64,000 nucleotides of DNA from Planctomycetales bacterium (GTDB lineage: Bacteria; Planctomycetota; Planctomycetia; Planctomycetales; Planctomycetaceae): assembly GCA_026400835.1 (NCBI GenBank), contig JAPLOA010000047.1, positions 1 through 64,000 of the forward strand. Direction: 5' to 3'. Every line of letters begins with the position of its first letter. Positions within the stretch are counted from its first letter, which is position 1. Made by a program: the position numbers and the translations under genes. Below, piece after piece: positions 1 to 64,000 of this stretch. The notes beneath the pieces were generated by a model that saw only the letters and a program-made list of their open reading frames with translations, was not told the DNA's origin and did not search any database.

Positions 1-241
1 CCACATCCAAATCCCTCAACAGTGTGTATACTCATCCGTGGCCTCGCTGTGTTTCCGTAAGTTGTTCGTTGACATCAACTTCTACGCAGCGATGGCCCTT
101 TCATTTGAACCAGTTATGAATAATCCGGGTTAAACGAAAACGCCCACTACACCATCAAATCAACACCTTACCAGCAACCGGTGAATTACACAAAAACAAA
201 CACCGGCGGCTAGCGCCGTACCGCTCACGTAAAGAGGCTTC

Positions 242-1546
242 TTAACTGACTACTCTGCCGCCACCACGTCGCAGTCCTTCGTCACCGGGATCCAGCAACT
301 GTATCACATGCTTCACCTGATACGGCCGAGTCACCAGGCCCGCTGATCTCGCCGAGTTCCATTGCATCATGCATACATGATTGCTGGTGGCCAGAATCAC
401 GGGTGAACCTGCGGCGTGATTCAGGAATTCCGATTTTCCACGAAGAATCTCCTGTGAGTTCTCCGGCTTCTGAATGTTGTAGATGCCTCCCGATCCGCAA
501 CAGTCACGAGCCTGAGGCGCCAGTTCCCAGCGGTAACCGGTCGCATCGAGCACGTTCGCCGGAATTCCCTGTTGCTTCTGACCGTGAATCAGATGACAAG
601 GAAGATCGACATAAACTCGTGCATCTTTTTCAGACGGCGTTCTTTGAGCCAGCTTGAGGTCGCCGAGAAATCCCAGCACATCGCGAACAGGTACTCGATC
701 CGTCAACGTCTTCGAAAGGGCCAGACCACAGCCCGATGAGTTACACACAACAGCATCAACGCTCGCTTTGCCGAAGGCCGATCGATTCTGATCGCGAAGT
801 TGGTCGATGCCATCCAGTCCCAGATGTTCCTGAAACGCGCCACAGCATCCCTGGTCCGGTGGTACAATGACCTGCACGTTGTTTTCGATGAGCACTCGCA
901 CGGTAGCAAAATTGATTTCGCGAAAAACCGATTCCATCAGGCAGCCGGTCAGCAACGCAACTCGCGGCCCGGTCGGACGATGCTCGGCCATCAATCGTTG
1001 AGCATACGCGGCGGTGGATTCCATCAGCGGCGGGCTGCCCGCGAACAGAAATTTGTGCGGAAGGATTCCCAGCGACCGCAGGACTCTCGCGGGTAACATC
1101 GCCAGATTAAACAACCACTGCTTTTTGCTCAGCGCTGCGGCAAAACGCAATGACAACGGTGGACGAGTCCGCGCGGTATCCACATGTTGATGACGAACTT
1201 GCTCCAGAATTTCGCCATAAGGAACATTGGCCGGACATGCCGGCTCACATGCGAGGCAGCCGACACATTCGGTGGTGTAATGAGCCGTGAAAGGGTCCGG
1301 GGCGAGGCGACCTTCGGCTTCCTCACGCCACAATCGCAGCCGACCACGAGGAGAATTATTCTCGTCGCCCGTCATCTGGTACGTCGGACAAACGGCCAGG
1401 CAAAAACCGCAATGCACGCAGTTCGTCAGCATCTCGCTGAGTGCCGGATGAGCGTTCTCGTGCGGCGTTGAGCAGCCTGCTGTTTTCGGAGTTGGGGGCG
1501 AGGTACTCACTTCTTCGAAAACTCCGTTGTCAAAACAGAAAGCCAC
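242..1546 (-). CDS. glcF: Glycolate oxidase iron-sulfur subunit GlcF
   Basis: 434 residues, the usual GlcF length. It passes electrons from glycolate oxidation to the membrane quinone pool. Two ferredoxin-like 4Fe-4S motifs are visible near residues 43-54 (CVHCGFCLAVCP) and 93-104 (CVGCLACEPACP). Two cysteine-rich CCG motifs follow, CCGAFQEHLG and CCGSGGIYN, as in the GlcF/heterodisulfide reductase D family. It lies directly downstream of the fused glcD-glcE gene and overlaps its 3' end by 40 bases, so the two are almost certainly co-transcribed and translationally coupled. A later start at the Met just before the first cysteine motif is possible, but would trim the usual N-terminus. LldE/LutA-type lactate subunits are related; the GlcDE partner makes glycolate the better call. 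Confidence 0.93.
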   Translation of the reverse strand: MAFCFDNGVFEEVSTSPPTPKTAGCSTPHENAHPALSEMLTNCVHCGFCLAVCPTYQMTGDENNSPRGRLRLWREEAEGRLAPDPFTAHYTTECVGCLACEPACPANVPYGEILEQVRHQHVDTARTRPPLSLRFAAALSKKQWLFNLAMLPARVLRSLGILPHKFLFAGSPPLMESTAAYAQRLMAEHRPTGPRVALLTGCLMESVFREINFATVRVLIENNVQVIVPPDQGCCGAFQEHLGLDGIDQLRDQNRSAFGKASVDAVVCNSSGCGLALSKTLTDRVPVRDVLGFLGDLKLAQRTPSEKDARVYVDLPCHLIHGQKQQGIPANVLDATGYRWELAPQARDCCGSGGIYNIQKPENSQEILRGKSEFLNHAAGSPVILATSNHVCMMQWNSARSAGLVTRPYQVKHVIQLLDPGDEGLRRGGGRVVS

Positions 1547-3954
1547 TGTGCTTCCACACCCTGAGCAGCCGCACGTGGAAGATGTCGAGAATGCCAGTCG
1601 CCACCGGAATCGTGCAGAGGCTTGGCATGGGATTGAATAATCTTTTGAATCATGGCTGACGCATTCACAACATCATTCAAATAGCCGTGCACGACACCGT
1701 TGTAGCACAAAGCCAGACATTTGATGCCGTACGTTGCGGCCAGTTCGCTCGCCAACGCGACCACGCGGTCAGGAGTTGTCTTCAAGGCAAAATCCGGACA
1801 ACCATCGCTCGGCGCTGGGGCCTGAGGAATCGTCTTGAACGCCAACTTCTGAGCCGACGCAAAAGCTGCCAGCATGGATTCGAACACATGCCATTCATCA
1901 GACGGCGTATTGATCGCAATTCGCAACGTAAAAACATCAGACTTCGATTCGGCCAGAACATCCACCGAATCAAACCAGTTCATCCAGCAGGATTGCAGTA
2001 ACTCGGGCATAGCTTTGGTCACAACGTCGCGAGTGCCGCTCAATTCAATCAGCCCATCCATGCCACAGTGTGGCCGAAGTCGCAAAACGAAATCGACAGG
2101 CTCACCAAATCGACCATCCGAATGCATCAGAAATCGCAGCAGATCGTAACCCGTCGTCGACTTGACCACTCGCTCGCCAATCCGCACGACTCGACCATCC
2201 GCGAGACGCCAGTTCATACCTATGATATTGTCGCAGAGTTCTCCAAATCGTGAAGACGCCGGAGCATACTCACTGGCCTTTACCTGCGTGGCTAGCGGCA
2301 GACTTGCATCCGTCATCAGCGGAAATCGCAAGCGATGCGGCCCGATTATTTCATCAAGTTGCGAAGCCGTGATATCAGCCGCGACACACGTCACACCATC
2401 AATTGTGTCCAGAAACGGAGTAAACAATCGCGGCCCCAGAGTTTCTACCGCTTTATCTTTCTGGGAATGATCATCAGCATGAGCACGCTCAAAAGATGAC
2501 TTCTGTCCATTCGCTACAACGAACGAGCGATCAGCAAACACCTTCAACGGATTCAACTGATGCCGTGGATTGAACGTCGCAGGAACAGCCAACTGCAGGC
2601 GAAGACTCTCCGGGCCGAACACCAGCGGCATATAGCGAGCCTTATCGTTGCCAATGCCATGTTCACCCGACAACGTGCCGCCCACCTCAACAACGCGACG
2701 CATCAATCGTTTGCTGATCGCTTCGACTCGTTCCAGTTCTCCGGGTTTGCGAGAGTCGAACAGAAAATTCGGATGCAGATTGCCATCGCCTGCATGAAAC
2801 ACATTAATCGCCGGAATCCCGATCGCATCGGCTTCGTCGTAAACAAGCTGCAACAGCTCCGCCAACGCACTCTTGGGAATCACCGCGTCCTGCACGATTA
2901 TGTCAGGGCTGAGCTGTCCCATCAGGCCGCCGGCAACCTTGCGAGCTTTCCAGAGCTTCTTACGCTGCTCTTCGTCGTCACTGAAGTTCACCTCCATCGC
3001 ACCCGCATCTTTCAGCAACTGCGCGACAGAGCGGACTCGGGCGTCAACCAATACTGCCGGCCCTTCAATTTCCGTGACCAGCAAAAAAGCGTCCGTCGGC
3101 AGCCCGACAGCCATCGGGCTGTTTTCGACCATGGCCACGAATCGCGGATCCATCAATTCGATCGCGACAGGAAAGGACGGATGCACGACAAGTCCGTGAA
3201 CAGCTTTCTCTGCCGAGTGCAGATCCGGAAACGTCGCGCGGAAGGTCCAGGCTTTCTCGGGGCGCGGCAGCAATCGCAGCCAGAACCGAGTAAACGCGCC
3301 GAGCGTTCCCTCGGAGCCGACCATCAGACGCTTCCAGTCTTCATGCCAGTCGCCGCGACCTCCGGCCGGTCCACCGAAACGATGCACGCTGCCGTCGAGC
3401 ATTACCACTTCCAGCCCGAGCACATAATTGCTGGTCACGCCATAGCGAAAACAATGTGCGCCGCCTGCATTCATGGCGACGTTGCCGCCGAGCGTACAAA
3501 CGGGACCACTGGAAGGATCCGGCGGATAGAACAAGCTGTGTGCTCGCAGAGCTTCATCGAGCTGATTCAGAGTCACGCTGCATTCCACTTCGCACCAGAA
3601 ACCTTCGCGACAAATCGTGCGAATCTTCTTCAGCGACGACGTGTGCACCACAATCCCGCCCTGAGCGGCAACAGGGCCACCCGCGAGTGAAGTGCCTGCT
3701 CCGCGAATTGTGACCGGAACATTCAGCTCCCGCGATTCCCGCAGCAGTGCAATCATCTCTTCCGCGTCGGCCGGGATTACCACAGCATCCGGTCGAAAGG
3801 TTTTATAGCCCAGTCCATCGGTGTTATAGCCCGCCAACTGAGCTGGCGACGATAAGACGCGCCCTCGACGAATCGTCCGTTTGAGTTGAGATTCCAGAGT
3901 GATGTTCATTTGGCAGGTATCTGAATTCGCACAAGGGCTGAGAGAAAGAGACAT
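1507..3954 (-). CDS. glcD: Fused glycolate oxidase FAD subunits GlcD-GlcE
   Basis: 815 residues, about the sum of GlcD (~480) and GlcE (~330). Residues ~50-480 are GlcD-like: the FAD (PCMH) loop RGAGTSLAGGP is at 84-94, and the C-terminal half has FHAGDGNLHPN and GGTLSGEHGIG, the His-containing motifs of the FAD-linked oxidase C-terminal domain. From ~510 a second, shorter FAD-binding module begins, with the GlcE hallmark KSTTGYDLLRFL. The protein should oxidise glycolate (or another 2-hydroxy acid) to glyoxylate and pass electrons to GlcF. In many bacteria glcD and glcE are separate genes; here they form one frame with no stop. A start at the internal Met (position 3909) would remove a poorly conserved 15-residue leader. 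Neither start has a strong ribosome binding site. Confidence 0.9.
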   Translation of the reverse strand: MSLSLSPCANSDTCQMNITLESQLKRTIRRGRVLSSPAQLAGYNTDGLGYKTFRPDAVVIPADAEEMIALLRESRELNVPVTIRGAGTSLAGGPVAAQGGIVVHTSSLKKIRTICREGFWCEVECSVTLNQLDEALRAHSLFYPPDPSSGPVCTLGGNVAMNAGGAHCFRYGVTSNYVLGLEVVMLDGSVHRFGGPAGGRGDWHEDWKRLMVGSEGTLGAFTRFWLRLLPRPEKAWTFRATFPDLHSAEKAVHGLVVHPSFPVAIELMDPRFVAMVENSPMAVGLPTDAFLLVTEIEGPAVLVDARVRSVAQLLKDAGAMEVNFSDDEEQRKKLWKARKVAGGLMGQLSPDIIVQDAVIPKSALAELLQLVYDEADAIGIPAINVFHAGDGNLHPNFLFDSRKPGELERVEAISKRLMRRVVEVGGTLSGEHGIGNDKARYMPLVFGPESLRLQLAVPATFNPRHQLNPLKVFADRSFVVANGQKSSFERAHADDHSQKDKAVETLGPRLFTPFLDTIDGVTCVAADITASQLDEIIGPHRLRFPLMTDASLPLATQVKASEYAPASSRFGELCDNIIGMNWRLADGRVVRIGERVVKSTTGYDLLRFLMHSDGRFGEPVDFVLRLRPHCGMDGLIELSGTRDVVTKAMPELLQSCWMNWFDSVDVLAESKSDVFTLRIAINTPSDEWHVFESMLAAFASAQKLAFKTIPQAPAPSDGCPDFALKTTPDRVVALASELAATYGIKCLALCYNGVVHGYLNDVVNASAMIQKIIQSHAKPLHDSGGDWHSRHLPRAAAQGVEAQWLSVLTTEFSKK

Positions 3955-4195
3955 CCCAACGTCCGTGTTGAGCCGCGTCAGTCGATCAGTCTACAGGAAT
4001 CCGCTTCAAGTATCAGTGTGACAGGGAACCGATCCGAGGCGGATTCACGAGAGTGACGTTGATTTTTCAGCAGCCGGAATTCCGTTGTCACGAAAAAGCT
4101 GGCGATGGATTCAGTTGCCTGGGGCGAATGCGAGAAGCCTGCTAACATTCGTGATCAGAAAAACTCCGACTCACTCTTATCGTTCTGAAAACGAC

Positions 4196-5266
4196 ATGAC
4201 ACTATCGACTTCTTTGACTGATTATCGCTGGCCGGCCGAATGGGAAGCTCATGAAGCGACCTGGGTTGCGTGGCCGGTGAACCCCAATACCTGGCCAGGG
4301 ATTTTTGAACGGATTCCGGCGGCGTTTGCTGATTTCGTCGCGGCGATGGCGTGTTACGAACCTGTGCGAATTCTCGCCGGTGGTCCGGGCGTTGCCGAGT
4401 CAGCTCGACCTCTGATGGATGCGGCCTGTAGTCGTCGAGGAAGCCGGTTTACTCCTGAGCTGTACAACATCCCCGTCAACGATTCATGGTGTCGCGACCA
4501 TGGTCCCATTTTTCTGAATGGTCGAAAAGGTACGACCGCGGCTGGCAAGCAGGTCATCATCGACTGGAACTACAACGCATGGGGCGGAAAATATCCGCCC
4601 TGGAACTTCGACGAACTCACCGCCGGGCTTATCGGTGCCGCACTCGGGATCAAAACTCTGCGGCCGGAATTGATCCTCGAAGGCGGCGCGATTGAAGGGA
4701 ATGGCGCCGGGACGATTTTGACCACAGCCAGTTGTCTGCTCAACCCCAATCGCAATGCCGGCGCGACGATGGAGAGCATCACAGAAGTGCTTGCGACCTG
4801 GCTTCAGGCGAAGAATGTCGTCTGGTTGCCAGGACATGGTATTATCGGCGACGATACCGATGGACATATCGACCAGGTCGCTCGGTTCGTCGACGAGCGG
4901 CGAGTTCTCGTGGCGGCTCCGTATTCCGAAGACGCGCCGGAAGCGTCTGATCTCAGTGCGAACTTTGAAGCTGTTGCCGCGGCGAAGAACAGTTGCGGCG
5001 AATCGCTGATTCCAATTCCACTGTTTATGCCTCAGCCAAAAACACTGGAAGACAATCGTCTGCCGGCGTGTTACTGCAACTACTACATCACCAACGGAGC
5101 GATCATCATACCGGTATTCGGCGATCCGGCTGATGATGTCGCCATGCAGCAATTGCAGGACTGTTATCCTGACCGAGCCGTCGTTGGGGTCAATGCCATC
5201 GATCTCGTCTGGGGCCTTGGTGCATTCCACTGCATGACTCAACAGCAGCCGAAGGCTGGTATTTGA
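4196..5266 (+). CDS. aguA: Agmatine deiminase (PAD family)
   Basis: 356 residues from the chosen Met, the normal family length. The frame is open 37 codons further upstream, but that part is not conserved-looking and the family starts close to YRWPAEWEAHEATWVAWP. Agmatine deiminase hydrolyses agmatine to N-carbamoylputrescine and ammonia on the way to putrescine; it is cytoplasmic. Visible family motifs are WCRDHGP, EGGAIEGNG, GDDTDGHID and the C-terminal GAFHCMTQQQP, which carries the catalytic Cys (residue 346). Asp and His of the catalytic set are in WCRDHGP and DGHID. No N-carbamoylputrescine amidase (aguB) lies next to it; in this window it is a single gene divergent from the glycolate oxidase operon. 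Confidence 0.93.
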   Translation: MTLSTSLTDYRWPAEWEAHEATWVAWPVNPNTWPGIFERIPAAFADFVAAMACYEPVRILAGGPGVAESARPLMDAACSRRGSRFTPELYNIPVNDSWCRDHGPIFLNGRKGTTAAGKQVIIDWNYNAWGGKYPPWNFDELTAGLIGAALGIKTLRPELILEGGAIEGNGAGTILTTASCLLNPNRNAGATMESITEVLATWLQAKNVVWLPGHGIIGDDTDGHIDQVARFVDERRVLVAAPYSEDAPEASDLSANFEAVAAAKNSCGESLIPIPLFMPQPKTLEDNRLPACYCNYYITNGAIIIPVFGDPADDVAMQQLQDCYPDRAVVGVNAIDLVWGLGAFHCMTQQQPKAGI

Positions 5267-5291
5267 TATCGCGTTCCCGACGTTCGTTAGT

Positions 5292-5313
5292 AGTGCTGGC
5301 TTCAGCCAGCACT
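5292..5313. repeat. Short perfect palindrome with GCTTCAGC core
   Basis: A 10-base arm (5292-5301) is followed by two bases and its exact reverse complement (5304-5313). The core GGCTTCAGCC is the same core seen in the three tandem palindromes at 53685-53784. It lies in the spacer between aguA and the ABC permease and could fold as a hairpin in either transcript. There is no T-run behind it, so a dispersed REP-like element is more likely than a simple terminator. Confidence 0.7.
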
Positions 5314-5368
5314 CCAACGTCAATGCGCTATAATGCCGACTGAAGTGGGGACGACGTTGCGAAGTTTC

Positions 5369-5451
5369 GTAGGCCGGACCGAGCGCCAGCGAGTTCCGGC
5401 ACATCAGTCCGCTTGATCAAGCCGGAACTCGCTCCGCTCGGTCCGGCCTAC
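5369..5451. repeat. Long inverted repeat, arms ~31 bp
   Basis: The left arm (5369-5400) and right arm (5421-5451) are reverse complements except for a few bases in the middle, around a 20-base loop. Each arm begins or ends with the GTAGGCCGGACCGAGCG type sequence. It sits between the convergent ends of aguA and the ABC-2 permease gene. It is probably a dispersed intergenic palindrome and may stop transcription from both sides. Confidence 0.75.
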
Positions 5452-5487
5452 ATACTCACCGGACAGCTCGCGCCGTTACGCTTCAAA

Positions 5488-6309
5488 TCAACTGCTTGCG
5501 CCGCGGTAATGATTCAGCGACCACTGGAAAACATTACGCGAAATCATCAGGCACGCGCTGGCGGCTACGACACAAACGGTGGCAAAACGCCAATCCGTCA
5601 GCGTCCCGGTAATGATCTGCGCAGGGACGGTGACGACCAGCAAGATCGGCACGATCCACGAAAAGGCAAACTGCAATGCTTCGCCAGTTTCCAGTCGGCT
5701 GGCATCGTGTCCATCGTAAATGCTGCGAGGATACTGAGCGAAGATCGTGATATAGAACCAGAAATCATACAGTCCCTGATTTCGTCCGAACCAAATACTC
5801 GTGCAGGCTGTGGTAATCATCATTGAATAGAAAAACATCACCGCCACGAGCACATAAATCAGGTACATGACGACCTGTATCACCGACAACGCATGGTCAA
5901 TGTTATACAGCGCCCAGCCGAGCAAAGTGACTGACAGCAACAACTGACTGAACATGGCCACGCTGACCCGTTCGAGAGAAACCAGAAATTGCGAATCGAC
6001 CGGCTTGGTCAGTGCGAAGTCCAGCTTGCCGGTGCGGATATTCTCGCAGAAAGTCGCGCAATTCGGCATAAAGAAGGCTTCGACGATCGAATTGATCAGC
6101 ATCCCTGTCGCCATGAACGCGAAGTATTCATGCTTCGACCATTCCTGAATGTGATCCACTTCGCCGTAGATCATTCCAAACAAAGCGACTCGTGCTGAAA
6201 ACCAGAACAAACGGGTGACCACCTGAATCAGGAAGTTCGCCGGGAACATCATCTCGCGAATCAGCGAGTTGCGAAAGAATGTCAAAAAGACGCGACCGTA
6301 AAACAGCAT
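5488..6309 (-). CDS. ABC-2 family transporter permease
   Basis: 273 residues with about six hydrophobic segments, the pattern of ABC-2 type permeases of the COG3694 group (exporters). The conserved stretch around ENIRTGKLDFALTKPV is typical of this group, where a cytoplasmic loop after the second helix reads roughly (I/V)RxGxLDxxLxKP. Such permeases normally work with a second ABC-2 permease and an ATPase. Neither is adjacent here: upstream is a 386-base spacer and then an unrelated epimerase gene, so the partners must be encoded elsewhere. The substrate cannot be told from sequence. The ATG start has no obvious strong ribosome binding site, but the hydrophobic N-terminal segment fits. Confidence 0.82.
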   Translation of the reverse strand: MLFYGRVFLTFFRNSLIREMMFPANFLIQVVTRLFWFSARVALFGMIYGEVDHIQEWSKHEYFAFMATGMLINSIVEAFFMPNCATFCENIRTGKLDFALTKPVDSQFLVSLERVSVAMFSQLLLSVTLLGWALYNIDHALSVIQVVMYLIYVLVAVMFFYSMMITTACTSIWFGRNQGLYDFWFYITIFAQYPRSIYDGHDASRLETGEALQFAFSWIVPILLVVTVPAQIITGTLTDWRFATVCVVAASACLMISRNVFQWSLNHYRGASS

Positions 6310-6695
6310 GGGGCAGACGATTCAGTGTTGTCGTTATAGTCCAGAGGATAAAAACGCCAGCGGAGTATGGCGGTGCTGAGACTGAAACACCAGTCGAGCA
6401 GTGCATGGTCTCGAATGCAGATTCTCGCTTAACCGGCAGTATCACCTGATGGCAGTTCTACCACAGACATCTCTGCGCGCAATGAGTGGCCGGAAATTAA
6501 AAGCTGGAAACCCACGGGTGATTTCCTCAGATATCCGATCAGGAAATCTGCATGGACCGATTTATTGGTAACGAATTCAAATCTCGGCGCATAGGGGCGT
6601 TCAGAACGCAGGAGGCGAATGCCTTAGATGTGGCGGATAGTCGGTTCATTGGATCCGGCGACTATGAAATCGGCAGTATCTCCCGGAGGCTTCAA
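6310..6695. other. Spacer without a supported gene
   Basis: This 386-base stretch separates two minus-strand genes. The short frames in it, including a 61-codon plus-strand frame at 6552-6737, overlap the end of the epimerase gene antisense and have no recognisable domain. No hairpin or repeat was obvious. It may hold the promoter of the ABC-2 permease gene. Confidence 0.5.
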
Positions 6696-7631
6696 TCAGT
6701 GACTCGCCCCGGTGGAACGCTCCAGGGCATCCTTTAGCCCGGCTCTCACGTCATCAAACTGAAACTCGACATCCAGCGCGGCACGCACGCGACTGATAAC
6801 CCGGCGATTGCCGCTTCCACGACCGGACCGTGCCTTCGCGCTCTCTGTCGATGAAGAGGCCTCGAAGATGGGGCACGGTGCTGATGCAAGTTCTGCAAGA
6901 GTGGTGTAGTAGGTTCGACGAGTCACACTGTTCGCTGCGACCACATTCATGAGCGGCATCTTTGATGACTCTGAACGTTCTGCCACAGCATTCACTGTCC
7001 GAACAATATCGTCCACATGGATCAGATTTAGCCAGTCATCGGGAGGTGACGTGATTGGCGTGCCATTCTGCAGATCAGTAATCCGCCGCAGGAGTCTGTT
7101 TGGACCATAAATCCCGGCCAGCCGCAGCACTGTCACCGCGTTGCCGGTTCTGGTTGAGAACTCATGAAGGATCTGCTCGGCAGCAAGACATGCTTTGCCA
7201 CCTTCAGAGTCAGGACAAGCCGCCATTTCCTCGTCGACTTCATCACCTCCGGAATCTCCGTAGACTCCCGTGCTTGAAGTGTAGATCACTCTGCCATGTT
7301 CCGTTCGAAACTGAACACGACTCAACAATTCACGAAGTCCATCAATCCAGACCTTCGTGCGATCCGCACCAGCGCTGCGATCAAAGCCAACGCTCCAAAG
7401 CAGAACATCAACCGCTGGAAGCTTTGGCCAATTCTCGGGCGAGGAAAGGTCCATAATCAGCGGACGAATTCCCTGCATCGACAATTGTTCGGCCTTCGCG
7501 GCATCACGCGTACACGCGAACGTTTCAATCCCTTCGGCGGCCCAGCTCTGGGCGACTCGATGCCCAACATAGCCGCACCCGGCAATCAGGGCCGTCTGAA
7601 TTCCTGGGCGATTTTCTGATTCTGAAGGCAT
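6696..7631 (-). CDS. NAD(P)-dependent epimerase/SDR family protein (YeeZ-like)
   Basis: 311 residues from the chosen Met. The N-terminal Rossmann fold begins at residue ~13 with AGCGYVGHRVA, an NAD(P) glycine motif. YTSSTGVYGDSGG follows in the middle, as in extended short-chain dehydrogenases of the YeeZ type (COG0451). The usual YxxxK pair is not obvious: the Tyr is there, but the Lys at the expected spacing is not, which is common in this atypical subgroup. The frame stays open for 53 more codons upstream, but that part runs through an inverted repeat (7735-7802) and is probably not translated. AGGA lies about 11 bases before the chosen ATG. Substrate unknown. Confidence 0.8.
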   Translation of the reverse strand: MPSESENRPGIQTALIAGCGYVGHRVAQSWAAEGIETFACTRDAAKAEQLSMQGIRPLIMDLSSPENWPKLPAVDVLLWSVGFDRSAGADRTKVWIDGLRELLSRVQFRTEHGRVIYTSSTGVYGDSGGDEVDEEMAACPDSEGGKACLAAEQILHEFSTRTGNAVTVLRLAGIYGPNRLLRRITDLQNGTPITSPPDDWLNLIHVDDIVRTVNAVAERSESSKMPLMNVVAANSVTRRTYYTTLAELASAPCPIFEASSSTESAKARSGRGSGNRRVISRVRAALDVEFQFDDVRAGLKDALERSTGASH

Positions 7632-7734
7632 GAACCGTGATTTCCTGACTGAGTTCCGGGGAACTCGTTTCATAATTTGAGAAGGCCGATTACGTTGGCT
7701 AAACTGCAGGAGGCGAGAAATGAATTTTTTGTTT

Positions 7735-7802
7735 GTAGCCGGATTCGTCAGAATTCGCGGTGTGTCCATGAAGGGCATCCGAATTCTCACGAATCCGGCT
7801 AC
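7735..7802. repeat. Inverted repeat, 22-bp arms, in divergent promoter region
   Basis: The left arm 7735-7756 and right arm 7781-7802 are reverse complements with one mismatch, separated by 24 bases. Both arms contain the GTAGCCGGATTCG type sequence ending in an EcoRI-like GAATTC. It lies between the divergently read epimerase gene and the Tat-exported TIM-barrel gene, about 100 bases from either start. Confidence 0.75.
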
Positions 7803-7934
7803 GATTAGTTCCCACCGCTAAGAGTATAGTCTGTGTACTTTCCTTCGACGCGAGAAGCGTCAGTGTTAAGGCAGGCTCGATCACTCACGCGGACTCCCGG
7901 TGTTTTCCTGACATCTTCTGAAAGAGTATTCCTT

Positions 7935-8843
7935 ATGACCACTCCGTTGTCACGTCGATCGTTCCTCGCGGCTTCTGTTGCCGCAGCCGCTGCAGGGTCA
8001 GCCGCATCAGCCGCACTGCTTAAGCCAGCAGCAAAGTTTGAGATTTCTTTGGCCGAATGGTCACTTCACAAGACGATCTTCGCCAAGAAACTGGACAACC
8101 TTGACTTTGCTCTCACTGCGAAGAAAGAGTTCGGCATTGAGGCAATTGAGTATGTCAACCAGTTTTTCAAAGACAAAGCAAAGGACCAGGCATACCTTAC
8201 TGAGCTGAATAAACGAGCTGCCGACAATGGCGTCAAGCAAGTATTGATTATGGTTGATGGCGAAGGAAATCTGGGTGACCCGAATCTGAAGAAGAGAACT
8301 CAGGCAGTCGAGAATCATTACAAGTGGGTCGAAGCCGCCAAGGCCCTGGGATGTCATTCCATCCGCGTCAACGCCGGCAGTGCGGGCACCTTTGAAGAGC
8401 AGCAGTATCGCGCAGCGGACGGCCTGCGAGCGTTATCAGAGTTTGCAGCGGAGCATGGCCTGAACGTGATCGTTGAGAACCACGGAGGCTTGTCTTCGAA
8501 CGGCGAATGGCTGGCCGGAGTGATGAAGAAGGTTGATCTGAAGAACTGTGGAACTCTGCCTGACTTTGGCAATTTCCGAATCAAGGACGAGGAATGGTAT
8601 GACCGCTACAAAGGCGTCACCGAACTGATGCCATTCGCCAAAGCCGTCAGCGCGAAGTCACATGACTTTGACGCGGAAGGTAATGAGACGAAGACCGACT
8701 ACAAGAAGATGATGAAGATCGTTCTTGATGCAGGTTATAGCGGGTACGTTGGCATTGAGTATGAAGGCAGCATGCTGGACGAATTCGCCGGCATCAAAGC
8801 CACCAAGGCTCTGCTGGAAAAAGTCCGCGGAGAGCTTGCATAG
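7935..8843 (+). CDS. Tat-exported sugar phosphate isomerase/epimerase-like TIM barrel
   Basis: 302 residues from the ATG that places a twin-arginine signal at the very start: [16 protein letters not shown], with an AxA-like cleavage region near residue 28. The rest is an AP-endonuclease-2-like TIM barrel (xylose isomerase-like; hydroxypyruvate isomerase/IolE relatives). Visible features are AEWSLHK, EYVNQFF, the [13 protein letters not shown] metal-site region, TLPDFGNFR and YVGIEYEG. Families of this kind bind a divalent metal through Glu, Asp and His and isomerise or epimerise small sugars or keto-acids. Export across the inner membrane makes a role in periplasmic sugar breakdown likely, but the substrate is unknown. 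The upstream in-frame extension is rejected because it would bury the Tat signal. Confidence 0.87.
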
Positions 8844-8890
8844 GATCTATGACAGCAGTGTTAACGCACGATCCGGCAAACGTCCACCAC

Positions 8891-8924
8891 GCGACCGCTT
8901 TCAACCTCAATTGAAGGCGGTCGC
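8891..8924. terminator. Probable bidirectional terminator hairpin
   Basis: GCGACCGCTTTCAA is followed by a short loop and TTGAAGGCGGTCGC, a 14-bp stem with one G-T pair. On the plus strand it is followed by a T-rich TTCTGTTTCTG. It lies exactly between the convergent ends of the TIM-barrel gene (plus) and the 151-residue gene (minus), where a shared terminator is expected. Confidence 0.7.
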
Positions 8925-8939
8925 TTCTGTTTCTGCTCG

Positions 8940-9395
8940 CTAATCTACAACCGCCTGCTCTTCAATCAGCAGATTCACTGAAATCAAGTGGACTGGGGTA
9001 TGGCTGGCAGCGACCGGGAACTGCAACTGAAGCACGTTAAAGGCTAACAGCCGTCCCGACACATCGACATGAAGCACACCATTCGCCCCGGATCGGTCGC
9101 CAGAGAATGAAAGGGCTGCTTTGTTCAGCAGCACAGTCTTCAGTGATTCCGAAGAGCCCACGTTGTCCAGTTCAATCCCGATGAGTACTCGTGTGGATTC
9201 ATCGAGACCACTGGGGCGATGAAACTTTCGAGTCAGCACAATCGTGTCGGAGTCTGAGACGGGTTCAATAACACCAACATCGCTCAGCGCGAACGGAAGT
9301 TTGCATGTTGACGATGTCGCGTCCGTCTCTGCCACCAGCGACGTCACAAGACGTACTTCCCATGGTGCGGCCAGTCGAATTCGGTGTAGCCCCAT
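8940..9395 (-). CDS. Hypothetical protein, possible galactose-binding-like fold
   Basis: 151 residues, no signal peptide and no membrane segment. I do not recognise a named family with certainty. The middle, RKFHRPSGLDESTRVLIGIE followed by a VLLNKAALSF strand and VDVSGRLLAFNVLQLQF, resembles the beta-sandwich sugar-binding pattern of glycoside hydrolase family 2, where an R(R/K)F..P.gL motif precedes a LNG strand and a DIT..L..N.L strand. That assignment is inference. It is the last gene of a three-gene minus-strand operon, 42 bases behind the ExeA-like ATPase gene. Its coding character is supported by codon use like its neighbours and by the terminator just behind its stop. Confidence 0.65.
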   Translation of the reverse strand: MGLHRIRLAAPWEVRLVTSLVAETDATSSTCKLPFALSDVGVIEPVSDSDTIVLTRKFHRPSGLDESTRVLIGIELDNVGSSESLKTVLLNKAALSFSGDRSGANGVLHVDVSGRLLAFNVLQLQFPVAASHTPVHLISVNLLIEEQAVVD

Positions 9396-9437
9396 TAAGG
9401 CAATTCTTTCGGAGACATAAGCCGCAGGAAACCATCC

Positions 9438-10253
9438 TCAGGCGGCAGCAGGCAATAACTCCGCACCGACAGCGTCAATGTGAGCTTCAGTAATCTGATT
9501 CAGCTGTTCGGCATAACCAACCAGCAACGCCATATCGCAGAGGCGATTGAGGCGGCGAGGGTTCCCGGCCGTGACTTCAAAGAGGCGATTCAATGCTCCC
9601 GGAGAGAAGATATCATCCCGGCCATTGACCCGTGTCAGTGCTGTCGTCACATAGTCGGCGGTCTCCGCAACCGTGAATCCGGACAGAGGAGTCGTCACGG
9701 CAATGCGTTCGCTGAGTTCCCCCACCTTCCGGAGTCGGGAAGACAGTGCGGGCAGGCCGAGCAGCAGTATGGACAGGCGAGTGGACTCGTCTGATTCGGA
9801 CATGTTCAGCAAAGGCTGAATCACGAACTGCAACGCATCGTCGGACAACAGATGAGCGTCATCAATGCAGAGGAGCGGCTGTTGTCCTCGTGCTGAATAC
9901 TGTTTGAGGCTATTCTGAATCTGCCGTAATACAGCATCTGTTCCACCGCCGTCCGGGCCCACGTTGCCGCACAATTCAGCAGCAATGAGTCTCAGCAGGT
10001 CATCACATCCCAGAGCCGGAAAGACGACATGCGCGAAAGGACGAAACTCCGCATTGTCGGTTACAAAGGTGCGTGCCAGCGTGGACTTGCCAGTGCCCGA
10101 CAGTCCGATCACAAGCCCTGGTCCCGGAAAGTTCTCGAGGCCATACTTGAGGCGGAGCAGCGCGGCATGATGCGACTTACTGCGATAAAACTGAGCTGTC
10201 TCAGACCGGTGAGAGAACGGCTTGCCACTCAGCTTCCAGAACGATTCGTACAT
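9438..10253 (-). CDS. ExeA/GspA-type AAA ATPase
   Basis: 271 residues, the size of the N-terminal ATPase part of ExeA/GspA. It opens with the family signature MYESFWKLSGKPFSH. Walker A is GLSGTGKST at residues 50-58 and Walker B is LLCIDDAHLL, with LLGLP as sensor region and a C-terminal winged-helix-like lid (FEVTAGNPRRLNRLCDMALL). ExeA-like ATPases work at the inner membrane with a GspB-like partner in envelope assembly; in planctomycetes they are widespread, often without a peptidoglycan-binding tail, as here. The gene is 17 bases behind a gene for a one-helix membrane protein, which may be that partner. Which substrate is remodelled is not visible. Confidence 0.87.
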   Translation of the reverse strand: MYESFWKLSGKPFSHRSETAQFYRSKSHHAALLRLKYGLENFPGPGLVIGLSGTGKSTLARTFVTDNAEFRPFAHVVFPALGCDDLLRLIAAELCGNVGPDGGGTDAVLRQIQNSLKQYSARGQQPLLCIDDAHLLSDDALQFVIQPLLNMSESDESTRLSILLLGLPALSSRLRKVGELSERIAVTTPLSGFTVAETADYVTTALTRVNGRDDIFSPGALNRLFEVTAGNPRRLNRLCDMALLVGYAEQLNQITEAHIDAVGAELLPAAA

Positions 10254-10270
10254 GAGACTTATCTGCAGAT

Positions 10271-10948
10271 CTAGTTGAGAGGCTGAATGCGGCCAGTGAA
10301 CCTTACAGAGCGAGGATTGGCCGGGGGTGAGTTATCCGAAGATGGCTGAGCAGGAAATTCAGGACTGCCATTTGACTCTGACTGCACCGCAGACTGATTG
10401 CGAATATCACCGATACGTTCATTGAGCAGAGGATGCTCGGAGCCCCGACTTGAAACCTGAACCTGTGGTGCGTCAACTTCCATCTGCGGAATGGTCAGCG
10501 GAAACGGATCCGCGGCCGCAATGTCCGATGGCTCCGCTGGCTCTCTGAGAGGCGAAACTTCAATGGCATCGAACTCATCCAGCATCAGTTCTCCGTCAGC
10601 CGCGTCGGCTTCCGCTGCATCACTGTCAGCAGATTTGACGCCATCGAACCAGAACACCGCAACACAGACCGCCACGATGACCGCAGTCGTCTGACGCCGA
10701 TGACTGAGCAGATACTCCAGAGCGTTTGGACGTGTCGCCGCTGAAGAAATCACAGTTGTCAGTTCAGGAGTCGAGGCTGATGTATTCTGAGGGAACTCTT
10801 CAATGATTCCCTGCTCAGGCAATGCAACATTTGAAGCAGCGACCAAATCTGAGGGGGCAACCAACGTTACGGCTGGCGGTTGTTCGTCCGGTATCGAAGT
10901 CTGCGGCGATGTTATTCTTTGAAGAGCCTGGCCAAGAATGTCAGTCAT
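10271..10948 (-). CDS. Single-pass membrane protein, possible GspB-like partner
   Basis: 225 residues. An N-terminal cytoplasmic part of ~85 residues is followed by one hydrophobic segment (TTAVIVAVCVAVFWF) and an acidic, Pro/Ser-rich C-terminal part. No enzyme motif is visible. The layout (cytoplasm, one helix, long exported tail) together with the ATPase gene 17 bases downstream resembles the GspA-GspB or ExeA-ExeB pairing. The similarity is by position and topology only. It is the first gene of the operon, so the promoter should lie in 10949-11100. Confidence 0.6.
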   Translation of the reverse strand: MTDILGQALQRITSPQTSIPDEQPPAVTLVAPSDLVAASNVALPEQGIIEEFPQNTSASTPELTTVISSAATRPNALEYLLSHRRQTTAVIVAVCVAVFWFDGVKSADSDAAEADAADGELMLDEFDAIEVSPLREPAEPSDIAAADPFPLTIPQMEVDAPQVQVSSRGSEHPLLNERIGDIRNQSAVQSESNGSPEFPAQPSSDNSPPANPRSVRFTGRIQPLN

Positions 10949-11566
10949 AGTTCAGCTCTCCGTGCTGATCGCCACAAGAACAGGATGCGTCAAAGGAGTT
11001 GATGCCCGACACCGATGTTGCAGATCATTGATCCCTGAGTCCGAATCAAAAAACTCTGCAGTATCGATCTGATCGACGCCTGTTTGGCGCAAACTTTACG
11101 CTTCTTCCGATTGTGAGTTCTGCGGTGAGTGATTGTGAAGCTCGAAACTTCGGCAGACTTCGCCGTTGGCGGGAAATGCAGATTCACGCTGCGGGCCGGC
11201 ATTCGCGGTGATCGAAACGCGTTGACTCCACGTTTTACGTGAAGTCAGCAGCGAGCGAACGACTGAAGGATCTTCACCGGGAACGACCAAAACGCTGATA
11301 TTGATGCGGCGATATTTGCCGAAATCACAAGCAACCCGGGTTAACCAGAGGGCCGGAATCTCGGACTCGTTTCCATGAGGCGAGAAGTCGGTTAGCATTC
11401 ACGAATTGATCGCTCAGTGGCCGGGGAACGAGATGATCGTCATGCCCTGGTGTTGTGACTTGCAGAATGACTCTCGGCGATGGACAAACATCGCACTGAA
11501 AAACAATGATGGGCCTGTTCATCGTTTGGCCCGTACTCACTTCGGCAAAGACAGGAAGGAAACGCC
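10949..11566. other. Spacer with a doubtful small gene
   Basis: This 618-base region separates the minus-strand ATPase operon from msrA on the plus strand. It contains the doubtful 100-codon minus frame described separately. The rest shows no clear hairpin, RNA gene or repeat. Promoters for both flanking transcripts must be here. Confidence 0.5.
11096..11398 (-). CDS. Possible small hypothetical protein, perhaps frameshifted
   Basis: 100 codons with codon use like the surrounding genes (many CGC, CTG, GAA), no domain recognised. A second minus-strand frame just upstream, open from ~11522 to 11325, also looks coding for its first 40 codons (FQCDVCPSPRVILQV). The two overlap at 11325-11398. 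One explanation is a single gene of ~140-165 codons interrupted by a frameshift near 11390. Another is that neither is translated. There is no clear ribosome binding site for either start. Confidence 0.3.
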   Translation of the reverse strand: MLTDFSPHGNESEIPALWLTRVACDFGKYRRINISVLVVPGEDPSVVRSLLTSRKTWSQRVSITANAGPQRESAFPANGEVCRSFELHNHSPQNSQSEEA

Positions 11567-12148
11567 ATGACTGGTACTGATGAGAAGAAGACAGAAAAGC
11601 CAAAGACTCAATTGGCGACTTTTGGCGGCGGCTGTTTCTGGTGTACGGAAGCGGTGTTTTTGAAATGTCGTGGAGTTCTGAAGGTTGTCAGCGGGTACAC
11701 GGGTGGCGTGAAGCCAAATCCAACCTACAAAGACATTTGCACCGGGCTGACCGGACACGCGGAAGTGATTCAGATTGAATTCGATCCATCAAAAGTGACT
11801 TTCGATCAACTGCTTGACGTCTTCTTCCATACTCATGATCCTACGACGAAGAACCGTCAGGGTGCCGACGTGGGAACTCAGTATCGCTCCTCGGTCTTCT
11901 TCCACGATGAGGCCCAGAAGGAAGCAACAAAAAAGGTCATCGCTGAACTCAACAAGTCAGGAGACTTCGATGACCCGATTGTCACGACAATCGAAGAGAT
12001 GAAAAAATTCTATCCGGCCGAGGACTACCATCAGGACTACTTTGCTCAGAATCCTGACAATCCTTACTGCGCGGCTGTGGTGGGGCCCAAGGTGGCCAAG
12101 TTCCAGAAGCGATACAAGGACATGGTCAAAAAGGACGGGGAAGAGTAA
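11567..12148 (+). CDS. msrA: Peptide methionine sulfoxide reductase MsrA
   Basis: 193 residues, typical for MsrA. It reduces the S-epimer of methionine sulfoxide in proteins, using a catalytic cysteine. The signature GGGCFWC spans residues 20-26, with Cys23 as the nucleophile. Further conserved parts are GYTGG, GHAEVIQIEFDP, FFHTHDPTT, GTQYRS and AEDYHQDYF. There is no signal peptide, so it acts in the cytoplasm. AGGAAGGA before the ATG is a good ribosome binding site. No msrB domain is fused. Its stop codon abuts the stop codon of the convergent rhomboid gene with no base between. Confidence 0.97.
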   Translation: MTGTDEKKTEKPKTQLATFGGGCFWCTEAVFLKCRGVLKVVSGYTGGVKPNPTYKDICTGLTGHAEVIQIEFDPSKVTFDQLLDVFFHTHDPTTKNRQGADVGTQYRSSVFFHDEAQKEATKKVIAELNKSGDFDDPIVTTIEEMKKFYPAEDYHQDYFAQNPDNPYCAAVVGPKVAKFQKRYKDMVKKDGEE

Positions 12149-12955
12149 TCAGTCCCATGGAAATCGAATGTGATCGAAACGTCGATCAGTCCCGGGCCGC
12201 ACCACGAGAACTCGTGGTTGAGTCTGCCCGCTTTTGTTCAGCAACCATGCGACGATAAAGCCCGCCACAAAGCCGCCGATGTGAGCCCACCAGGCAACAC
12301 CGGCGGCCTCAGTTGCACCGATCGAAAAAGTTCCCTGCAACAGTTGGATTACAAACCAGAGCCCGAGAAAAATCGGTGCCGGGATGACCATCATCTGCAG
12401 GATGAACAGCAGCGGAACGAGCGTCATAACATTCGCATGGGGATAGAGCACCAGATACGCCCCCATTACACCGGCAATCGCACCGCTGGCTCCCAACGTA
12501 GGAATGCCCGAGTTCACTTCGAAAACATAATGTGCAAAACTCGCTGCCGCTCCGCAGCCCACGTAGAAGAACAGATAGCCCCAGTGGCCGAGTCGATCTT
12601 CGACGTTGTCCCCGAAGATATACAGGAACCACATATTGCCAAGCAGGTGCATGAAGCTCCCGTGCAGAAATATACAGCTGATGGCCGTTGTCCACGCAGG
12701 GAGCGCGAGCGGAGGCACTTCGTGGCGAACGGTTACCTCGCGAACCCCAAACGGCGTCTTGACAATTCGATGATCTTCTATCAACACCGGCTGATCAGGT
12801 TTTGTAATCCGCTGGGGAATCATGCTGAAACGCAAAGTGAAGGTACCGTCCGTGTCTGCGGATTGCACGAGAAACATGAGGATACACACGATCATCAACG
12901 CATAGTTAACGACCGGGGTTGTTCGCGCCGGAACATTGTCCCGCAATGGAATCAT
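12149..12955 (-). CDS. Rhomboid family intramembrane serine protease
   Basis: 268 residues with six to seven hydrophobic segments. The catalytic dyad is visible: Ser157 in GASGAIAG and His225 in AHIGGFVAG. HLLGNMWFLYIFGDNVEDRLG (about 103-123) is the conserved rhomboid loop with the stabilising HxxxN. An extended periplasmic stretch after helix 1 (residues ~35-85) is typical of the larger bacterial rhomboids. These enzymes cleave membrane helices of partner proteins; the target is unknown. AAAGGAG stands just before the ATG. The start overlaps the stop of the upstream GT-C gene by 4 bases, so the two are translationally coupled. Confidence 0.93.
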   Translation of the reverse strand: MIPLRDNVPARTTPVVNYALMIVCILMFLVQSADTDGTFTLRFSMIPQRITKPDQPVLIEDHRIVKTPFGVREVTVRHEVPPLALPAWTTAISCIFLHGSFMHLLGNMWFLYIFGDNVEDRLGHWGYLFFYVGCGAAASFAHYVFEVNSGIPTLGASGAIAGVMGAYLVLYPHANVMTLVPLLFILQMMVIPAPIFLGLWFVIQLLQGTFSIGATEAAGVAWWAHIGGFVAGFIVAWLLNKSGQTQPRVLVVRPGTDRRFDHIRFPWD

Positions 12956-14967
12956 GGTTGGGGCTCCTTTTCGGTGGCGACCGGTGCAGCGCCAGCCTGA
13001 GCCGACAACTGAGACTTCGTCAACTGAAATGTCACCGGATCAAAAACGTACAGCATGCGCGATGGGAATGCCTTCGACAATTGAGCAATCTCTGCAGCAG
13101 AACCAGGATGTCGACAGGTCAGAACATCACCCGAAAGATCCGGCGGATTGATGATATAGCTTAACTGCGGATCAGAGTTCCGTTCGTCGACCAGAATCAG
13201 ACACGGTTGTTGAATACGAGGCGAGTTTACCAGCCGATTGAACAGTTCAAACCGAACCCGAGAAAACGCCTGTTCGTTCACGGCCAGTGAAACTCGCGAC
13301 GATCCCCAGAATGATTCCGCCGTCACCCAGTTTGGCAGCAGGCATGAAACAACAAGTGCCAGCATCCATCCTCGCATGGCTTTCTTCATCCTGATGACAC
13401 GCATCACGTCCTGAGCATTTCTGAATCCGACAGCCGTCATCATTAATAATAAAGGTGCCGTCTCGAAGACATAATGCCAATGCAAAATGCCATCGTACCA
13501 GTATGGAATGTGGACAAGGTGCAGCGAAACAATCGACAGGCCCACGAGACCAATTCGATTGTCACCTCCCGACCAACGGCAACACGAAGGCATCGCGCAG
13601 ATGACGGCAAACAGGAGTGCGGTGATTCCTAATGACCACTGACTGCTCGCGACAGTCCGATTCCATAGATTCTCAGCAGCCTTGCTCGGCGTCAGGTTCG
13701 TCGCCCAGCGATCGTAGGCTTTCAGCGTTTTTGGTCCGGCTGCCTGCTGACCAAGTTCAACGTTGTTGAATCCAAAGCGATGAGATGGAGTCCAGGTGTC
13801 TGTGTAATACTGATACGCCGATCGATTCCAGTGTCCGGTAATGGACTGATTCATGATCCCGAGCACAACAAAGCCCAGAACGATCGGCCCGCCCATCGCG
13901 AGAACATGCCTGAGTCTCAGGCTCGCCTCAAAATCAGCAGGAACAGCTTTGTACATCAGCCGGCGTAGAAGACCAGGAACGAACCAAACTCCGAAAGGCA
14001 GTGCAAATCCGGCTGCCGTCATCGGACGTCCCAGCATCGCGAGCGCCAGGGAAACGCCTGCGATGAAGCAGTCTGCGGTTCGATTTGACGCCATCAACCT
14101 GAGAAATGCCCAAAGAAACACAGAAAGGGCTAACATCGTGGCATGATGGGCCAATAAAAGATTGCTAAAAACTGCGAGCCCGGGGCTGACGGCGATCAAG
14201 AGTCCGCCAACAACGGCGGAACGTAACGGAAGCAGCCTCAGGAGGCAGCGGAAAAAGAACACACTCGAGAGCGCCCCAGCGATCCACTGTCCCAGCCACG
14301 GGACGTCAAGGGCCACGAACGGAGCCAACCACGCACCGGTGAGTGGAAAATACCGACTGGCCGTCGTGGGGTCATTCAGCACGTGGATCTGATGAAAGAG
14401 ATCCGGACGCACCATCATGGGTGGCCACGCAAAGCGTCCGGCAAGAAACGTCCGCGCTTGCAGCAGATAGCTGAACTCATCGTGATAAGCCGGTGGCAGT
14501 CGAGCAAAGCGTACCGTGTCTGGAAGTTCAGACGGCGGAGCGGACACCCCGATCTGCATCTCGCGCCAGCCGATTGAAGCACTGCACAGGAAGGAAACCA
14601 GAAACATGCCCGCTGTGATCAACCAATAACGTCGTAGCGGTTTTGTAAGACCCTTCGTATCAGTCGCTTCAGCAGCTTTTGTCAGGTGCAACAAGATCAC
14701 TCGCGGCCGTACACCACGAACTCCGGCGAACAGAATTGCTGGAAGAGTGAGCAGCACCAGGAACGGCAGAGTCGTGTCCGGATTCCAGTCGGCAAACCAA
14801 CCCAAAATACCGGAGGGGCCGGCAATGGCGGCCTGCAACCGAGACCACTCGAACGGCAGACAAACACACAAACTACCCAACCAACCGACAATGACAAAAA
14901 CGGATCGGAAAGCGAGGGAGTTTCGGAAACCAGCGGAATCTGTAGGGGCAGTTTCGGGACGACTCAT
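12952..14967 (-). CDS. GT-C fold membrane glycosyltransferase-like protein (PMT/GT39-like)
   Basis: 671 residues with roughly a dozen hydrophobic segments and a hydrophilic C-terminal part. After the first helices an acidic motif, YHDEFSYLLQARTFLAGR (about residue 160), matches the first extracytoplasmic loop of GT-C enzymes, where a D/E pair binds the metal or lipid-phosphate sugar. The phrase TGAWLAPF and the following helices fit the PMT_2 (dolichyl-phosphate-mannose mannosyltransferase-like) pattern. It would transfer a sugar from a polyprenyl-phosphate donor on the periplasmic side. Acceptor and sugar are unknown. It overlaps the rhomboid gene by 4 bases and follows the MMPL gene by 4 bases. 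Confidence 0.75.
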   Translation of the reverse strand: MSRPETAPTDSAGFRNSLAFRSVFVIVGWLGSLCVCLPFEWSRLQAAIAGPSGILGWFADWNPDTTLPFLVLLTLPAILFAGVRGVRPRVILLHLTKAAEATDTKGLTKPLRRYWLITAGMFLVSFLCSASIGWREMQIGVSAPPSELPDTVRFARLPPAYHDEFSYLLQARTFLAGRFAWPPMMVRPDLFHQIHVLNDPTTASRYFPLTGAWLAPFVALDVPWLGQWIAGALSSVFFFRCLLRLLPLRSAVVGGLLIAVSPGLAVFSNLLLAHHATMLALSVFLWAFLRLMASNRTADCFIAGVSLALAMLGRPMTAAGFALPFGVWFVPGLLRRLMYKAVPADFEASLRLRHVLAMGGPIVLGFVVLGIMNQSITGHWNRSAYQYYTDTWTPSHRFGFNNVELGQQAAGPKTLKAYDRWATNLTPSKAAENLWNRTVASSQWSLGITALLFAVICAMPSCCRWSGGDNRIGLVGLSIVSLHLVHIPYWYDGILHWHYVFETAPLLLMMTAVGFRNAQDVMRVIRMKKAMRGWMLALVVSCLLPNWVTAESFWGSSRVSLAVNEQAFSRVRFELFNRLVNSPRIQQPCLILVDERNSDPQLSYIINPPDLSGDVLTCRHPGSAAEIAQLSKAFPSRMLYVFDPVTFQLTKSQLSAQAGAAPVATEKEPQP

Positions 14968-14971
14968 AGGC

Positions 14972-17734
14972 TCAGGCCGCGAGTGACTTCACATCGTCCG
15001 TTTTTTTTTCATAGCCAGCGAGTCGGCTGAACACTCCCAGTTTCCCTGTCGCCAAAAGCATCAGCAGTGACGGAACCATGATCGGGCGAATTACAAACGT
15101 GTCCAGCATGACACCCAAAGCCAGTGCGAAACCCAGTTGATCCATCCCGACCAAACTACCCGCCATCAGAGATGAGAACGTACCGGCCATGATGATTCCA
15201 CAGCTCGAGATAATGCTGCCGGTTCTTTCCAGAGCCACAGTGATTCCCTTCACGGGCCCATGGATCTTTTCCTCTTCCTCGATACGAGCCATCAGGAAGA
15301 TATTGTAATCTTCACCCACGGCGATCAGGATCGTGAACAGGAACATCGGCACTTTCCAGTCGAGACCGGCAAAGCCCTGCGGATCCATCGCCCAGAATGC
15401 AAGATATGTGATACCCAGCGTGGCGAGATAGCTATAGAAGACTGTGAACATCAGGTAGGCACAAATTCCGGGTCGTCGCAGCAGAACCACGAGAATCAAA
15501 TAGACACCCAGCATGACGAGGGTATCGATTCTGATCTGGTCAGAGTCGGTCACGTCCTTCAGGTCGCTGATGTCCGCCGTATTACCAACGAATGACAGCG
15601 AAGCGTCTTTTAACCCCTCGGGCAGATGAGCATGAATCTTGTCTCGCAGGTTTCGGAAGTCACTGATGCTGTCCCGAGAAAACGGGTCCTGCTTGAAAAT
15701 CAGATCCACTCGAGTCACTGCGGGATTGACGGAACTGACGAAGTAATCGCGGGCATGCTTCTTCGCAGCCTGACGAACTGCAAATGTCATTTTCCCCGGT
15801 TCGCGCTGGCCTTTGGGGGCATACATTGAGCGTACTGCATGCAGCCCCAGTTCGTCTTTCTTCTCGACAAGGCTCTTTGTGAACTCCGTGACCATCTCAA
15901 ATGGCTCGCCCTGAATCGGACTGAAGTCCACAACCGGCGCGGACAGACTACCAGACCAGGCACCATCTTCCTGAACCAGCGTCAGGTCGTAGTCGCGATC
16001 ATCCTGCGTCCACTTACCAGCCACAGTTTTTCCGTCGGCAGACACGGTCCCGGAATACATCGCTGATTTCCGGGGGATTGAGAATTCAAGACTCTGCCCA
16101 GCAACAGGAGCAAATCCCTCTGCGGCAAAGACATCGCCGCCTTCATTCAGGCTGACGACTTGCCATGTATTGGCATCTTTTGCATCAGCAGCGGGCTGAA
16201 TTCGAAATTTGAATTCACGGGAACCAGCGTCAACGAGAACCGTCAACGGGGCCACTTCTCCGGCCGGGAAATGTCGTTGAACGGCCTCGGCGCCATAAAC
16301 GCTGCGGGCCGTATCAGGCAGCTCGGAAAGCAGGCCATAGCTAAGATTGCCGAAGTAGATGATACCCACGAGAGTAAACGGCAGCATCATCGCCATGCTG
16401 CCAATCCACGCTGCCCATGCACGTCGCTCAATCAGGCTGCCAATCCAGTGCCAACCAGCCGTCAACAGATTCTTTTTCTGCAGACGAGTCACAAAGTCTG
16501 AACTGCTGGGGAAACTGGCGTCGCGGCGAGAAGCCAATGATGGAACGTTTGGCCAGAATGCCCAGCGGCCAATGAGCCGCAAAATTGCCGGCGTCAGCGT
16601 GAGAGCAGCAAGAAGACAAACACCCAGACCGAATGTGATCGCCAGACCAGCCTGTCGAAACTTACCGAACTCGGCGAAGACCAACATCCCGATCCCGCAC
16701 ATGACAGTGCCAGCGCTGGCCGTCAATGCCGCCCCAATCCGTTGAAGTGTTCCGGAGATGGCGTCTTCGATTGTCTGGCCTCCATCAATTTCTTCACGGT
16801 AACGAGCAATCAGAAACAGACAATAGTCCACACCAGCCCCGTAAATCAGCACTGTCACGTATGTTTCAATTCCGTTGAACAGACTGATGATTCCCGCCGC
16901 CGCCGCCATGGACAGCAACGTCAGCGAAACAGCAGTTGAAACGGCAACAGTAATCAGCGGAATCATCGCCAGGGCTGGAGCGCGGTAGATCAGAATCAAC
17001 AGACCTACTACCAAAATCACGGTCCATTTCTCGGTCGACTTCGCGCTGTTCTTGGCTTCACGAATCATGTCACGACCAAATGTCGCACTGCCACTGATTG
17101 CAATCTCAAGGCCAGCGGGCAACGAAGTCTCTTCTCCGGCGGGAGTTCTGGAAAGCTGTTCCACAAACTTCTCAACCTGATCCACAACATCTGTATTTTG
17201 CTGATCGAGAAACTCGGTACTGAGCCCCATAACGATCGTGGTCGCCTGCTTGTCTTCGCTGATCAGAAGATCACCAATCTTCTTATCCGCAAACCAGGTA
17301 ATTCCCTGCACAATTCTTGGCGGGGAATTCTTCTCAGTGCTTGCGATTTCGGTCACAGCCGCGTTCGCTGGGTCAACCCCCGCATCGGCTGCAAGCTGCT
17401 CATCAGGCATCGGGAGTCGGGCAATCTTGTGAATCTCCGGGATCACTCGAGCCGTCAGATAGTCGTAGTCGGACTTCAGAAGTCCATCGGAACTTTCCCG
17501 ACGCACCAAAAGAACCAGCGTACTCGCCAACAGGTCATTGGGAAATGCTTCGCGGAAACCTTCAGTTGCAATACGGCTGGGTGAGTCTTCCGGCAGGAAC
17601 GCGAACTCACCGTTTTGAACAACATCCTCCCATTTTGGCGCGGTGGAAACGCAAACCACCAGCAGCGCGACCCATGCTGCAAGAATCAGAAAAGCGTGTT
17701 TCGCTGTGATGTCTCCAAGACGTTTGAACAGCAT
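14972..17734 (-). CDS. MMPL/RND-family transporter
   Basis: 920 residues from the Met before LFKRLGDITAKHAFLIL; an upstream in-frame Met 13 codons earlier is less likely. Two halves of six helices, each with a large loop outside the inner membrane. Typical MMPL signs are YGAGVDYCLFLIARYREE in the first half and AVGEDYNIFLMARIEEE in the second, the membrane Asp-Tyr motifs that carry the proton relay. Such proteins export lipids or hydrophobic molecules. The second periplasmic domain contains a beta-rich insert of about 100 residues (encoded around 15900-16250) with a repeated GTVSADGKTVAGKW / GAWSGSL pattern. A run of nine A's lies near the 3' end (15001-15009 on the plus strand). It begins an operon-like run with the GT-C and rhomboid genes. 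Confidence 0.9.
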   Translation of the reverse strand: MLFKRLGDITAKHAFLILAAWVALLVVCVSTAPKWEDVVQNGEFAFLPEDSPSRIATEGFREAFPNDLLASTLVLLVRRESSDGLLKSDYDYLTARVIPEIHKIARLPMPDEQLAADAGVDPANAAVTEIASTEKNSPPRIVQGITWFADKKIGDLLISEDKQATTIVMGLSTEFLDQQNTDVVDQVEKFVEQLSRTPAGEETSLPAGLEIAISGSATFGRDMIREAKNSAKSTEKWTVILVVGLLILIYRAPALAMIPLITVAVSTAVSLTLLSMAAAAGIISLFNGIETYVTVLIYGAGVDYCLFLIARYREEIDGGQTIEDAISGTLQRIGAALTASAGTVMCGIGMLVFAEFGKFRQAGLAITFGLGVCLLAALTLTPAILRLIGRWAFWPNVPSLASRRDASFPSSSDFVTRLQKKNLLTAGWHWIGSLIERRAWAAWIGSMAMMLPFTLVGIIYFGNLSYGLLSELPDTARSVYGAEAVQRHFPAGEVAPLTVLVDAGSREFKFRIQPAADAKDANTWQVVSLNEGGDVFAAEGFAPVAGQSLEFSIPRKSAMYSGTVSADGKTVAGKWTQDDRDYDLTLVQEDGAWSGSLSAPVVDFSPIQGEPFEMVTEFTKSLVEKKDELGLHAVRSMYAPKGQREPGKMTFAVRQAAKKHARDYFVSSVNPAVTRVDLIFKQDPFSRDSISDFRNLRDKIHAHLPEGLKDASLSFVGNTADISDLKDVTDSDQIRIDTLVMLGVYLILVVLLRRPGICAYLMFTVFYSYLATLGITYLAFWAMDPQGFAGLDWKVPMFLFTILIAVGEDYNIFLMARIEEEEKIHGPVKGITVALERTGSIISSCGIIMAGTFSSLMAGSLVGMDQLGFALALGVMLDTFVIRPIMVPSLLMLLATGKLGVFSRLAGYEKKTDDVKSLAA

Positions 17735-17897
17735 TGAAAAAGCCTGATCACCAATGGAATGTTGAGGACACAACGTGAAAGACGCCCATCCGTTCGTCTA
17801 CAACAGGGAACCCTACAAACAACGGGCGTTGAATTCAATCTTAGGTGGTAGCCGCAATCCCGTCGTCGGCAGAGAAAAAAGGACATTTACCTCTGGC

Positions 17898-18803
17898 TCA
17901 GCCCAATCGGTAGAGTTTCTCAGCGATCCATTGGTCATCTGCAAATCGACTGAGGACCCACCTAAGTGCATCTCGGGGCTTTTCAAGATCCTCATCCGAT
18001 GGTGAATTTCCATTCGCATCTCGAAAGCCTTCGTGAGTCAGTGACACGTTCCACTTTTCCCGAGACGCAAACTGATTGACTCGTTCCTGAATTCGTCGCG
18101 CCCAGACGAGTCCATAAAAATCCTGAAACAGAGTCCATGAGGCGTCGACCAGTTCCGATCTCGTGCGAGCCGTTTCAATGGCCCGGCCTCTGATTCGGAA
18201 GGACCTTGCGGAGAGGACAACGGCACTGAGCAGCAAAAAAGGAATCGCAGACTGCCAGGGTGACATCAGATCCATCCAGCCCATTGCGGGGAACAGACCG
18301 AGGGAAACTGCAGAAAAGAAGAATAGTGAAGCGAGCGTTAAGGACGTTCCCACGCAAGTACTCATGCTCATCAACAGCACGAGGCACAGTCCAGAGAACG
18401 CTGGGATGCCCAATCGGAGTGGCTCTTTCCCGTGACTGTTGAGCAGATCGCTCAACCCAGGCCACAGCAAAACAATGATCAATGGCACCACTACAAAAAC
18501 CTGCCACGCACTGACGCCTGGATTTCTCGCCCCGAGAGTAGACACCGCCGGAGTCATCATCAAAACGACTGAGAGAAGCTGGAGCAGAGAACTGACGGCC
18601 GGAGAAATCTCGAAGAAGCGTCCTGACATCACAACTGAAGCCAGCAACGAGACGGCTGCAACGAGAGCCCATTGCCACGAGTACTTGACCGTCAATCCCG
18701 CGAACAAAGGTTTCATGCGGGCCAGCAGCAGCAGCACAGCCACGTACGCTATCACAGAAAGCACAGCAACGAAGAACATCATAGGAAACTGGTTTTGACC
18801 CAA
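17898..18803 (-). CDS. Multi-pass membrane protein of unknown function
   Basis: 301 residues. The first ~200 form about seven hydrophobic segments, separated by short loops. The last ~90 are soluble and basic to mixed, containing a Trp-rich stretch (DFYGLVWARRIQERVNQF) and ending in WIAEKLYRLG. I do not recognise the family. The membrane part has no transporter or enzyme motif that I can name. It lies 163 bases upstream of the MMPL gene on the same strand, so it may belong to the same transcript as MMPL, GT-C and rhomboid, although the gap could hold a separate promoter. Confidence 0.7.
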   Translation of the reverse strand: MGQNQFPMMFFVAVLSVIAYVAVLLLLARMKPLFAGLTVKYSWQWALVAAVSLLASVVMSGRFFEISPAVSSLLQLLSVVLMMTPAVSTLGARNPGVSAWQVFVVVPLIIVLLWPGLSDLLNSHGKEPLRLGIPAFSGLCLVLLMSMSTCVGTSLTLASLFFFSAVSLGLFPAMGWMDLMSPWQSAIPFLLLSAVVLSARSFRIRGRAIETARTRSELVDASWTLFQDFYGLVWARRIQERVNQFASREKWNVSLTHEGFRDANGNSPSDEDLEKPRDALRWVLSRFADDQWIAEKLYRLG

Positions 18804-19170
18804 ATGGCGTGGAATACCGGCCCGGAAAGACCGTGCGAACTTTAATGCCCCGAGGACTTCCAGCCGAAGAATAGTGAAGTCGTGTGCGATATGCGATTCG
18901 CAACAATTTTGCGAAAAGTATGCATGTCAATAGCTGTGCAGATCCGATGACATATCCGGGGAATGTTCATATCCATGGCGATTGAGGTATGAACCACTCC
19001 CAATGGTTGCACTGATCGTGGCGTCATCGCTGCAGGAAGTGGAGTCGATTTCGATCTATCGGCAGAACGATTCAAGGCAACGAGTGCCTGGATCATGAGT
19101 TCGCCGCGTCCGGGGGGACTTTGAGCTGGTTTGGAGAGTTGCCAAACCGGGCAAGGAGTGGGGGATTTCG
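18804..19170. other. Divergent promoter region, no gene seen
   Basis: This 367-base region lies between the unknown membrane protein gene (minus) and the first lipoprotein gene (plus). A 127-codon minus frame crosses it and runs into the lipoprotein gene; its composition is not protein-like and I reject it. No repeat is evident. GGAGTGGGGG before 19171 is the ribosome binding site of the lipoprotein gene. Confidence 0.5.
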
Positions 19171-20436
19171 ATGAGATTTCGTCATCCGTTAATGTTGCTG
19201 TTGGGCGGACTGCTGTCTGCATCAAGTGTCGGATGTTCAGCGGTAACGGCTGTCATTTCTGACACCCGTCCGGCCGCTCGACAGGGACGCGGTTCAGCCG
19301 ACAGGTATGCCGCGATAGCGCGAGTTTACGAAAATCAGGGCCGCTACGATCAGGCGGAAGCCATGTATCGTAAGGCGTTGAAACAGAACCCAAACAACAC
19401 AGAAGTGCGGAATTCTCTGCAGCAAATCGCCAGTCGCAAGGCCGGCCGTAGTTTTGGCAACTCCCTCGAAACCGAGGCGGTGGCCAAAACAGAGACGGCG
19501 AAGAATGCCATGCTCGATACAGCCGTAGCGTTGAGTGCAAAGGCACCGGACATCTCGGCCGGGCTGAAATCCACCGCCGAGTCGGAACTGAAAACGGCGT
19601 CGCTTGAAATTGCAGAGATCACCAGCGACTTGCCCTCCTTGCCACGACTGTCTCCTGCATCTTTCGAAGAAGCTGCGACGGACGGAACAGCGTCCGCGTC
19701 ACCTTCACCAAAGGCTGCATCAGTTGAAATGGCCACTATCGAAGTCGATTTGGAAGAAGGCACAGTTGTCACCAGCTTTGTACAGCCGGCGAATGTTCCT
19801 GCTCACCCACTTGTTTCGGCAGAGCAGATTCTGGCAGTCGTAGAGACTCCTGCCGAGCATGCGGAACTTCTGCTGAATGGACTGAAGCACGGTGATTCCC
19901 TCGAAACGCAATGCCTGGCGGCGACGCTGCTTGGTGATTGTGATCGATCAGACGTTGCGATCAGAGAGGCATTAAAGAAAGCCAATGAGGTCGCAACAGA
20001 TGGCTATCTGCGCCTCGCCATCTGCGATTCTCGAATCCAGCGAGGCGAGCACGACGAGGTAACTGCCAGGTGTATGATCGGACTATTGGACGACTCGCTG
20101 CCTGAACTCCAGATTCAGGCTTGTTCCTCAATGCATCACTTTGTGGGAACCGGTGCAGAGTCAAAGTGTGCCTCAGCACTTGAGTCAGCCTTGCAGAGTG
20201 AATCACCAGAACTTCGAGCGAGTGCGGCGGTGGCGTTGGGAGACTTCCCAAATCTGCCTGAATCCGCGAAAGCCCGGTTGAAGAAAATGGCCACTTCCGA
20301 ATCAGCAGCGCCGGTCCGGGAGGCAGCGGAAACCGCTGTTGGTCGTTTCGAGAACCCTGGCGATTCGGACACCGCAGAGATACTTGTGATGCCCCGCAAC
20401 CAGGATTCGCGGCCCGGAATGTCGGGCGCGTTGTAG
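19171..20436 (+). CDS. Lipoprotein with TPR and HEAT-like repeats
   Basis: 421 residues. A lipoprotein signal peptide ends in SSVGC (Cys22). Residues ~43-80 form one or two tetratricopeptide units (AAIARVYENQGRYDQAEAMYRKALKQNP is split here by its hallmark Y-x-x-A spacing). A low-complexity Ala/Ser/Glu linker follows up to ~210. The last ~200 residues read as HEAT/armadillo-like helices (LLGDCDRSDVAIREALKK; ASAAVALGDFPNLPESAKARL). Both repeat types bind proteins, so a scaffold at the inner face of the outer membrane or the periplasmic side of the inner membrane is likely. It heads three consecutive plus-strand lipoprotein genes, of which the third is a Wza-type exporter. Confidence 0.8.
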   Translation: MRFRHPLMLLLGGLLSASSVGCSAVTAVISDTRPAARQGRGSADRYAAIARVYENQGRYDQAEAMYRKALKQNPNNTEVRNSLQQIASRKAGRSFGNSLETEAVAKTETAKNAMLDTAVALSAKAPDISAGLKSTAESELKTASLEIAEITSDLPSLPRLSPASFEEAATDGTASASPSPKAASVEMATIEVDLEEGTVVTSFVQPANVPAHPLVSAEQILAVVETPAEHAELLLNGLKHGDSLETQCLAATLLGDCDRSDVAIREALKKANEVATDGYLRLAICDSRIQRGEHDEVTARCMIGLLDDSLPELQIQACSSMHHFVGTGAESKCASALESALQSESPELRASAAVALGDFPNLPESAKARLKKMATSESAAPVREAAETAVGRFENPGDSDTAEILVMPRNQDSRPGMSGAL

Positions 20437-20599
20437 ATAACTCCAGCACTGAGAACTGCATTCAGAATCGCAACAAGGTAATCATCCACTTTGTGTGCGG
20501 GTGGGCCAATAAGTCCCCGGAGTCGCCCGGATCAAGGATCGAGTACGCCGGTAGCTTGAAAACACGCTGACGAAAGTCGGTAAGACGGAGATCAGACTT

Positions 20600-21226
20600 A
20601 TGATTCGCAAATCTGCAAAAGCATGGCTCGCATTGTTGCTGGTGTCATCAGCAGGATGTAACGCTATTGAAGATCACGTAGTATCGTGCGAAACCAGCAC
20701 GAGAAACATGGTGTTGGCGGAGAAGGGATGGCTGAACTGGGCCTCCTGCTACAAGGATGTCGATTACAAACTCCACTTTTCCAAAGGCTTCAAGGATGGC
20801 TACACCAACATCCTCGAAGGGGGCAAGGGCTGCCAGCCTACTCTGCCACCTCGATGCTACTGGAAACCTCAGTTCCAGACGCCTGCTGGCCGAGCAAAGA
20901 CCAACGCCTGGTTTGACGGTTACTCACATGGAGCGACTGCTGCACAACAGGATGGTTTTGGCAGTTTGCAGCAACTTCCGATTTCTCCAACGGCCCGCGC
21001 CAATTTGATGGCCCGGCAGGCTCCACCTTCGGCCTCCTGCTTTTCAGGAATGTCAAAGCTGGAGGACGCGGATCCCGTCTACCACCCGGATGTTCACGGA
21101 GGAAACTCAGTGGACGAACCGCCTATGGAAATTCTGAAGACACCAGATATTGAGATGCCGCCTGAGTCAAGCATTCCTGAACCAGTCCGTCTCTATGATG
21201 AAGGCACGCCGCCTGTCGAGAAATAA
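20600..21226 (+). CDS. Cys-rich lipoprotein of unknown function
   Basis: 208 residues. The signal peptide ends in SSAGC (Cys20). The mature part has several cysteines and aromatic residues (ASCYKDVDYKLHFSKGFKDGY; PPRCYWKPQFQTP; WFDGYSHGATAAQQDG), then a Pro-rich, acidic C-terminal tail. The FKDGY and WFDGYSHG motifs recall small planctomycete lipoproteins often found next to polysaccharide export genes. I cannot assign a function. It is 163 bases behind the TPR lipoprotein and 123 bases ahead of the Wza-type gene. Confidence 0.75.
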   Translation: MIRKSAKAWLALLLVSSAGCNAIEDHVVSCETSTRNMVLAEKGWLNWASCYKDVDYKLHFSKGFKDGYTNILEGGKGCQPTLPPRCYWKPQFQTPAGRAKTNAWFDGYSHGATAAQQDGFGSLQQLPISPTARANLMARQAPPSASCFSGMSKLEDADPVYHPDVHGGNSVDEPPMEILKTPDIEMPPESSIPEPVRLYDEGTPPVEK

Positions 21227-21349
21227 GATCTAAACGGGCTACTAACGTAACTCAGGAACAATGATTGACTTCAAAGTAGAAGTGAATCTTCAGAGACAGT
21301 TCAAGACGTCCAAAGATGACGTATTCCGGGAATCACGGAGAAGACTGCA

Positions 21350-22678
21350 ATGTCACGCTTAAATGAACTTTTCAGCACCAGGTCAGTTCGAAAAACCATC
21401 GCTTCAAAACGCTTTCGACTTATGGGGCTTCTGACGCTGGCCTCTATGGTTCCCGCGGGCTGTCAGACGATCAATGCAGTTCCAGTCTCGCGTGTACCCG
21501 CAGAGATTCTTTCGACGGAACTGAAGAACAACTACAAAGATATCTCCCTGCTTCGGCTCCGACAGGACCCGCCAGACACATACCTTCTGGGGCCCGGCGA
21601 CGTGCTTGGCGTGTACATCAAGGGCGTGCTTGGTAGTGAAGAAGAGCTTCCGCCAGTGCACTACCCGGAAGACAGCAATCGTCCGCCAGCAATCGGCTAT
21701 CCTGTGCCGATCCGAGAAGACGGCACCCTGGCCCTTCCGATTGTCGATCCGATCAACGTCAAAAACATGTCGCTGGTGGAGGCCACGGAAGCAGTCCGAA
21801 ACGCCTACACGTATCCACGAGAGATCGTGAAGAAGGGCGAAGAGAGCATCATTGTTACGCTGATCCAGTCTCGCAAAGTTCGAGTTCAGGTGATTCGCGA
21901 AGAGGCTGGTGGCACAGAAGGTGTGTCGAAGCGTGGGACTGGCAAAGTTGTTGACCTGCCCGCTTACGAGAATGACGTTCTCCACGCGTTGAATGCAACA
22001 GGCGGTATGCCAGGAACCGATGCAAAGAACGAAATCCTGATCTACCGAGGTTTGTTTCAGTCCGGCGTTGAGGCTGATACAGTCCTGAATCAGGTTTGCC
22101 AGAGCAACTGCGATGACGATTGCCTCTGTAACGAAGCACCGCTGCCTGATCCTCCGAATGTGACTCGCATTCCACTGCGATATAACCCCGCGAATCCGCC
22201 ATCATTCACACAGAATGACATCATTCTGAATGATGGTGATATCATCATCATTCGCAGTCGGGATCGTGAAACATTTACGACTGCGGGAGTTCTTGGCGGC
22301 GGCGAGTATCCTCTGCCTCGAGATAAAGACCTTGATATTCTGGGAGCAATTGCGTTGGCTCGCGGTCCCCTCGGCCAGTCAGGCACAGGAGTGGGAGGTC
22401 TGGGCGGTGGCGGCAACGGTGGCGGAGGCGGCGGTGGTGGACGCGGTAACGTGAATTGCCAACCTTCCGAAGCCATCATTATCCGTGAACTCCCCTGTGG
22501 CAGTTCAATCGCCATGAAGGTCGACCTCAACCGAGCACTCGAGAACCCGTCGGAACGAGTGCTGATCCAGCCAAATGACGTGGTGCTCGTCCGATACACA
22601 CTTGCAGAGGAAGTCGGCAACGTTCTCCTGAACGCATTCCAGATCAACTACCTGCTGGGCAGTGGAATCAACAACTGA
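21350..22678 (+). CDS. Wza-type polysaccharide export lipoprotein
   Basis: 442 residues. The lipoprotein signal ends at VPAGC (about residue 38). The polysaccharide export domain starts near YLLGPGDVLGVYIKG, with the loop REDGTLALPIVDPINVKNMSL, then SLBB-like beta-grasp units (RVQVIREEAGG; TTAGVLGGGEYPLPRDKDLDILGAIALA). Outer-membrane exporters of this family form rings through which capsule or exopolysaccharide leaves the cell. A glycine-rich insert (LGGGGNGGGGGGGG) of ~25 residues interrupts the second SLBB region, encoded at 22390-22450. GGAGA precedes the ATG. A strong hairpin follows the stop, so this ends the lipoprotein transcript. Confidence 0.9.
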   Translation: MSRLNELFSTRSVRKTIASKRFRLMGLLTLASMVPAGCQTINAVPVSRVPAEILSTELKNNYKDISLLRLRQDPPDTYLLGPGDVLGVYIKGVLGSEEELPPVHYPEDSNRPPAIGYPVPIREDGTLALPIVDPINVKNMSLVEATEAVRNAYTYPREIVKKGEESIIVTLIQSRKVRVQVIREEAGGTEGVSKRGTGKVVDLPAYENDVLHALNATGGMPGTDAKNEILIYRGLFQSGVEADTVLNQVCQSNCDDDCLCNEAPLPDPPNVTRIPLRYNPANPPSFTQNDIILNDGDIIIIRSRDRETFTTAGVLGGGEYPLPRDKDLDILGAIALARGPLGQSGTGVGGLGGGGNGGGGGGGGRGNVNCQPSEAIIIRELPCGSSIAMKVDLNRALENPSERVLIQPNDVVLVRYTLAEEVGNVLLNAFQINYLLGSGINN

Positions 22679-22713
22679 TCTTTCAGGTCGCCTTCATAGC
22701 AGCAAACCATTCC

Positions 22714-22744
22714 AACAAACCCGCCGCAATCCGGCGGGTTTGTT
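22714..22744. terminator. Perfect 13-bp terminator hairpin
   Basis: AACAAACCCGCCG (22714-22726) pairs perfectly with CGGCGGGTTTGTT (22732-22744) around a 5-base loop. It lies 36 bases behind the stop of the Wza-type gene. The arms begin and end with A/T-rich ends, so the hairpin can end transcription from both directions, including the decayed kinase gene on the minus strand. Confidence 0.85.
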
Positions 22745-22851
22745 GCGTTTCTGCGACTTCGGCACAAGATCCCGTGCCGGACAAGCTTCGCTGAGGGCTC
22801 ACCAAAAATACTGACCAGTCTGCGAGGGCATTCAGATCCCGTAACCACGGG

Positions 22852-23780
22852 CTATTCAAGCGTCGGCGCAGTGTCATCTGTTCCCGCCAAAAACTTTTCC
22901 TGAACTCGATCACCGAGCTGATGCCCGACGGCGTAGTTCTCAAAGGCCACGGCAACTTCCATCATACCCCTTGGTCGATAGCTGGGTTTCCGATCCAGTA
23001 TCCGATTCAGAAAACCTGCAATATCGAGCGGAAGCTGCGGACATAGACTCTGAATCCGGGGAACACTCGAATCACGAATTGCCATCATCAGCTTCAACGG
23101 ACTTCGACCAGCCTGCTGAAATGGAGTAACACCCGATAACAACCGAAACGCTGTTGCCCCCAGTGAGTAAATGTCCGTAGAACAATCGACGTGATGTGAG
23201 TTCGACAGTTGCTCCGGGGACATATAATCCAGAGTTCCCAAAGTCTGTCCTTCTTCCGTCAAAGTGCTGTCGCAATCCAGTCCACGACTACTCGCCACAC
23301 CGAAATCCAGAATCTTTACCTGAACATGTCCGTCCGGACTTAATGTCAGCATCAGATTGGACGGCTGGACATCGCGGTGAATAATGATCTGCTCGTGAGC
23401 TGCGTAGAGGCCAACAGCGGCTTGCCGAACAATCTCGCTCATGTATGCCAGCATCAGCGACTTCCCATTCGACACCAACGAGCCGACGTCGATTCCGTGA
23501 AGATTGGCATCACAGGATAAAACAACCATTCAGTCATCTCCGAATCAACATACTGCACCATCGCAGGGTGATTCAACCGACGAACGCTGCTGATCTCTCG
23601 CTGAAATCGAGCCTTCGATTTTCGGCAAATCACACAGGGACTATCCGCCCCAGTCTGTGATGCGTTTATCAACATCGTCAGAAGACAGTCATGCGTGGTC
23701 GGTAGCCCACAGGAGCTGGATCCCATCGTCTTCAAAATCAAATCTGCTGCGCGCGTTCTACCAATAACCAGGAAATTCAC
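22852..23780 (-). pseudogene. Decayed serine/threonine protein kinase
   Basis: Two frames together resemble a Hanks-type kinase. The upstream frame (from 23780) has a helix-C-like RFQREISSVRRLNHP and a hinge-like EWLFYPVMP. The reading then has to shift by one frame near 23490-23500 to enter GIDVGSLVSNGK, IIHRDVQPSN (catalytic loop), ILDFGVASS and LDYMSPEQL (activation segment), ending at 22852. The glycine-rich loop and the ATP-binding lysine are absent: the text jumps from an N-terminal leader with HDCLL and ADSPC straight into helix C, which suggests a deletion. It starts where the broken ECF sigma gene ends, overlapping it by 23 bases. No working kinase can be made from this sequence. Confidence 0.8.
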
Positions 23781-24338
23781 GAAGTCTCGCTATCACTCGG
23801 AACCGAGCCTGACGAATTGCGTTTGCCGTCATACTCAAACGCGATGAGATCTCTTCGGGGGGCAGGTTTACTAATGTAGAAAGCCAGAAGGCCTGCCAAG
23901 TTCTCTCCTCGAAGTCTCCTCGAATCATCTCCGCGGCACGCCTCAGGACCTCACCACCGCCGTCCCTTCTTTGCGGTGCTGATTCTTCCCGATTCGAGTC
24001 GGGAATAGCATTCATTCTGACCATCGTGTCGGTTCCACCAACAGAGTTCACACGATGGCGACATCGTTCAAAGTGTTTCGCAGGACATCAGCTCGTGATC
24101 GTTCACAGCCTCCCGCGGAAACTATGGTTCGGGCCAAACTCCAGTCGAGAAATCCCTGCACTGACTCCTCAAAAACCTCCTGGCAGATGTCGGCGGCGTC
24201 AGCTTCCTGAAGACCAGCTTTCCGACACCAAGCGGCAACCAGAGGAGTAGACAACTGCAGGAACGGTCTCCATGCAGTCGCCTCACCGCCCCCGAGGTCG
24301 CTTAGCAGCATCAGTGAAGTTGACCATTGTGATTCCAT
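23758..24338 (-). pseudogene. Decayed ECF sigma factor (kinase-linked type)
   Basis: Region 2 reads TAWRPFLQLSTPLVAAW and LQEADAADICQEVF, starting from an ATG at 24338. After EVF the frame is lost. Adding one base at 24170/24171 restores GVSAGISRLEFGPNHSFRGRL, which matches the end of region 2 in planctomycete ECF factors. A TGA (24103-24105 on the plus strand) then replaces the Trp expected in RGWLWTITR. The same frame continues as HFERCRHRVNSVGGTDTM, then region 4: IRGDFEERTWQAFWL and ANAIRQARFRVIARLREF, stopping at 23758. So there is one frameshift and one in-frame stop. The kinase remnant follows directly, the usual order of ECF-kinase pairs in planctomycetes. Confidence 0.85.
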
Positions 24339-24597
24339 CAGAAACCACTGGTGACAATGCTCCGCCATATATGGATACCGCTCAGTATCCGGGCGAACAG
24401 TACTCTTCGTCCAAAGATTTCAGGCTGTTCTCCCTCAGGAAAAAATTTCCCGCGAGAGCAGTCCGACAGAATGTGAACACCAGACTATGCCTGTGAGATA
24501 CTGCGGGGGCGAGGGCCTTGAGGTAAAGCTTATGAAGTCTGAACAATACTGAGCTTCAAACTCCAGCGGAAGAGGTTGCGATACGCCGCCTTTGCGA

Positions 24598-26508
24598 TTA
24601 CTCGACCGGATCGATTTTGTCATCAACTTCGGGGATTGCTGAAGCCTCACGATCGCCGGACTCGCCAACAGAACTCGACTGGCTCTGCTCGCCTTCAGGC
24701 TGCCCCGCCTTTTGCGTTAACTCCTGCGACGGATCTGCCTGCGGTGCTTCCTCAGCCGTTGTCGCGGGTTCCACCGGTTCTGCTGCCGGAGCAGCCTGCT
24801 CAACCTTAGCGGCTGGCTCAATCAATTTGCGTTCCCGCAGCGTTTGGCCAAGCTGAAGCTTCCAAACACCGTCCTGATCTCTGAGCGTCACAAATCGATG
24901 CGTCACAACGACAATTTCAACATTGATTTCTGAAACTTTAAGCTTCTCAGAAACCTTCAATTGCTCAGTCTTTCCGGTTCCCTTGTTTCTGAACCAGGCA
25001 TACCAGACACCGTCTTTCGATAATGCGGCAGACAGCAACGTCAACGCAGCATTGTCGTCCTGCACATCGAGGGCGATTCTTCGAGACGCCGACTTCGGTT
25101 CTTCTCCCGAATCAGTAACCTTGACTTCGACGTCATACTTTCCCGGAGTAAATGTGCGTGACGGGGTCCACTTCAACTGCCCCGTAACCGCATCAATCGA
25201 CAAGCCTTCCGGCGCTCCTGCACCCAGCGAATACTTCAAAGACGCCGTCGGACCATCGTCTGTCGCCGTGGCTGTCTCCGCAAATTCTCGCCCAATCACA
25301 ACGATGGCTGATTCGGCCAGCGTCAGCACCGGAGGCTGATTATCACTCCTGATCGTGAACTTCACCTTCGAATTCAGCTTGAGTTCCGGATTGCCAGACT
25401 GAGTCAACATCACCGTCGTTGCGTATTCTCCGGCACCCATCGTCTCCGCAGGCTTCCAGGCAAATTCTCCGGTTGCAGAATTGATCGACATGCCTTCCAC
25501 AGGTTCCGCGAGCGAAAACTGCGGCTCGCCAAACTCCGGATTGAAACTCTCCGCTCGCACCGTGAACTTGACTTCTTCGCCCGGCTTAATCGTTTTGTCG
25601 CTAACTCCAGCCAGACGCGGATTCCACGTCTTTGGCGGCGATGGTATTACGAAGACTGACCCTTTCACGAAATCCGCATATTGCTCCAGTGTCTTCTCCT
25701 GACGATCCCACGCCACAGGCAATAGCTCAACGGTGGACTTCTCCGGATGCGCAGCCGCTTTGGTTCCACTGAACCCTCGTTGAACTTTCCAGGCTGATCC
25801 GTCAACAGCTTCAACTCGCAACAACTCCCGTTCAACTCGCACCAGAAACGGCCGGAATGGATCTTCGATGATAATCGACTCGTTCGGCACAACACTGATT
25901 TCAGCAGCACTCTCGCTGATCCCGCTCGTGATCGTGGTACGGGGCTGCAGTTCCGTTTTGTCATCGCCCCCAATGACACTCATTCCTTCGGCTGTGAACG
26001 AAACGAGCAGCCGCGGATTTCCCTGAGCCCCCGGGCTGTCTATTTTCATGGCAGAGATTCGATGCAGCATATCCGCCTGATCGAATAGAAACAGAAATCG
26101 TGTCAGCCCCTGAAGATCTGTCTCGGCCTTCTTCACCTCAACGCCAACAGTTCCAAATTCTTTCTGCTGCGATCTCGCGCCGGGAGTCACCTCAAAGCCT
26201 GGACCACTGAAGCCACACTGTCGAGTCAACTCGTGTAGCCATTCCCGATACAGGCGTTGAGCGTCGTCCTGATTCTGAGGCAGGCTGATGTACTTCCAGT
26301 CATCCAGTTTCTTCCGCGCAACCTTGAATTTGATCTCCTGAAGTTTCAGAGATTCATTCTCGGCGTTGGCCATATTCAGATTTCTCTGCAGGTCGCGAAT
26401 CGGTTTCATCAGAAACCCGTCCAGCGTCGACCTCAGACTGTATACGGCAATCACCGCGACCAGACCTGCAGCAAGAATTTTTGTGCGTTTCTTTTCATCC
26501 ATTTTCAT
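24598..26508 (-). CDS. PilO-like membrane protein with Ig-like domains and possible PilP/GspC-like end
   Basis: 636 residues. One membrane helix at ~10-25 is followed by a coiled-coil and a ferredoxin-like region (~30-180), the layout of PilO/GspM. Two Ig/cadherin-like putative domains follow (~300-495); each has the He_PIG pattern, G(M/L)SI(N/D)xxTGxxxWxP. Residues ~500-570 (SAALSKDGVWYAWFRNK; VTLRDQDGVWKLQLGQTL) look like the small beta domain of PilP or GspC, which contacts the secretin. The tail is low-complexity Pro/Ala/Glu. The start overlaps the stop of the PilM-PilN-like gene by one base (TAATG). The pair would form the inner-membrane alignment complex of a type IV pilus or type II secretion machine. 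Domain calls after residue 200 are inference. Confidence 0.7.
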   Translation of the reverse strand: MKMDEKKRTKILAAGLVAVIAVYSLRSTLDGFLMKPIRDLQRNLNMANAENESLKLQEIKFKVARKKLDDWKYISLPQNQDDAQRLYREWLHELTRQCGFSGPGFEVTPGARSQQKEFGTVGVEVKKAETDLQGLTRFLFLFDQADMLHRISAMKIDSPGAQGNPRLLVSFTAEGMSVIGGDDKTELQPRTTITSGISESAAEISVVPNESIIIEDPFRPFLVRVERELLRVEAVDGSAWKVQRGFSGTKAAAHPEKSTVELLPVAWDRQEKTLEQYADFVKGSVFVIPSPPKTWNPRLAGVSDKTIKPGEEVKFTVRAESFNPEFGEPQFSLAEPVEGMSINSATGEFAWKPAETMGAGEYATTVMLTQSGNPELKLNSKVKFTIRSDNQPPVLTLAESAIVVIGREFAETATATDDGPTASLKYSLGAGAPEGLSIDAVTGQLKWTPSRTFTPGKYDVEVKVTDSGEEPKSASRRIALDVQDDNAALTLLSAALSKDGVWYAWFRNKGTGKTEQLKVSEKLKVSEINVEIVVVTHRFVTLRDQDGVWKLQLGQTLRERKLIEPAAKVEQAAPAAEPVEPATTAEEAPQADPSQELTQKAGQPEGEQSQSSSVGESGDREASAIPEVDDKIDPVE

Positions 26509-27974
26509 TAGCCCGATGCTGATTCCGGATCCGCAGGGAGCGAAACTTCCAGAACTATCTGAACACCATAATCCTGTGACACCGCCGAAGCGCGGTACTC
26601 CGGCTCAAACGGCTTCACTCCGTAGCCCGCATCGCGAAGCTTCCGCGCCAGTTCGTTAACATCCGACTCAGACTTCGCAAACCCAACAAGCTTCACTGAC
26701 GGCGACGCTCCACGCTGGATTGCAGAGAATTGGAAACTGTCGATAAACATTCTGTCTGTTGCCGGAAGAATGGCTTTTAGGCGAACCATTTCATCCAGCC
26801 ATTCAACATCTCGATTCACCCACTCTGAAACACTTTCAGACTGAGTCATCTCCTTGCTGCCTGCTTGCAGCATTTCTTTGATCTCAGCATTCTCTGTATC
26901 TACCAAATACTTGACGTCAGCAAGCTCATTGATCTGCCCCTGTCGCCAAAAGTACCCGCCGGCCACAATAATCACGCCGGCCAATGATCCCAACAGAACT
27001 CGAAGCCGTCGCAAATCCTTCTTCGCCGGCGCACGACGAGGATTGATCAGGTCCACAACCTCAACGCCACTCGCCGCTTCACCCAGAATCGCCCCCGCAA
27101 GTGTCACGATATCGGCGGAGTTAATTCCCTCTGGCAACGCACCGGATAGAAATGCATCAGCCGGGTTGACTCGCTCAATTCGAGCCCCATCCAACCGAGT
27201 CGAAATCTGATCGGTCACTGCCGAGGTGACTTCCGGAGCACCAATCAGAATGACTCGATCGATCTTATGCTCGCCCAGAATCTCGGCCGCAGACATCCGT
27301 GCTCGGGTCAGCTCCGCACGAATCGTCTTCTCGACGGTCTCCAGAGATGTCCACGAGCTGCCGCTGTGCGAAAAGACAACCGAGGTGCCTCGAACGAAAG
27401 TCAGCTCGATAAAGTCCCGCCGCATCACGGCAACGACATCGACCTTTTCCAGGTCGGCTGATTCTCGCAGGAATCCCGCTCGAGCAGCCGCCTGAGCCAC
27501 ACAATACGCACTGACGCGAACTTCAGACAGCTCCAGACCCGCATCATTCAATGTTCTTCGTGCCACCGCGACCTGATCGCTGGGCACGGTTACCAGCAGG
27601 ACGTCTCGCGTCGCGCTGCCCGGCTGAATTGGAAGCGGGGTAAAGTCCATGCAGACCGATTCGACAGGGACCGTCAGCCGCATAGACGCCTGCAGCCGAA
27701 TCATGTCCGGAATTTCGCTGTCCGGCACCTGAGGCAACTGGATGCGGTGAATCGTGACCATCTGCCGAGGAAACACGATCGCAACTGAGGCACGCTTGCG
27801 ATCCGTACCCACCGGAAACAACTGCTTCAGTTGATCAACCAACAAGAGCGTGTCGTTTGAATCCGCCTGACGCTCAAGGATTCTGACCAGCCGGAACTGA
27901 GCTTTCTCGCCTGCAGCAGTCCCCTCTGCGACGACCAGCCGGTCGCGATCCCATTCGATGAACTTGTCTGCCAT
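26508..27974 (-). CDS. PilM-PilN-like (GspL-like) fusion protein
   Basis: 488 residues. Residues 1-~305 have an actin-like fold pattern of PilM: FPRQMVTIHRIQLP, SAYCVAQAA, then a nucleotide-pocket-like DVVAVMRRDFIELTFVRG and RVILIGAPEV. At 307-314 comes VDLINPRR, like the PilN peptide (INLLPxR) that binds PilM when the two are separate. A membrane helix spans ~325-343, followed by a coiled coil and a ferredoxin-like periplasmic domain (PSVKLVGFAKSESDVNELARKL), as in PilN/GspL. It should be the cytoplasm-to-periplasm link of a type IV pilus-like or type II secretion assembly. It is the first gene of a two-gene unit; no secretin, pilin or assembly ATPase is in the window. Confidence 0.78.
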   Translation of the reverse strand: MADKFIEWDRDRLVVAEGTAAGEKAQFRLVRILERQADSNDTLLLVDQLKQLFPVGTDRKRASVAIVFPRQMVTIHRIQLPQVPDSEIPDMIRLQASMRLTVPVESVCMDFTPLPIQPGSATRDVLLVTVPSDQVAVARRTLNDAGLELSEVRVSAYCVAQAAARAGFLRESADLEKVDVVAVMRRDFIELTFVRGTSVVFSHSGSSWTSLETVEKTIRAELTRARMSAAEILGEHKIDRVILIGAPEVTSAVTDQISTRLDGARIERVNPADAFLSGALPEGINSADIVTLAGAILGEAASGVEVVDLINPRRAPAKKDLRRLRVLLGSLAGVIIVAGGYFWRQGQINELADVKYLVDTENAEIKEMLQAGSKEMTQSESVSEWVNRDVEWLDEMVRLKAILPATDRMFIDSFQFSAIQRGASPSVKLVGFAKSESDVNELARKLRDAGYGVKPFEPEYRASAVSQDYGVQIVLEVSLPADPESASG

Positions 27975-28283
27975 ATTTCGGGACCCGCGATTTACATGAC
28001 GCCAAACGACAAACCTGATTCTATGCCAAATTCTGAACGAGTATCCCGAGTGAATTCAGCGATTCCGGCCAACTTTCGAGCCAAACCGAATCAGTTACCC
28101 CTATATGAACACCACAACGGGCATCGTGGGGCCGCTGTTCGGAAGAAACAAGCATAGGTTCTCCATGTTAGCTCGTCCGTGTTGGAATCTGCTGATTTTT
28201 CCAATTTTCCGTCCGGCTACACCTTCCGCCCGGCAAATTGGGCGATTGTGCGTCGCCACACGCCCCGGAAGGATTGCAGATGA
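27975..28283. other. Spacer, nothing recognised
   Basis: 309 bases between hemA and the PilM-PilN-like gene, both on the minus strand. It must contain the promoter of the pilus-like unit and the end of the hemA transcript. I see no clean terminator hairpin, RNA gene or repeat. Confidence 0.5.
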
Positions 28284-29567
28284 CTACTCCGAACGAAAGA
28301 AAAACAGCCGACGAATAGCGTGCAGCAGCCCCTCAGGGGTGCCTTCCTTCGCTTCGTCCTTCAGTGCTTCCAAAGGCGGATGCAGGAGCTTGTTAACGAT
28401 CCGCTGAATCGTCGCTTCAATTGCCTGTCGCTGAGCACTCTCCAGCGTCGGCAGTTTACGATACAAACGATCCAACTCCGAACGGCTAATGTCTGTCCAG
28501 TGCTCACGCAGACGATGAATCACCGGGCCCGTCGCACGATGATAAATCTCCTGCATGAATGTTCGCGTCTGAGCAGCAATAATCCCGCGAGCCTTCTCAA
28601 CCTCGGCTTCTCGGGCGGCGCGGTTGCGGCTGCAGGTTTCTTCCAGAGCATCCAGGTCATAAAGGAACACGTGATCGTCGACGGTTCCCGCGGCCGGATC
28701 GAAGTCACGCGGTGCCGCCAGATCCAGAATAAACACCGGATGTCGCTGCGAGCGTGCTCGGGCTGCCGCAAAGCGTTCCTTCGTGATCAAAGTCTGAGAC
28801 GCCCCAGTGGTGCTGACGATGACATCGGCTTTGGCCAGCCATTCGTCCAGCGTTGAAAAATCTACCGCCTCACCCTTGAACTGCGCGGCCAAACGCTCGG
28901 CTCGTTCGCGGTTGCGATTCGCCACGACAATTCGTTTCACGCCCTCGGATTGCAGATAAGTCAGCGTCTCTTCCGCCATCTCCCCCGCACCGATGACGAG
29001 CACGGTTTTGTTGTCAAAACGGCTGAAGATGCTTTTTCCAAAATCGCCCACGGCCACGCTGGCGATCGAAACTCGCCCGTCGGCCAAACCCGTTTCCGTG
29101 CGAACCTGTGCTGAAACTTTCAAAGCATGCTGGAACAGAACGTTGGTCAACGGACCGCAGGCTGCGTTCTCCTGAGCAACCCGATAAGCCTCTTTGACCT
29201 GATTCACAATCTGCGGCTCACCCAGCACCATACTGTCGATGCTGCAGGCAACTTCGAAGAGATGTTCTACAGCCGCAGTTCCTGACTGAGCCAGTACGGA
29301 ATGCACAAACTCATCAGTGGGGACATTGTGAAACCGGCTAATGAAACGAGTAATATCGTCGAAGGAAACTCCGTCATCATCCCGTTCATCGGCCGCGTAG
29401 ATCTCAACCCGATTGCACGTGGAAAGGACAACCAGCTCAGAATCCGGATGAATCTCACGCCATTGCGAATAAGCGTTATTCAGCAATTCAGAATTCGAAA
29501 ACGCCAGACGCTCACGCAGCTGAACTCCGGCCTTATGATGATTACAACTGATGACAAGAACGTTCAC
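28284..29567 (-). CDS. hemA: Glutamyl-tRNA reductase HemA
   Basis: 427 residues, the usual length. It reduces glutamyl-tRNA(Glu) with NADPH to glutamate-1-semialdehyde, the first committed step of tetrapyrrole synthesis in the C5 pathway. The catalytic Cys51 lies in STCNRVEIYA. The tRNA/substrate-binding motif SIDSMVLGEPQIVNQVKEAY and the NADPH Rossmann motif VIGAGEMAEETL are present, followed by the C-terminal dimerisation helices (RLREHWTDISRSELDRLYRKL). The start overlaps the stop of the CcsA/HemX-like gene by 4 bases, the common bacterial hemX-hemA arrangement, so the two are coupled. Confidence 0.97.
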   Translation of the reverse strand: MNVLVISCNHHKAGVQLRERLAFSNSELLNNAYSQWREIHPDSELVVLSTCNRVEIYAADERDDDGVSFDDITRFISRFHNVPTDEFVHSVLAQSGTAAVEHLFEVACSIDSMVLGEPQIVNQVKEAYRVAQENAACGPLTNVLFQHALKVSAQVRTETGLADGRVSIASVAVGDFGKSIFSRFDNKTVLVIGAGEMAEETLTYLQSEGVKRIVVANRNRERAERLAAQFKGEAVDFSTLDEWLAKADVIVSTTGASQTLITKERFAAARARSQRHPVFILDLAAPRDFDPAAGTVDDHVFLYDLDALEETCSRNRAAREAEVEKARGIIAAQTRTFMQEIYHRATGPVIHRLREHWTDISRSELDRLYRKLPTLESAQRQAIEATIQRIVNKLLHPPLEALKDEAKEGTPEGLLHAIRRLFFFRSE

Positions 29568-30583
29568 CGGCCCACCTCCTGAGGGATTTCCTCAGTCGAA
29601 GACATTGGCGAAACGTCATCGCTACTCTGAGGACTCTCCGGGGATGCGCCGTTCTTCTTTTCTGACGAACTGTCCGACGATGTCGTACGCGGCCGGCCAT
29701 GGAACGTATTCAAATTCCCGGATCCAGCCAGCAACATCGGGCCAAGAACGGCAACGATCAGAAATCCTCCACTAAGCAGAGAAAGCTGAGCAACCGACTT
29801 GCCGGTTTGGTGAGACCCTTTCAGCAGTCGCCCCAGAAACAGCACCATCGCCAGCCAAGCGAAAACAGTCGTCACGATGGTCGGGTCCCACCAGGAGATC
29901 GACTCGGATGGATCGGAACCTCGATTCCACGATATCAGCAGGAATCCTGTCAGCAGACCGATCGTCAGACATGGGACCGAGAAAACCACCATCCAGCGAT
30001 TCCAGGCGGTCAGGTTTTCCAGGCTGGGCAGAGGCAATTTCTGAAGCCACTTCGAGCGTCCCCGGAGTTGCTGATGATTCAACAGATACATCAGGCCGGA
30101 AATGGAGGCCCCTACAACCGCACCAATTCCAAGCACCAATGACGCGGCGTGAAACATCCCCCAGCGTCGCATTGCAACCTTTTCGAGATTGCCGCTGCCT
30201 TCAGAGCTGACAAATACAGCCACAATCACGAGCAGCAGAATTGCGGGCAGCAGAAACAGACCGTGAGCCATCTGGCGATGGGTCAGCATCAGAATGACAT
30301 AGAGCAGACTGCCCAGCCACGCGAGAACCAACAACCAGTCCTGCTCGCTTGTCAGAAGAGGCGGAAGTCCGGCCTTTTGGCTGCGAGTGACCAAAAAAGC
30401 CGTGTGTGCCACGAATCCTGCAAGGGAAAAGAAAACCACCGCCATCCGCGCAGAGGCGATCTGGCGACGAAATACCAGCAGAATCTCGCAGGCCAGCGAA
30501 ACCAGGTAGCTCAGCAGAAAGCAGTAAATATGAACTTGTGCCAGAAATCCCAAGTGTCGCCTCAATCCAGAGTGTTGCCTCAA
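29564..30583 (-). CDS. Cytochrome c assembly protein, CcsA/HemX-like
   Basis: 339 residues at most, with eight hydrophobic segments. The WW-containing loop ESISWWDPTIVTTVFAWL resembles the heme-handling WWD-type region of CcsA/HemX proteins. Proteins of this group next to hemA take part in heme supply or in limiting HemA level. No ATG exists upstream of residue 47, and an in-frame TGA lies just upstream, so the start must be TTG. Three TTG codons are possible (30583, 30565, 30553), produced by an 18-base tandem duplication. The one at 30553 has GAGG six bases in front, the best ribosome binding site, and starts GFLAQVHIYCFLLSYL. Confidence 0.87.
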   Translation of the reverse strand: MRQHSGLRRHLGFLAQVHIYCFLLSYLVSLACEILLVFRRQIASARMAVVFFSLAGFVAHTAFLVTRSQKAGLPPLLTSEQDWLLVLAWLGSLLYVILMLTHRQMAHGLFLLPAILLLVIVAVFVSSEGSGNLEKVAMRRWGMFHAASLVLGIGAVVGASISGLMYLLNHQQLRGRSKWLQKLPLPSLENLTAWNRWMVVFSVPCLTIGLLTGFLLISWNRGSDPSESISWWDPTIVTTVFAWLAMVLFLGRLLKGSHQTGKSVAQLSLLSGGFLIVAVLGPMLLAGSGNLNTFHGRPRTTSSDSSSEKKNGASPESPQSSDDVSPMSSTEEIPQEVGR

Positions 30584-30588
30584 TCCAG
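30553..30588. repeat. 18-bp tandem duplication at a TTG start
   Basis: AGTGTCGCCTCAATCCAG (30553-30570) is repeated as AGTGTTGCCTCAATCCAG (30571-30588), one base different. Read on the minus strand it duplicates six codons beginning with TTG, and it also duplicates GAGG, so it offers two extra start sites to the HemX-like gene. Confidence 0.85.
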
Positions 30589-31084
30589 TAGCGAAATGGC
30601 TTCAGTCAATTTCAAACACGATTTCAAATCGGCCACATGGCATTATATGCTCAAAGGCTCACTAAAACACGGCCCGTTACCACATCCATTGATCGGAATC
30701 CTTAACTCCGAGGCCGTCCGCGCCTTACACCCCGAAACCTGACGTTCCTGTGCGGCGAGTCCCTTAAGTAGTAATCAGAATTGTTGCTTCGCCAATTTTG
30801 CCGTCGCCAATTCCGGTTTTGACGAATTGAACAACTTACGAAACATGGCGAGGCTGGAAAAGTGATCTGAACGGCTGAGCATTCATGCCACTACGACTAG
30901 AAAGACCGGGCGCATTGAGGAAATTGCGAGGATTTCATTTCCAACCAGTGTCTTCTGTTGGTTTTCTACACACTTGTGCGTCCGATAGCTGTGGATACAA
31001 ACGGGCAGGGTAAGTCCTGCACAAAATCTGTCGTGAGGTTGTCGGCCCTACCCCACTGAAAAGCGCTGGAAGTCAGAGGTTGAT
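30589..31084. other. Divergent promoter region, no gene seen
   Basis: About 500 bases between the HemX-like gene (minus) and the large secreted protein gene (plus). The short frames present have no protein-like composition. AGAGGT just before 31085 is the ribosome binding site of the secreted protein gene. No repeat or RNA structure is evident. Confidence 0.5.
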
Positions 31085-34000
31085 TTGATGAAAAAGTCCG
31101 GGAAAATCCTGCACAGTTTCACTTCGTTATTCCGCAATTCTTCAACGAGTCTTAAGCGGAAGACAAATCGCAAATCCCAGCACCTGCAGCTCGAAACGCT
31201 GGAAACGCGGCAACTTTTGACCGTGCCGGCTCTTTCGAGTAATGCCGGTGCCCCGGTTTCAATTTATTTGGACTTCGATGGGTTCACTGCACCAAACCAG
31301 GGATTGTTGTCCCCGACAATTTACCTCGATCAGAATAACTCTCTGCGAGGTGTGTCGTCTTTCCGGGCGTTTAACCTCGACGCTAATGTTGGTCCGGATT
31401 CCCCGGAAGAGGAGCGGATGATTGAGGAGATCTTCGAACGCGTATCCGAAGATTTTGCTCCTTTCACAGTGAATGTGACCACCGTTGTTCCGGCAACCGG
31501 GACGCCGACGATTCACGTCGCCATTGGCGACACCGGGGCCGTGACGCATCAGAGCATCTTGGGTCAAACCTTGAATTATGTGTTCAGTAATCCTGCGTTC
31601 GCAATGCAGGGAGCTTTTACCCTTCGGCCGTCAAATCCCGTTTTGGTCTTCCCAACACAACTGCAGAATGTCACTGGTGAAACCGTGGCGCGGGAGGTCT
31701 CGCGTGGCGTGGGGTATCACCTTGGATTGTCGGATCTGCAGCCTCCGGCGAATAGCAACACTTCCGGGTCAACTCCAATCATGCAGGACCCGGGAACTGG
31801 TCAACTCCGAAACATTTGGGGCACAGGCGATACGGTGTCCGGGTTTCAGAGCGACATTGCTGTGATGACTGGCCTCGGTAATTATACGAATGCCGGATTT
31901 CGCCTGAGACCTGATGATATCCCAGGAAATATAGCCGCAGCGAGTCCAGGTCAGAATAGTTTGCAGGCCACTTCTCAACCACCAGCGACTGCTGTTCGGC
32001 TTGCTACCGGGATGATTGGAGTCGCTGCCGGAAGTGGCTTGGTCGATTCTGACTTTCATCGGCTGACGTTGCGTTTTCTTCCGACCGGAACTGCTCAGGT
32101 TTCTTTACAAATCAGAGGGCTCGACCTGTCGACGCACCAATTTTTGGGCGGTCAGACCAACGCAACGCTGAATCCAGGCTCAAATCTCGACATTGTGGCT
32201 CGTCTCTATGACTCGTTCGGCCAGGTTCTAGTGACCAGCAATTTGACGCCGTCGATCTCGGGGCGAATTGATTACGAAATTCCCGCCAGTACGATTCCGT
32301 CGAATCGTATTGCAACATATTACGTTGAGATCACCACGACAGCGGAATATGGCTCATTGGGGCGGTATACTGTTGATGGAACGCTTCAGGAATTGCTTGG
32401 CACCCCTGTCGTTCTCGCCCCACTCACGACCGTCGACACGGTAACGCCAAGATTTGCATGGACGCCTTCATTGCGGGCGACGTCGTACTTGCTGGATGTG
32501 ACCAGTGCCACGACCGGGGCTCTCGTATTCCGCAAGTACACAACCGCAACTCAATACACCGTGAACCCTGAAGATAATGCCGTGCAGCCGAGGGCGATTA
32601 ATAGTCTTCCGCAAGGCAACTACTCAGTTCGAGTAATGGCGATTCGCGGAGCCGGCGGTACGAACAACGAGTCGGCCTGGAGCACGTCTGTTGTGTTCAA
32701 GGTCGATGTGCCCCTGCCCTCGAAGCCGACGATCGTGAGCCCTAAAAACGTAACCGGAGAGTCCTTCCCGACATTTCAGTGGACGAAGGGGACATACGAC
32801 AGAGCCTATGATGTGCAGGTCTTCAAAAAGGGTACCACGACCCGAGTGGTCTACAAGACAAATCAACCAACCAGCAGTTATGTTCACTTTAGCCCGCTGC
32901 CCGACGGAGCATATACCGTCAACGTACGAGCCTACAACGCAGCTAATGAAGCTGGTGCGGTGAGTGATTCTGTCGACTTCAGTGTAACTTCGCCGACTCT
33001 TGTTGCACCAAGGCTGACCGCTCCGATCGGCACGTCCACCAGCACGCAACCTCGCTTTGCCTGGACAGCAGTGACTGGTGCTACATTTTACAAGTTGGTT
33101 GTGCACAACCTCTCCCGGGGAACGGTTCAGTTTACTCAGGAGAACTTGCCTCGAACCAAAACATTCTTCGATCCTCCAGTAATGCCACAAGGCAATTACC
33201 GCGTCCAGGTTTGGGCGGTCAGCAATAACATTGGTGCTGATGGAAAGTACATTGCCGGTCCTTCCACCGGATGGCAATCCTTCACGCTGGACATTCTTCC
33301 TCCGGCCGCTCCCTCTGTGACAGGACCTCGCGGACTGAACGACAGCCCGACAATTACGACCACCAATCCCCGATTTACGTGGACGGTTCCTGCGCGTGGT
33401 GTCAAGTACGACCTGCTGGTCAACAATGTCACGACACAAGTCGCCGGAGTGATCCGTGAGAACGGCCTGACGTCGACATCGTTCATCGCTCGCACAAATA
33501 TGGCTCAGGGACAGTACCGCGTCTGGGTTCGGGCCCACAACGCGGCGAACGAAGTTGGCGACTGGAGCCTGCCGTTCGATTTCAATATTGATGAGCCGAC
33601 TCCGTCAGTCCCCGTGATTACAGCCCCGGTTTTGAATTCACTGGGCTACGTCGAAGATGCAAATCCAACCTTCAGATGGACGACAACAACGCCGGCCGCT
33701 GCGGCTTATGACTTTACTCTGTTCAACGTCTCACTCGGTACGACGGCCTTTACAGTTAACGATTTGACGACTGCTTCTTATGCCGTTCCTGCGGCGTCCC
33801 GTTTAGGTGAGTATGTCTACCGGGCACAGGTTCGTGCAAAGAATGTGTCTGGTGATGTCACCGAATGGAGTGCGCCTTATACGATTCGGGTGAATATTCC
33901 AGACCCTACCACTCCGACCACTCTCGGACCCGGAGACACAATCACAGACACCACTCCGACCTTCTCGTGGCGTCACAGCAGTTCGTCTTTCAGCTACGAG

Positions 34001-34519
34001 ATTCTGATTCGAGATTTACTTCGCAATGAGGATATCTCTCTACAGGTCAAAACGTTCTCGCTTGATCCAGGCGGCGCGACCGCGTCTTACACCCTTCCTG
34101 ATGCAAAGGCCCTGAAGCCGGGCACCTACCGATTCTGGGTGCGAGCCATCAATTCTCTCGGACAAACCAGCGGTTGGAGCACATCCAGGACATTTGTCAT
34201 CACTGTAAAGCTGGACGACAGTCTGCAGAATTCCCCTGCAGAGAATCCTGACCAACTGGTTGCTTCCCGGATTACTCCGGCTCTTGCAAATCGCAATTCC
34301 GTGACCACTAAAGCAACTTCAGCGGATGCTCGATCAGAGGATTCTCAACCACAGGAAGAAGTTGTGGCAACAGATTTCGTTGCTGTCGTAGCCCCGTCTG
34401 CCAGAGACCGTCAGACAGCGATTCCGCAAGTCCCCGGCGAAGAATCGCTGATCGATGCGTTCATGCACCGTATCGCGGATCCGTCGTCTGATGCAGACTT
34501 CACATTTCTGAAGTCCTGA
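31085..34519 (+). CDS. Large secreted protein: inactive zincin-like domain plus fibronectin-like repeats
   Basis: 1144 residues. The basic N-terminus contains LETLETRQLLT at 37-47, a form of the LEPR-XLL export motif of planctomycetes. Residues ~58-220 follow planctomycete zincin-like secreted proteins: YLDFDGF, then IFERVSEDFAPFTVNVTT. In active relatives an HEVGHTLGLSHDG-type zinc motif stands at the end. Here it reads RGVGYHLGLSD (207-217): the Glu and all three zinc-binding His have been replaced while the LGLS frame is kept. From ~435 to ~1045 about six repeats of ~95-100 residues have the fibronectin III-like pattern P.F.W......Y...V....W. The C-terminal ~90 residues are low complexity. 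It is probably a cell-surface or matrix protein without protease activity. Confidence 0.85.
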   Translation: MMKKSGKILHSFTSLFRNSSTSLKRKTNRKSQHLQLETLETRQLLTVPALSSNAGAPVSIYLDFDGFTAPNQGLLSPTIYLDQNNSLRGVSSFRAFNLDANVGPDSPEEERMIEEIFERVSEDFAPFTVNVTTVVPATGTPTIHVAIGDTGAVTHQSILGQTLNYVFSNPAFAMQGAFTLRPSNPVLVFPTQLQNVTGETVAREVSRGVGYHLGLSDLQPPANSNTSGSTPIMQDPGTGQLRNIWGTGDTVSGFQSDIAVMTGLGNYTNAGFRLRPDDIPGNIAAASPGQNSLQATSQPPATAVRLATGMIGVAAGSGLVDSDFHRLTLRFLPTGTAQVSLQIRGLDLSTHQFLGGQTNATLNPGSNLDIVARLYDSFGQVLVTSNLTPSISGRIDYEIPASTIPSNRIATYYVEITTTAEYGSLGRYTVDGTLQELLGTPVVLAPLTTVDTVTPRFAWTPSLRATSYLLDVTSATTGALVFRKYTTATQYTVNPEDNAVQPRAINSLPQGNYSVRVMAIRGAGGTNNESAWSTSVVFKVDVPLPSKPTIVSPKNVTGESFPTFQWTKGTYDRAYDVQVFKKGTTTRVVYKTNQPTSSYVHFSPLPDGAYTVNVRAYNAANEAGAVSDSVDFSVTSPTLVAPRLTAPIGTSTSTQPRFAWTAVTGATFYKLVVHNLSRGTVQFTQENLPRTKTFFDPPVMPQGNYRVQVWAVSNNIGADGKYIAGPSTGWQSFTLDILPPAAPSVTGPRGLNDSPTITTTNPRFTWTVPARGVKYDLLVNNVTTQVAGVIRENGLTSTSFIARTNMAQGQYRVWVRAHNAANEVGDWSLPFDFNIDEPTPSVPVITAPVLNSLGYVEDANPTFRWTTTTPAAAAYDFTLFNVSLGTTAFTVNDLTTASYAVPAASRLGEYVYRAQVRAKNVSGDVTEWSAPYTIRVNIPDPTTPTTLGPGDTITDTTPTFSWRHSSSSFSYEILIRDLLRNEDISLQVKTFSLDPGGATASYTLPDAKALKPGTYRFWVRAINSLGQTSGWSTSRTFVITVKLDDSLQNSPAENPDQLVASRITPALANRNSVTTKATSADARSEDSQPQEEVVATDFVAVVAPSARDRQTAIPQVPGEESLIDAFMHRIADPSSDADFTFLKS

Positions 34520-34551
34520 GCAGGGCTCTCCAGTCACCTGAAGTCAACGCA

Positions 34552-34582
34552 ACGGCCCTCGGAGAGTTATTCCGAGGGCCGT
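34552..34582 (+). terminator. Rho-independent terminator
   Basis: ACGGCCCTCGGA (34552-34563) pairs perfectly with TCCGAGGGCCGT (34571-34582) around a 7-base loop, followed by TTGTTTGTTCG. It lies 33 bases behind the stop of the large secreted protein gene. Confidence 0.9.
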
Positions 34583-34706
34583 TTGTTTGTTCGTGCTGAC
34601 AGCGTGTTGAAAAAGGGTGCCTCGAACTTTGCAGGAGGCACGAGATCACGACGAACATGAACCGCTGAAGAATTCCAGACGACTGACTTCAACGACCCAA
34701 TAACAG

Positions 34707-35660
34707 TCACACGCCTGCAATGCTTCGCAGCTGCGAAAGTTCCGTCAACAAGCGATCGGGGCGCGTCGCCGGATCCTTCAGCACATCGCTGGATACTTCA
34801 AGCCCGGATTTCTCAGCAACCATCAGCGCCGTCTTCATTCCTGCGGCTTTCGCCGGGACAAGATCGGTCGACAGCCGGCAACTGATGTGAAGCGTTTCCG
34901 CCGCCGGGATCCCGATCGACCGCAACTGCTGAACAGCCTCAGCAAACAACATCTTCGAAGGCTTCTTCACGCCAACATCGGCGGAGACAATAATCGTCTG
35001 AGGCCGAAACAATTCATACAGCGGCGGCAAATCGCCCTGCGTTGCAACAGCCTTCAGCGTCTGGATCAACGTGAAAGACTGTCCGTCCGAAAGCAGCCCC
35101 TGAGTTATCCCGGCCGCAGACAGATCGCTCATGGCTTCAGCCGCTCCAGCCCGTGCTTCCGTAGCCTGCAGACAACTGTGAAAGAAGAACGCAACCTTCT
35201 CACTGAATTCATCCAGATCGCCGTACTGACCTTCGTCGTAGGTGTACTCCTTTTCAAAGAGCTTACCAATCAGTGCTCGCCACGTATCCACCAGGTTAAC
35301 CTCTGTGACGTTACCTTTGGCTGAAGCTTGCATCGCCTGCCGCTCAATCGTGCTTCGGTAAATCCCGATCATGGACTGCCATGGAGGCCCGGGCTTGCGA
35401 TACATGTGATTCCACATGTTGAACTCGTGAATCGTCTTGTCCAGCGCGATCTGCAGACGAGCCTCCTCGTCGGGAAACAACGTAAACTTGCCGTCGGACA
35501 CACGCAGTAGTGTTCCATAAACATCCCACAGCACCGCCCGGATGCCGGGAAGTGGCTTAATCGAAGGGTTGGCGTTCACTGCTTTTGCGACAGGAACCTT
35601 TGGCCAGATCAATTTGCGGCCGTCAAGAAAATCAGCGTACTCGGCAAGCGAAAGAGACAT
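34707..35660 (-). CDS. HAD superfamily hydrolase
   Basis: 317 residues. The nucleophile motif is LWDVYGTLL (near residue 44), where the first Asp attacks the substrate; the second Asp of the usual DxD is replaced by Tyr, as in some haloacid dehalogenase-like or non-phosphatase members. Motif II (LLSDGQS), a Lys in VGVKKPSKMLF (motif III), and a late acidic-type motif follow, though HISCRLSTDLVPAKAAGMKTAL shows Ser/Asp where phosphatases usually have GD(x)xxND. A long alpha-helical cap lies between motifs I and II (~65-170). The substrate cannot be named; DVYGT instead of D-x-D argues against a simple phosphatase. The gene stands alone on the minus strand. Confidence 0.82.
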   Translation of the reverse strand: MSLSLAEYADFLDGRKLIWPKVPVAKAVNANPSIKPLPGIRAVLWDVYGTLLRVSDGKFTLFPDEEARLQIALDKTIHEFNMWNHMYRKPGPPWQSMIGIYRSTIERQAMQASAKGNVTEVNLVDTWRALIGKLFEKEYTYDEGQYGDLDEFSEKVAFFFHSCLQATEARAGAAEAMSDLSAAGITQGLLSDGQSFTLIQTLKAVATQGDLPPLYELFRPQTIIVSADVGVKKPSKMLFAEAVQQLRSIGIPAAETLHISCRLSTDLVPAKAAGMKTALMVAEKSGLEVSSDVLKDPATRPDRLLTELSQLRSIAGV

Positions 35661-35805
35661 GAAGACAGACTTCGGAAACTATCGTGGAAAGAGCAGAGAA
35701 GGAACAAAGTTTGGTGGATCAATGGTAACGAGAAAAGTTGAATCCCGTCGCCGAAATGGATTTCAGAAGAATCCACCACCGTCACCAGACTGTTGATTTA
35801 ATCCT

Positions 35806-35877
35806 AACCCGACGCGTCAGCGAGGGATTGTTGTAGAAAAACGCGGCCAATCTTATCCCTCGCTGACGCGTCGGGTT
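35806..35877. repeat. Perfect 23-bp inverted repeat, AACCCGACGCGTCAGCGAG family
   Basis: The arm 35806-35828 and its exact reverse complement 35855-35877 flank a 26-base loop. A diverged copy of the same element lies at 41361-41422 and a half copy at 61898-61919, so this is a dispersed family. It lies between the HAD gene start and the sulfotransferase gene end, both minus strand. Confidence 0.85.
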
Positions 35878-35912
35878 GTGAAAACGCACATAAACCAACA
35901 GCCTCCGTCACG

Positions 35913-37049
35913 TCAGTTTGCATCGGACGCGGCACCAGGGATTGAATAGCCATGACGCTCGGCGAACGCTTTCAGATAAGGATTCAAACGCTCGATGTAG
36001 TCCGCATCAAAACGATACTCATTATTCCTGTATCCAATAAGAGTGTCCGTATATGCCTTCAGTCTTGGCTGCATGTCTGACCACGTTGTCAGCCCAAACT
36101 GCCGATAAATCTGCTCAACGATCTCCATGGGACGAGCCGTAATGTCCTCATGCCGAAGCTCGATCAGATTCTGAGCGGGAATCAGCCCCTTGTCTCGCTC
36201 CCAGTTTTCAAAAATCAACTGGTGGCGACGAGCACCAAACTCTTCAATCTCGAGGGGATCGTGGCTTTGAAACGCCAAATTCACCATGAATCGTTCCATC
36301 AATTTCATGGTCGAGGCATGAACCAGATAAGGATTGCGATACACATGGATGAATTTTGCATCCGGATACAATTTCAAAACCTCCGAAACTCGCCCCAGAT
36401 TCGGAGGATTCTTCAGCAACAACCGACGCCCATGCGAGGCGTAAGACACCTTTCGCAACAGGGACTCAAACATTCGCGACCAGTGAGCCACGTCTCGTGA
36501 GTTCGCTCCTTCAAACAGGACCGTCTGACGAAACGTCTGCTCGGCGATTCGCGGAAAGAAATAGTTCAGGTAATGACTCATGTGAGTCAACCCGGCCAGC
36601 GCAAAGTCTTCGGACATCGGCTCATCAATCCCCAGCGGCACGGCATCCATCGGACGACTTTTCGGAAGTCGACGACTCAAAATCCAGCGGGCCAGCCACT
36701 CCCAGGTCAGGAACCCACTGGGGATCGCACAGTGAAGCATGGTGACACTGGCAAACTGCGGGTCCTGAAGCATCAGGTTGTGCATATTTGTCGTGCCACT
36801 CCGCCAGTGCCCGATGATGAAAACGGGCGGCTCGGTGAGCTTGTGCCGACGAACCGGAAGTCCGAATCGCAGTCGTTCGAAGACACGAATGGGAATTGTC
36901 GCGATGATGAACAAAGTAATCCGGAACGCCCGCAAGCGATGGCCCGGCTCAATCTGATCGCCGTATCTCCACAACAACGTCAGCCAATTCCGCAGCGTGG
37001 AGAAGTGCAGAATGTGAGGAAGTCGCATTCGCGATTCATCAGCAGCCAT
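35913..37049 (-). CDS. Sulfotransferase family protein
   Basis: 378 residues. The 5'-phosphosulfate loop FIIGHWRSGTTNMHNLM (about residues 75-91) and the 3'-phosphate motif KFIHVYRNPYLVHAST (about 228-243) of PAPS-dependent sulfotransferases are both clear. The latter corresponds to the RxPxxxxxS helix. A stretch of basic and aromatic residues between them should form the acceptor site. The enzyme would transfer sulfate from PAPS to a hydroxyl or amine, perhaps on a glycan or lipid; planctomycetes carry many such genes. There is no signal peptide, though a short hydrophobic patch occurs near residue 45. It is 33 bases behind the esterase gene on the same strand. Confidence 0.87.
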   Translation of the reverse strand: MAADESRMRLPHILHFSTLRNWLTLLWRYGDQIEPGHRLRAFRITLFIIATIPIRVFERLRFGLPVRRHKLTEPPVFIIGHWRSGTTNMHNLMLQDPQFASVTMLHCAIPSGFLTWEWLARWILSRRLPKSRPMDAVPLGIDEPMSEDFALAGLTHMSHYLNYFFPRIAEQTFRQTVLFEGANSRDVAHWSRMFESLLRKVSYASHGRRLLLKNPPNLGRVSEVLKLYPDAKFIHVYRNPYLVHASTMKLMERFMVNLAFQSHDPLEIEEFGARRHQLIFENWERDKGLIPAQNLIELRHEDITARPMEIVEQIYRQFGLTTWSDMQPRLKAYTDTLIGYRNNEYRFDADYIERLNPYLKAFAERHGYSIPGAASDAN

Positions 37050-37082
37050 GAGTTCAGCAAATCCTGTTGAGTGTGTTCTGAG

Positions 37083-38261
37083 TTAAGGAAGATCAAGACT
37101 CAGTTCGTTGCTGCCTTCAATAACATCAAACACGACTTCAGCCGGGGACAACTTCGCATCGTCAACTGTTGGCCCCGGAGCGACAGCTCCCATGTCGGTC
37201 ACGGCCACATGATACTTTCCGGGAACCGGGCCGGCATTGGCAGCGATTGAGAACTGACCATTGCGAACCATTGCCCAGCCGACCGGTGCATTCACATCGT
37301 CGGGCTTAAACGCCACTGTCCCAAACTTCAGCGGTTCGCCTTTTTGCTTAATCATTCCCGTGACCGGCTGACGCTTACCGGTCGTCAGCAGCCCGCTCTG
37401 CGTGAGCCATGTTCCGGCCGCATGAATCCACTGGCCCAGTGCCGGATGCTCATTGGCCAATCCTACGCCATGGGGTCCCTGGTGATAAATATGCAGCTCA
37501 GCGGGAACTCCGGCTTTGTGACAGGCTGCATAAAACGCCAGACTGTTCTCCGGAGGGACCCCGGTGTCTTCAGACGTATGAAACAGAAACACGGGAGGAG
37601 TGTCTTTAGTGACTTGAGTATCATTCGAGAGACTCTGCAATTGTTCGTCGGTGGCCTTGTCCCCCAAAAGGTTCTTTGCCGATCCCCTATGAGCATAATC
37701 AGCGACAAAGCTGATCACTGGATAACCCAGGATTCCGAAGTCCGGCCGACAACTCTGCTTATCAATCGCATTCTCCGCCGTCGCATTCCCTCCGTCAAAA
37801 TGAGTGAGCGCGGTCGACGTTAAATGTCCGCCGGCGGAGAAGCCCATGATGCCTACTCGATGCGGATCAATCCCAAACTCATTCGCGCTGGCTCGCACCA
37901 ATCGCAGTGCTCGCTGAGCATCCTGGAGCGGAATCGGATGCCGATAGGGGCTCAATCGATAACGAAGCACAAAGGCCGTCACACCGATTCGATTAAAGTA
38001 CTTTGCCGGTTGAACGCCTTCATGATCCGTGGCATGAATGGCATAGCCACCGCCCGGGCAAATAATGACAGCGGCACCGTTTGGATTCTTTGTGGCCGGA
38101 TAGACCCAGACACCGGGCTTGTCAGCATCTTTGTCACCCAAAGCTTCTGGAGCCCCATTAGACCAGAGCAGCCGAAATTCAGGCTCATCGGCCCCCGTGG
38201 CAAAGGTATTCGTGAACACCATCATTGACATCACAATCGTTGATACAATCGCTGTTTTCAT
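37083..38261 (-). CDS. Secreted alpha/beta hydrolase (BD-FAE/acetyl esterase-like)
   Basis: 392 residues from the Met that begins a good signal peptide (KTAIVSTIVMSMMVFTNTFATGA). The alpha/beta hydrolase core has an oxyanion stretch VIICPGGGYAIHA, the nucleophile elbow GFSAGG (Ser), an Asp region FHTSEDTGVPPENS and the His loop YHQGPHGVGLANEH. This is the pattern of BD-FAE/AXE-like carbohydrate esterases in planctomycetes. A small beta-sandwich of ~75 residues at the C-terminus (VTGMIKQKGEPLKFGTV; GPVPGKYHVAV) resembles carboxypeptidase-regulatory-like domains. It probably removes acetyl or feruloyl groups from polysaccharides in the periplasm. It lies directly upstream of the sulfotransferase gene and may be co-transcribed. 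Confidence 0.88.
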   Translation of the reverse strand: MKTAIVSTIVMSMMVFTNTFATGADEPEFRLLWSNGAPEALGDKDADKPGVWVYPATKNPNGAAVIICPGGGYAIHATDHEGVQPAKYFNRIGVTAFVLRYRLSPYRHPIPLQDAQRALRLVRASANEFGIDPHRVGIMGFSAGGHLTSTALTHFDGGNATAENAIDKQSCRPDFGILGYPVISFVADYAHRGSAKNLLGDKATDEQLQSLSNDTQVTKDTPPVFLFHTSEDTGVPPENSLAFYAACHKAGVPAELHIYHQGPHGVGLANEHPALGQWIHAAGTWLTQSGLLTTGKRQPVTGMIKQKGEPLKFGTVAFKPDDVNAPVGWAMVRNGQFSIAANAGPVPGKYHVAVTDMGAVAPGPTVDDAKLSPAEVVFDVIEGSNELSLDLP

Positions 38262-38664
38262 CTTGAAGTTCGACTCCGGAAACATGGCCATTCGCAGACT
38301 TCGGTCAGGGATTTCATCCACTCGGCGGAAGGGATCTTAGCTACGAACACAACAATCAGAAACGAATCAGGCCCCTCGCAAGTCTCTCGGCCCCGGGAAT
38401 TCTTCAATCCTGACGGCGACCGCCCGCTCCCCTTCTCCCTCTCCTGCACGCCCCCAATGGGCTCACGTACCATCGCATCCGCAAACCCCGTGCGTCTCAA
38501 TCACGACACTTTCGCCAAATCGCCAACTCGCGTTCGCTCGACGTCATCGATGACTGGCATTCTCGATTATAGTCTGACGCCCTTTGATTCATCGTTCTTT
38601 GTGCAATCCAGAACGGTGCCACCCGAGTTGCTCTTTTGCCGCTGCATGCTGGACTGTCTTCCCG

Positions 38665-39210
38665 ATGGACGTCAACGATTACCTGATTGACCATACCAAA
38701 CTCGAATGGCACAAAATGCTCTCCGCCTGGTCCTGGCTGTTGGACGATGAAGCCGAAATCGAGCCATGGCTCATGAATCGTTTCGGTGACCTGTTTTTTC
38801 TGGACGAAGACGGCGCAGTCCTGTGGCTGAACGTCACTGACGGTGAATTGTCCGAAGTGGCCGAAAACGCAGATGAGTTCTTTGCACTGCTGGAAAACTC
38901 GGTTGATGGCTCAGATGAGGATGACTCAGAGGTCGCTGCTGATTTCGAAGACGAAGAAGAGTCCGAAGACAATGCGGAAGACTGGTTCCTGATGGGGATC
39001 GTGGATGAAGCTGTTGAGTCCGGGCTGAAACTCGGCCCTGGCGAATGCTTTGGCTTTAAGACTCTGCCAATTCTCGGCGGCGACTACGTCCCCGAGAACT
39101 TGTACGTTTCGACGGTAGAGAAGTACTGGTCTTTCTGCGGTTACGTCCATGCTCAGATCGACGGTCATCCGGACGGCGCCGAAATCGAGATCGATGTCCC
39201 GGAGCGATAA
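38665..39210 (+). CDS. DUF1851 (Tdi1-like C-terminal) domain protein
   Basis: 181 residues from the Met of MDVNDYLIDHTKLEW; the upstream part of the frame is not protein-like. The N-terminal half (WLLDDEAEIEPWLMNRFGDLFFLDEDGAVLWLNV) and the C-terminal half (GECFGFKTLPILGGDYVPENLYV) match the DUF1851/Tdi1 C-terminal pattern. Between them is a strongly acidic stretch (~78-100). Related domains include type VI immunity proteins, but many stand-alone copies have no known role, and no toxin gene is visible beside it. The DUF1653 gene follows after 77 bases. Confidence 0.78.
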   Translation: MDVNDYLIDHTKLEWHKMLSAWSWLLDDEAEIEPWLMNRFGDLFFLDEDGAVLWLNVTDGELSEVAENADEFFALLENSVDGSDEDDSEVAADFEDEEESEDNAEDWFLMGIVDEAVESGLKLGPGECFGFKTLPILGGDYVPENLYVSTVEKYWSFCGYVHAQIDGHPDGAEIEIDVPER

Positions 39211-39287
39211 AGCGTCTGGAAATTCCTCGCAACGCCCGATGTAATTCGCTCGCTCAGGATACGGGTCAGGAAGCCAAAGGATTTTCA

Positions 39288-39503
39288 ATGAGTCTTCAGC
39301 CAGGCCGCTATCGCCATTACAAGGGCAAGGATTACATCGTACTCGGTGTGGCGAGGCACAGTGAGACCGAAGAACAGCTGGTTGTCTATCGCACAGATTA
39401 CGGCGATCGCAGCTTATGGGTGCGACCTCTCGCCATGTTTCAGGAGACGGTCGAGATCGAAGCGCAACCACGTCCCCGCTTTCAATACGTAAGCCCGGAA
39501 TAG
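39288..39503 (+). CDS. DUF1653 protein
   Basis: 71 residues, a normal length for this family. The conserved motifs PGRYRHYKGKDYIVLGVARHS, YRTDYGDRSLWVRPLAMF and the Pro/Phe-rich end are plain. These small cytoplasmic proteins are common in bacteria and their function is not known. The gene follows the DUF1851 gene on the same strand. Confidence 0.9.
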   Translation: MSLQPGRYRHYKGKDYIVLGVARHSETEEQLVVYRTDYGDRSLWVRPLAMFQETVEIEAQPRPRFQYVSPE

Positions 39504-39876
39504 CACAGCTCTCGACTGCCTTCAAGACTCGCCTTGCATCTTCGCGTGATATCTTCTGAACTCTGTGTGCCGAGCTTTCCTCGGAGGGCAGTCGTAGCGT
39601 TCGGAAGGCAGACTCACGCAAAGGCGCAGAGTCGCAAAGAAAAAGAAGACGACCAACGACAAGCCTCACTTTGCGTCGTAGCGTCTTAGCGTGACATCTT
39701 CTGAATTGCAGCGTGACGTACGCCGGCGCGGCACTCGCGGGCGGCATCTCGGTCCCCGCTGTTTACGACGGAAGTCAAAAAGCGGCGGAAACGAGTAACG
39801 ATCCAAAGCCGGCTCATTGTCGGCAGAGCAAGGATTCAATTGCCGTGAACCGGCAAGGCACCTACATACCTCGACG
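39504..39876. other. Spacer with degenerate repeat-like sequence
   Basis: This spacer between DUF1653 and the tRNA terminator has related phrases in opposite or shifted arrangement: TCTTCGCGTGATATCTTCTGAA near 39540 and GTCTTAGCGTGACATCTTCTGAA near 39690, with ACGCAAAGGCGCAGAGTCGCAAAG between them. It looks like a degraded dispersed element. Long minus-strand frames across it have no protein-like content. Confidence 0.5.
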
Positions 39877-39910
39877 AAAAAAAAGCCGTTCGACATTTTC
39901 GTCGAACGGC
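39877..39910 (-). terminator. tRNA-Pro terminator
   Basis: GCCGTTCGAC (39885-39894) pairs perfectly with GTCGAACGGC (39901-39910) around a 6-base loop. On the minus strand the stem is followed by eight T's. It lies 16 bases behind the 3' end of the tRNA. Confidence 0.92.
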
Positions 39911-39923
39911 TCGATCTGAAGAA

Positions 39924-40001
<78 letters not shown>

Positions 40002-40394
40002 ATGTGTTCTGTTTGACTCTGATTGTTACATCAGACTTCTCTCAGGACACGTGCTGTGGAAAACTGGTTCGGTGAAGAACCCGTCGCCCGCGGCGGGCCG
40101 GAGTGTAGCGAGCATACCGTTGCGTTTCCAGAGTGCTGTGCCTGCTTCAGGTGATAAGTTTCTAGGATCGGGAAGACTTCTGCTCCGCGACGGCAAAACT
40201 TGCTGATTTGCCTGAAAAAATCGTCGTTTTTGCGGGAAGATGAAAGACCAGGCAATACCCTCCGCCGCGTCTCAGCCTCGAAAGAATGATCATCGCTGGT
40301 CGCAGCTCATCAAGATTTTCACGAATTTTCCACAGGCTCTGAACTCCGGAGAGAAATTGAAACAAATGACTCCGCTGCCGGAAAACACGCGTCT
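40002..40394. other. Spacer, nothing recognised
   Basis: About 390 bases between the tRNA and the DUF58 gene. Small frames present on the minus strand lack family resemblance. The tRNA promoter must lie in its first ~60 bases. No hairpin with a T-run was seen behind the DUF58 stop. Confidence 0.45.
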
Positions 40395-41291
40395 CTAGAA
40401 CCGAGCCTGCCGCTGGGACAGATATTCGACCAGAGCTTTGTCGAACGGCATGCTGGTATCGAGCGGCACGTAATCCGCGCCGACGGCCAGGCAGGTCGTG
40501 CGGAAGCGTTCTCGCAGATCGCTCACCGCCTGCAAATACTCAGCACGAATTCCGGCCGCATCAACGATCTCGTGGTCGTTGGTCTCGGGCTCCAGCAGAT
40601 CGACACTGCCTGTAAACGGAAACGTAACTTCGGCTTCATCAAGAATGTGAAACACGATCACGTCGTGACCACGGAAACGCAACATGCGGACAGCATCAAT
40701 AATCTCATCCTGATCGGCCAGAAGATCGGACATCAGCATCATTAAACTGCGGTGGCGAATCATGGAGGCGATTCGGCGCAGGTTTCCGGCGATATTGGTC
40801 GTGCCCGTCGGTTTGCAGCGTTGAAGAACCGACAGAATGTCGCCCAGATGTGAGCGACGACTTCGTGCAGGGAGGCTGGCCTTCAATTCATCATCAAAGG
40901 TCATCAGCCCGACCGGATCCTGCTGATGAATCATCAGATAGCTGATGGAAGCTGCAAGGCAGATGGCATAGTCAAACTTGGTCAGATCCTGACGATAGGT
41001 GTAGCCCATGCTTCGCGAAAGATCCATCAGCAGATAGCCCGTGATATTCGTCTCGGCCTGATATCGCTTAATGTAAATGCGATCGGTGCGAGCAAACACC
41101 TGCCAGTCGATATCTTTGGGATCATCGCCAGGTTCATAACGGCGATGTTCGCTGAACTCCACACTGAAGCCCTGAAAAGGGCTGGCGTGCAATCCTGAAA
41201 GCAGCCCTTCAACAATAAACTTCGCGCGAAGATCAAGGCGCGCAATACTCTGGATCACCGCAGGCTTCAAGTATTGTTCGGCTGATGACAT
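40395..41291 (-). CDS. DUF58 domain protein
   Basis: 298 residues. The DUF58 core is plain: RRYEPGDDPKDIDWQVFARTDRIYIKRY is the hallmark, here given in two parts (EHRRYEPGDDPKDIDW; FARTDRIYIKRYQAE), followed by a VWA-like domain with a MIDAS motif LLMDLSRSMGY (D-x-S-x-S-like). Such proteins usually stand with a MoxR ATPase and VWA/transglutaminase genes, and may help fold or mature envelope proteins. No moxR is in this window next to it; the next gene upstream is DUF151, 156 bases away, separated by a palindrome. Confidence 0.9.
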   Translation of the reverse strand: MSSAEQYLKPAVIQSIARLDLRAKFIVEGLLSGLHASPFQGFSVEFSEHRRYEPGDDPKDIDWQVFARTDRIYIKRYQAETNITGYLLMDLSRSMGYTYRQDLTKFDYAICLAASISYLMIHQQDPVGLMTFDDELKASLPARSRRSHLGDILSVLQRCKPTGTTNIAGNLRRIASMIRHRSLMMLMSDLLADQDEIIDAVRMLRFRGHDVIVFHILDEAEVTFPFTGSVDLLEPETNDHEIVDAAGIRAEYLQAVSDLRERFRTTCLAVGADYVPLDTSMPFDKALVEYLSQRQARF

Positions 41292-41360
41292 GAAATGCGT
41301 TCAATCCCACAGGCGAAGTCTGAAATGCACTTCGCGATGTCTCCGAGGCTTAAAAATCGC

Positions 41361-41422
41361 AACCCGCAAAGTCAGTGAGGGATTTGCACCAGCACTTTTA
41401 TCCCTTGCTGACGCTTCGGGTT
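41361..41422. repeat. Diverged copy of the AACCCGACGCGTCAGCGAG inverted repeat
   Basis: AACCCGCAAAGTCAGTGAGG (from 41361) and its mate ATCCCTTGCTGACGCTTCGG (from 41400) are the two arms, related to the perfect element at 35806-35877 but with several substitutions in each arm. Loop 16 bases. It lies between the DUF58 start and the DUF151 end. Confidence 0.75.
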
Positions 41423-41447
41423 GTGGCAATTGATTTCAGCACTGCTC

Positions 41448-41876
41448 TTAACCCGCTGCGACTTCGGAGAGCACCTGTTCGGCCACAAAGATCGGAAGTG
41501 TCGGCTGGTAATGGACGGCCATGGCGATCGCATCGCTGGGACGGCAATCAATATTGTGAACCATATCGCCGACTTTGATCTTCAGGATGGCGTAATACGT
41601 ATGATCCTTCATATCTGTAATGACGACTTCCTCAATCTTTCCGCCCAACGTTTCGACGATATTCTTCATCAGTTGGTGAGTCATGGGGCGGAATGGCGAT
41701 TCTTCCAGCAATCGTCGATTGATGATCTGGACCTCGAACTGCCCGATCAAAATGGGAAATGTTCGAGTCCCCCCGACCTCACGCAGATAGATGGCCTGCT
41801 GATCATTCAATTCAGAAACGATTACTCGACTGAGTTCCATCTGCGCAAACACTGGGAAATGCTCCTGAGTCTTCAT
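41448..41876 (-). CDS. Bifunctional nuclease family protein (DUF151)
   Basis: 142 residues or 130 from the internal Met (41840). The DUF151 pattern is clear: QQAIYLREVGGTRTFPILIG, PFRPMTHQLMKNIVETLGGKIEEVVIT, and the conserved DCRPSDAIAMAVHYQPTLPIFV. Members of this family have been reported with DNase and RNase activity, but most are uncharacterised. Homologues usually begin a few residues before MELSRVIVSELNDQQ, which favours the internal Met; AGGAG lies 21 bases before it, too far for a good site, so the start is uncertain. Confidence 0.87.
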   Translation of the reverse strand: MKTQEHFPVFAQMELSRVIVSELNDQQAIYLREVGGTRTFPILIGQFEVQIINRRLLEESPFRPMTHQLMKNIVETLGGKIEEVVITDMKDHTYYAILKIKVGDMVHNIDCRPSDAIAMAVHYQPTLPIFVAEQVLSEVAAG

Positions 41877-41885
41877 TGGGCTCGG

Positions 41886-41921
41886 GTTAGCAGGCTAGTC
41901 CAGAGGAGCTCGCCTGCTAAC
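41886..41921. repeat. Short inverted repeat upstream of DUF151
   Basis: GTTAGCAGGC (41886-41895) pairs with GCCTGCTAAC (41912-41921) across 16 bases. It begins 10 bases upstream of the DUF151 frame, so it could fold in the leader of that transcript or act as an operator or terminator of DUF1080. Confidence 0.65.
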
Positions 41922-41978
41922 TCAGGGAATTAAGATCATTGTCGGAAGACAAGCCTGCTGCACCATTCAGAGAAGCAC

Positions 41979-42006
41979 ATTCGCCTGCGGCTTACCGTTA
42001 AACGAT
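41979..42006. repeat. ATTCGCCTGC..CCGTTAAACGAT dispersed repeat, copy 1
   Basis: ATTCGCCTGCGGCTTACC followed by GTTAAACGAT is nearly the same as the sequence at 62665-62698, which has six extra bases (CTGCAC repeated). It lies behind the DUF1080 gene. Confidence 0.65.
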
Positions 42007-42031
42007 CATAAACAACAACGGACAAAAAGCC

Positions 42032-42658
42032 TTATGGCAGACGGCGAACCTTCAGATTCTTGAAGTAGACCTTGCTGTTCGGGTCGTGAGCCTGCAGGGC
42101 GAATGTTCCTTCTCCGAGTCGACGTTCAAAATCTTCCGAGAAAGCTTCTTTCCCTTCTGGTTCAGTATAGTCTACCGTTGTTTTATCGTTGACGCGGATT
42201 TCGATGTGTTTGTCCTCGACCTTGATGTAGGTCTTGTACCACTCATTGTCTTTCAAGCCAGGGTTGCCCACATCAACGACGCCGTAGAGACTGCCAGATT
42301 TCTTCGGGTCCGACTGAGTCACATTGACCTGGCATTCGAGACCAAACCGAGGCCAACCCGTGTCCTGAAACTTCGTATGGAAATAAATCCCCGCGTTACT
42401 GCCGGGAGTTGTCATGACGTCACATTCAAACTCAAAATTCCTGAATGGCTTGCCGTCGCCTTCGTAAAAGAGGTGGCTGCGCTCGCCGACACAGACGAGC
42501 TTTCCGTCTTCGATCTTCCATGATTCTTTGTTTTCGTTCACTTTCCAACCGTCGAAAGTGATACCGTCCCACATATTTGTCCACGCTGCGGGGTCGTCGC
42601 CGTTTACGGAAGTCACCAGCATGCAGGCGAAAAGGCCTAAAATTGCACTGCGAATCAT
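42032..42658 (-). CDS. Secreted DUF1080 (3-keto-disaccharide hydrolase-like) protein
   Basis: 208 residues. A signal peptide covers the first ~20 (IRSAILGLFACMLVTSVNG). The concanavalin-like DUF1080 fold follows: MWDGITFDGWKVN at the start, FECDVMTTPGSNAGIYFHT and the ending KVYFKNLKVRRL are family marks. Some members hydrolyse 3-keto-glycosides; most planctomycete copies are uncharacterised. It acts outside the inner membrane. It is divergent from the DUF1501 gene (spacer ~198 bases), with the start regions close together. Confidence 0.92.
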   Translation of the reverse strand: MIRSAILGLFACMLVTSVNGDDPAAWTNMWDGITFDGWKVNENKESWKIEDGKLVCVGERSHLFYEGDGKPFRNFEFECDVMTTPGSNAGIYFHTKFQDTGWPRFGLECQVNVTQSDPKKSGSLYGVVDVGNPGLKDNEWYKTYIKVEDKHIEIRVNDKTTVDYTEPEGKEAFSEDFERRLGEGTFALQAHDPNSKVYFKNLKVRRLP

Positions 42659-42856
42659 CGTTGAGTTCCTGGAAGTATCGAAAATCGGTGGATGCCGCCA
42701 CGGCGAAGCGTCGCGGCGCCCTCAGCCTACCGAATCCGGTCACTGGATTCCATGCACTCTGCCCGGGACATTCGGTCCACTGTTGTGACTGAGGATACTC
42801 GTGAGTAACATGTCCACATCCTGGAAATCTGTGAACTTATTTCGTGAGACCTGACC

Positions 42857-44233
42857 ATGCTGAACTTCATTGGACGTGGAAGTGCACATACCTGCGACGG
42901 GACGACTCGGCGAGATTTCCTGCAGGTTGGGTCATTGGGTGTTGCCGGGCTTTCGCTGGCCGATTACATCGAAGCAAAAGAACAGGGGCAGGTGGCTGAC
43001 GGTCACGATGAACGCTCCTGCATTATGATTTTCAATCTGGGTGCCCCCAGCCAGTTGGACACTTTCGACATGAAGCCGGACGCACCGCTGGAAGTGCGAG
43101 GTCCGTTCAAGCCGATTTCCACACGCTGCGGCAATTACCAACTGTCCGAAATCCTTCCGAAGCACGCAGCAATCTCCGAGCATATCGCTCTTGTCCGAAG
43201 TTGTCATCACACCGGAGCGGCAGTTCATGATGCCGGTTGGCAGATGATGCAGACCGGACGACAGTTTGCCGGCGGTGTGAATACGCCGCATGCCGGATCC
43301 GTCGTTAGCTATCTCAAGGGACGCCGAACTGATCTGCCGCCGTTTGTCGTGCTGCCGGAAACCATGGGCCGTGGCGGTGGAAATCTTCCGAATGGCCAGG
43401 CTGGCGGATTCCTCGGCAAAGCTCATGATCCGTTTGCGTTAATGGCCGATCCTTCGAGGCCCGACTTCAAAGTTCCCGACCTCCTGCCGCCGGAAAATCT
43501 CGGCGAGGTGCGAATCGCGCGCCGCCGCAAACTGCGAGATCTCGTCGATGCCACCGTCAAAGATTTTGAATCGACCGAAAACGCGGCCATGATGGGCCGC
43601 AATTTCGAAGCCGCTTATCGACTCATGACAAGCACTCAGGCTCGCGAAGCATTTGACCTGACGAAGGAACCGCAATCCGTGCGAGAACGTTATGGAATGA
43701 ACCGCTTCGGTCAATGCTGCCTGTTGTCTCGCCGACTGGTCGAAGCCGGTGTGCGTTTCGTTACGATCAATTCATTCCTGACCGTCTTCGATGAGATCAC
43801 CTGGGACATCCATGGCTCCAAGCCATTCACATCCATCGAAGGCATGCGCGATATTGTGGCTCCGATGTACGACCAGGGCTATTCGGCTCTGATCGAAGAT
43901 CTGCATCAACGCGGGCTGCTGAAGAATACGATGGTGTGCAACCTGGCCGAGTTCGGTCGTACGCCAAAAGTGAATCCCGCCGGCGGCCGCGACCACTGGC
44001 CTCAATGCTTTACCGTGGGTTTTGCTGGCGGCGGCGTGAAAGGTGGCCAAACGGTGGGCGCAAGTGACCCAATCGGCGGTGTTCCAGCTGATCGGCCCGT
44101 GCAGCCAGGTGATGTGCTGGCTACGATCTTCCACAGCATGGGACTGAAGCTGGATTCTCACCTGCCAGGTCCCGCCGGCCGACCATTCCCGCTGGTTGAC
44201 TTTGGATACCGCGAAATTCACGAGCTGTTTTAA
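42857..44233 (+). CDS. DUF1501 protein with twin-arginine start
   Basis: 458 residues, typical. The N-terminus holds TRRDFLQVGSLGVAGLSL, a Tat-type signal. The family pattern follows: IMIFNLGAPSQLDTFDMKPDAP, LVRSCHHTGAAVHDAGWQMMQTG, VVSYLKGRR, LAEFGRTPKVN and GRDHWPQCFTVGFAGGGVKGG. The fold is related to sulfatases/alkaline phosphatases (COG4102). These are hugely expanded in planctomycetes, usually next to DUF1549/DUF1553 cytochrome genes, which are not present here. Reaction unknown. The mature protein is periplasmic. Confidence 0.94.
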   Translation: MLNFIGRGSAHTCDGTTRRDFLQVGSLGVAGLSLADYIEAKEQGQVADGHDERSCIMIFNLGAPSQLDTFDMKPDAPLEVRGPFKPISTRCGNYQLSEILPKHAAISEHIALVRSCHHTGAAVHDAGWQMMQTGRQFAGGVNTPHAGSVVSYLKGRRTDLPPFVVLPETMGRGGGNLPNGQAGGFLGKAHDPFALMADPSRPDFKVPDLLPPENLGEVRIARRRKLRDLVDATVKDFESTENAAMMGRNFEAAYRLMTSTQAREAFDLTKEPQSVRERYGMNRFGQCCLLSRRLVEAGVRFVTINSFLTVFDEITWDIHGSKPFTSIEGMRDIVAPMYDQGYSALIEDLHQRGLLKNTMVCNLAEFGRTPKVNPAGGRDHWPQCFTVGFAGGGVKGGQTVGASDPIGGVPADRPVQPGDVLATIFHSMGLKLDSHLPGPAGRPFPLVDFGYREIHELF

Positions 44234-44239
44234 GAGAAT

Positions 44240-44337
44240 GGTGTGCCTGCGTTGGCTGGCGCGAACTTGTCACACCCTACAAATTGCAGCGATCCTGTAG
44301 GGTGTGACAAGTAAGCCTTAGCGAACGCAGGCACACC
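44240..44337. repeat. Long imperfect inverted repeat (arms ~42 bp)
   Basis: The arms 44240-44281 and 44296-44337 are reverse complements in two blocks: CTTGTCACACCCTACA with TGTAGGGTGTGACAAG is perfect, and GGTGTGCCTGCGTT with AACGCAGGCACACC type ends match too, with a mismatched part between. It begins 7 bases behind the DUF1501 stop and lies between convergent genes, so it may end transcription in both directions. Confidence 0.8.
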
Positions 44338-44397
44338 GGTTGAATCTCCAATTGATTCAAGCCGGAAAGTTATTTCGGGACTGTTCCTCAGAAGGAT

Positions 44398-45276
44398 TCA
44401 GAACACTCCATAGAAACCATGTTTCACAAACTGAATTTGTTCGCCGTTGGCTCGGTAATCGACTCCAACATCGTACAGCAGATGATCCAGTTCGTGATGG
44501 CGCTCTTCAACGAACCGAATGTAGCCGTCAGGATACTGCTGCCAGTTCAGGAAGAACAACAGTTGATCGATGTTAACGCCTGAGAAATAGATCGTGTCGC
44601 AAGTTCGTTTGTTCGCCAGACAGATCGTCTGACAATCTCGCAATTCCGGTCGGTACAGATCATCCAGGGACACTCGCCACGTGTCGCAATAAACGGAGCA
44701 TTCCAGCTTGTCGACAATTTCTTTCTGCTGCTTTTGTGCATCGAAGAAGAAGTAGTAATTCTCCAACTGACGGCCGCCCGCTGAGAACTCATACGCGATC
44801 CCGGATGAGACCTGACTGCCTGGGTTGCCGATATACAGATGGACGACATCCAGCACGCCATTCTGCTGGGCAGCCCGCTCAGTAAGATCGAACGAGAACA
44901 TAAAATATGGCAGCCGTGGATCAGCGGTTTGAGGAAATCTCAGCAGCCCCTCAGTCGCTTCTTCGAGTCGTTCGATGGAAACAAGTCGACCCTGCCGCTC
45001 GTAGTCGTAGATGTAAATCTCGAGCGCCCATTCACCGTCGACTCTTTTGACCCCGTAGATGCTGCGAAAATCACCGATGCCCCGTTGGATGGCCTGAAGA
45101 ATCATTGTGCCCCACGCCGCATGAGGCATCTCATTGACGGCTTTGAACAGCAGAACGCTGGGGCGGAGTTTGCCATTTCCCGATGCTGGCGGCTCATAGG
45201 GCCAATGACAATAATTGAAGTAAGGATCGCCGCTCTTCATTCGCTCAATCAACAGTTCCCGGAGAGGCTTTTCCAT
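44398..45276 (-). CDS. Conserved-looking hypothetical protein
   Basis: 292 residues, no signal peptide or membrane segment, rich in aromatic residues. I do not recognise the family. Visible parts: YFNYCHWPYEPP, a basic motif SIYGVKRVDGEWALEIYIYDYERQG given here split as SIYGVKRVDGEWALE and IYIYDYERQGR, then FMFSFDLTERAAQ, VVHLYIGNPGSQVSSGIAYE and a C-terminal LLFFLNWQQYPDGYIRF. Alternating beta strands with charged ends suggest a beta-rich fold of two similar halves. It stands between the DUF1501 palindrome and lpxI on the minus strand; the 180-base gap to lpxI does not prove an operon. Confidence 0.72.
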   Translation of the reverse strand: MEKPLRELLIERMKSGDPYFNYCHWPYEPPASGNGKLRPSVLLFKAVNEMPHAAWGTMILQAIQRGIGDFRSIYGVKRVDGEWALEIYIYDYERQGRLVSIERLEEATEGLLRFPQTADPRLPYFMFSFDLTERAAQQNGVLDVVHLYIGNPGSQVSSGIAYEFSAGGRQLENYYFFFDAQKQQKEIVDKLECSVYCDTWRVSLDDLYRPELRDCQTICLANKRTCDTIYFSGVNIDQLLFFLNWQQYPDGYIRFVEERHHELDHLLYDVGVDYRANGEQIQFVKHGFYGVF

Positions 45277-45455
45277 CTCGTGGATCTTCTGAGAACAGAA
45301 TAACGAATGAACCTCAATGCCGGTCTTTTTGTCGGAGAAGGACTTTCGGAGTGTTGTACCAAACGCCGGTCTGCTTGTAGTGGTCGCTTAAGTCAACGGG
45401 CCGAATGAACACTCATTTCACCGAACACTCATTTCACCGAACACAAGGACCGACA

Positions 45456-46415
45456 TTACGCAGCGGCGAGCAGTGCGAGTTCTTCGGCGTTGACGGCGAC
45501 GATGGCAATTCCAAACTTGTCAGCGATGGCAGCCACTTCCTCCGGATTGATGATGATCGTCATGCCGGCTTCAATTGCCAGCACCTTTCCGCCGGACTCG
45601 TGCATCGTCTTGATCGTGTCTGCACCAACGGTCGGCACATCGAATCGCATATCCTGTTTCGGCTTGGCCACTTTCACTACCGTGAAGCCACCGCGTCGAC
45701 ACAATTCCCCCGCACGACGAATGCAGCGATCGGTCCCTTCAATCGCTTCCACAGCAATTACTGCGGTGTCATTGATCACGACGGTCTGGCCAATATCAAG
45801 TCGGCCCATTTCACGAGCCATCTCCCAGCCGAACCGAATGTCTTTCCACTGAGCGGCGTTGGGGCGGCGACTGGTCAGAAATCCATGTTTCACAAGAAGC
45901 TCCGGGCAGTATTTCAGGGCGGAATCAAAGATCAGATTGTCCCGCTCAAACTCACGAATCACCGCCAACAGCAGCGTGTCGTCTTTCTTGTTCTCGCGAG
46001 CATAGCGAACCCACATATGGATGGTCCGCCAGTCCGGCATCAAGCGAAGCCAGCGGAACGGATGAAAGAGAACGGTCTTCTCAATCTTTCCCGCCATAAT
46101 GATTCGCTGAACCCCGGCTTTTTTGAACAGCCGAATCGCTTTACCAAAACGCGCGAGCGGAGCGAAACGAAATGCATCGCAGGCGTCATAGAGTTCATCC
46201 GAAGCCATGCCAGCCACGCCAAGTCCATAAACATAGTGACCAGCATTGCGAGCGGCACGAGCAAACCGAATGGGAAACTCTCCCGCTCCGGCGAGAAGAC
46301 CGAGCCTCATCGGAGGCATCGCTTCCACCGCAGAAATCGAATCGAGCCCCGCTACAGCCGGTCTCACGAACGGCAGTATGTCAGGATAGGAATCTGAATT
46401 GACCGGCGTAGACAT
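45456..46415 (-). CDS. lpxI: UDP-2,3-diacylglucosamine pyrophosphatase LpxI
   Basis: 319 residues. LpxI (DUF1009) hydrolyses UDP-2,3-diacylglucosamine to lipid X, the fourth step of lipid A synthesis, replacing LpxH. The N-terminal domain starts LGLLAGAGEFPIRFARAAR and has AGKIEKT; the C-terminal domain has GQTVVINDTAVIAVEAIEGTD, RRGGFTVVKVAKPKQDMRFDVPTVG and IEAGMTIIINPEEVAAIAD, all typical. It is followed on the same strand by the unknown gene, and lpxD is upstream. Cytoplasmic, membrane-associated. The bacterium probably makes lipid A. Confidence 0.95.
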   Translation of the reverse strand: MSTPVNSDSYPDILPFVRPAVAGLDSISAVEAMPPMRLGLLAGAGEFPIRFARAARNAGHYVYGLGVAGMASDELYDACDAFRFAPLARFGKAIRLFKKAGVQRIIMAGKIEKTVLFHPFRWLRLMPDWRTIHMWVRYARENKKDDTLLLAVIREFERDNLIFDSALKYCPELLVKHGFLTSRRPNAAQWKDIRFGWEMAREMGRLDIGQTVVINDTAVIAVEAIEGTDRCIRRAGELCRRGGFTVVKVAKPKQDMRFDVPTVGADTIKTMHESGGKVLAIEAGMTIIINPEEVAAIADKFGIAIVAVNAEELALLAAA

Positions 46416-46623
46416 GTGAACTGACTGTGGTGATTTGTTACGGAGGATGGCATTGTGCGGCCGTCCTCGGATGAAAATTATTACTCTGCGTAACGTCTGA
46501 TTCTTTGTTCAGGCGAAACGCGCCGGGCGGGTCTGATACTCAGTCGTTCAACTCAATTCAGCCAGCCAAAAAAATCTTAATCAGCAACTGAGACCGCTAA
46601 AGTCCTGACAAAAACAAAGTGAT

Positions 46624-47757
46624 TTACGCGGCTGCGGAGTCTCTGCTGTCAGGCTTTACCCCCGTTTCTGCTCGCAATCCGGAGGCCGGATCCTGCAGTC
46701 TAACGCGAAGCCCTTCCAGTTCTTTCTCCATTTTCCTGACGGTATCTCGGATCTCCGGAAGTCGCCGGAGAGCCATCAATTGGCGAGTCGTCTCAGCCAC
46801 CGGACCAGCAGGCGAACCGAGATAAGTCTGCCCGCCAGGCATGTCACGATGAACCCCGGCTTTGGCTCCAATGATCGCACCATCACCAAGATGCACGTGG
46901 TCGGCAATACCAACCTGCCCCGCGCAGACGACAAAATCGCCTGTCGTTACGGAGCCAGCTAAACCGACCTGCCCCACCAACAGATTGTGTCGACCAATCT
47001 GACAGTTGTGAGCAATCATCACCTGATTATCGATGCGAGTCCCGGACCCGATTACTGTCTCACCAATCTTCGCACGATCGATAGTGGTCCCAGCCCCAAT
47101 CTCCACGTTATCACAAATTCGCACTGTACCATAATGTGGCAATCGCTCATGACCACCGTTCACAAAGCGATAGCCAAAGCCGTCGGCACCAATCACGCAG
47201 GCCGCATGAATGGTGACATGATTTCCAATGATGATATCGTGGTACAATACCGTATTCGCATGCAGGGTCACATTGTCGCCAACAACACAGCCATCGCCGA
47301 CGACGACACCGGATTGAATTTCACAACTGTGACCAACGACCACATCGCGACCAATGACCGCCAGCGGATGAATATTCGTGTTCGCACCAATCTGAGCCGT
47401 TGCGTCGACCACTGCGTCCGGGGAAACGCCGATGCGCGGACGTGCCCTCAGGGGACGCAGAATCCCGGCGATCGACAGGAGCGCTGTTTCAGCTTCAGGG
47501 ACCAACAGAAATGTTCGATCCGTGTAAGCGGATAACTCATCCTTAACCACCAGCGGGGCAACGATGACCTTACACTTCGATTGTTTTACTCGAGGAAGAT
47601 TCTTTGCGTCGCCAACGAAGCTTATGTCGCTCTCCAATGCTCGATCGACAACATCCACTCCTGTGATGGTGCGAAGAGGATCACCGAGCACTACTGCGTC
47701 AAGAATTTCGGCAATCTCACCTGCCGTTAACGATCTTCGCGCGGTTCCACCGTTCAT
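46624..47757 (-). CDS. lpxD: UDP-3-O-acylglucosamine N-acyltransferase LpxD
   Basis: 377 residues from the ATG at 47757, which is directly preceded by GGGAGGGCAGG, a strong ribosome binding site; an upstream GTG (47808) is less likely. The N-terminal uridine-binding part (TAGEIAEILDAVVLGDP; DISFVGDAKNLP) is followed by a left-handed parallel beta-helix of hexapeptide repeats (VVVGHSCEIQSGVVVGDGCVVGD region), with the catalytic His in IAHNCQIGRHN and a C-terminal helix. It adds the second 3-hydroxyacyl chain in lipid A synthesis. Length is normal for LpxD. It precedes lpxI with a 208-base gap. Confidence 0.95.
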   Translation of the reverse strand: MNGGTARRSLTAGEIAEILDAVVLGDPLRTITGVDVVDRALESDISFVGDAKNLPRVKQSKCKVIVAPLVVKDELSAYTDRTFLLVPEAETALLSIAGILRPLRARPRIGVSPDAVVDATAQIGANTNIHPLAVIGRDVVVGHSCEIQSGVVVGDGCVVGDNVTLHANTVLYHDIIIGNHVTIHAACVIGADGFGYRFVNGGHERLPHYGTVRICDNVEIGAGTTIDRAKIGETVIGSGTRIDNQVMIAHNCQIGRHNLLVGQVGLAGSVTTGDFVVCAGQVGIADHVHLGDGAIIGAKAGVHRDMPGGQTYLGSPAGPVAETTRQLMALRRLPEIRDTVRKMEKELEGLRVRLQDPASGLRAETGVKPDSRDSAAA

Positions 47758-48620
47758 CCTGCCCTCCCTGTGCTCGTCCGAGTGCCGAATTTCACTGTCC
47801 AGCTTCACCCGATGATCATAGCGCAGGCGCGGAGATCACCGCAATAGGAAGCTTTTGCGCCGAATCGCAACAAGGCCCCCAACAAATCATCCCCCAGAGA
47901 ATTAGCGACGAAAACCCGCACATTCGGCCGCTCTGTCCGACATCTTCAATCACAATCCAGATGACTGCTCCCAGTTCTCGTTTTCCCTGAAACGACGATT
48001 GAGATTCGTACCGCCCAGCGGAGCGATGGTTTCTCCGGCAACCGCGCCGAGCCGCTCAATGCCGTCCTCAGCGCTACTCCAACAACTGAGCCTCGGGAAG
48101 TTTCAAGTAAACCTGCACCTGACGAGAATGTGTTCACAAGTACAGATACCTGCCCCGTTTCCCGGGCCATCGCCGCCACTTCCAGCCTCCATTATGACAG
48201 CCGACAAACCACATTCCGTGACGCGTTGAATGGCGGGATATTCCGATGCACAGATGGCGGAGAATTCGTTAGGTAGGGTTGTATGGACTTGTTCACGCTC
48301 CGAGTCTCAAAACTCCGGACAAATCCGTGGCGTTTGTTTCTGGCGGGTTTATACATTCACCCTGGGGAAACTGGTCTCCCTGAAGTTTCACAGGAACGTT
48401 TCCGTTGCCATCAGTTCACAACGTGGTACGATTCCGACGGAGTCTCCCTTCCAGCATTGAGAATTGTCAGCGACGCCGGTCCTGTCATGCGTGAGATCCT
48501 ACGGAGTGGCTTTCGCGACACTGCAGGTTTGGTATTCGTGGGGGGCTTCTGTGGTGATTCAATCTGTCTCAACTGTCCACTGCAGAATTCCGCCCTCGCA
48601 AGCCGAATGACATACGGTCG
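47758..48620. other. Long non-coding spacer before the kinase
   Basis: About 860 bases between lpxD (minus) and the large kinase gene (plus). Several frames of 70-130 codons cross it on both strands, but their amino acid use is unlike the neighbours and they overlap each other. I see no RNA gene, repeat or hairpin that stands out. The kinase and lpxD promoters must be here. Confidence 0.5.
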
Positions 48621-51600
48621 ATGCCGCAGATTAAATCCAAAGAGGCTCTTAAGTCATTTCTCTTGACTTCGCGATTGCTGTCCCCAGCGGACTGGAATTC
48701 CGCCGCGGGGCAAATTTCGGACGCCACTTCTGTCGATGCCATTCTGCAGACTCTCGAGCGACGTCAACTGTTAACGCCGTTTCAGAGCGGTCGCATTCAG
48801 AAGGGTGAAACCGAAGGTCTGGTACTTGGCCGATACAAGCTTTTGTATCGCAATGCGTCCGGCAGCTTTGCTCGCGTTTTCCGCGCTGCGTCGACGGATG
48901 ACAACAGCATCGTGGCTCTCAAATTACTTCGCGAACGTTGGGTCGATGATCCACGAACGGTGGCAAGTTTCGAGCGTGAAGCTCGTATCTGCCAGAAGTT
49001 TATTCATCCAAATATTGTCTCGATTCTGGACATCGGCAACGAGGGACGATTTCACTATTTCACGATGGAGTTCATTGAAGGTGGAAATCTCCGCGACTTC
49101 ATGAACATCCGCAAGACATTGTCGCCGCTTGAGGCGACTCGATGCATCTACCAGATCTGCCAGGGTCTGGAATACGCGTTGAAGATGGGGGCCTCTCATC
49201 GCGACTTGAAACTCACCAACGTTCTTATGAGCAGCACCGGGGTCGCAAAACTCGTCGACTTTGGTCTCGCCGGCGCGGAGAACGCAGCACAGGCCGGCAC
49301 AAGCGATGATGTTCAACGTGCGCTCGAATACTCAACGCTGGAACGCGGCACCAATGCACCTCGTAATGATCCACGCAGTGACATTTTCTTTGCAGGCTCG
49401 ATCTATTACGAATTGCTCTGTGGCGAAGGTCCGTGGTCGCGGACTATCGATCGGGAAGAAAAATTGCAGCTAAGCCGTTACTCCAACGTGCGGCCGCTCA
49501 AGCAGGTCCTGCCCGGACTTCCCGAAGGCATCTATCGAATTGTGAAGACAATGATGGAACTGAATCCATCATCGCGGTACCAGAATTATGTCGAGGTCAA
49601 CAAAGATCTCCGCACCTTGCTGGCGGAACTGGGTGAGCCCACCGGTGACGCCGGTAAGAAGAGCTCCGCATCATCCGGTGTTCCAGGGGCTAAATCAGGT
49701 TCTTCTTCTGGCGGAAAGTCGGACAAAAAGTCGTTCAATCTGATGGTTGTTGAACCAGGACGAAAACGAGAAAAGAAGCTTAAGCAATATTTCGAACAGT
49801 ACTCGTTTGCGTTGAACTTCGTTGAAGAGGCTTCTGTCGCGTTTGAGAAGCTGAAGGGCAAAACGCCGCCGGACGGATTGTTGTTCATGGCGGACGTAGA
49901 TGCCGCGCCGGTTCTGGAACTTTATTCCAAAGTTCAGGCGTACGCGCGCACATTAAAAGTGCCTTGCGTGGCCGTATTCGCGGCAGAAGAAGCGGACGCG
50001 GTCAAGAAACAGATCTACTCAACGAAGTTCGGCGCGACGATGTTTCAGCCGACTTCGCCGCGCGACCTCCGTCAGCACTTTGCGGAAATCGCCGGTTTTG
50101 ATTGCGGCCCCGTAGCGCCGGCAGAACCACCAAAACGAAAAGAGGCGCCCACTGCCAAAACTGGTCCGGCAAGTAAGTCTCCAAAACTTCCGGAACCGGC
50201 AGCCGATTCAGATATCGTTTTTGACGATTCAGACATTGAAGTCAGCTCGAAGCCTGCGGCGCCACTGAAGCCATCGGGCGATAAGCCGAAGTCCGCTTCG
50301 AAGGCATCGCCGCCAGTCGCGGTCCCTTCAAAGGAATCGACATCAGAGAAGCCTTCCGAGCCGAAGTCCCCGCCCCTGGAATCGACTCCTGTTTCTGCTG
50401 GAGCGAGCACTGAAGCCGCTGCTGCGAAGGCACCAGTTCCTCAACTTAATGCGGCGCAGAAAGCAGCGGCAATCCGTGCTGCTCAACGAGCCGCCGAACG
50501 GGAAGCGATCGAAAAAGCGGCTGCAGAGAAAGCAGCGGCCGAACGTGCCATTATCGAAAAGGCGGAACAAGAAGCTCAGGAGAAAGCAGCTCGCGAACGG
50601 GCCGAACTCGATCGTATCGCCGCTGAAAAAGCGGCCGTGGAAGAGGCGGCTCGGAAGAAAATCGAAGAAGAAGAGCGAGTGGCCCGCGAGAAAGTCGAAG
50701 CCGCACGTAAAGCCGCCGAAGAAGCCGAGCGTAAGAAAGCCGAAGAAGAGCGAATCGCCCGCGAGAAGGCGGAAGCAAAACGATTGGCCGCAGAAGAGGC
50801 TGTTCGCAAAAAGGCAGAAGACGAACGCATCGCGAAAGAGAAAGCGGAAGCGGAACGCCTTGCGGCCGAAGAAGCAGCTCGCAAGAAAGTCGAAGACGAA
50901 CGTCTCGCCAGGGAAAAGGCCGAGGCCGAACGAGTCGCTGCCGAAGAAGCAGCTCGCAAGAAAGCCGAAGACGAACGTCTGGCGGCTGAAGAAGAGGCTC
51001 GCAAGAAAATCGAAGAAGAACGTATCGCCGCGGAGAAAACTGTAGCGGAACGTCTGGCTGCTGAAGAAGCGGCTCGTAAGAAAGCCGAAGAAGAACGCAT
51101 CGCCGCGGAGAAAGCAGAGGCGGAACGTCTCGCTGCCGAAGAAGCAGCTCGCAAGAAAGCCGAAGAAGAACGTATCGCCGCGGAGAAGGCAGAAGCCGAA
51201 CGACGGGCTGCCGAAGAAGCAGCTCGCAAGGCTGAAGAAGACCGCATCGCGAAGCTAAGGGCGGAGGAAGATCGTCGTATTGCGGAAGAAGCCGCGAGAA
51301 TCAAGGCCGAAGAAGAACGCATCGCCGCTGAACGTGTCGCTGCGGCTGAACGAGCACGGGCTGAAATCGAACTTGCCGAAAAGGCGATGGCTGAAAAATT
51401 CGCGGCTGCTCGTCGAGCACTCGAAGAACAACAAGCGGCAGCCCTCGCTGCCGCCGAGAAAGCTCAACTGGAACGATTGGCTGCTGAAAAGCTGGCCGCA
51501 GAGAAACTCGCTGCAGAACGAGCGATCGCGGATCGAGAGCGTGCGGAACGAGACGCGGCCGAGAAACTTACCGCGGTTGAACGGGCTCAGCAGGAAGTGG

Positions 51601-52409
51601 ACGCGGCTGCTCGTGAATTGACAGCACGTATTGCGGCGGCTGAACGAGTCGCCAACGGGCTCGAACCGGAAATCACGGTCACGACGGAAGCGTCAGAAGA
51701 GGATCAACTGCTGGCGGAGATCGAAGCCGAAGAGAAGGCGAAATCCGCCGCGCGAGCTCAGGCCGAAGAAGATCAGATCCTGGCCGAGCTGGAAGCTGAA
51801 GAGAAGGCCAGGGCGAAACTCAATGCCGCCGAGAAGTCTACTGCGACGCCTGCACCAGCGACTTTGGTTGAGGTCTCAACTCCTGCTGATGTTGTTGATC
51901 AGATTGAGAAAAAATCAGAAGCGGCCGAGCCTTCAATAATCGACATTGAAGCCAGCATTGAAGAGAAACCTGATTCCGCACCACAGCCACAAGCTGCTAA
52001 GCAAAACCAAAATCCATCATCCAAAGCCGATAAAAAGGGCGGAAAGAAAAAAGGCTCGAAGGGCGAAAAAGCTCCTGAGCCGCCAGCAAAAGTGCAGTCA
52101 CCACCACCGGCTCCTCAGAAGCCTGCAGCGCCACAGCCTCAGCCCGTAAAGGCGGAGGCTTCAAAGTCTGAAGCGAACGGGCAACCGGCCACAAAGCCAC
52201 AAACGGTGAAAGCCGATACGCCAGCGGCAAAAGCTGAGCCGAAATCAAAAGAGACGGTTGCCGAAAAGACATCGAGCAAAGAGAAAAGTCTCGCACCCGA
52301 AACGCCTGAAGCGCCCGCAGCAAAGTCTTCTGCCGGCAAACTGATTGTTGTGGGCGGCGTGATCGTAGCCGTCGTCGGTGTCGTCGTGTGGTTCGCGCTG
52401 TTTCAGTAG
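48621..52409 (+). CDS. Membrane-anchored Hanks-type kinase with receiver-like domain and coiled coil
   Basis: 1262 residues. A kinase domain spans ~70-335: the P-loop is unusual (NASGSFARVF instead of GxGxxGxV), the ATP lysine is Lys101 in VALKLL, the catalytic loop is HRDLKLTN (193-200) and DFG is at 213-215. The APE motif is weakly kept. Residues ~370-500 resemble a response-regulator receiver domain (FNLMVVEPGRKREKKLKQYF; FGATMFQPTSPRDLRQHF), where the phospho-acceptor Asp region reads GLLFMADVD. A Pro/Ser/Ala linker leads to ~480 residues of Glu/Ala/Lys/Arg coiled coil (~600-1085). A second Pro/Lys/Ala linker ends in one membrane helix at the C-terminus (LIVVGGVIVAVVGVVVWFAL). The kinase should lie in the cytoplasm, tethered by its tail. 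Substrate unknown. Confidence 0.88.
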   Translation: MPQIKSKEALKSFLLTSRLLSPADWNSAAGQISDATSVDAILQTLERRQLLTPFQSGRIQKGETEGLVLGRYKLLYRNASGSFARVFRAASTDDNSIVALKLLRERWVDDPRTVASFEREARICQKFIHPNIVSILDIGNEGRFHYFTMEFIEGGNLRDFMNIRKTLSPLEATRCIYQICQGLEYALKMGASHRDLKLTNVLMSSTGVAKLVDFGLAGAENAAQAGTSDDVQRALEYSTLERGTNAPRNDPRSDIFFAGSIYYELLCGEGPWSRTIDREEKLQLSRYSNVRPLKQVLPGLPEGIYRIVKTMMELNPSSRYQNYVEVNKDLRTLLAELGEPTGDAGKKSSASSGVPGAKSGSSSGGKSDKKSFNLMVVEPGRKREKKLKQYFEQYSFALNFVEEASVAFEKLKGKTPPDGLLFMADVDAAPVLELYSKVQAYARTLKVPCVAVFAAEEADAVKKQIYSTKFGATMFQPTSPRDLRQHFAEIAGFDCGPVAPAEPPKRKEAPTAKTGPASKSPKLPEPAADSDIVFDDSDIEVSSKPAAPLKPSGDKPKSASKASPPVAVPSKESTSEKPSEPKSPPLESTPVSAGASTEAAAAKAPVPQLNAAQKAAAIRAAQRAAEREAIEKAAAEKAAAERAIIEKAEQEAQEKAARERAELDRIAAEKAAVEEAARKKIEEEERVAREKVEAARKAAEEAERKKAEEERIAREKAEAKRLAAEEAVRKKAEDERIAKEKAEAERLAAEEAARKKVEDERLAREKAEAERVAAEEAARKKAEDERLAAEEEARKKIEEERIAAEKTVAERLAAEEAARKKAEEERIAAEKAEAERLAAEEAARKKAEEERIAAEKAEAERRAAEEAARKAEEDRIAKLRAEEDRRIAEEAARIKAEEERIAAERVAAAERARAEIELAEKAMAEKFAAARRALEEQQAAALAAAEKAQLERLAAEKLAAEKLAAERAIADRERAERDAAEKLTAVERAQQEVDAAARELTARIAAAERVANGLEPEITVTTEASEEDQLLAEIEAEEKAKSAARAQAEEDQILAELEAEEKARAKLNAAEKSTATPAPATLVEVSTPADVVDQIEKKSEAAEPSIIDIEASIEEKPDSAPQPQAAKQNQNPSSKADKKGGKKKGSKGEKAPEPPAKVQSPPPAPQKPAAPQPQPVKAEASKSEANGQPATKPQTVKADTPAAKAEPKSKETVAEKTSSKEKSLAPETPEAPAAKSSAGKLIVVGGVIVAVVGVVVWFALFQ
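50630..51310 (+). repeat. In-frame 75-bp tandem repeat encoding 25-residue coiled coil
   Basis: Inside the kinase gene a unit of 75 bases (25 residues, of the form EEAARKKAEEERIAAEKAE then AERLAA) recurs, about eight or nine units, the cleanest between 51000 and 51220. Adjacent copies match exactly or nearly so, including at third codon positions, so the array has probably grown by duplication. It may vary in number between strains. Confidence 0.8.
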
Positions 52410-52806
52410 CATCTTCTGACGATCAGTCACCGCCAGGGCGATATCAGTTTCCTCAATCGAATCTCAAGTCGCTGATCCAGATTTAGAGCTGCGTTCGTTG
52501 CCAACGCGACAAGTCCTGCGGGCTCCGTTCCTGACTGGGACTCGTAGCCTCGTCCACTACGAAGTGCCTCCATCATTTTGTCTCCCATCATTTTGTCCCC
52601 CATCATTTTGTCAAAGCCCTCAGTCTCTCATCACGCCCAACAGGCGACCTTTGCTCAGCGTTCAAAAGCAAGTCTGGCTCGCACACGATTTCCCTCCTCG
52701 GTGACAAAGAAAAAAATGATGTCGTCGGTTATCGTTCATCAACCATGAGGTGGCCAGTTGACAGCCTCGTCCATCCGAATATTTCGACCGGGTAGTTCTT
52801 ACAAAC
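52410..52806. other. Spacer with CCATCATTTTGTC triplet repeat
   Basis: About 400 bases between the kinase and the KaiC-like ATPase gene. CCATCATTTTGTC occurs three times (52570-52582, 52585-52597, 52600-52612) with a period of 15 bases. I see no gene in the region. Confidence 0.6.
52570..52612. repeat. Three tandem copies of CCATCATTTTGTC
   Basis: The three 13-base copies are identical and separated by two bases (TC, CC). Such short direct repeats suggest iterons, a regulatory array or replication slippage. Confidence 0.85.
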
Positions 52807-53688
52807 ATGAGCCTTCCACGACACTCCACAGGAATCCTACGACTCGACCAGGCCTTGGGAGGCGGAATCATCCCCGGCACGCTGACCGTGGTCATGGGAG
52901 CCACCGGAATCGGCAAGACTCAATTGGGAGTGACCTACGCTCATGCCGGGATCGCTCAGGAAGGCCAGTCCGGTATTCTGTTCGACCTGACAACTCGCGG
53001 CGATTCGCAGAATCAGACCGAGTATGCTCAGCGGATGTTCGGGTGGAAGTTTCGTCAGCGATCTTTTGCCGACGTGTTTGATCCGAACGTCGTTTGGGAC
53101 GCAGAAAAGATTCGTTCAGACTATCTGCACGTATTCAATCGCGGTGGCCGACGAGTGACTATCGGCGACATGCAGCCCGAAGAATGGCAGGAGTTCAAGG
53201 CCGATTTAATGAGACGCCTTGATCAGACCATCGCCTACTTCTATGGCAACTTTGTCCACGGAGTACGTCGGTGCGTGATCGATGGCGTTGAGCCAACAAC
53301 GAAGGATTCCGACTCATTCCAGTTTCATCTGTTCGACTATGTTTATCATCAGGTGCTGCGTAAAGATCACGACTGGCTGGCGCGAGATCTTTTCCGTGTT
53401 CATTTCCGTTCGCAGGAACCGGAGGTGATGAAACATGCCTACGATCATAATTCGATCAGCGGCCTGCTGCTGTATACCAGTCATGAAGTCATGCTGGATG
53501 ATCTGATCAGCCGGCCAATTCAGTCGGGCGATGTGTTATCGAACGCGAACACGATCATCATGATCGGGAAGACTCGCGACGGAAACAAAATGGGGCGAGC
53601 TCTCTACGTCGCCAAACATCGCGGCAGTGCTTGCGAAGAAACCATCATGCCGTTTCATATCACGGAACGTGGCCTGGTGTTCGAGTAG
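52807..53688 (+). CDS. KaiC/RAD55-like RecA-family ATPase
   Basis: 293 residues. It begins with [19 protein letters not shown] and a Walker A GATGIGKT at 31-38, typical for RecA/KaiC/RAD55-type proteins that hold a single ATPase core. A Walker B-like hydrophobic strand ends in CVIDGVEPT, and a RecA-like later strand ([27 protein letters not shown]) resembles the KaiC C-terminal strand pair. An ~80-residue middle part rich in aromatic and acidic residues differs from standard KaiC. The role is unknown; relatives act as signal-linked ATPases. Its stop TAG lies within the first unit of a palindromic repeat (53685-53724). Confidence 0.8.
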
Positions 53689-53784
53689 CGTGGGCTTCAG
53701 CCCACTTGCCGCCTCCCTCAAAACGTAGCGTGGGCTTCAGCCCACTTGCCGCCTCCGCCAAACGTAGCGTGGGCTTCAGCCCAC
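53685..53784. repeat. Three tandem GTAGCGTGGGCTTCAGCCCAC palindromes
   Basis: The 21-base palindromic unit with core GGGCTTCAGCCC occurs at 53685, 53725 and 53764, spaced by 39-40 bases, with TTGCCGCCTCC linkers between. The first unit supplies the stop codon of the ATPase gene. The same core occurs at 5292-5313. It is REP-like and probably mobile or expandable. Confidence 0.88.
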
Positions 53785-53872
53785 AAAACGCATCCACTGT
53801 CAAAAATTGATTCGTAAACCCAACGCCAACGCGTTCCGGCTGACGGGCTCAACGCCGGTCTCCAACCAGCAC

Positions 53873-54610
53873 TCAATTCGTCTCCATCAAAAATCCACGA
53901 GTAATCTCGTGGTGAGGATTATCGAACACCTGTTCCGGTGGGCCACTCTCGATGATAGAACCCGAATGAAGAATATGGACCGTGTGAGCAACACTGCGGG
54001 CAAATTTCATCCCATGCGTCACCACGATCATACCTTGTCCGCCCTTCGCCAGATCCTGCATCACCGAGATGACTTCCGCAGTCGTGTTCGGATCCAGAGC
54101 ACTCGTGGGTTCATCGAACAGAATCGCTTCCGGCTGCATCGCCAGAGTTCTCGCGATCGCAACTCGCTGCTGTTGACCTCCGGAAAGTGATGCCGGGCGA
54201 GCATTACTCTTCTCCAGCATACCGACTCGAGCTAACAGCTCTTTAGCTTTTCCGACGGCCTGTTCGCGAGGCTGCTTCAACACCTGCATCGGCGCTTCGA
54301 TCACGTTCTCCAGGACCGTGCGATGAGGAAACAAGTTGAACTGCTGGAAGACCATCCCGACCTTCCGGCGAATCTTCAGCAACGCGACTTCACGCGACAC
54401 AATGTCGCCGCCTATCAGTTGCGTTCCCGACACATCAATCGATCCCTCGTCGAATGTTTCCAGCCCGTTGATGGTGCGCAGCAGAGTACTCTTACCGCCG
54501 CCTGACGGACCCAGCAGAACACAGACTTCTCCTCGCGCCACGGACATGGTGACGCCACGGAGCACTTCCTGCGAACCGTATCGCTTTACGATCCCGTTGA
54601 GAGTAATCAT
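53873..54610 (-). CDS. Polar amino-acid ABC transporter ATP-binding protein (GlnQ-like)
   Basis: 245 residues. Walker A GPSGGGKST (34-42), signature LSGGQQQR and Walker B AILFDEPTSALD are complete, as in GlnQ/HisP proteins (MVFQQFNLFPHRTVLENV is the Q-loop region of this group). It powers import of a polar amino acid. Its first base (ATG at 54610) overlaps the stop of the fused binding protein-permease gene by one base, so the two form one operon. Substrate not visible. Confidence 0.96.
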   Translation of the reverse strand: MITLNGIVKRYGSQEVLRGVTMSVARGEVCVLLGPSGGGKSTLLRTINGLETFDEGSIDVSGTQLIGGDIVSREVALLKIRRKVGMVFQQFNLFPHRTVLENVIEAPMQVLKQPREQAVGKAKELLARVGMLEKSNARPASLSGGQQQRVAIARTLAMQPEAILFDEPTSALDPNTTAEVISVMQDLAKGGQGMIVVTHGMKFARSVAHTVHILHSGSIIESGPPEQVFDNPHHEITRGFLMETN

Positions 54611-56250
54611 CAGCGTGATTCCTTTCCGAGTCGTCGTTCGAGTCGACCAGCCAACAGTGACAAGGGATAACTCATCGCGAGGTACAGGAAAGCTGACAGC
54701 AATCCGAGCTCCACAATGGCTCCTGTGTTGCGTGCCTGAATGTAGTACTCTTTGGAGAGTTCCACGACCGTGATTACACTACACACCGCCGTATCTTTAA
54801 ACAGCGCGATAAAGTCGTTGGTGACGGGTGGTATCACGATTCGAGTCGCCTGAGGAATAATAATTCGCCGTAAAGCCAGATTGCGAGTCATTCCCAGAGA
54901 CAGGGCCGCCTCCATCTGGCCTTTGGGAATCGCCTGCAGTCCCGCGCGGTAGATTTCTGCTTCATAGGCAGAATAGTTGATTGCCAGCCCTGCGACGGCC
55001 GACCAAAACGCGCTGATGCTGAACTGAGTTCCGGGGAACAGATACTTCAGAACCTCGGGCACCAGGAAATAGATCACGTACAACTGCAGGATCAACGGAG
55101 TTCCTCGAACCAGTTCCACGTAGCACGTCGCTGGAATAGAGACGAACCACTTGCCATAGAGCTTCATTAAAGCCATCAGCAGTCCAATCAACACGGCCAG
55201 AGGCATTGCCGTGATGGACAACAAGACTGTCATCATTGCGGCTTTCACCAGGAACCAACCACGTTGAGTAATTACTTTCAGACCATGCAATGATTGTGAT
55301 GAAGACAGCTCTGGTCTCTTTGTGACGTCTGTCTCTGAGCCACCTTCTGCCGTCCTTGTGTTGTTTGATTCTTCAGCCTTAACGAGCCCGCGAAATCCAC
55401 CGTCCGCTGATGTCTCCAGAGCACGCATAGCCTGCACGTCGTTCCACATGCCGTAGCGTTCAAAGATGGTGCGAAGCCGACCGTCGCGAAGCCCAGCGCT
55501 GATTGCTTCATTGACAGAATCGAGAAGCTTTCGATCACTTTTACGCAGCAAGGCCACATAAAAGCCTCGTCCAACCGGAGGTCCCACAGGTTTCAGGTTC
55601 GGAAAGTCCTTGCGATAGAAATTCCAGATCGGCAAATCCTGAACATTCCCGTCGATGCCATCGGTCCCGAGTTCGGCCGCTCGCATGGCATCCGTAACGC
55701 CCTCGAAAAGAGCCAGTTCAATCGTCGTCTTGTGTTCTGCCGCAAACGCCGCCGTAAAGTCCTCCGCCGCCGCGCCACCAAGCAGTGACATCTTCCGAGG
55801 TCGTCCGGCAGGCTGAGTGATCAAATCGTCCCACGACTGAATGGATTCATCATCTTTGCGAGCCAGCAGTTGTAGTTCATAGATGTAATACGGGATCGAC
55901 GTACCGTATCGTTCCGCTCGGCCAGAATTCCATTCGAAACCATTCAGCACGATATCAATGTCACCTCGATCCAGCAGATCCGGCAGCTTGTCCCACTGTC
56001 CTTGTGCAAACTGAGCAGTCACACCAATATGGCTGGCAATCAACTCCGCCAGTTCCACTTCGAAGCCAACAAGCTTATTGGGATCGTTCCCGTCCGGAAA
56101 AACGAACGGTCCACCGCCTTCCTGATCTGCCCCCCAGACGAGCGTGCCGCGGGTCTGAATCGTGCGAAGAGAATCATCCTGACCAAAGGCAGGAGAAACG
56201 GGCATGAGACAAATCGAAATGACGAGCAACAACTGGCAGGGTCGTCTCAA
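54610..56250 (-). CDS. Amino-acid ABC transporter, fused binding protein and permease
   Basis: 546 residues. A signal peptide (~1-23, ending SPAFGQ) and a periplasmic binding protein domain (~28-265) are followed by a HisM/GlnP-type permease. The binding domain has GTLVWGADQEGGGPF, GFEVELAELIASHIGV and DIVLNGFEWN. The permease starts near ~335 (RGWFLVKAAMMTVLLSITAMPLAVLIGLL) and holds the EAA loop YRAGLQAIPKGQMEAALSLGMT. A variable linker (~265-330, Ser/Thr/Glu-rich) joins them. In Gram-negative bacteria the two are usually separate genes. It would pair with the GlnQ-like ATPase. The binding-protein part belongs to the solute-binding family 3. Confidence 0.92.
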   Translation of the reverse strand: MRRPCQLLLVISICLMPVSPAFGQDDSLRTIQTRGTLVWGADQEGGGPFVFPDGNDPNKLVGFEVELAELIASHIGVTAQFAQGQWDKLPDLLDRGDIDIVLNGFEWNSGRAERYGTSIPYYIYELQLLARKDDESIQSWDDLITQPAGRPRKMSLLGGAAAEDFTAAFAAEHKTTIELALFEGVTDAMRAAELGTDGIDGNVQDLPIWNFYRKDFPNLKPVGPPVGRGFYVALLRKSDRKLLDSVNEAISAGLRDGRLRTIFERYGMWNDVQAMRALETSADGGFRGLVKAEESNNTRTAEGGSETDVTKRPELSSSQSLHGLKVITQRGWFLVKAAMMTVLLSITAMPLAVLIGLLMALMKLYGKWFVSIPATCYVELVRGTPLILQLYVIYFLVPEVLKYLFPGTQFSISAFWSAVAGLAINYSAYEAEIYRAGLQAIPKGQMEAALSLGMTRNLALRRIIIPQATRIVIPPVTNDFIALFKDTAVCSVITVVELSKEYYIQARNTGAIVELGLLSAFLYLAMSYPLSLLAGRLERRLGKESR

Positions 56251-56822
56251 CAGAGTAATCCTCCAATATCATTCAACATTCGCGTAATAACATTGCCAAA
56301 TATTGCCTTGTGCTTTGTCGGTGATGAATCCAGGAATGGTCAGCGGGCGAGACGCCCGCGCTCCGGGAACGCGGACGTCTCGTCCGCTTCAGCTCAACTC
56401 CTAAAACGACCGTTGACGAAGCACTGGAGTATGCTGAAACCATTGCGGGACCACAATCCTGCTGGCAGATTTCCGATACTCCGAGGAGCGGGCCACACGG
56501 TGTTGACATCATGGCAAGCCCACAGCGTGAGCAGTGCGTGTACATTTCTTGCCGACCACCCGGGCACTTTCGCATTGCAACATTTGAAATGTCTGTGCGA
56601 TAGATTGTGGTGAATGCACCCGCATGGCTGACGTCGTGGGTTCGGGTTTGGTTGAGTGGCGAGCCGTGAAGTTCTGCGCGGCATGCAGGCAGGCAGGCAG
56701 GACTCGCTGAAAGCGGCAATGACAAACGCGGATCAGCGAAAGCAGCCTGCCGATAGACAAGTGATTCGCTGTGACTCAGAATCCGGATTCTCTCTTCCAA
56801 ACCTTTAGACACGGAAAGTCAT
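56251..56822. other. Spacer with inverted repeat and GCAGGCAGG tract
   Basis: 572 bases between the ABC importer start (minus) and the propeller gene start (plus). It includes the inverted repeat at 56342-56388 and a short CAGG run near 56690. Overlapping minus frames of 83-179 codons here are low in protein character and I reject them. Confidence 0.55.
56342..56388. repeat. Inverted repeat, 19-bp arms
   Basis: AGCGGGCGAGACGCCCGCG (56342-56360) pairs with CGCGGACGTCTCGTCCGCT (56370-56388) with two mismatches around a 9-base loop. Each arm is itself partly palindromic. REP-like. Confidence 0.75.
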
Positions 56823-58067
56823 ATGATTACTTTGCCACAGGGTACACGGGCTTCTTTGCGGAGACTTTTCGCGATCCTTCTCTGCCTCGCTGCTCAGGAA
56901 GGTTTCTGCGATGATTGGCCGAACTGGAGCGGCCCCGCGTTCAATGGCATCTCCCTGGAAACGGGCTTTGCATCGTCGTGGCCAAAGAATGGGTTGGCGG
57001 CCGAGTGGAATTGTGAAATCGGCACCGGGTTCAGTTCGATGTCCGTGTTTGACGATCGACTGTTCGCGATGGGACATGCCGATGAAACCGAAACCGTCTG
57101 GTGCTTGAATCCCGCCAGCGGGGAAGTGCTCTGGAAGCACACTTATCCCGGACAATTACTGCCCAATTTGCATGAAGGCGGCCCGGGTGCAACACCGACG
57201 ATCGATGAATCAAGAGTCTACACGGTTGGCAAAGAAGGCCAGTTATTCTGTCTCAACCTTGAAGATGGCAGCGTCATCTGGCAATCGATGTTGCAGCAGG
57301 AGTTAGGAGTTAAGCTGCCCGAATGGGGCTTCAGCAGTTCTCCGCGAGTTCTGGGCAATCAACTGATTCTGGAAGCAGGCCGAGTCGTCAGTTTTGACAA
57401 GCTCACAGGTAAGAAGATCTGGCAGACGGAACTGCATGAAGCCGGCTATGGTTCGGCAACGGTTTTTGAGCACGCCGGGCAGACGCTGATTGCAACACTG
57501 GATTGTGATGGCCTGCGAGTTCTGAAGGCGGAAGATGGAAGCGAGCTTGCTTTCGCGGAATGGAAGTCTCCTTACAAGACCAATGCAACGACTCCGATTG
57601 TTGTGGGTGACACGATCTACATTTCAACTGGCTACAAAGTCGGTTGCGCACTCTTTCGCCTGACCGAAGGCAAACTGGAACGCATCTATGCCAACACCAA
57701 CATGCGGAACCATTTCAACAACTCAATCCTGATCGACGGTTTTCTGTATGGCTTCGACGGGGATTCTCATAACGGACGCAACGTGACACTGAATTGTGTC
57801 AACTACGAAACTGGTGAACTCAAGTGGAAGCAACGAGGACTCGGCTGTGGTTCATTGATTGCGGCTGATGGCAAGCTGATTATTCTCGCGGAGACCGGTG
57901 ATCTGGTTCTTGCGGAAGCGGCTTCAGGCAGCTTCAAGGAACTGGCTCGGACGAAATTCCTGACCGGCCGCTGCTGGACGTCACCAATCCTCGCGAATGG
58001 GCGAGTCTTCGGGCGTAATTCGGATGGGACGCTGGTTTGTGTGACATTGCCGCGTGAGGAAAACTAG
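56823..58067 (+). CDS. PQQ-like beta-propeller protein (BamB-like fold)
   Basis: 414 residues with a signal peptide ending near residue 24 (LLCLAAQEGFC). Repeated blades carry the PQQ-repeat pattern: ETVWCLNPASGEVLWKHTYP, GQLFCLNLEDGSVIWQSM, RVVSFDKLTGKKIWQTEL, YETGELKWKQRG. The fold is that of BamB and quinoprotein dehydrogenases, but there is no PQQ-binding active site that I can point to. Such secreted propellers are abundant in planctomycetes and their roles are mostly unknown; a BamB-type role in outer-membrane assembly cannot be claimed from sequence. It stands alone on the plus strand, convergent with the LptD-like gene. Confidence 0.88.
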   Translation: MITLPQGTRASLRRLFAILLCLAAQEGFCDDWPNWSGPAFNGISLETGFASSWPKNGLAAEWNCEIGTGFSSMSVFDDRLFAMGHADETETVWCLNPASGEVLWKHTYPGQLLPNLHEGGPGATPTIDESRVYTVGKEGQLFCLNLEDGSVIWQSMLQQELGVKLPEWGFSSSPRVLGNQLILEAGRVVSFDKLTGKKIWQTELHEAGYGSATVFEHAGQTLIATLDCDGLRVLKAEDGSELAFAEWKSPYKTNATTPIVVGDTIYISTGYKVGCALFRLTEGKLERIYANTNMRNHFNNSILIDGFLYGFDGDSHNGRNVTLNCVNYETGELKWKQRGLGCGSLIAADGKLIILAETGDLVLAEAASGSFKELARTKFLTGRCWTSPILANGRVFGRNSDGTLVCVTLPREEN

Positions 58068-58367
58068 TTTGTTGTGCAGGATGCAATCAGAACGCCGCTG
58101 CTGTGCGGCGAATTGCAATGGTGTTTCTCGCGGAGCGAGATTCGCAGGTAGCCGGGGGTTTCACCCCTCGGAAACATGGTAATCCTGAGGCAACGCGTCG
58201 CGGGGCGACGCATGACTTCTTCAGGGTGGATTGCCAATGATCGTGCACCAGGTGTCGCTCCGCCACACAATTGATCATTTGGCGTTTCAATCCCGGCCCG
58301 GAAAGGCCCGGCTATCATCAAATGCCGCTCCGCGGCGAATCGCACAGGCATAACACTCATCAGAACA
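58068..58367. other. Repeat-rich convergent spacer
   Basis: 300 bases between two convergent genes. It contains hairpin-like segments such as TCTCGCGGAGCGAGA, AGCCGGGGGTTTCACCCCTCG and CGTCGCGGGGCGACG. They look like degenerate copies of dispersed palindromes of the type found elsewhere in this window. No gene is seen. Confidence 0.6.
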
Positions 58368-61403
<3,036 letters not shown>

Positions 61404-62119
61404 TCAGTCGCCGTAAATACTCATGCATTTGCCGCAAATCATTCGCGGCATTGTCTGAGAGACGTTGAGAGGACAGGACCAGGAGAAGAAGAGGACAGGA
61501 GAGATCGCAAGACAGGAGACGAGAGGAAGGGTGAGAGTAATCCGTGATGCGGACTATACGGCGGTTCGCGAAAACGGGTCAATATCGGCCAGAACTGCCA
61601 CGAACGGCGTAAACTCATATTTTGCAACGAGTTACAAACCCACGGCATAATCCCGGCTGTTTTTTGCTGAGTCCGCAGGCTGGTTACGCTGACGATTTCT
61701 TAACGCGCCGCCGAATGCCGCTCAATTGGAGAGATTCGGATTCCCCAAACCACACCCAAGCCGAGCCACCGCAAACCGCCCATCTTCGTCTGACCATGTT
61801 GTCACAGTATCCGAGCGATCTCTCAGGATTATACGGAAATGGTTCGACATCATCGGGAAGGCGATTGCCCCCGGTTGTTTTGCTTCTTCGTTTTTACAAC
61901 CCGAAACGTTAGTCAGGGACCACCCTGCCAGTCGTCTTCCGCCAGCATCCCTCGCCCCACCTTCGACTTGCAACCAAATCAACAACCCCCAAGCACTCCA
62001 ACCCCAGTCTGAAACAACCACCTTCAGCGCAACCCGCGCACTGAATTTGCGATAGCTCCGCAGAGTCTGCTGGCGGTTTCGACCGGGCACTCTTTTTCAA
62101 TTACGTAAGGCGACCTCGT
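61404..62119. other. Long low-coding region
   Basis: 716 bases between the LptD-like gene and the truncated transporter fragment. Frames of 96-122 codons lie on both strands in overlapping positions without protein-like composition. A half copy of the AACCCGACGCGTCAGCGAG family is at 61898-61919. GGAGGAC-like and AGGAC repeats near 61470-61510 are simple purine-rich sequence. The LptD-like promoter must be near its start. Confidence 0.5.
61898..61919. repeat. Half copy of the AACCCGACGCGTCAGCGAG repeat
   Basis: AACCCGAAACGTTAGTCAGG followed by GA resembles one arm of the element at 35806-35877, with six or so differences in 22 bases. No second arm was found near it. Confidence 0.45.
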
Positions 62120-62326
62120 TCAGACAGCAGAGGCAATCTCCAGTCCGGAGATCACTCCGTTCGCGCCTTCGTCCATGATGGGCTGCGACGCCATCTGCAG
62201 CATTGCGACGTTAAACGTCTTTTGGCTCTTCGCCGCTTTTGGAAGATCGGAAAGCAGCAAAACCGCCGCCGCCAGAGCAATAGCGCCCAGTCCGGGGCCA
62301 AAGTGTCCAGGAATCGAGGCGAACAC
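62120..62326 (-). pseudogene. Possible truncated ABC transporter substrate-binding protein
   Basis: 68 codons. The N-terminal membrane-like segment LGAIALAAAVLLLSDLP is followed by FNVAMLQMASQPIMDEGANG, which fits the start of TrpX-like ABC substrate-binding proteins (F.VA.LQ..SHP.LDE...G). The text then ends in VISGLEIASAV and a stop, whereas the intact domain would be ~280 residues. No continuation was found in other frames of the following sequence. A remnant of an N-terminal fragment is the best reading; a real small membrane protein is the alternative. Confidence 0.5.
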
Positions 62327-62848
62327 AGGTGAGCAGAACTTTCTGAGTCAGGAACGAATCCTGGCTGTCAAACAAAAACCAGGAAAGCCATTCCGGTCTG
62401 GATCTGTCAACTAAGTGCAGCCAGCAACGACGCTCCTGATTGTGCTCGCGGGGTTCGTGCCAACCGGAACAGACGTTTGTCGAACGACAAAGCCGATCAA
62501 AGTCCAGCGGCAGCCGTTGAGCAGTCCGGTGATTTGCCGCAAACGAGGGGAAAGCCTGTTTTTGTAATGCCGGGGCGCCGTGATGCAATGTGCGAGGGGG
62601 CTGTGGATTTGCGCGAGTACTAAGCGTTCTCGCGGAACAGCAAGCCGCAAAAGTCATTACCCGAATTCGCCTGCACCTGCGGCTCGCCGTTAAACGATTG
62701 AATCAATAGCTTGCAAGGTTCTTGTTCTCACCCGGAACATCCCCTGGGCGAAGAAACGGCGAAACTCACGCAGCAATCGGATCGCTTGTACGATGCCGAC
62801 TGCTCGTGACTTTAGCCTGAGCAATTTCCGCGATCGAGCGGTCGAGCG
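62327..62848. other. Low-coding region with a dispersed repeat
   Basis: About 520 bases. Minus-strand frames are shadows of non-coding sequence with many Arg/Cys/His residues. The only structure noted is the repeat copy at 62665-62698. Confidence 0.5.
62665..62698. repeat. ATTCGCCTGC..CCGTTAAACGAT dispersed repeat, copy 2
   Basis: Same as the copy at 41979-42006 apart from a six-base addition and one or two substitutions (GGCTCGCCGTTAAACGAT against GGCTTACCGTTAAACGAT). Confidence 0.65.
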
Positions 62849-63073
62849 TTAGATAACGCCGCCGTGCACGCGATAAGGCGTTGCCAGGTCCGGCAAATCA
62901 AGTCCCCAGATGCGTTCCCAGATTTCCGGGATATGACGCAAGCTTTCAGACTGATAAATCAATTGGCGAGCTCTGACATCTGGATTTGGACTCCAGATCG
63001 GCACTGCACAACCCACATTAATTGTGGTGCATGCCAGTAAGAGCCCCGCCATCAGTCGTGTTCGAATCTTCAT
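62849..63073 (-). CDS. Small conserved-type lipoprotein
   Basis: 74 residues from the Met of KIRTRLMAGLLLACTTINVGC, a good lipoprotein signal with the modified Cys22. The mature part is about 53 residues, with SPNPDVRARQLIYQSESLRH and a conserved-looking end LPDLATPYRVHGGVI. I recognise this short end pattern (xTPYRxHGG) from planctomycete proteins but no function is known. The upstream part of the frame is not needed. It is followed by a low-coding region and lies 190 bases upstream of the HU gene end, on the same strand. Confidence 0.8.
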   Translation of the reverse strand: MKIRTRLMAGLLLACTTINVGCAVPIWSPNPDVRARQLIYQSESLRHIPEIWERIWGLDLPDLATPYRVHGGVI

Positions 63074-63263
63074 CGCAAACGTCCTTCCCTGGACCCGCTT
63101 TTCCGCCGGGATCAATGCCCGCGGTTGCCACAGTATTCGGAAGACAGATCAGTTTCCTGTTCACCAGCCTGAGCCATCGACAAGTGTCGAGACTCTTCAC
63201 TTTGAAAACATGATCCAATGCGAATCTCAGTCGGCCAATCAGTCGCGTTGATGGAGCAAGTGC

Positions 63264-63698
63264 CTATTTTGAACCTTCGGAGTAACCAGAGTTCATCGCC
63301 CCGGATCCTCGATTCAAATTCCCATCCGCCTCATATCTTGTGATAGGAGTGAGAGGTGGTAATCCGCTGGCTTTGCTGGCTGCTTCCGCTGCAGCTCGAC
63401 TTCGAGCCGCCTCGCGCTCTTCCAGCTCGCGGACTTTCGCTTCCATCTCCTTACCCGGCTTGAAGGTCACCACAAACTTTGCAGGGACTTCAACCTGACC
63501 ACCTGTTCGAGGGTTTCTGGCCTTTCGAGCTGCCCGCATCTTGACCTCGAAGACCCCGAAATTTCTGAGTTCTATCCGGCGGTCTTCAACCAGAGTTTCC
63601 ACAATCGCATCAAAGGTCTTCTGGACGATTTCCTTCGTTGTCAGTTGCGTTAACCCCAACTCATCCGAAATCGCTTTGACGATTTCCTTTTTGGTCAC
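63264..63698 (-). CDS. HU-family DNA-binding protein with C-terminal extension
   Basis: 144 residues from a GTG start ([15 protein letters not shown]), chosen because homologues begin here and GGGAG lies 8 bases upstream; the annotated frame is open 13 codons further. The HU/IHF core (~1-92) has the beta-arm motif [20 protein letters not shown], with the Pro that intercalates in DNA bends. The ~50-residue C-terminal tail is Glu/Arg/Ala-rich ([19 protein letters not shown]) and then Gly/Ser/Asn-rich, unlike E. coli HU (90 residues). It packages DNA. It is the last supported gene in the window. Confidence 0.93.
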
Positions 63699-64000
63699 GG
63701 TGGGTTTCTCCCGGGTAAGAGCAGAACGCAAAATCAATCTATGAAACGATACAACTTTATGGACTGTCAGGACTTACTGTCAAGACCCTGCCGGACAACC
63801 CTGCGCGTTTCATGTGATGGACTCTGCCGATTCTGCGCGTTCGATCGGTCGATCGATTCGCATTCGATCATGATTTCAAGTGAATTGCCAAAGAACCAGC
63901 CGTCGTGTGGACATAGCCCAGCACTTGAATTCTTTATCGGACCGCTGGAACCCCTGTTTTGAGGAAACTCGGCATAATCGATACAAATTGCGCAAGACTA
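63699..64000. other. Upstream region of the HU gene, end of window
   Basis: About 300 bases. A 73-codon plus frame overlaps here but has no family resemblance and I reject it. The promoter of the HU gene must lie in this part. Confidence 0.45.

Follow-up and report, generated by a model that had tools for sequence, protein, structure and literature searches.

Planctomycetes encode numerous ECF sigma factors and kinases, and for most of these no function is known. The available text of PMC8999054 lists ECF59, ECF61, ECF62 and ECF217 under 'phosphorylation', with planctomycete examples, and according to the accessible part of PMC8103513 the STPK-regulated ECFs, ECF59 included, have an uncharged DAED motif. 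The excerpts of PMC8103513 and PMC13147305 that deal with ECF43 (EcfP/PknT in Vibrio and EcfK/PknS in Xanthomonas) state that the neighbouring kinase phosphorylates and activates the sigma factor, and that in this group the acidic DxxD of region 2.2 has typically given way to uncharged residues, with phosphorylation occurring on one of these. The locus analyzed here shares with the planctomycete STK-linked ECFs (ECF59/61/62/217), as that text of PMC8999054 presents them, a Hanks-type kinase gene immediately behind the sigma gene and a planctomycete host; kinase and sigma genes also adjoin in ECF43, as the excerpts describe it. The difference is that the present pair is dead. In the titles and abstract openings of mostly non-subscription literature we found no paper on the decay of ECF-kinase pairs in Planctomycetes.

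Results

The window, i.e., the whole stretch of DNA that was analyzed, consists of 64,000 nucleotides of contig JAPLOA010000047.1 from a Planctomycetales bacterium (assembly GCA_026400835.1; genome G000 in what follows). On its minus strand, from 24368 to 22852, lie a dead ECF sigma factor gene and then a dead Ser/Thr kinase gene, with parts of the two proteins spread over consecutive frames. A sequence-only reading had proposed that both genes are broken, and comparison with the syntenic copy of a congener, the MAG Planctomycetaceae bacterium isolate RE-26jul17-197 (G015, contig CANHVD010000011.1), located lesions in each. The features of the locus, with lesions called from the nucleotide alignment of the window and G015, are as follows:

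23758 to 24368, minus strand: ECF sigma factor pseudogene; probable original start ATG at 24338, stop TAG at 23760-23758
gap between 24171 and 24170, minus strand: 1-base deletion in the sigma gene, frameshift after QEVF relative to G015
24103 to 24105, minus strand: in-frame TGA in the sigma gene; TGG in G015 (Trp 89), W in 14 of 22 homologues
24088 to 24090, minus strand: second in-frame TGA in the sigma gene; CGG in G015 (Arg 94)
22852 to 23780, minus strand: Hanks-type Ser/Thr kinase pseudogene, overlapping the end of the sigma gene as in G015
23610 to 23618, minus strand: kinase gene, junction left by the in-frame loss of 315 bp (105 codons), break at 23618/23617
gap between 23502 and 23501, minus strand: 1-base deletion in the kinase gene, frameshift relative to G015
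23365 to 23367, minus strand: catalytic-loop lysine replaced by Gln (K244Q), HRDVQPSN versus HRDVKPSN; K in 31 of 31 homologues and kept in G015
21350 to 22678, plus strand: open flanking gene of 442 aa, which we take to be export-protein-like; 98% identical in G015
22713 to 22745, no strand: strong inverted repeat in the spacer that separates the convergent export-like gene from the dead kinase gene
24598 to 26508, minus strand: open flanking gene of 636 aa; 96% identical in G015

The probable start of the sigma frame agrees with the end coordinate given by the sequence-only reading, and an alternative ATG is present at 24368. The 225-aa ORF at 22852-23529 (minus strand) matched the Pkinase profile PF00069 with an E value of 1.4e-24 and 87.4 bits, above the Pfam cut-off of 31.7, over profile positions 88-253 of 263 only. 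The ORF at 23758-24051 (minus strand) matched sigma region 4 with an E value of 5e-4 and 20.1 bits, under the Pfam cut-off of 25.7, while the ORF at 24048-24368 (minus strand) matched region 2 with an E value no better than 0.077. On TIGR02937, the NCBIfam profile for ECF sigma factors, the window ORFs scored 21.3 and 11.3 bits (cut-off 42.9). The kinase match is by itself well beyond chance, and the identity of the sigma gene is settled, by alignment, through the relative in G015.

When the kinase ORF was compared with 58 relatives, a 90% identical match was found in G015 (residues 10-225, within a 417-aa open frame), and the remaining relatives reached at most 47% identity among the matches listed. 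The G015 pair is flanked by the same two neighbours as the window pair and is the intact copy, aligning across the frame changes, that the sequence-only reading had expected. Its sigma gene (L004:2720-3331, minus strand) is open over 203 aa, or 193 aa counted from the ATG matching 24338, and has RGWLWTITRR where RGWLWTITR had been predicted. The protein scored 54.0 bits on TIGR02937, 40.1 bits on Pfam Sigma70_r2 (cut-off 24; region 2 spans residues 39-102) and 20.0 bits on region 4, under that profile's cut-off. The kinase gene is open (414 aa), overlaps the sigma end, and encodes GRGGMG, ALK, HRDVKPSN, DFG and SPE, with 158.2 bits on PF00069. Since the G015 orthologue scores above the ECF cut-off and the window ORFs score below it, what remains in the window is an ECF sigma factor pseudogene. 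The case that would speak against this, i.e., that the frames are separate proteins, was looked at: the sigma frames correspond to one protein in G015, and so do the kinase frames.

The differences from G015 include two 1-base deletions, two in-frame TGA codons, one 315-bp in-frame deletion and the loss of the HRDxK lysine. The sigma product also carries W87R at a position where W is found in 22 of 22 homologues and is kept in G015. The sequence-only reading had correctly placed the deletion after QEVF and the TGA at the Trp of RGWLWTITR, and the frame change that it saw near 23495 in the kinase gene could be assigned its exact place. It had also noted that the glycine loop and the ATP lysine are missing. 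They are, but the lost 315 bp contain both GRGGMG and the ALK lysine, so their absence is one event and not gradual point decay. An 8-bp direct repeat, CGAAGGCT, borders the lost stretch in G015, and the window retains one copy (23617-23610); among the deletions of 30-1000 bp that could be made anywhere in the G015 pair, 0.018% have flanking homology of at least 8 bp. Judged by the motifs of Hanks-type kinases (glycine loop, ATP Lys, HRDxKPxN, DFG and SPE/APE), the window copy falls short: the catalytic-loop D, DFG and SPE are kept, and the glycine loop, the ATP Lys and the Lys of HRDxK are gone. The claim that sigma region 4 and the kinase catalytic loop are still readable holds in that both are recognisable, but the catalytic lysine has been lost.

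Single-base deletions account for two of the lesions, and one of these adjoins a T run, as might be seen if both genes were intact in the organism and the sequence or its assembly were in error. Base-calling error is very unlikely, however, because besides the 1-base gaps there are two stops produced by substitution, a clean in-frame deletion bounded by a repeat, and the loss of catalytic or invariant residues, including the otherwise invariant lysine. Replacement changes are also in excess (see below), and in alignments with G015 the five flanking genes are open. We regard an error in sequencing or assembly as highly improbable.

The dN/dS ratios between the window and G015 were calculated by the Nei-Gojobori method, with gapped codons and stop codons excluded. 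They were 0.473 for the sigma gene (200 codons) and 0.319 for the kinase gene (307 codons), and 0.116, 0.067, 0.123, 0.016 and 0.029 for the five flanking genes; the replacement-to-silent counts of the dead pair and the flanking genes differed with a Fisher p of 5e-11. The control was a single orthologous open ECF-kinase pair, G000:C51 / G015:C171, for which dN/dS was 0.067 (sigma) and 0.141 (kinase), and dS was 0.126 and 0.149, similar to that of the dead pair. Against this pair the replacement-to-silent counts gave Fisher p values of 0.0008 (sigma) and 0.0027 (kinase). The loss had been described as recent. It does postdate the split from G015, from which the dead genes are separated by a dS of 0.16-0.19, yet it is not recent at the level of strains. 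Provided that G015 has evolved as the control did, near neutrality would cover much of the window branch for the sigma gene and a smaller part for the kinase gene. Decay could occupy much of the window branch since the split.

The final 215 codons of the kinase gene, which are still open, had a dN/dS of 0.26, below the rest of the pair, indicating that they either died later or are weakly constrained. An expressed, non-catalytic remnant of 225 aa (22852-23529), acting as a scaffold or decoy, would account for both the open frame and the lower ratio. The N-lobe motifs and the catalytic-loop lysine are gone, however, an open frame would be expected with an upstream frameshift and young decay, and the ratio would average in the constrained branch of G015. 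We consider such a remnant a long shot. The sigma ORFs at 24048-24368 and 23758-24051 are likewise both open, and they could be thought of as two separate functional small proteins, one with region 2 and one with region 4. But the sigma factor is a single protein in G015 and in 21 aligned homologues, the frameshift (residue 66/67) falls within region 2, the region-4 ORF begins past both stops, and the two parts have dN/dS values of 0.47 and 0.39. Among the matches listed from 150 family genomes, no split form was evident outside G000. Two functional halves are next to impossible, and the data are best explained by decay of both genes.

Replacements were assigned to the window or the G015 branch using 22 sigma and 31 kinase homologues, the outgroups being distant (38-57% identical for sigma). 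The ratio of window to G015 changes was 20:7 for sigma (5 of 32 undecided; p 0.019) and 10:6 for the kinase (15 of 31 undecided; p 0.45); together they gave p 0.014. Counted in the sigma figure are both stops, as well as three positions ahead of the likely start codon that depend on one homologue each. When the stops and the pre-start positions were left out, sigma changed to 15:7 (p 0.13) and the sum with the kinase to 25:13 (p 0.07). Polarisation thus points weakly to the window branch.

The inverted repeat at 22713-22745 is unchanged in G015, inside a less conserved spacer. By eye it is terminator-like, and it has perhaps been retained for the export-like gene. Over the region 20600-29567 of the window, dS with respect to G015 changes stepwise, from 0.07 (28284-29567) and 0.06 (26508-27974) to 0.15 (24598-26508), and on the other side to 0.24 (21350-22678) and 0.26 (20600-21226). 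A boundary left by recombination between lineages may possibly explain these steps.

A DNA search of 18 genomes of the genus with the G015 pair as the query produced a full-length match in G000 and G015 only. Matches of any kind were found in 11 of the 18, the others being short pieces of the kinase part or the export-like neighbour. In an even draw of 150 family genomes, G000 and G015 among them, the sigma factor ranking next among the matches listed was 57% identical and belongs to another genus (G034), where a kinase start follows and runs to the contig end. As judged by these searches, close relatives of the pair are sparse within the genomes covered. In the congener G017, no pair was found on the pair side of the export-like gene, where a different 152-aa ORF is open at the contig end about 660 bp off the gene. 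In the congener G004, the match to the 636-aa neighbour ends at residue 543, near the contig end, and the site of the pair is not covered.

The sigma-family profile A1, built from 22 rows, matched 20 sequences in G000, 16 in G015, 12 in G004 and 9 in G017. The five best matches in G015 (C11, C297, C110, C406 and C38) each have an adjacent kinase, and the sister sites of the four pairs other than C11 were searched in G000, G004 and G017. The C406 pair is open in G015. At its site in G004 the first 41 sigma codons are fused to an 82-bp kinase piece, followed by the 3' part of the kinase gene, and in G017 about 50 sigma codons are fused to another, 146-bp stretch of the kinase gene; most genus genomes compared are fragmented drafts, and these junctions could be assembly faults. 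The two deletions overlap and are not nested, so neither derives from the other, and at least two of the losses look independent. In G000 both flanks are present and enclose 307 bp, against 2072 bp in G004; a tblastn search using the C406 and C11 proteins (E 0.01) detected no trace of the pair. The C110 block of G015 (C110 3218-8921) consists of 5.7 kb with a kinase gene, a sigma gene and a gene for 612 aa. Its site has 243 bp in G000 (C29:17789-18033) and 214 bp in G004, with flanks kept and both aligning straight through, and the data fit either a gain in G015 or a loss elsewhere. The searches with C297 found weak, scattered matches only (64-79% identity) in G000, G004 and G017, and those with C38 found scattered matches mostly outside the pair, many of them in repeat-rich genes; no sister site was located for either pair. 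The turnover of the family that had been suggested from the window locus is supported by the two further loci, C406 and C110. On the other hand, G000 retains open adjacent ECF-kinase pairs at C51, C67 and C28, which cautions against making too much of these losses.

For other sigma genes of this family, no kinase was detected nearby. G000:C35:171127-171348 encodes a 77-aa sigma fragment, about 74 residues of which are 54% identical to the start of the C406 sigma factor of G015; two kinase queries found no kinase in the surrounding 7.5 kb. G000:C58 has a full-length sigma gene 1.6 kb from the contig end, with no kinase detected. The same was the case for an N-terminally truncated sigma gene in G004 (C164:1687-2112) and for another (C61:471-1019) that lacks roughly 31 residues from the part joining region 2 to region 4. 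Among the sigma matches listed from the family genomes, four in other genera (G169:C849:561-1121, G097:C70:20042-20605, G172:C1:2407977-2408573 and G152:C431:942-1505) have one in-frame stop each and are possibly decayed relatives.

Discussion

The window almost certainly contains a true pseudogene pair, open in the sister species at the same site, and its lineage has lost the module. An open orthologue in synteny, disabling lesions in both genes and raised dN/dS were found, together with a weak polarisation toward the window branch. The ancestor of the window species and G015 would have had a two-gene module, formed by an ECF sigma factor and a Hanks-type kinase gene overlapping the sigma end, in which the kinase presumably controlled the sigma factor. 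Selection on the module would have lapsed in the window lineage, and the module would have gathered frameshifts, stops, the 315-bp deletion and substitutions at catalytic or invariant positions. The large deletion probably occurred by slippage or illegitimate recombination between the 8-bp direct repeats. The sigma product of the window should not work because the frameshift cuts region 2 and leaves regions 2 and 4 in separate frames, and the kinase product should not work because the ATP-binding N-lobe motifs and the catalytic-loop lysine have been lost.

Frameshifts, stops and short-repeat deletions are ordinary routes to bacterial pseudogenes, and the window pair has all these types of lesion. 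It differs from ordinary pseudogenes in that two adjacent partner genes died together and that comparable fates are seen at sister loci within the genus. The locus is of a known kind, i.e., pseudogenes of an STK-linked ECF pair and an ordinary loss of a signalling module.

By analogy with the described systems, the G015 kinase probably controls its sigma factor. At each of the positions D57 and D60, 21 of the 22 aligned sequences of the family have D and the remaining one has E. The uncharged replacement of DxxD that typifies ECF43 is absent, and the switch described for EcfP cannot be carried over unchanged. The retained acidic residues also speak against ECF59 as the accessible part of PMC8103513 describes it. 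If the mechanism in G015 is phosphorylation, it probably uses sites other than DxxD; sites in the linker, as the available text describes for EcfK, are possible. The Planctomycetaceae-specific subfamily 1 (TIGR02984) was considered as well, and the G015 sigma factor scored 29.2 bits on this model, which requires 183.75.

The loss at the window locus can be dated after the split of the species and stands beside an open sister copy, which makes it a natural knock-out. Comparing the genomes and expression of the window species and G015 could show which genes depend on the module. The second locus, C406, deleted differently in two congeners, indicates that the loss is repeated and not a one-off, a point of modest general interest. 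We put at about even the chances that gain and loss of ECF-kinase pairs in the genus affect entire units and recur at the same sites, with the genes around them left in place. If this is true, the pair would be an evolvable regulatory plug-in with a short lifetime, and species would differ in their sets of modules.
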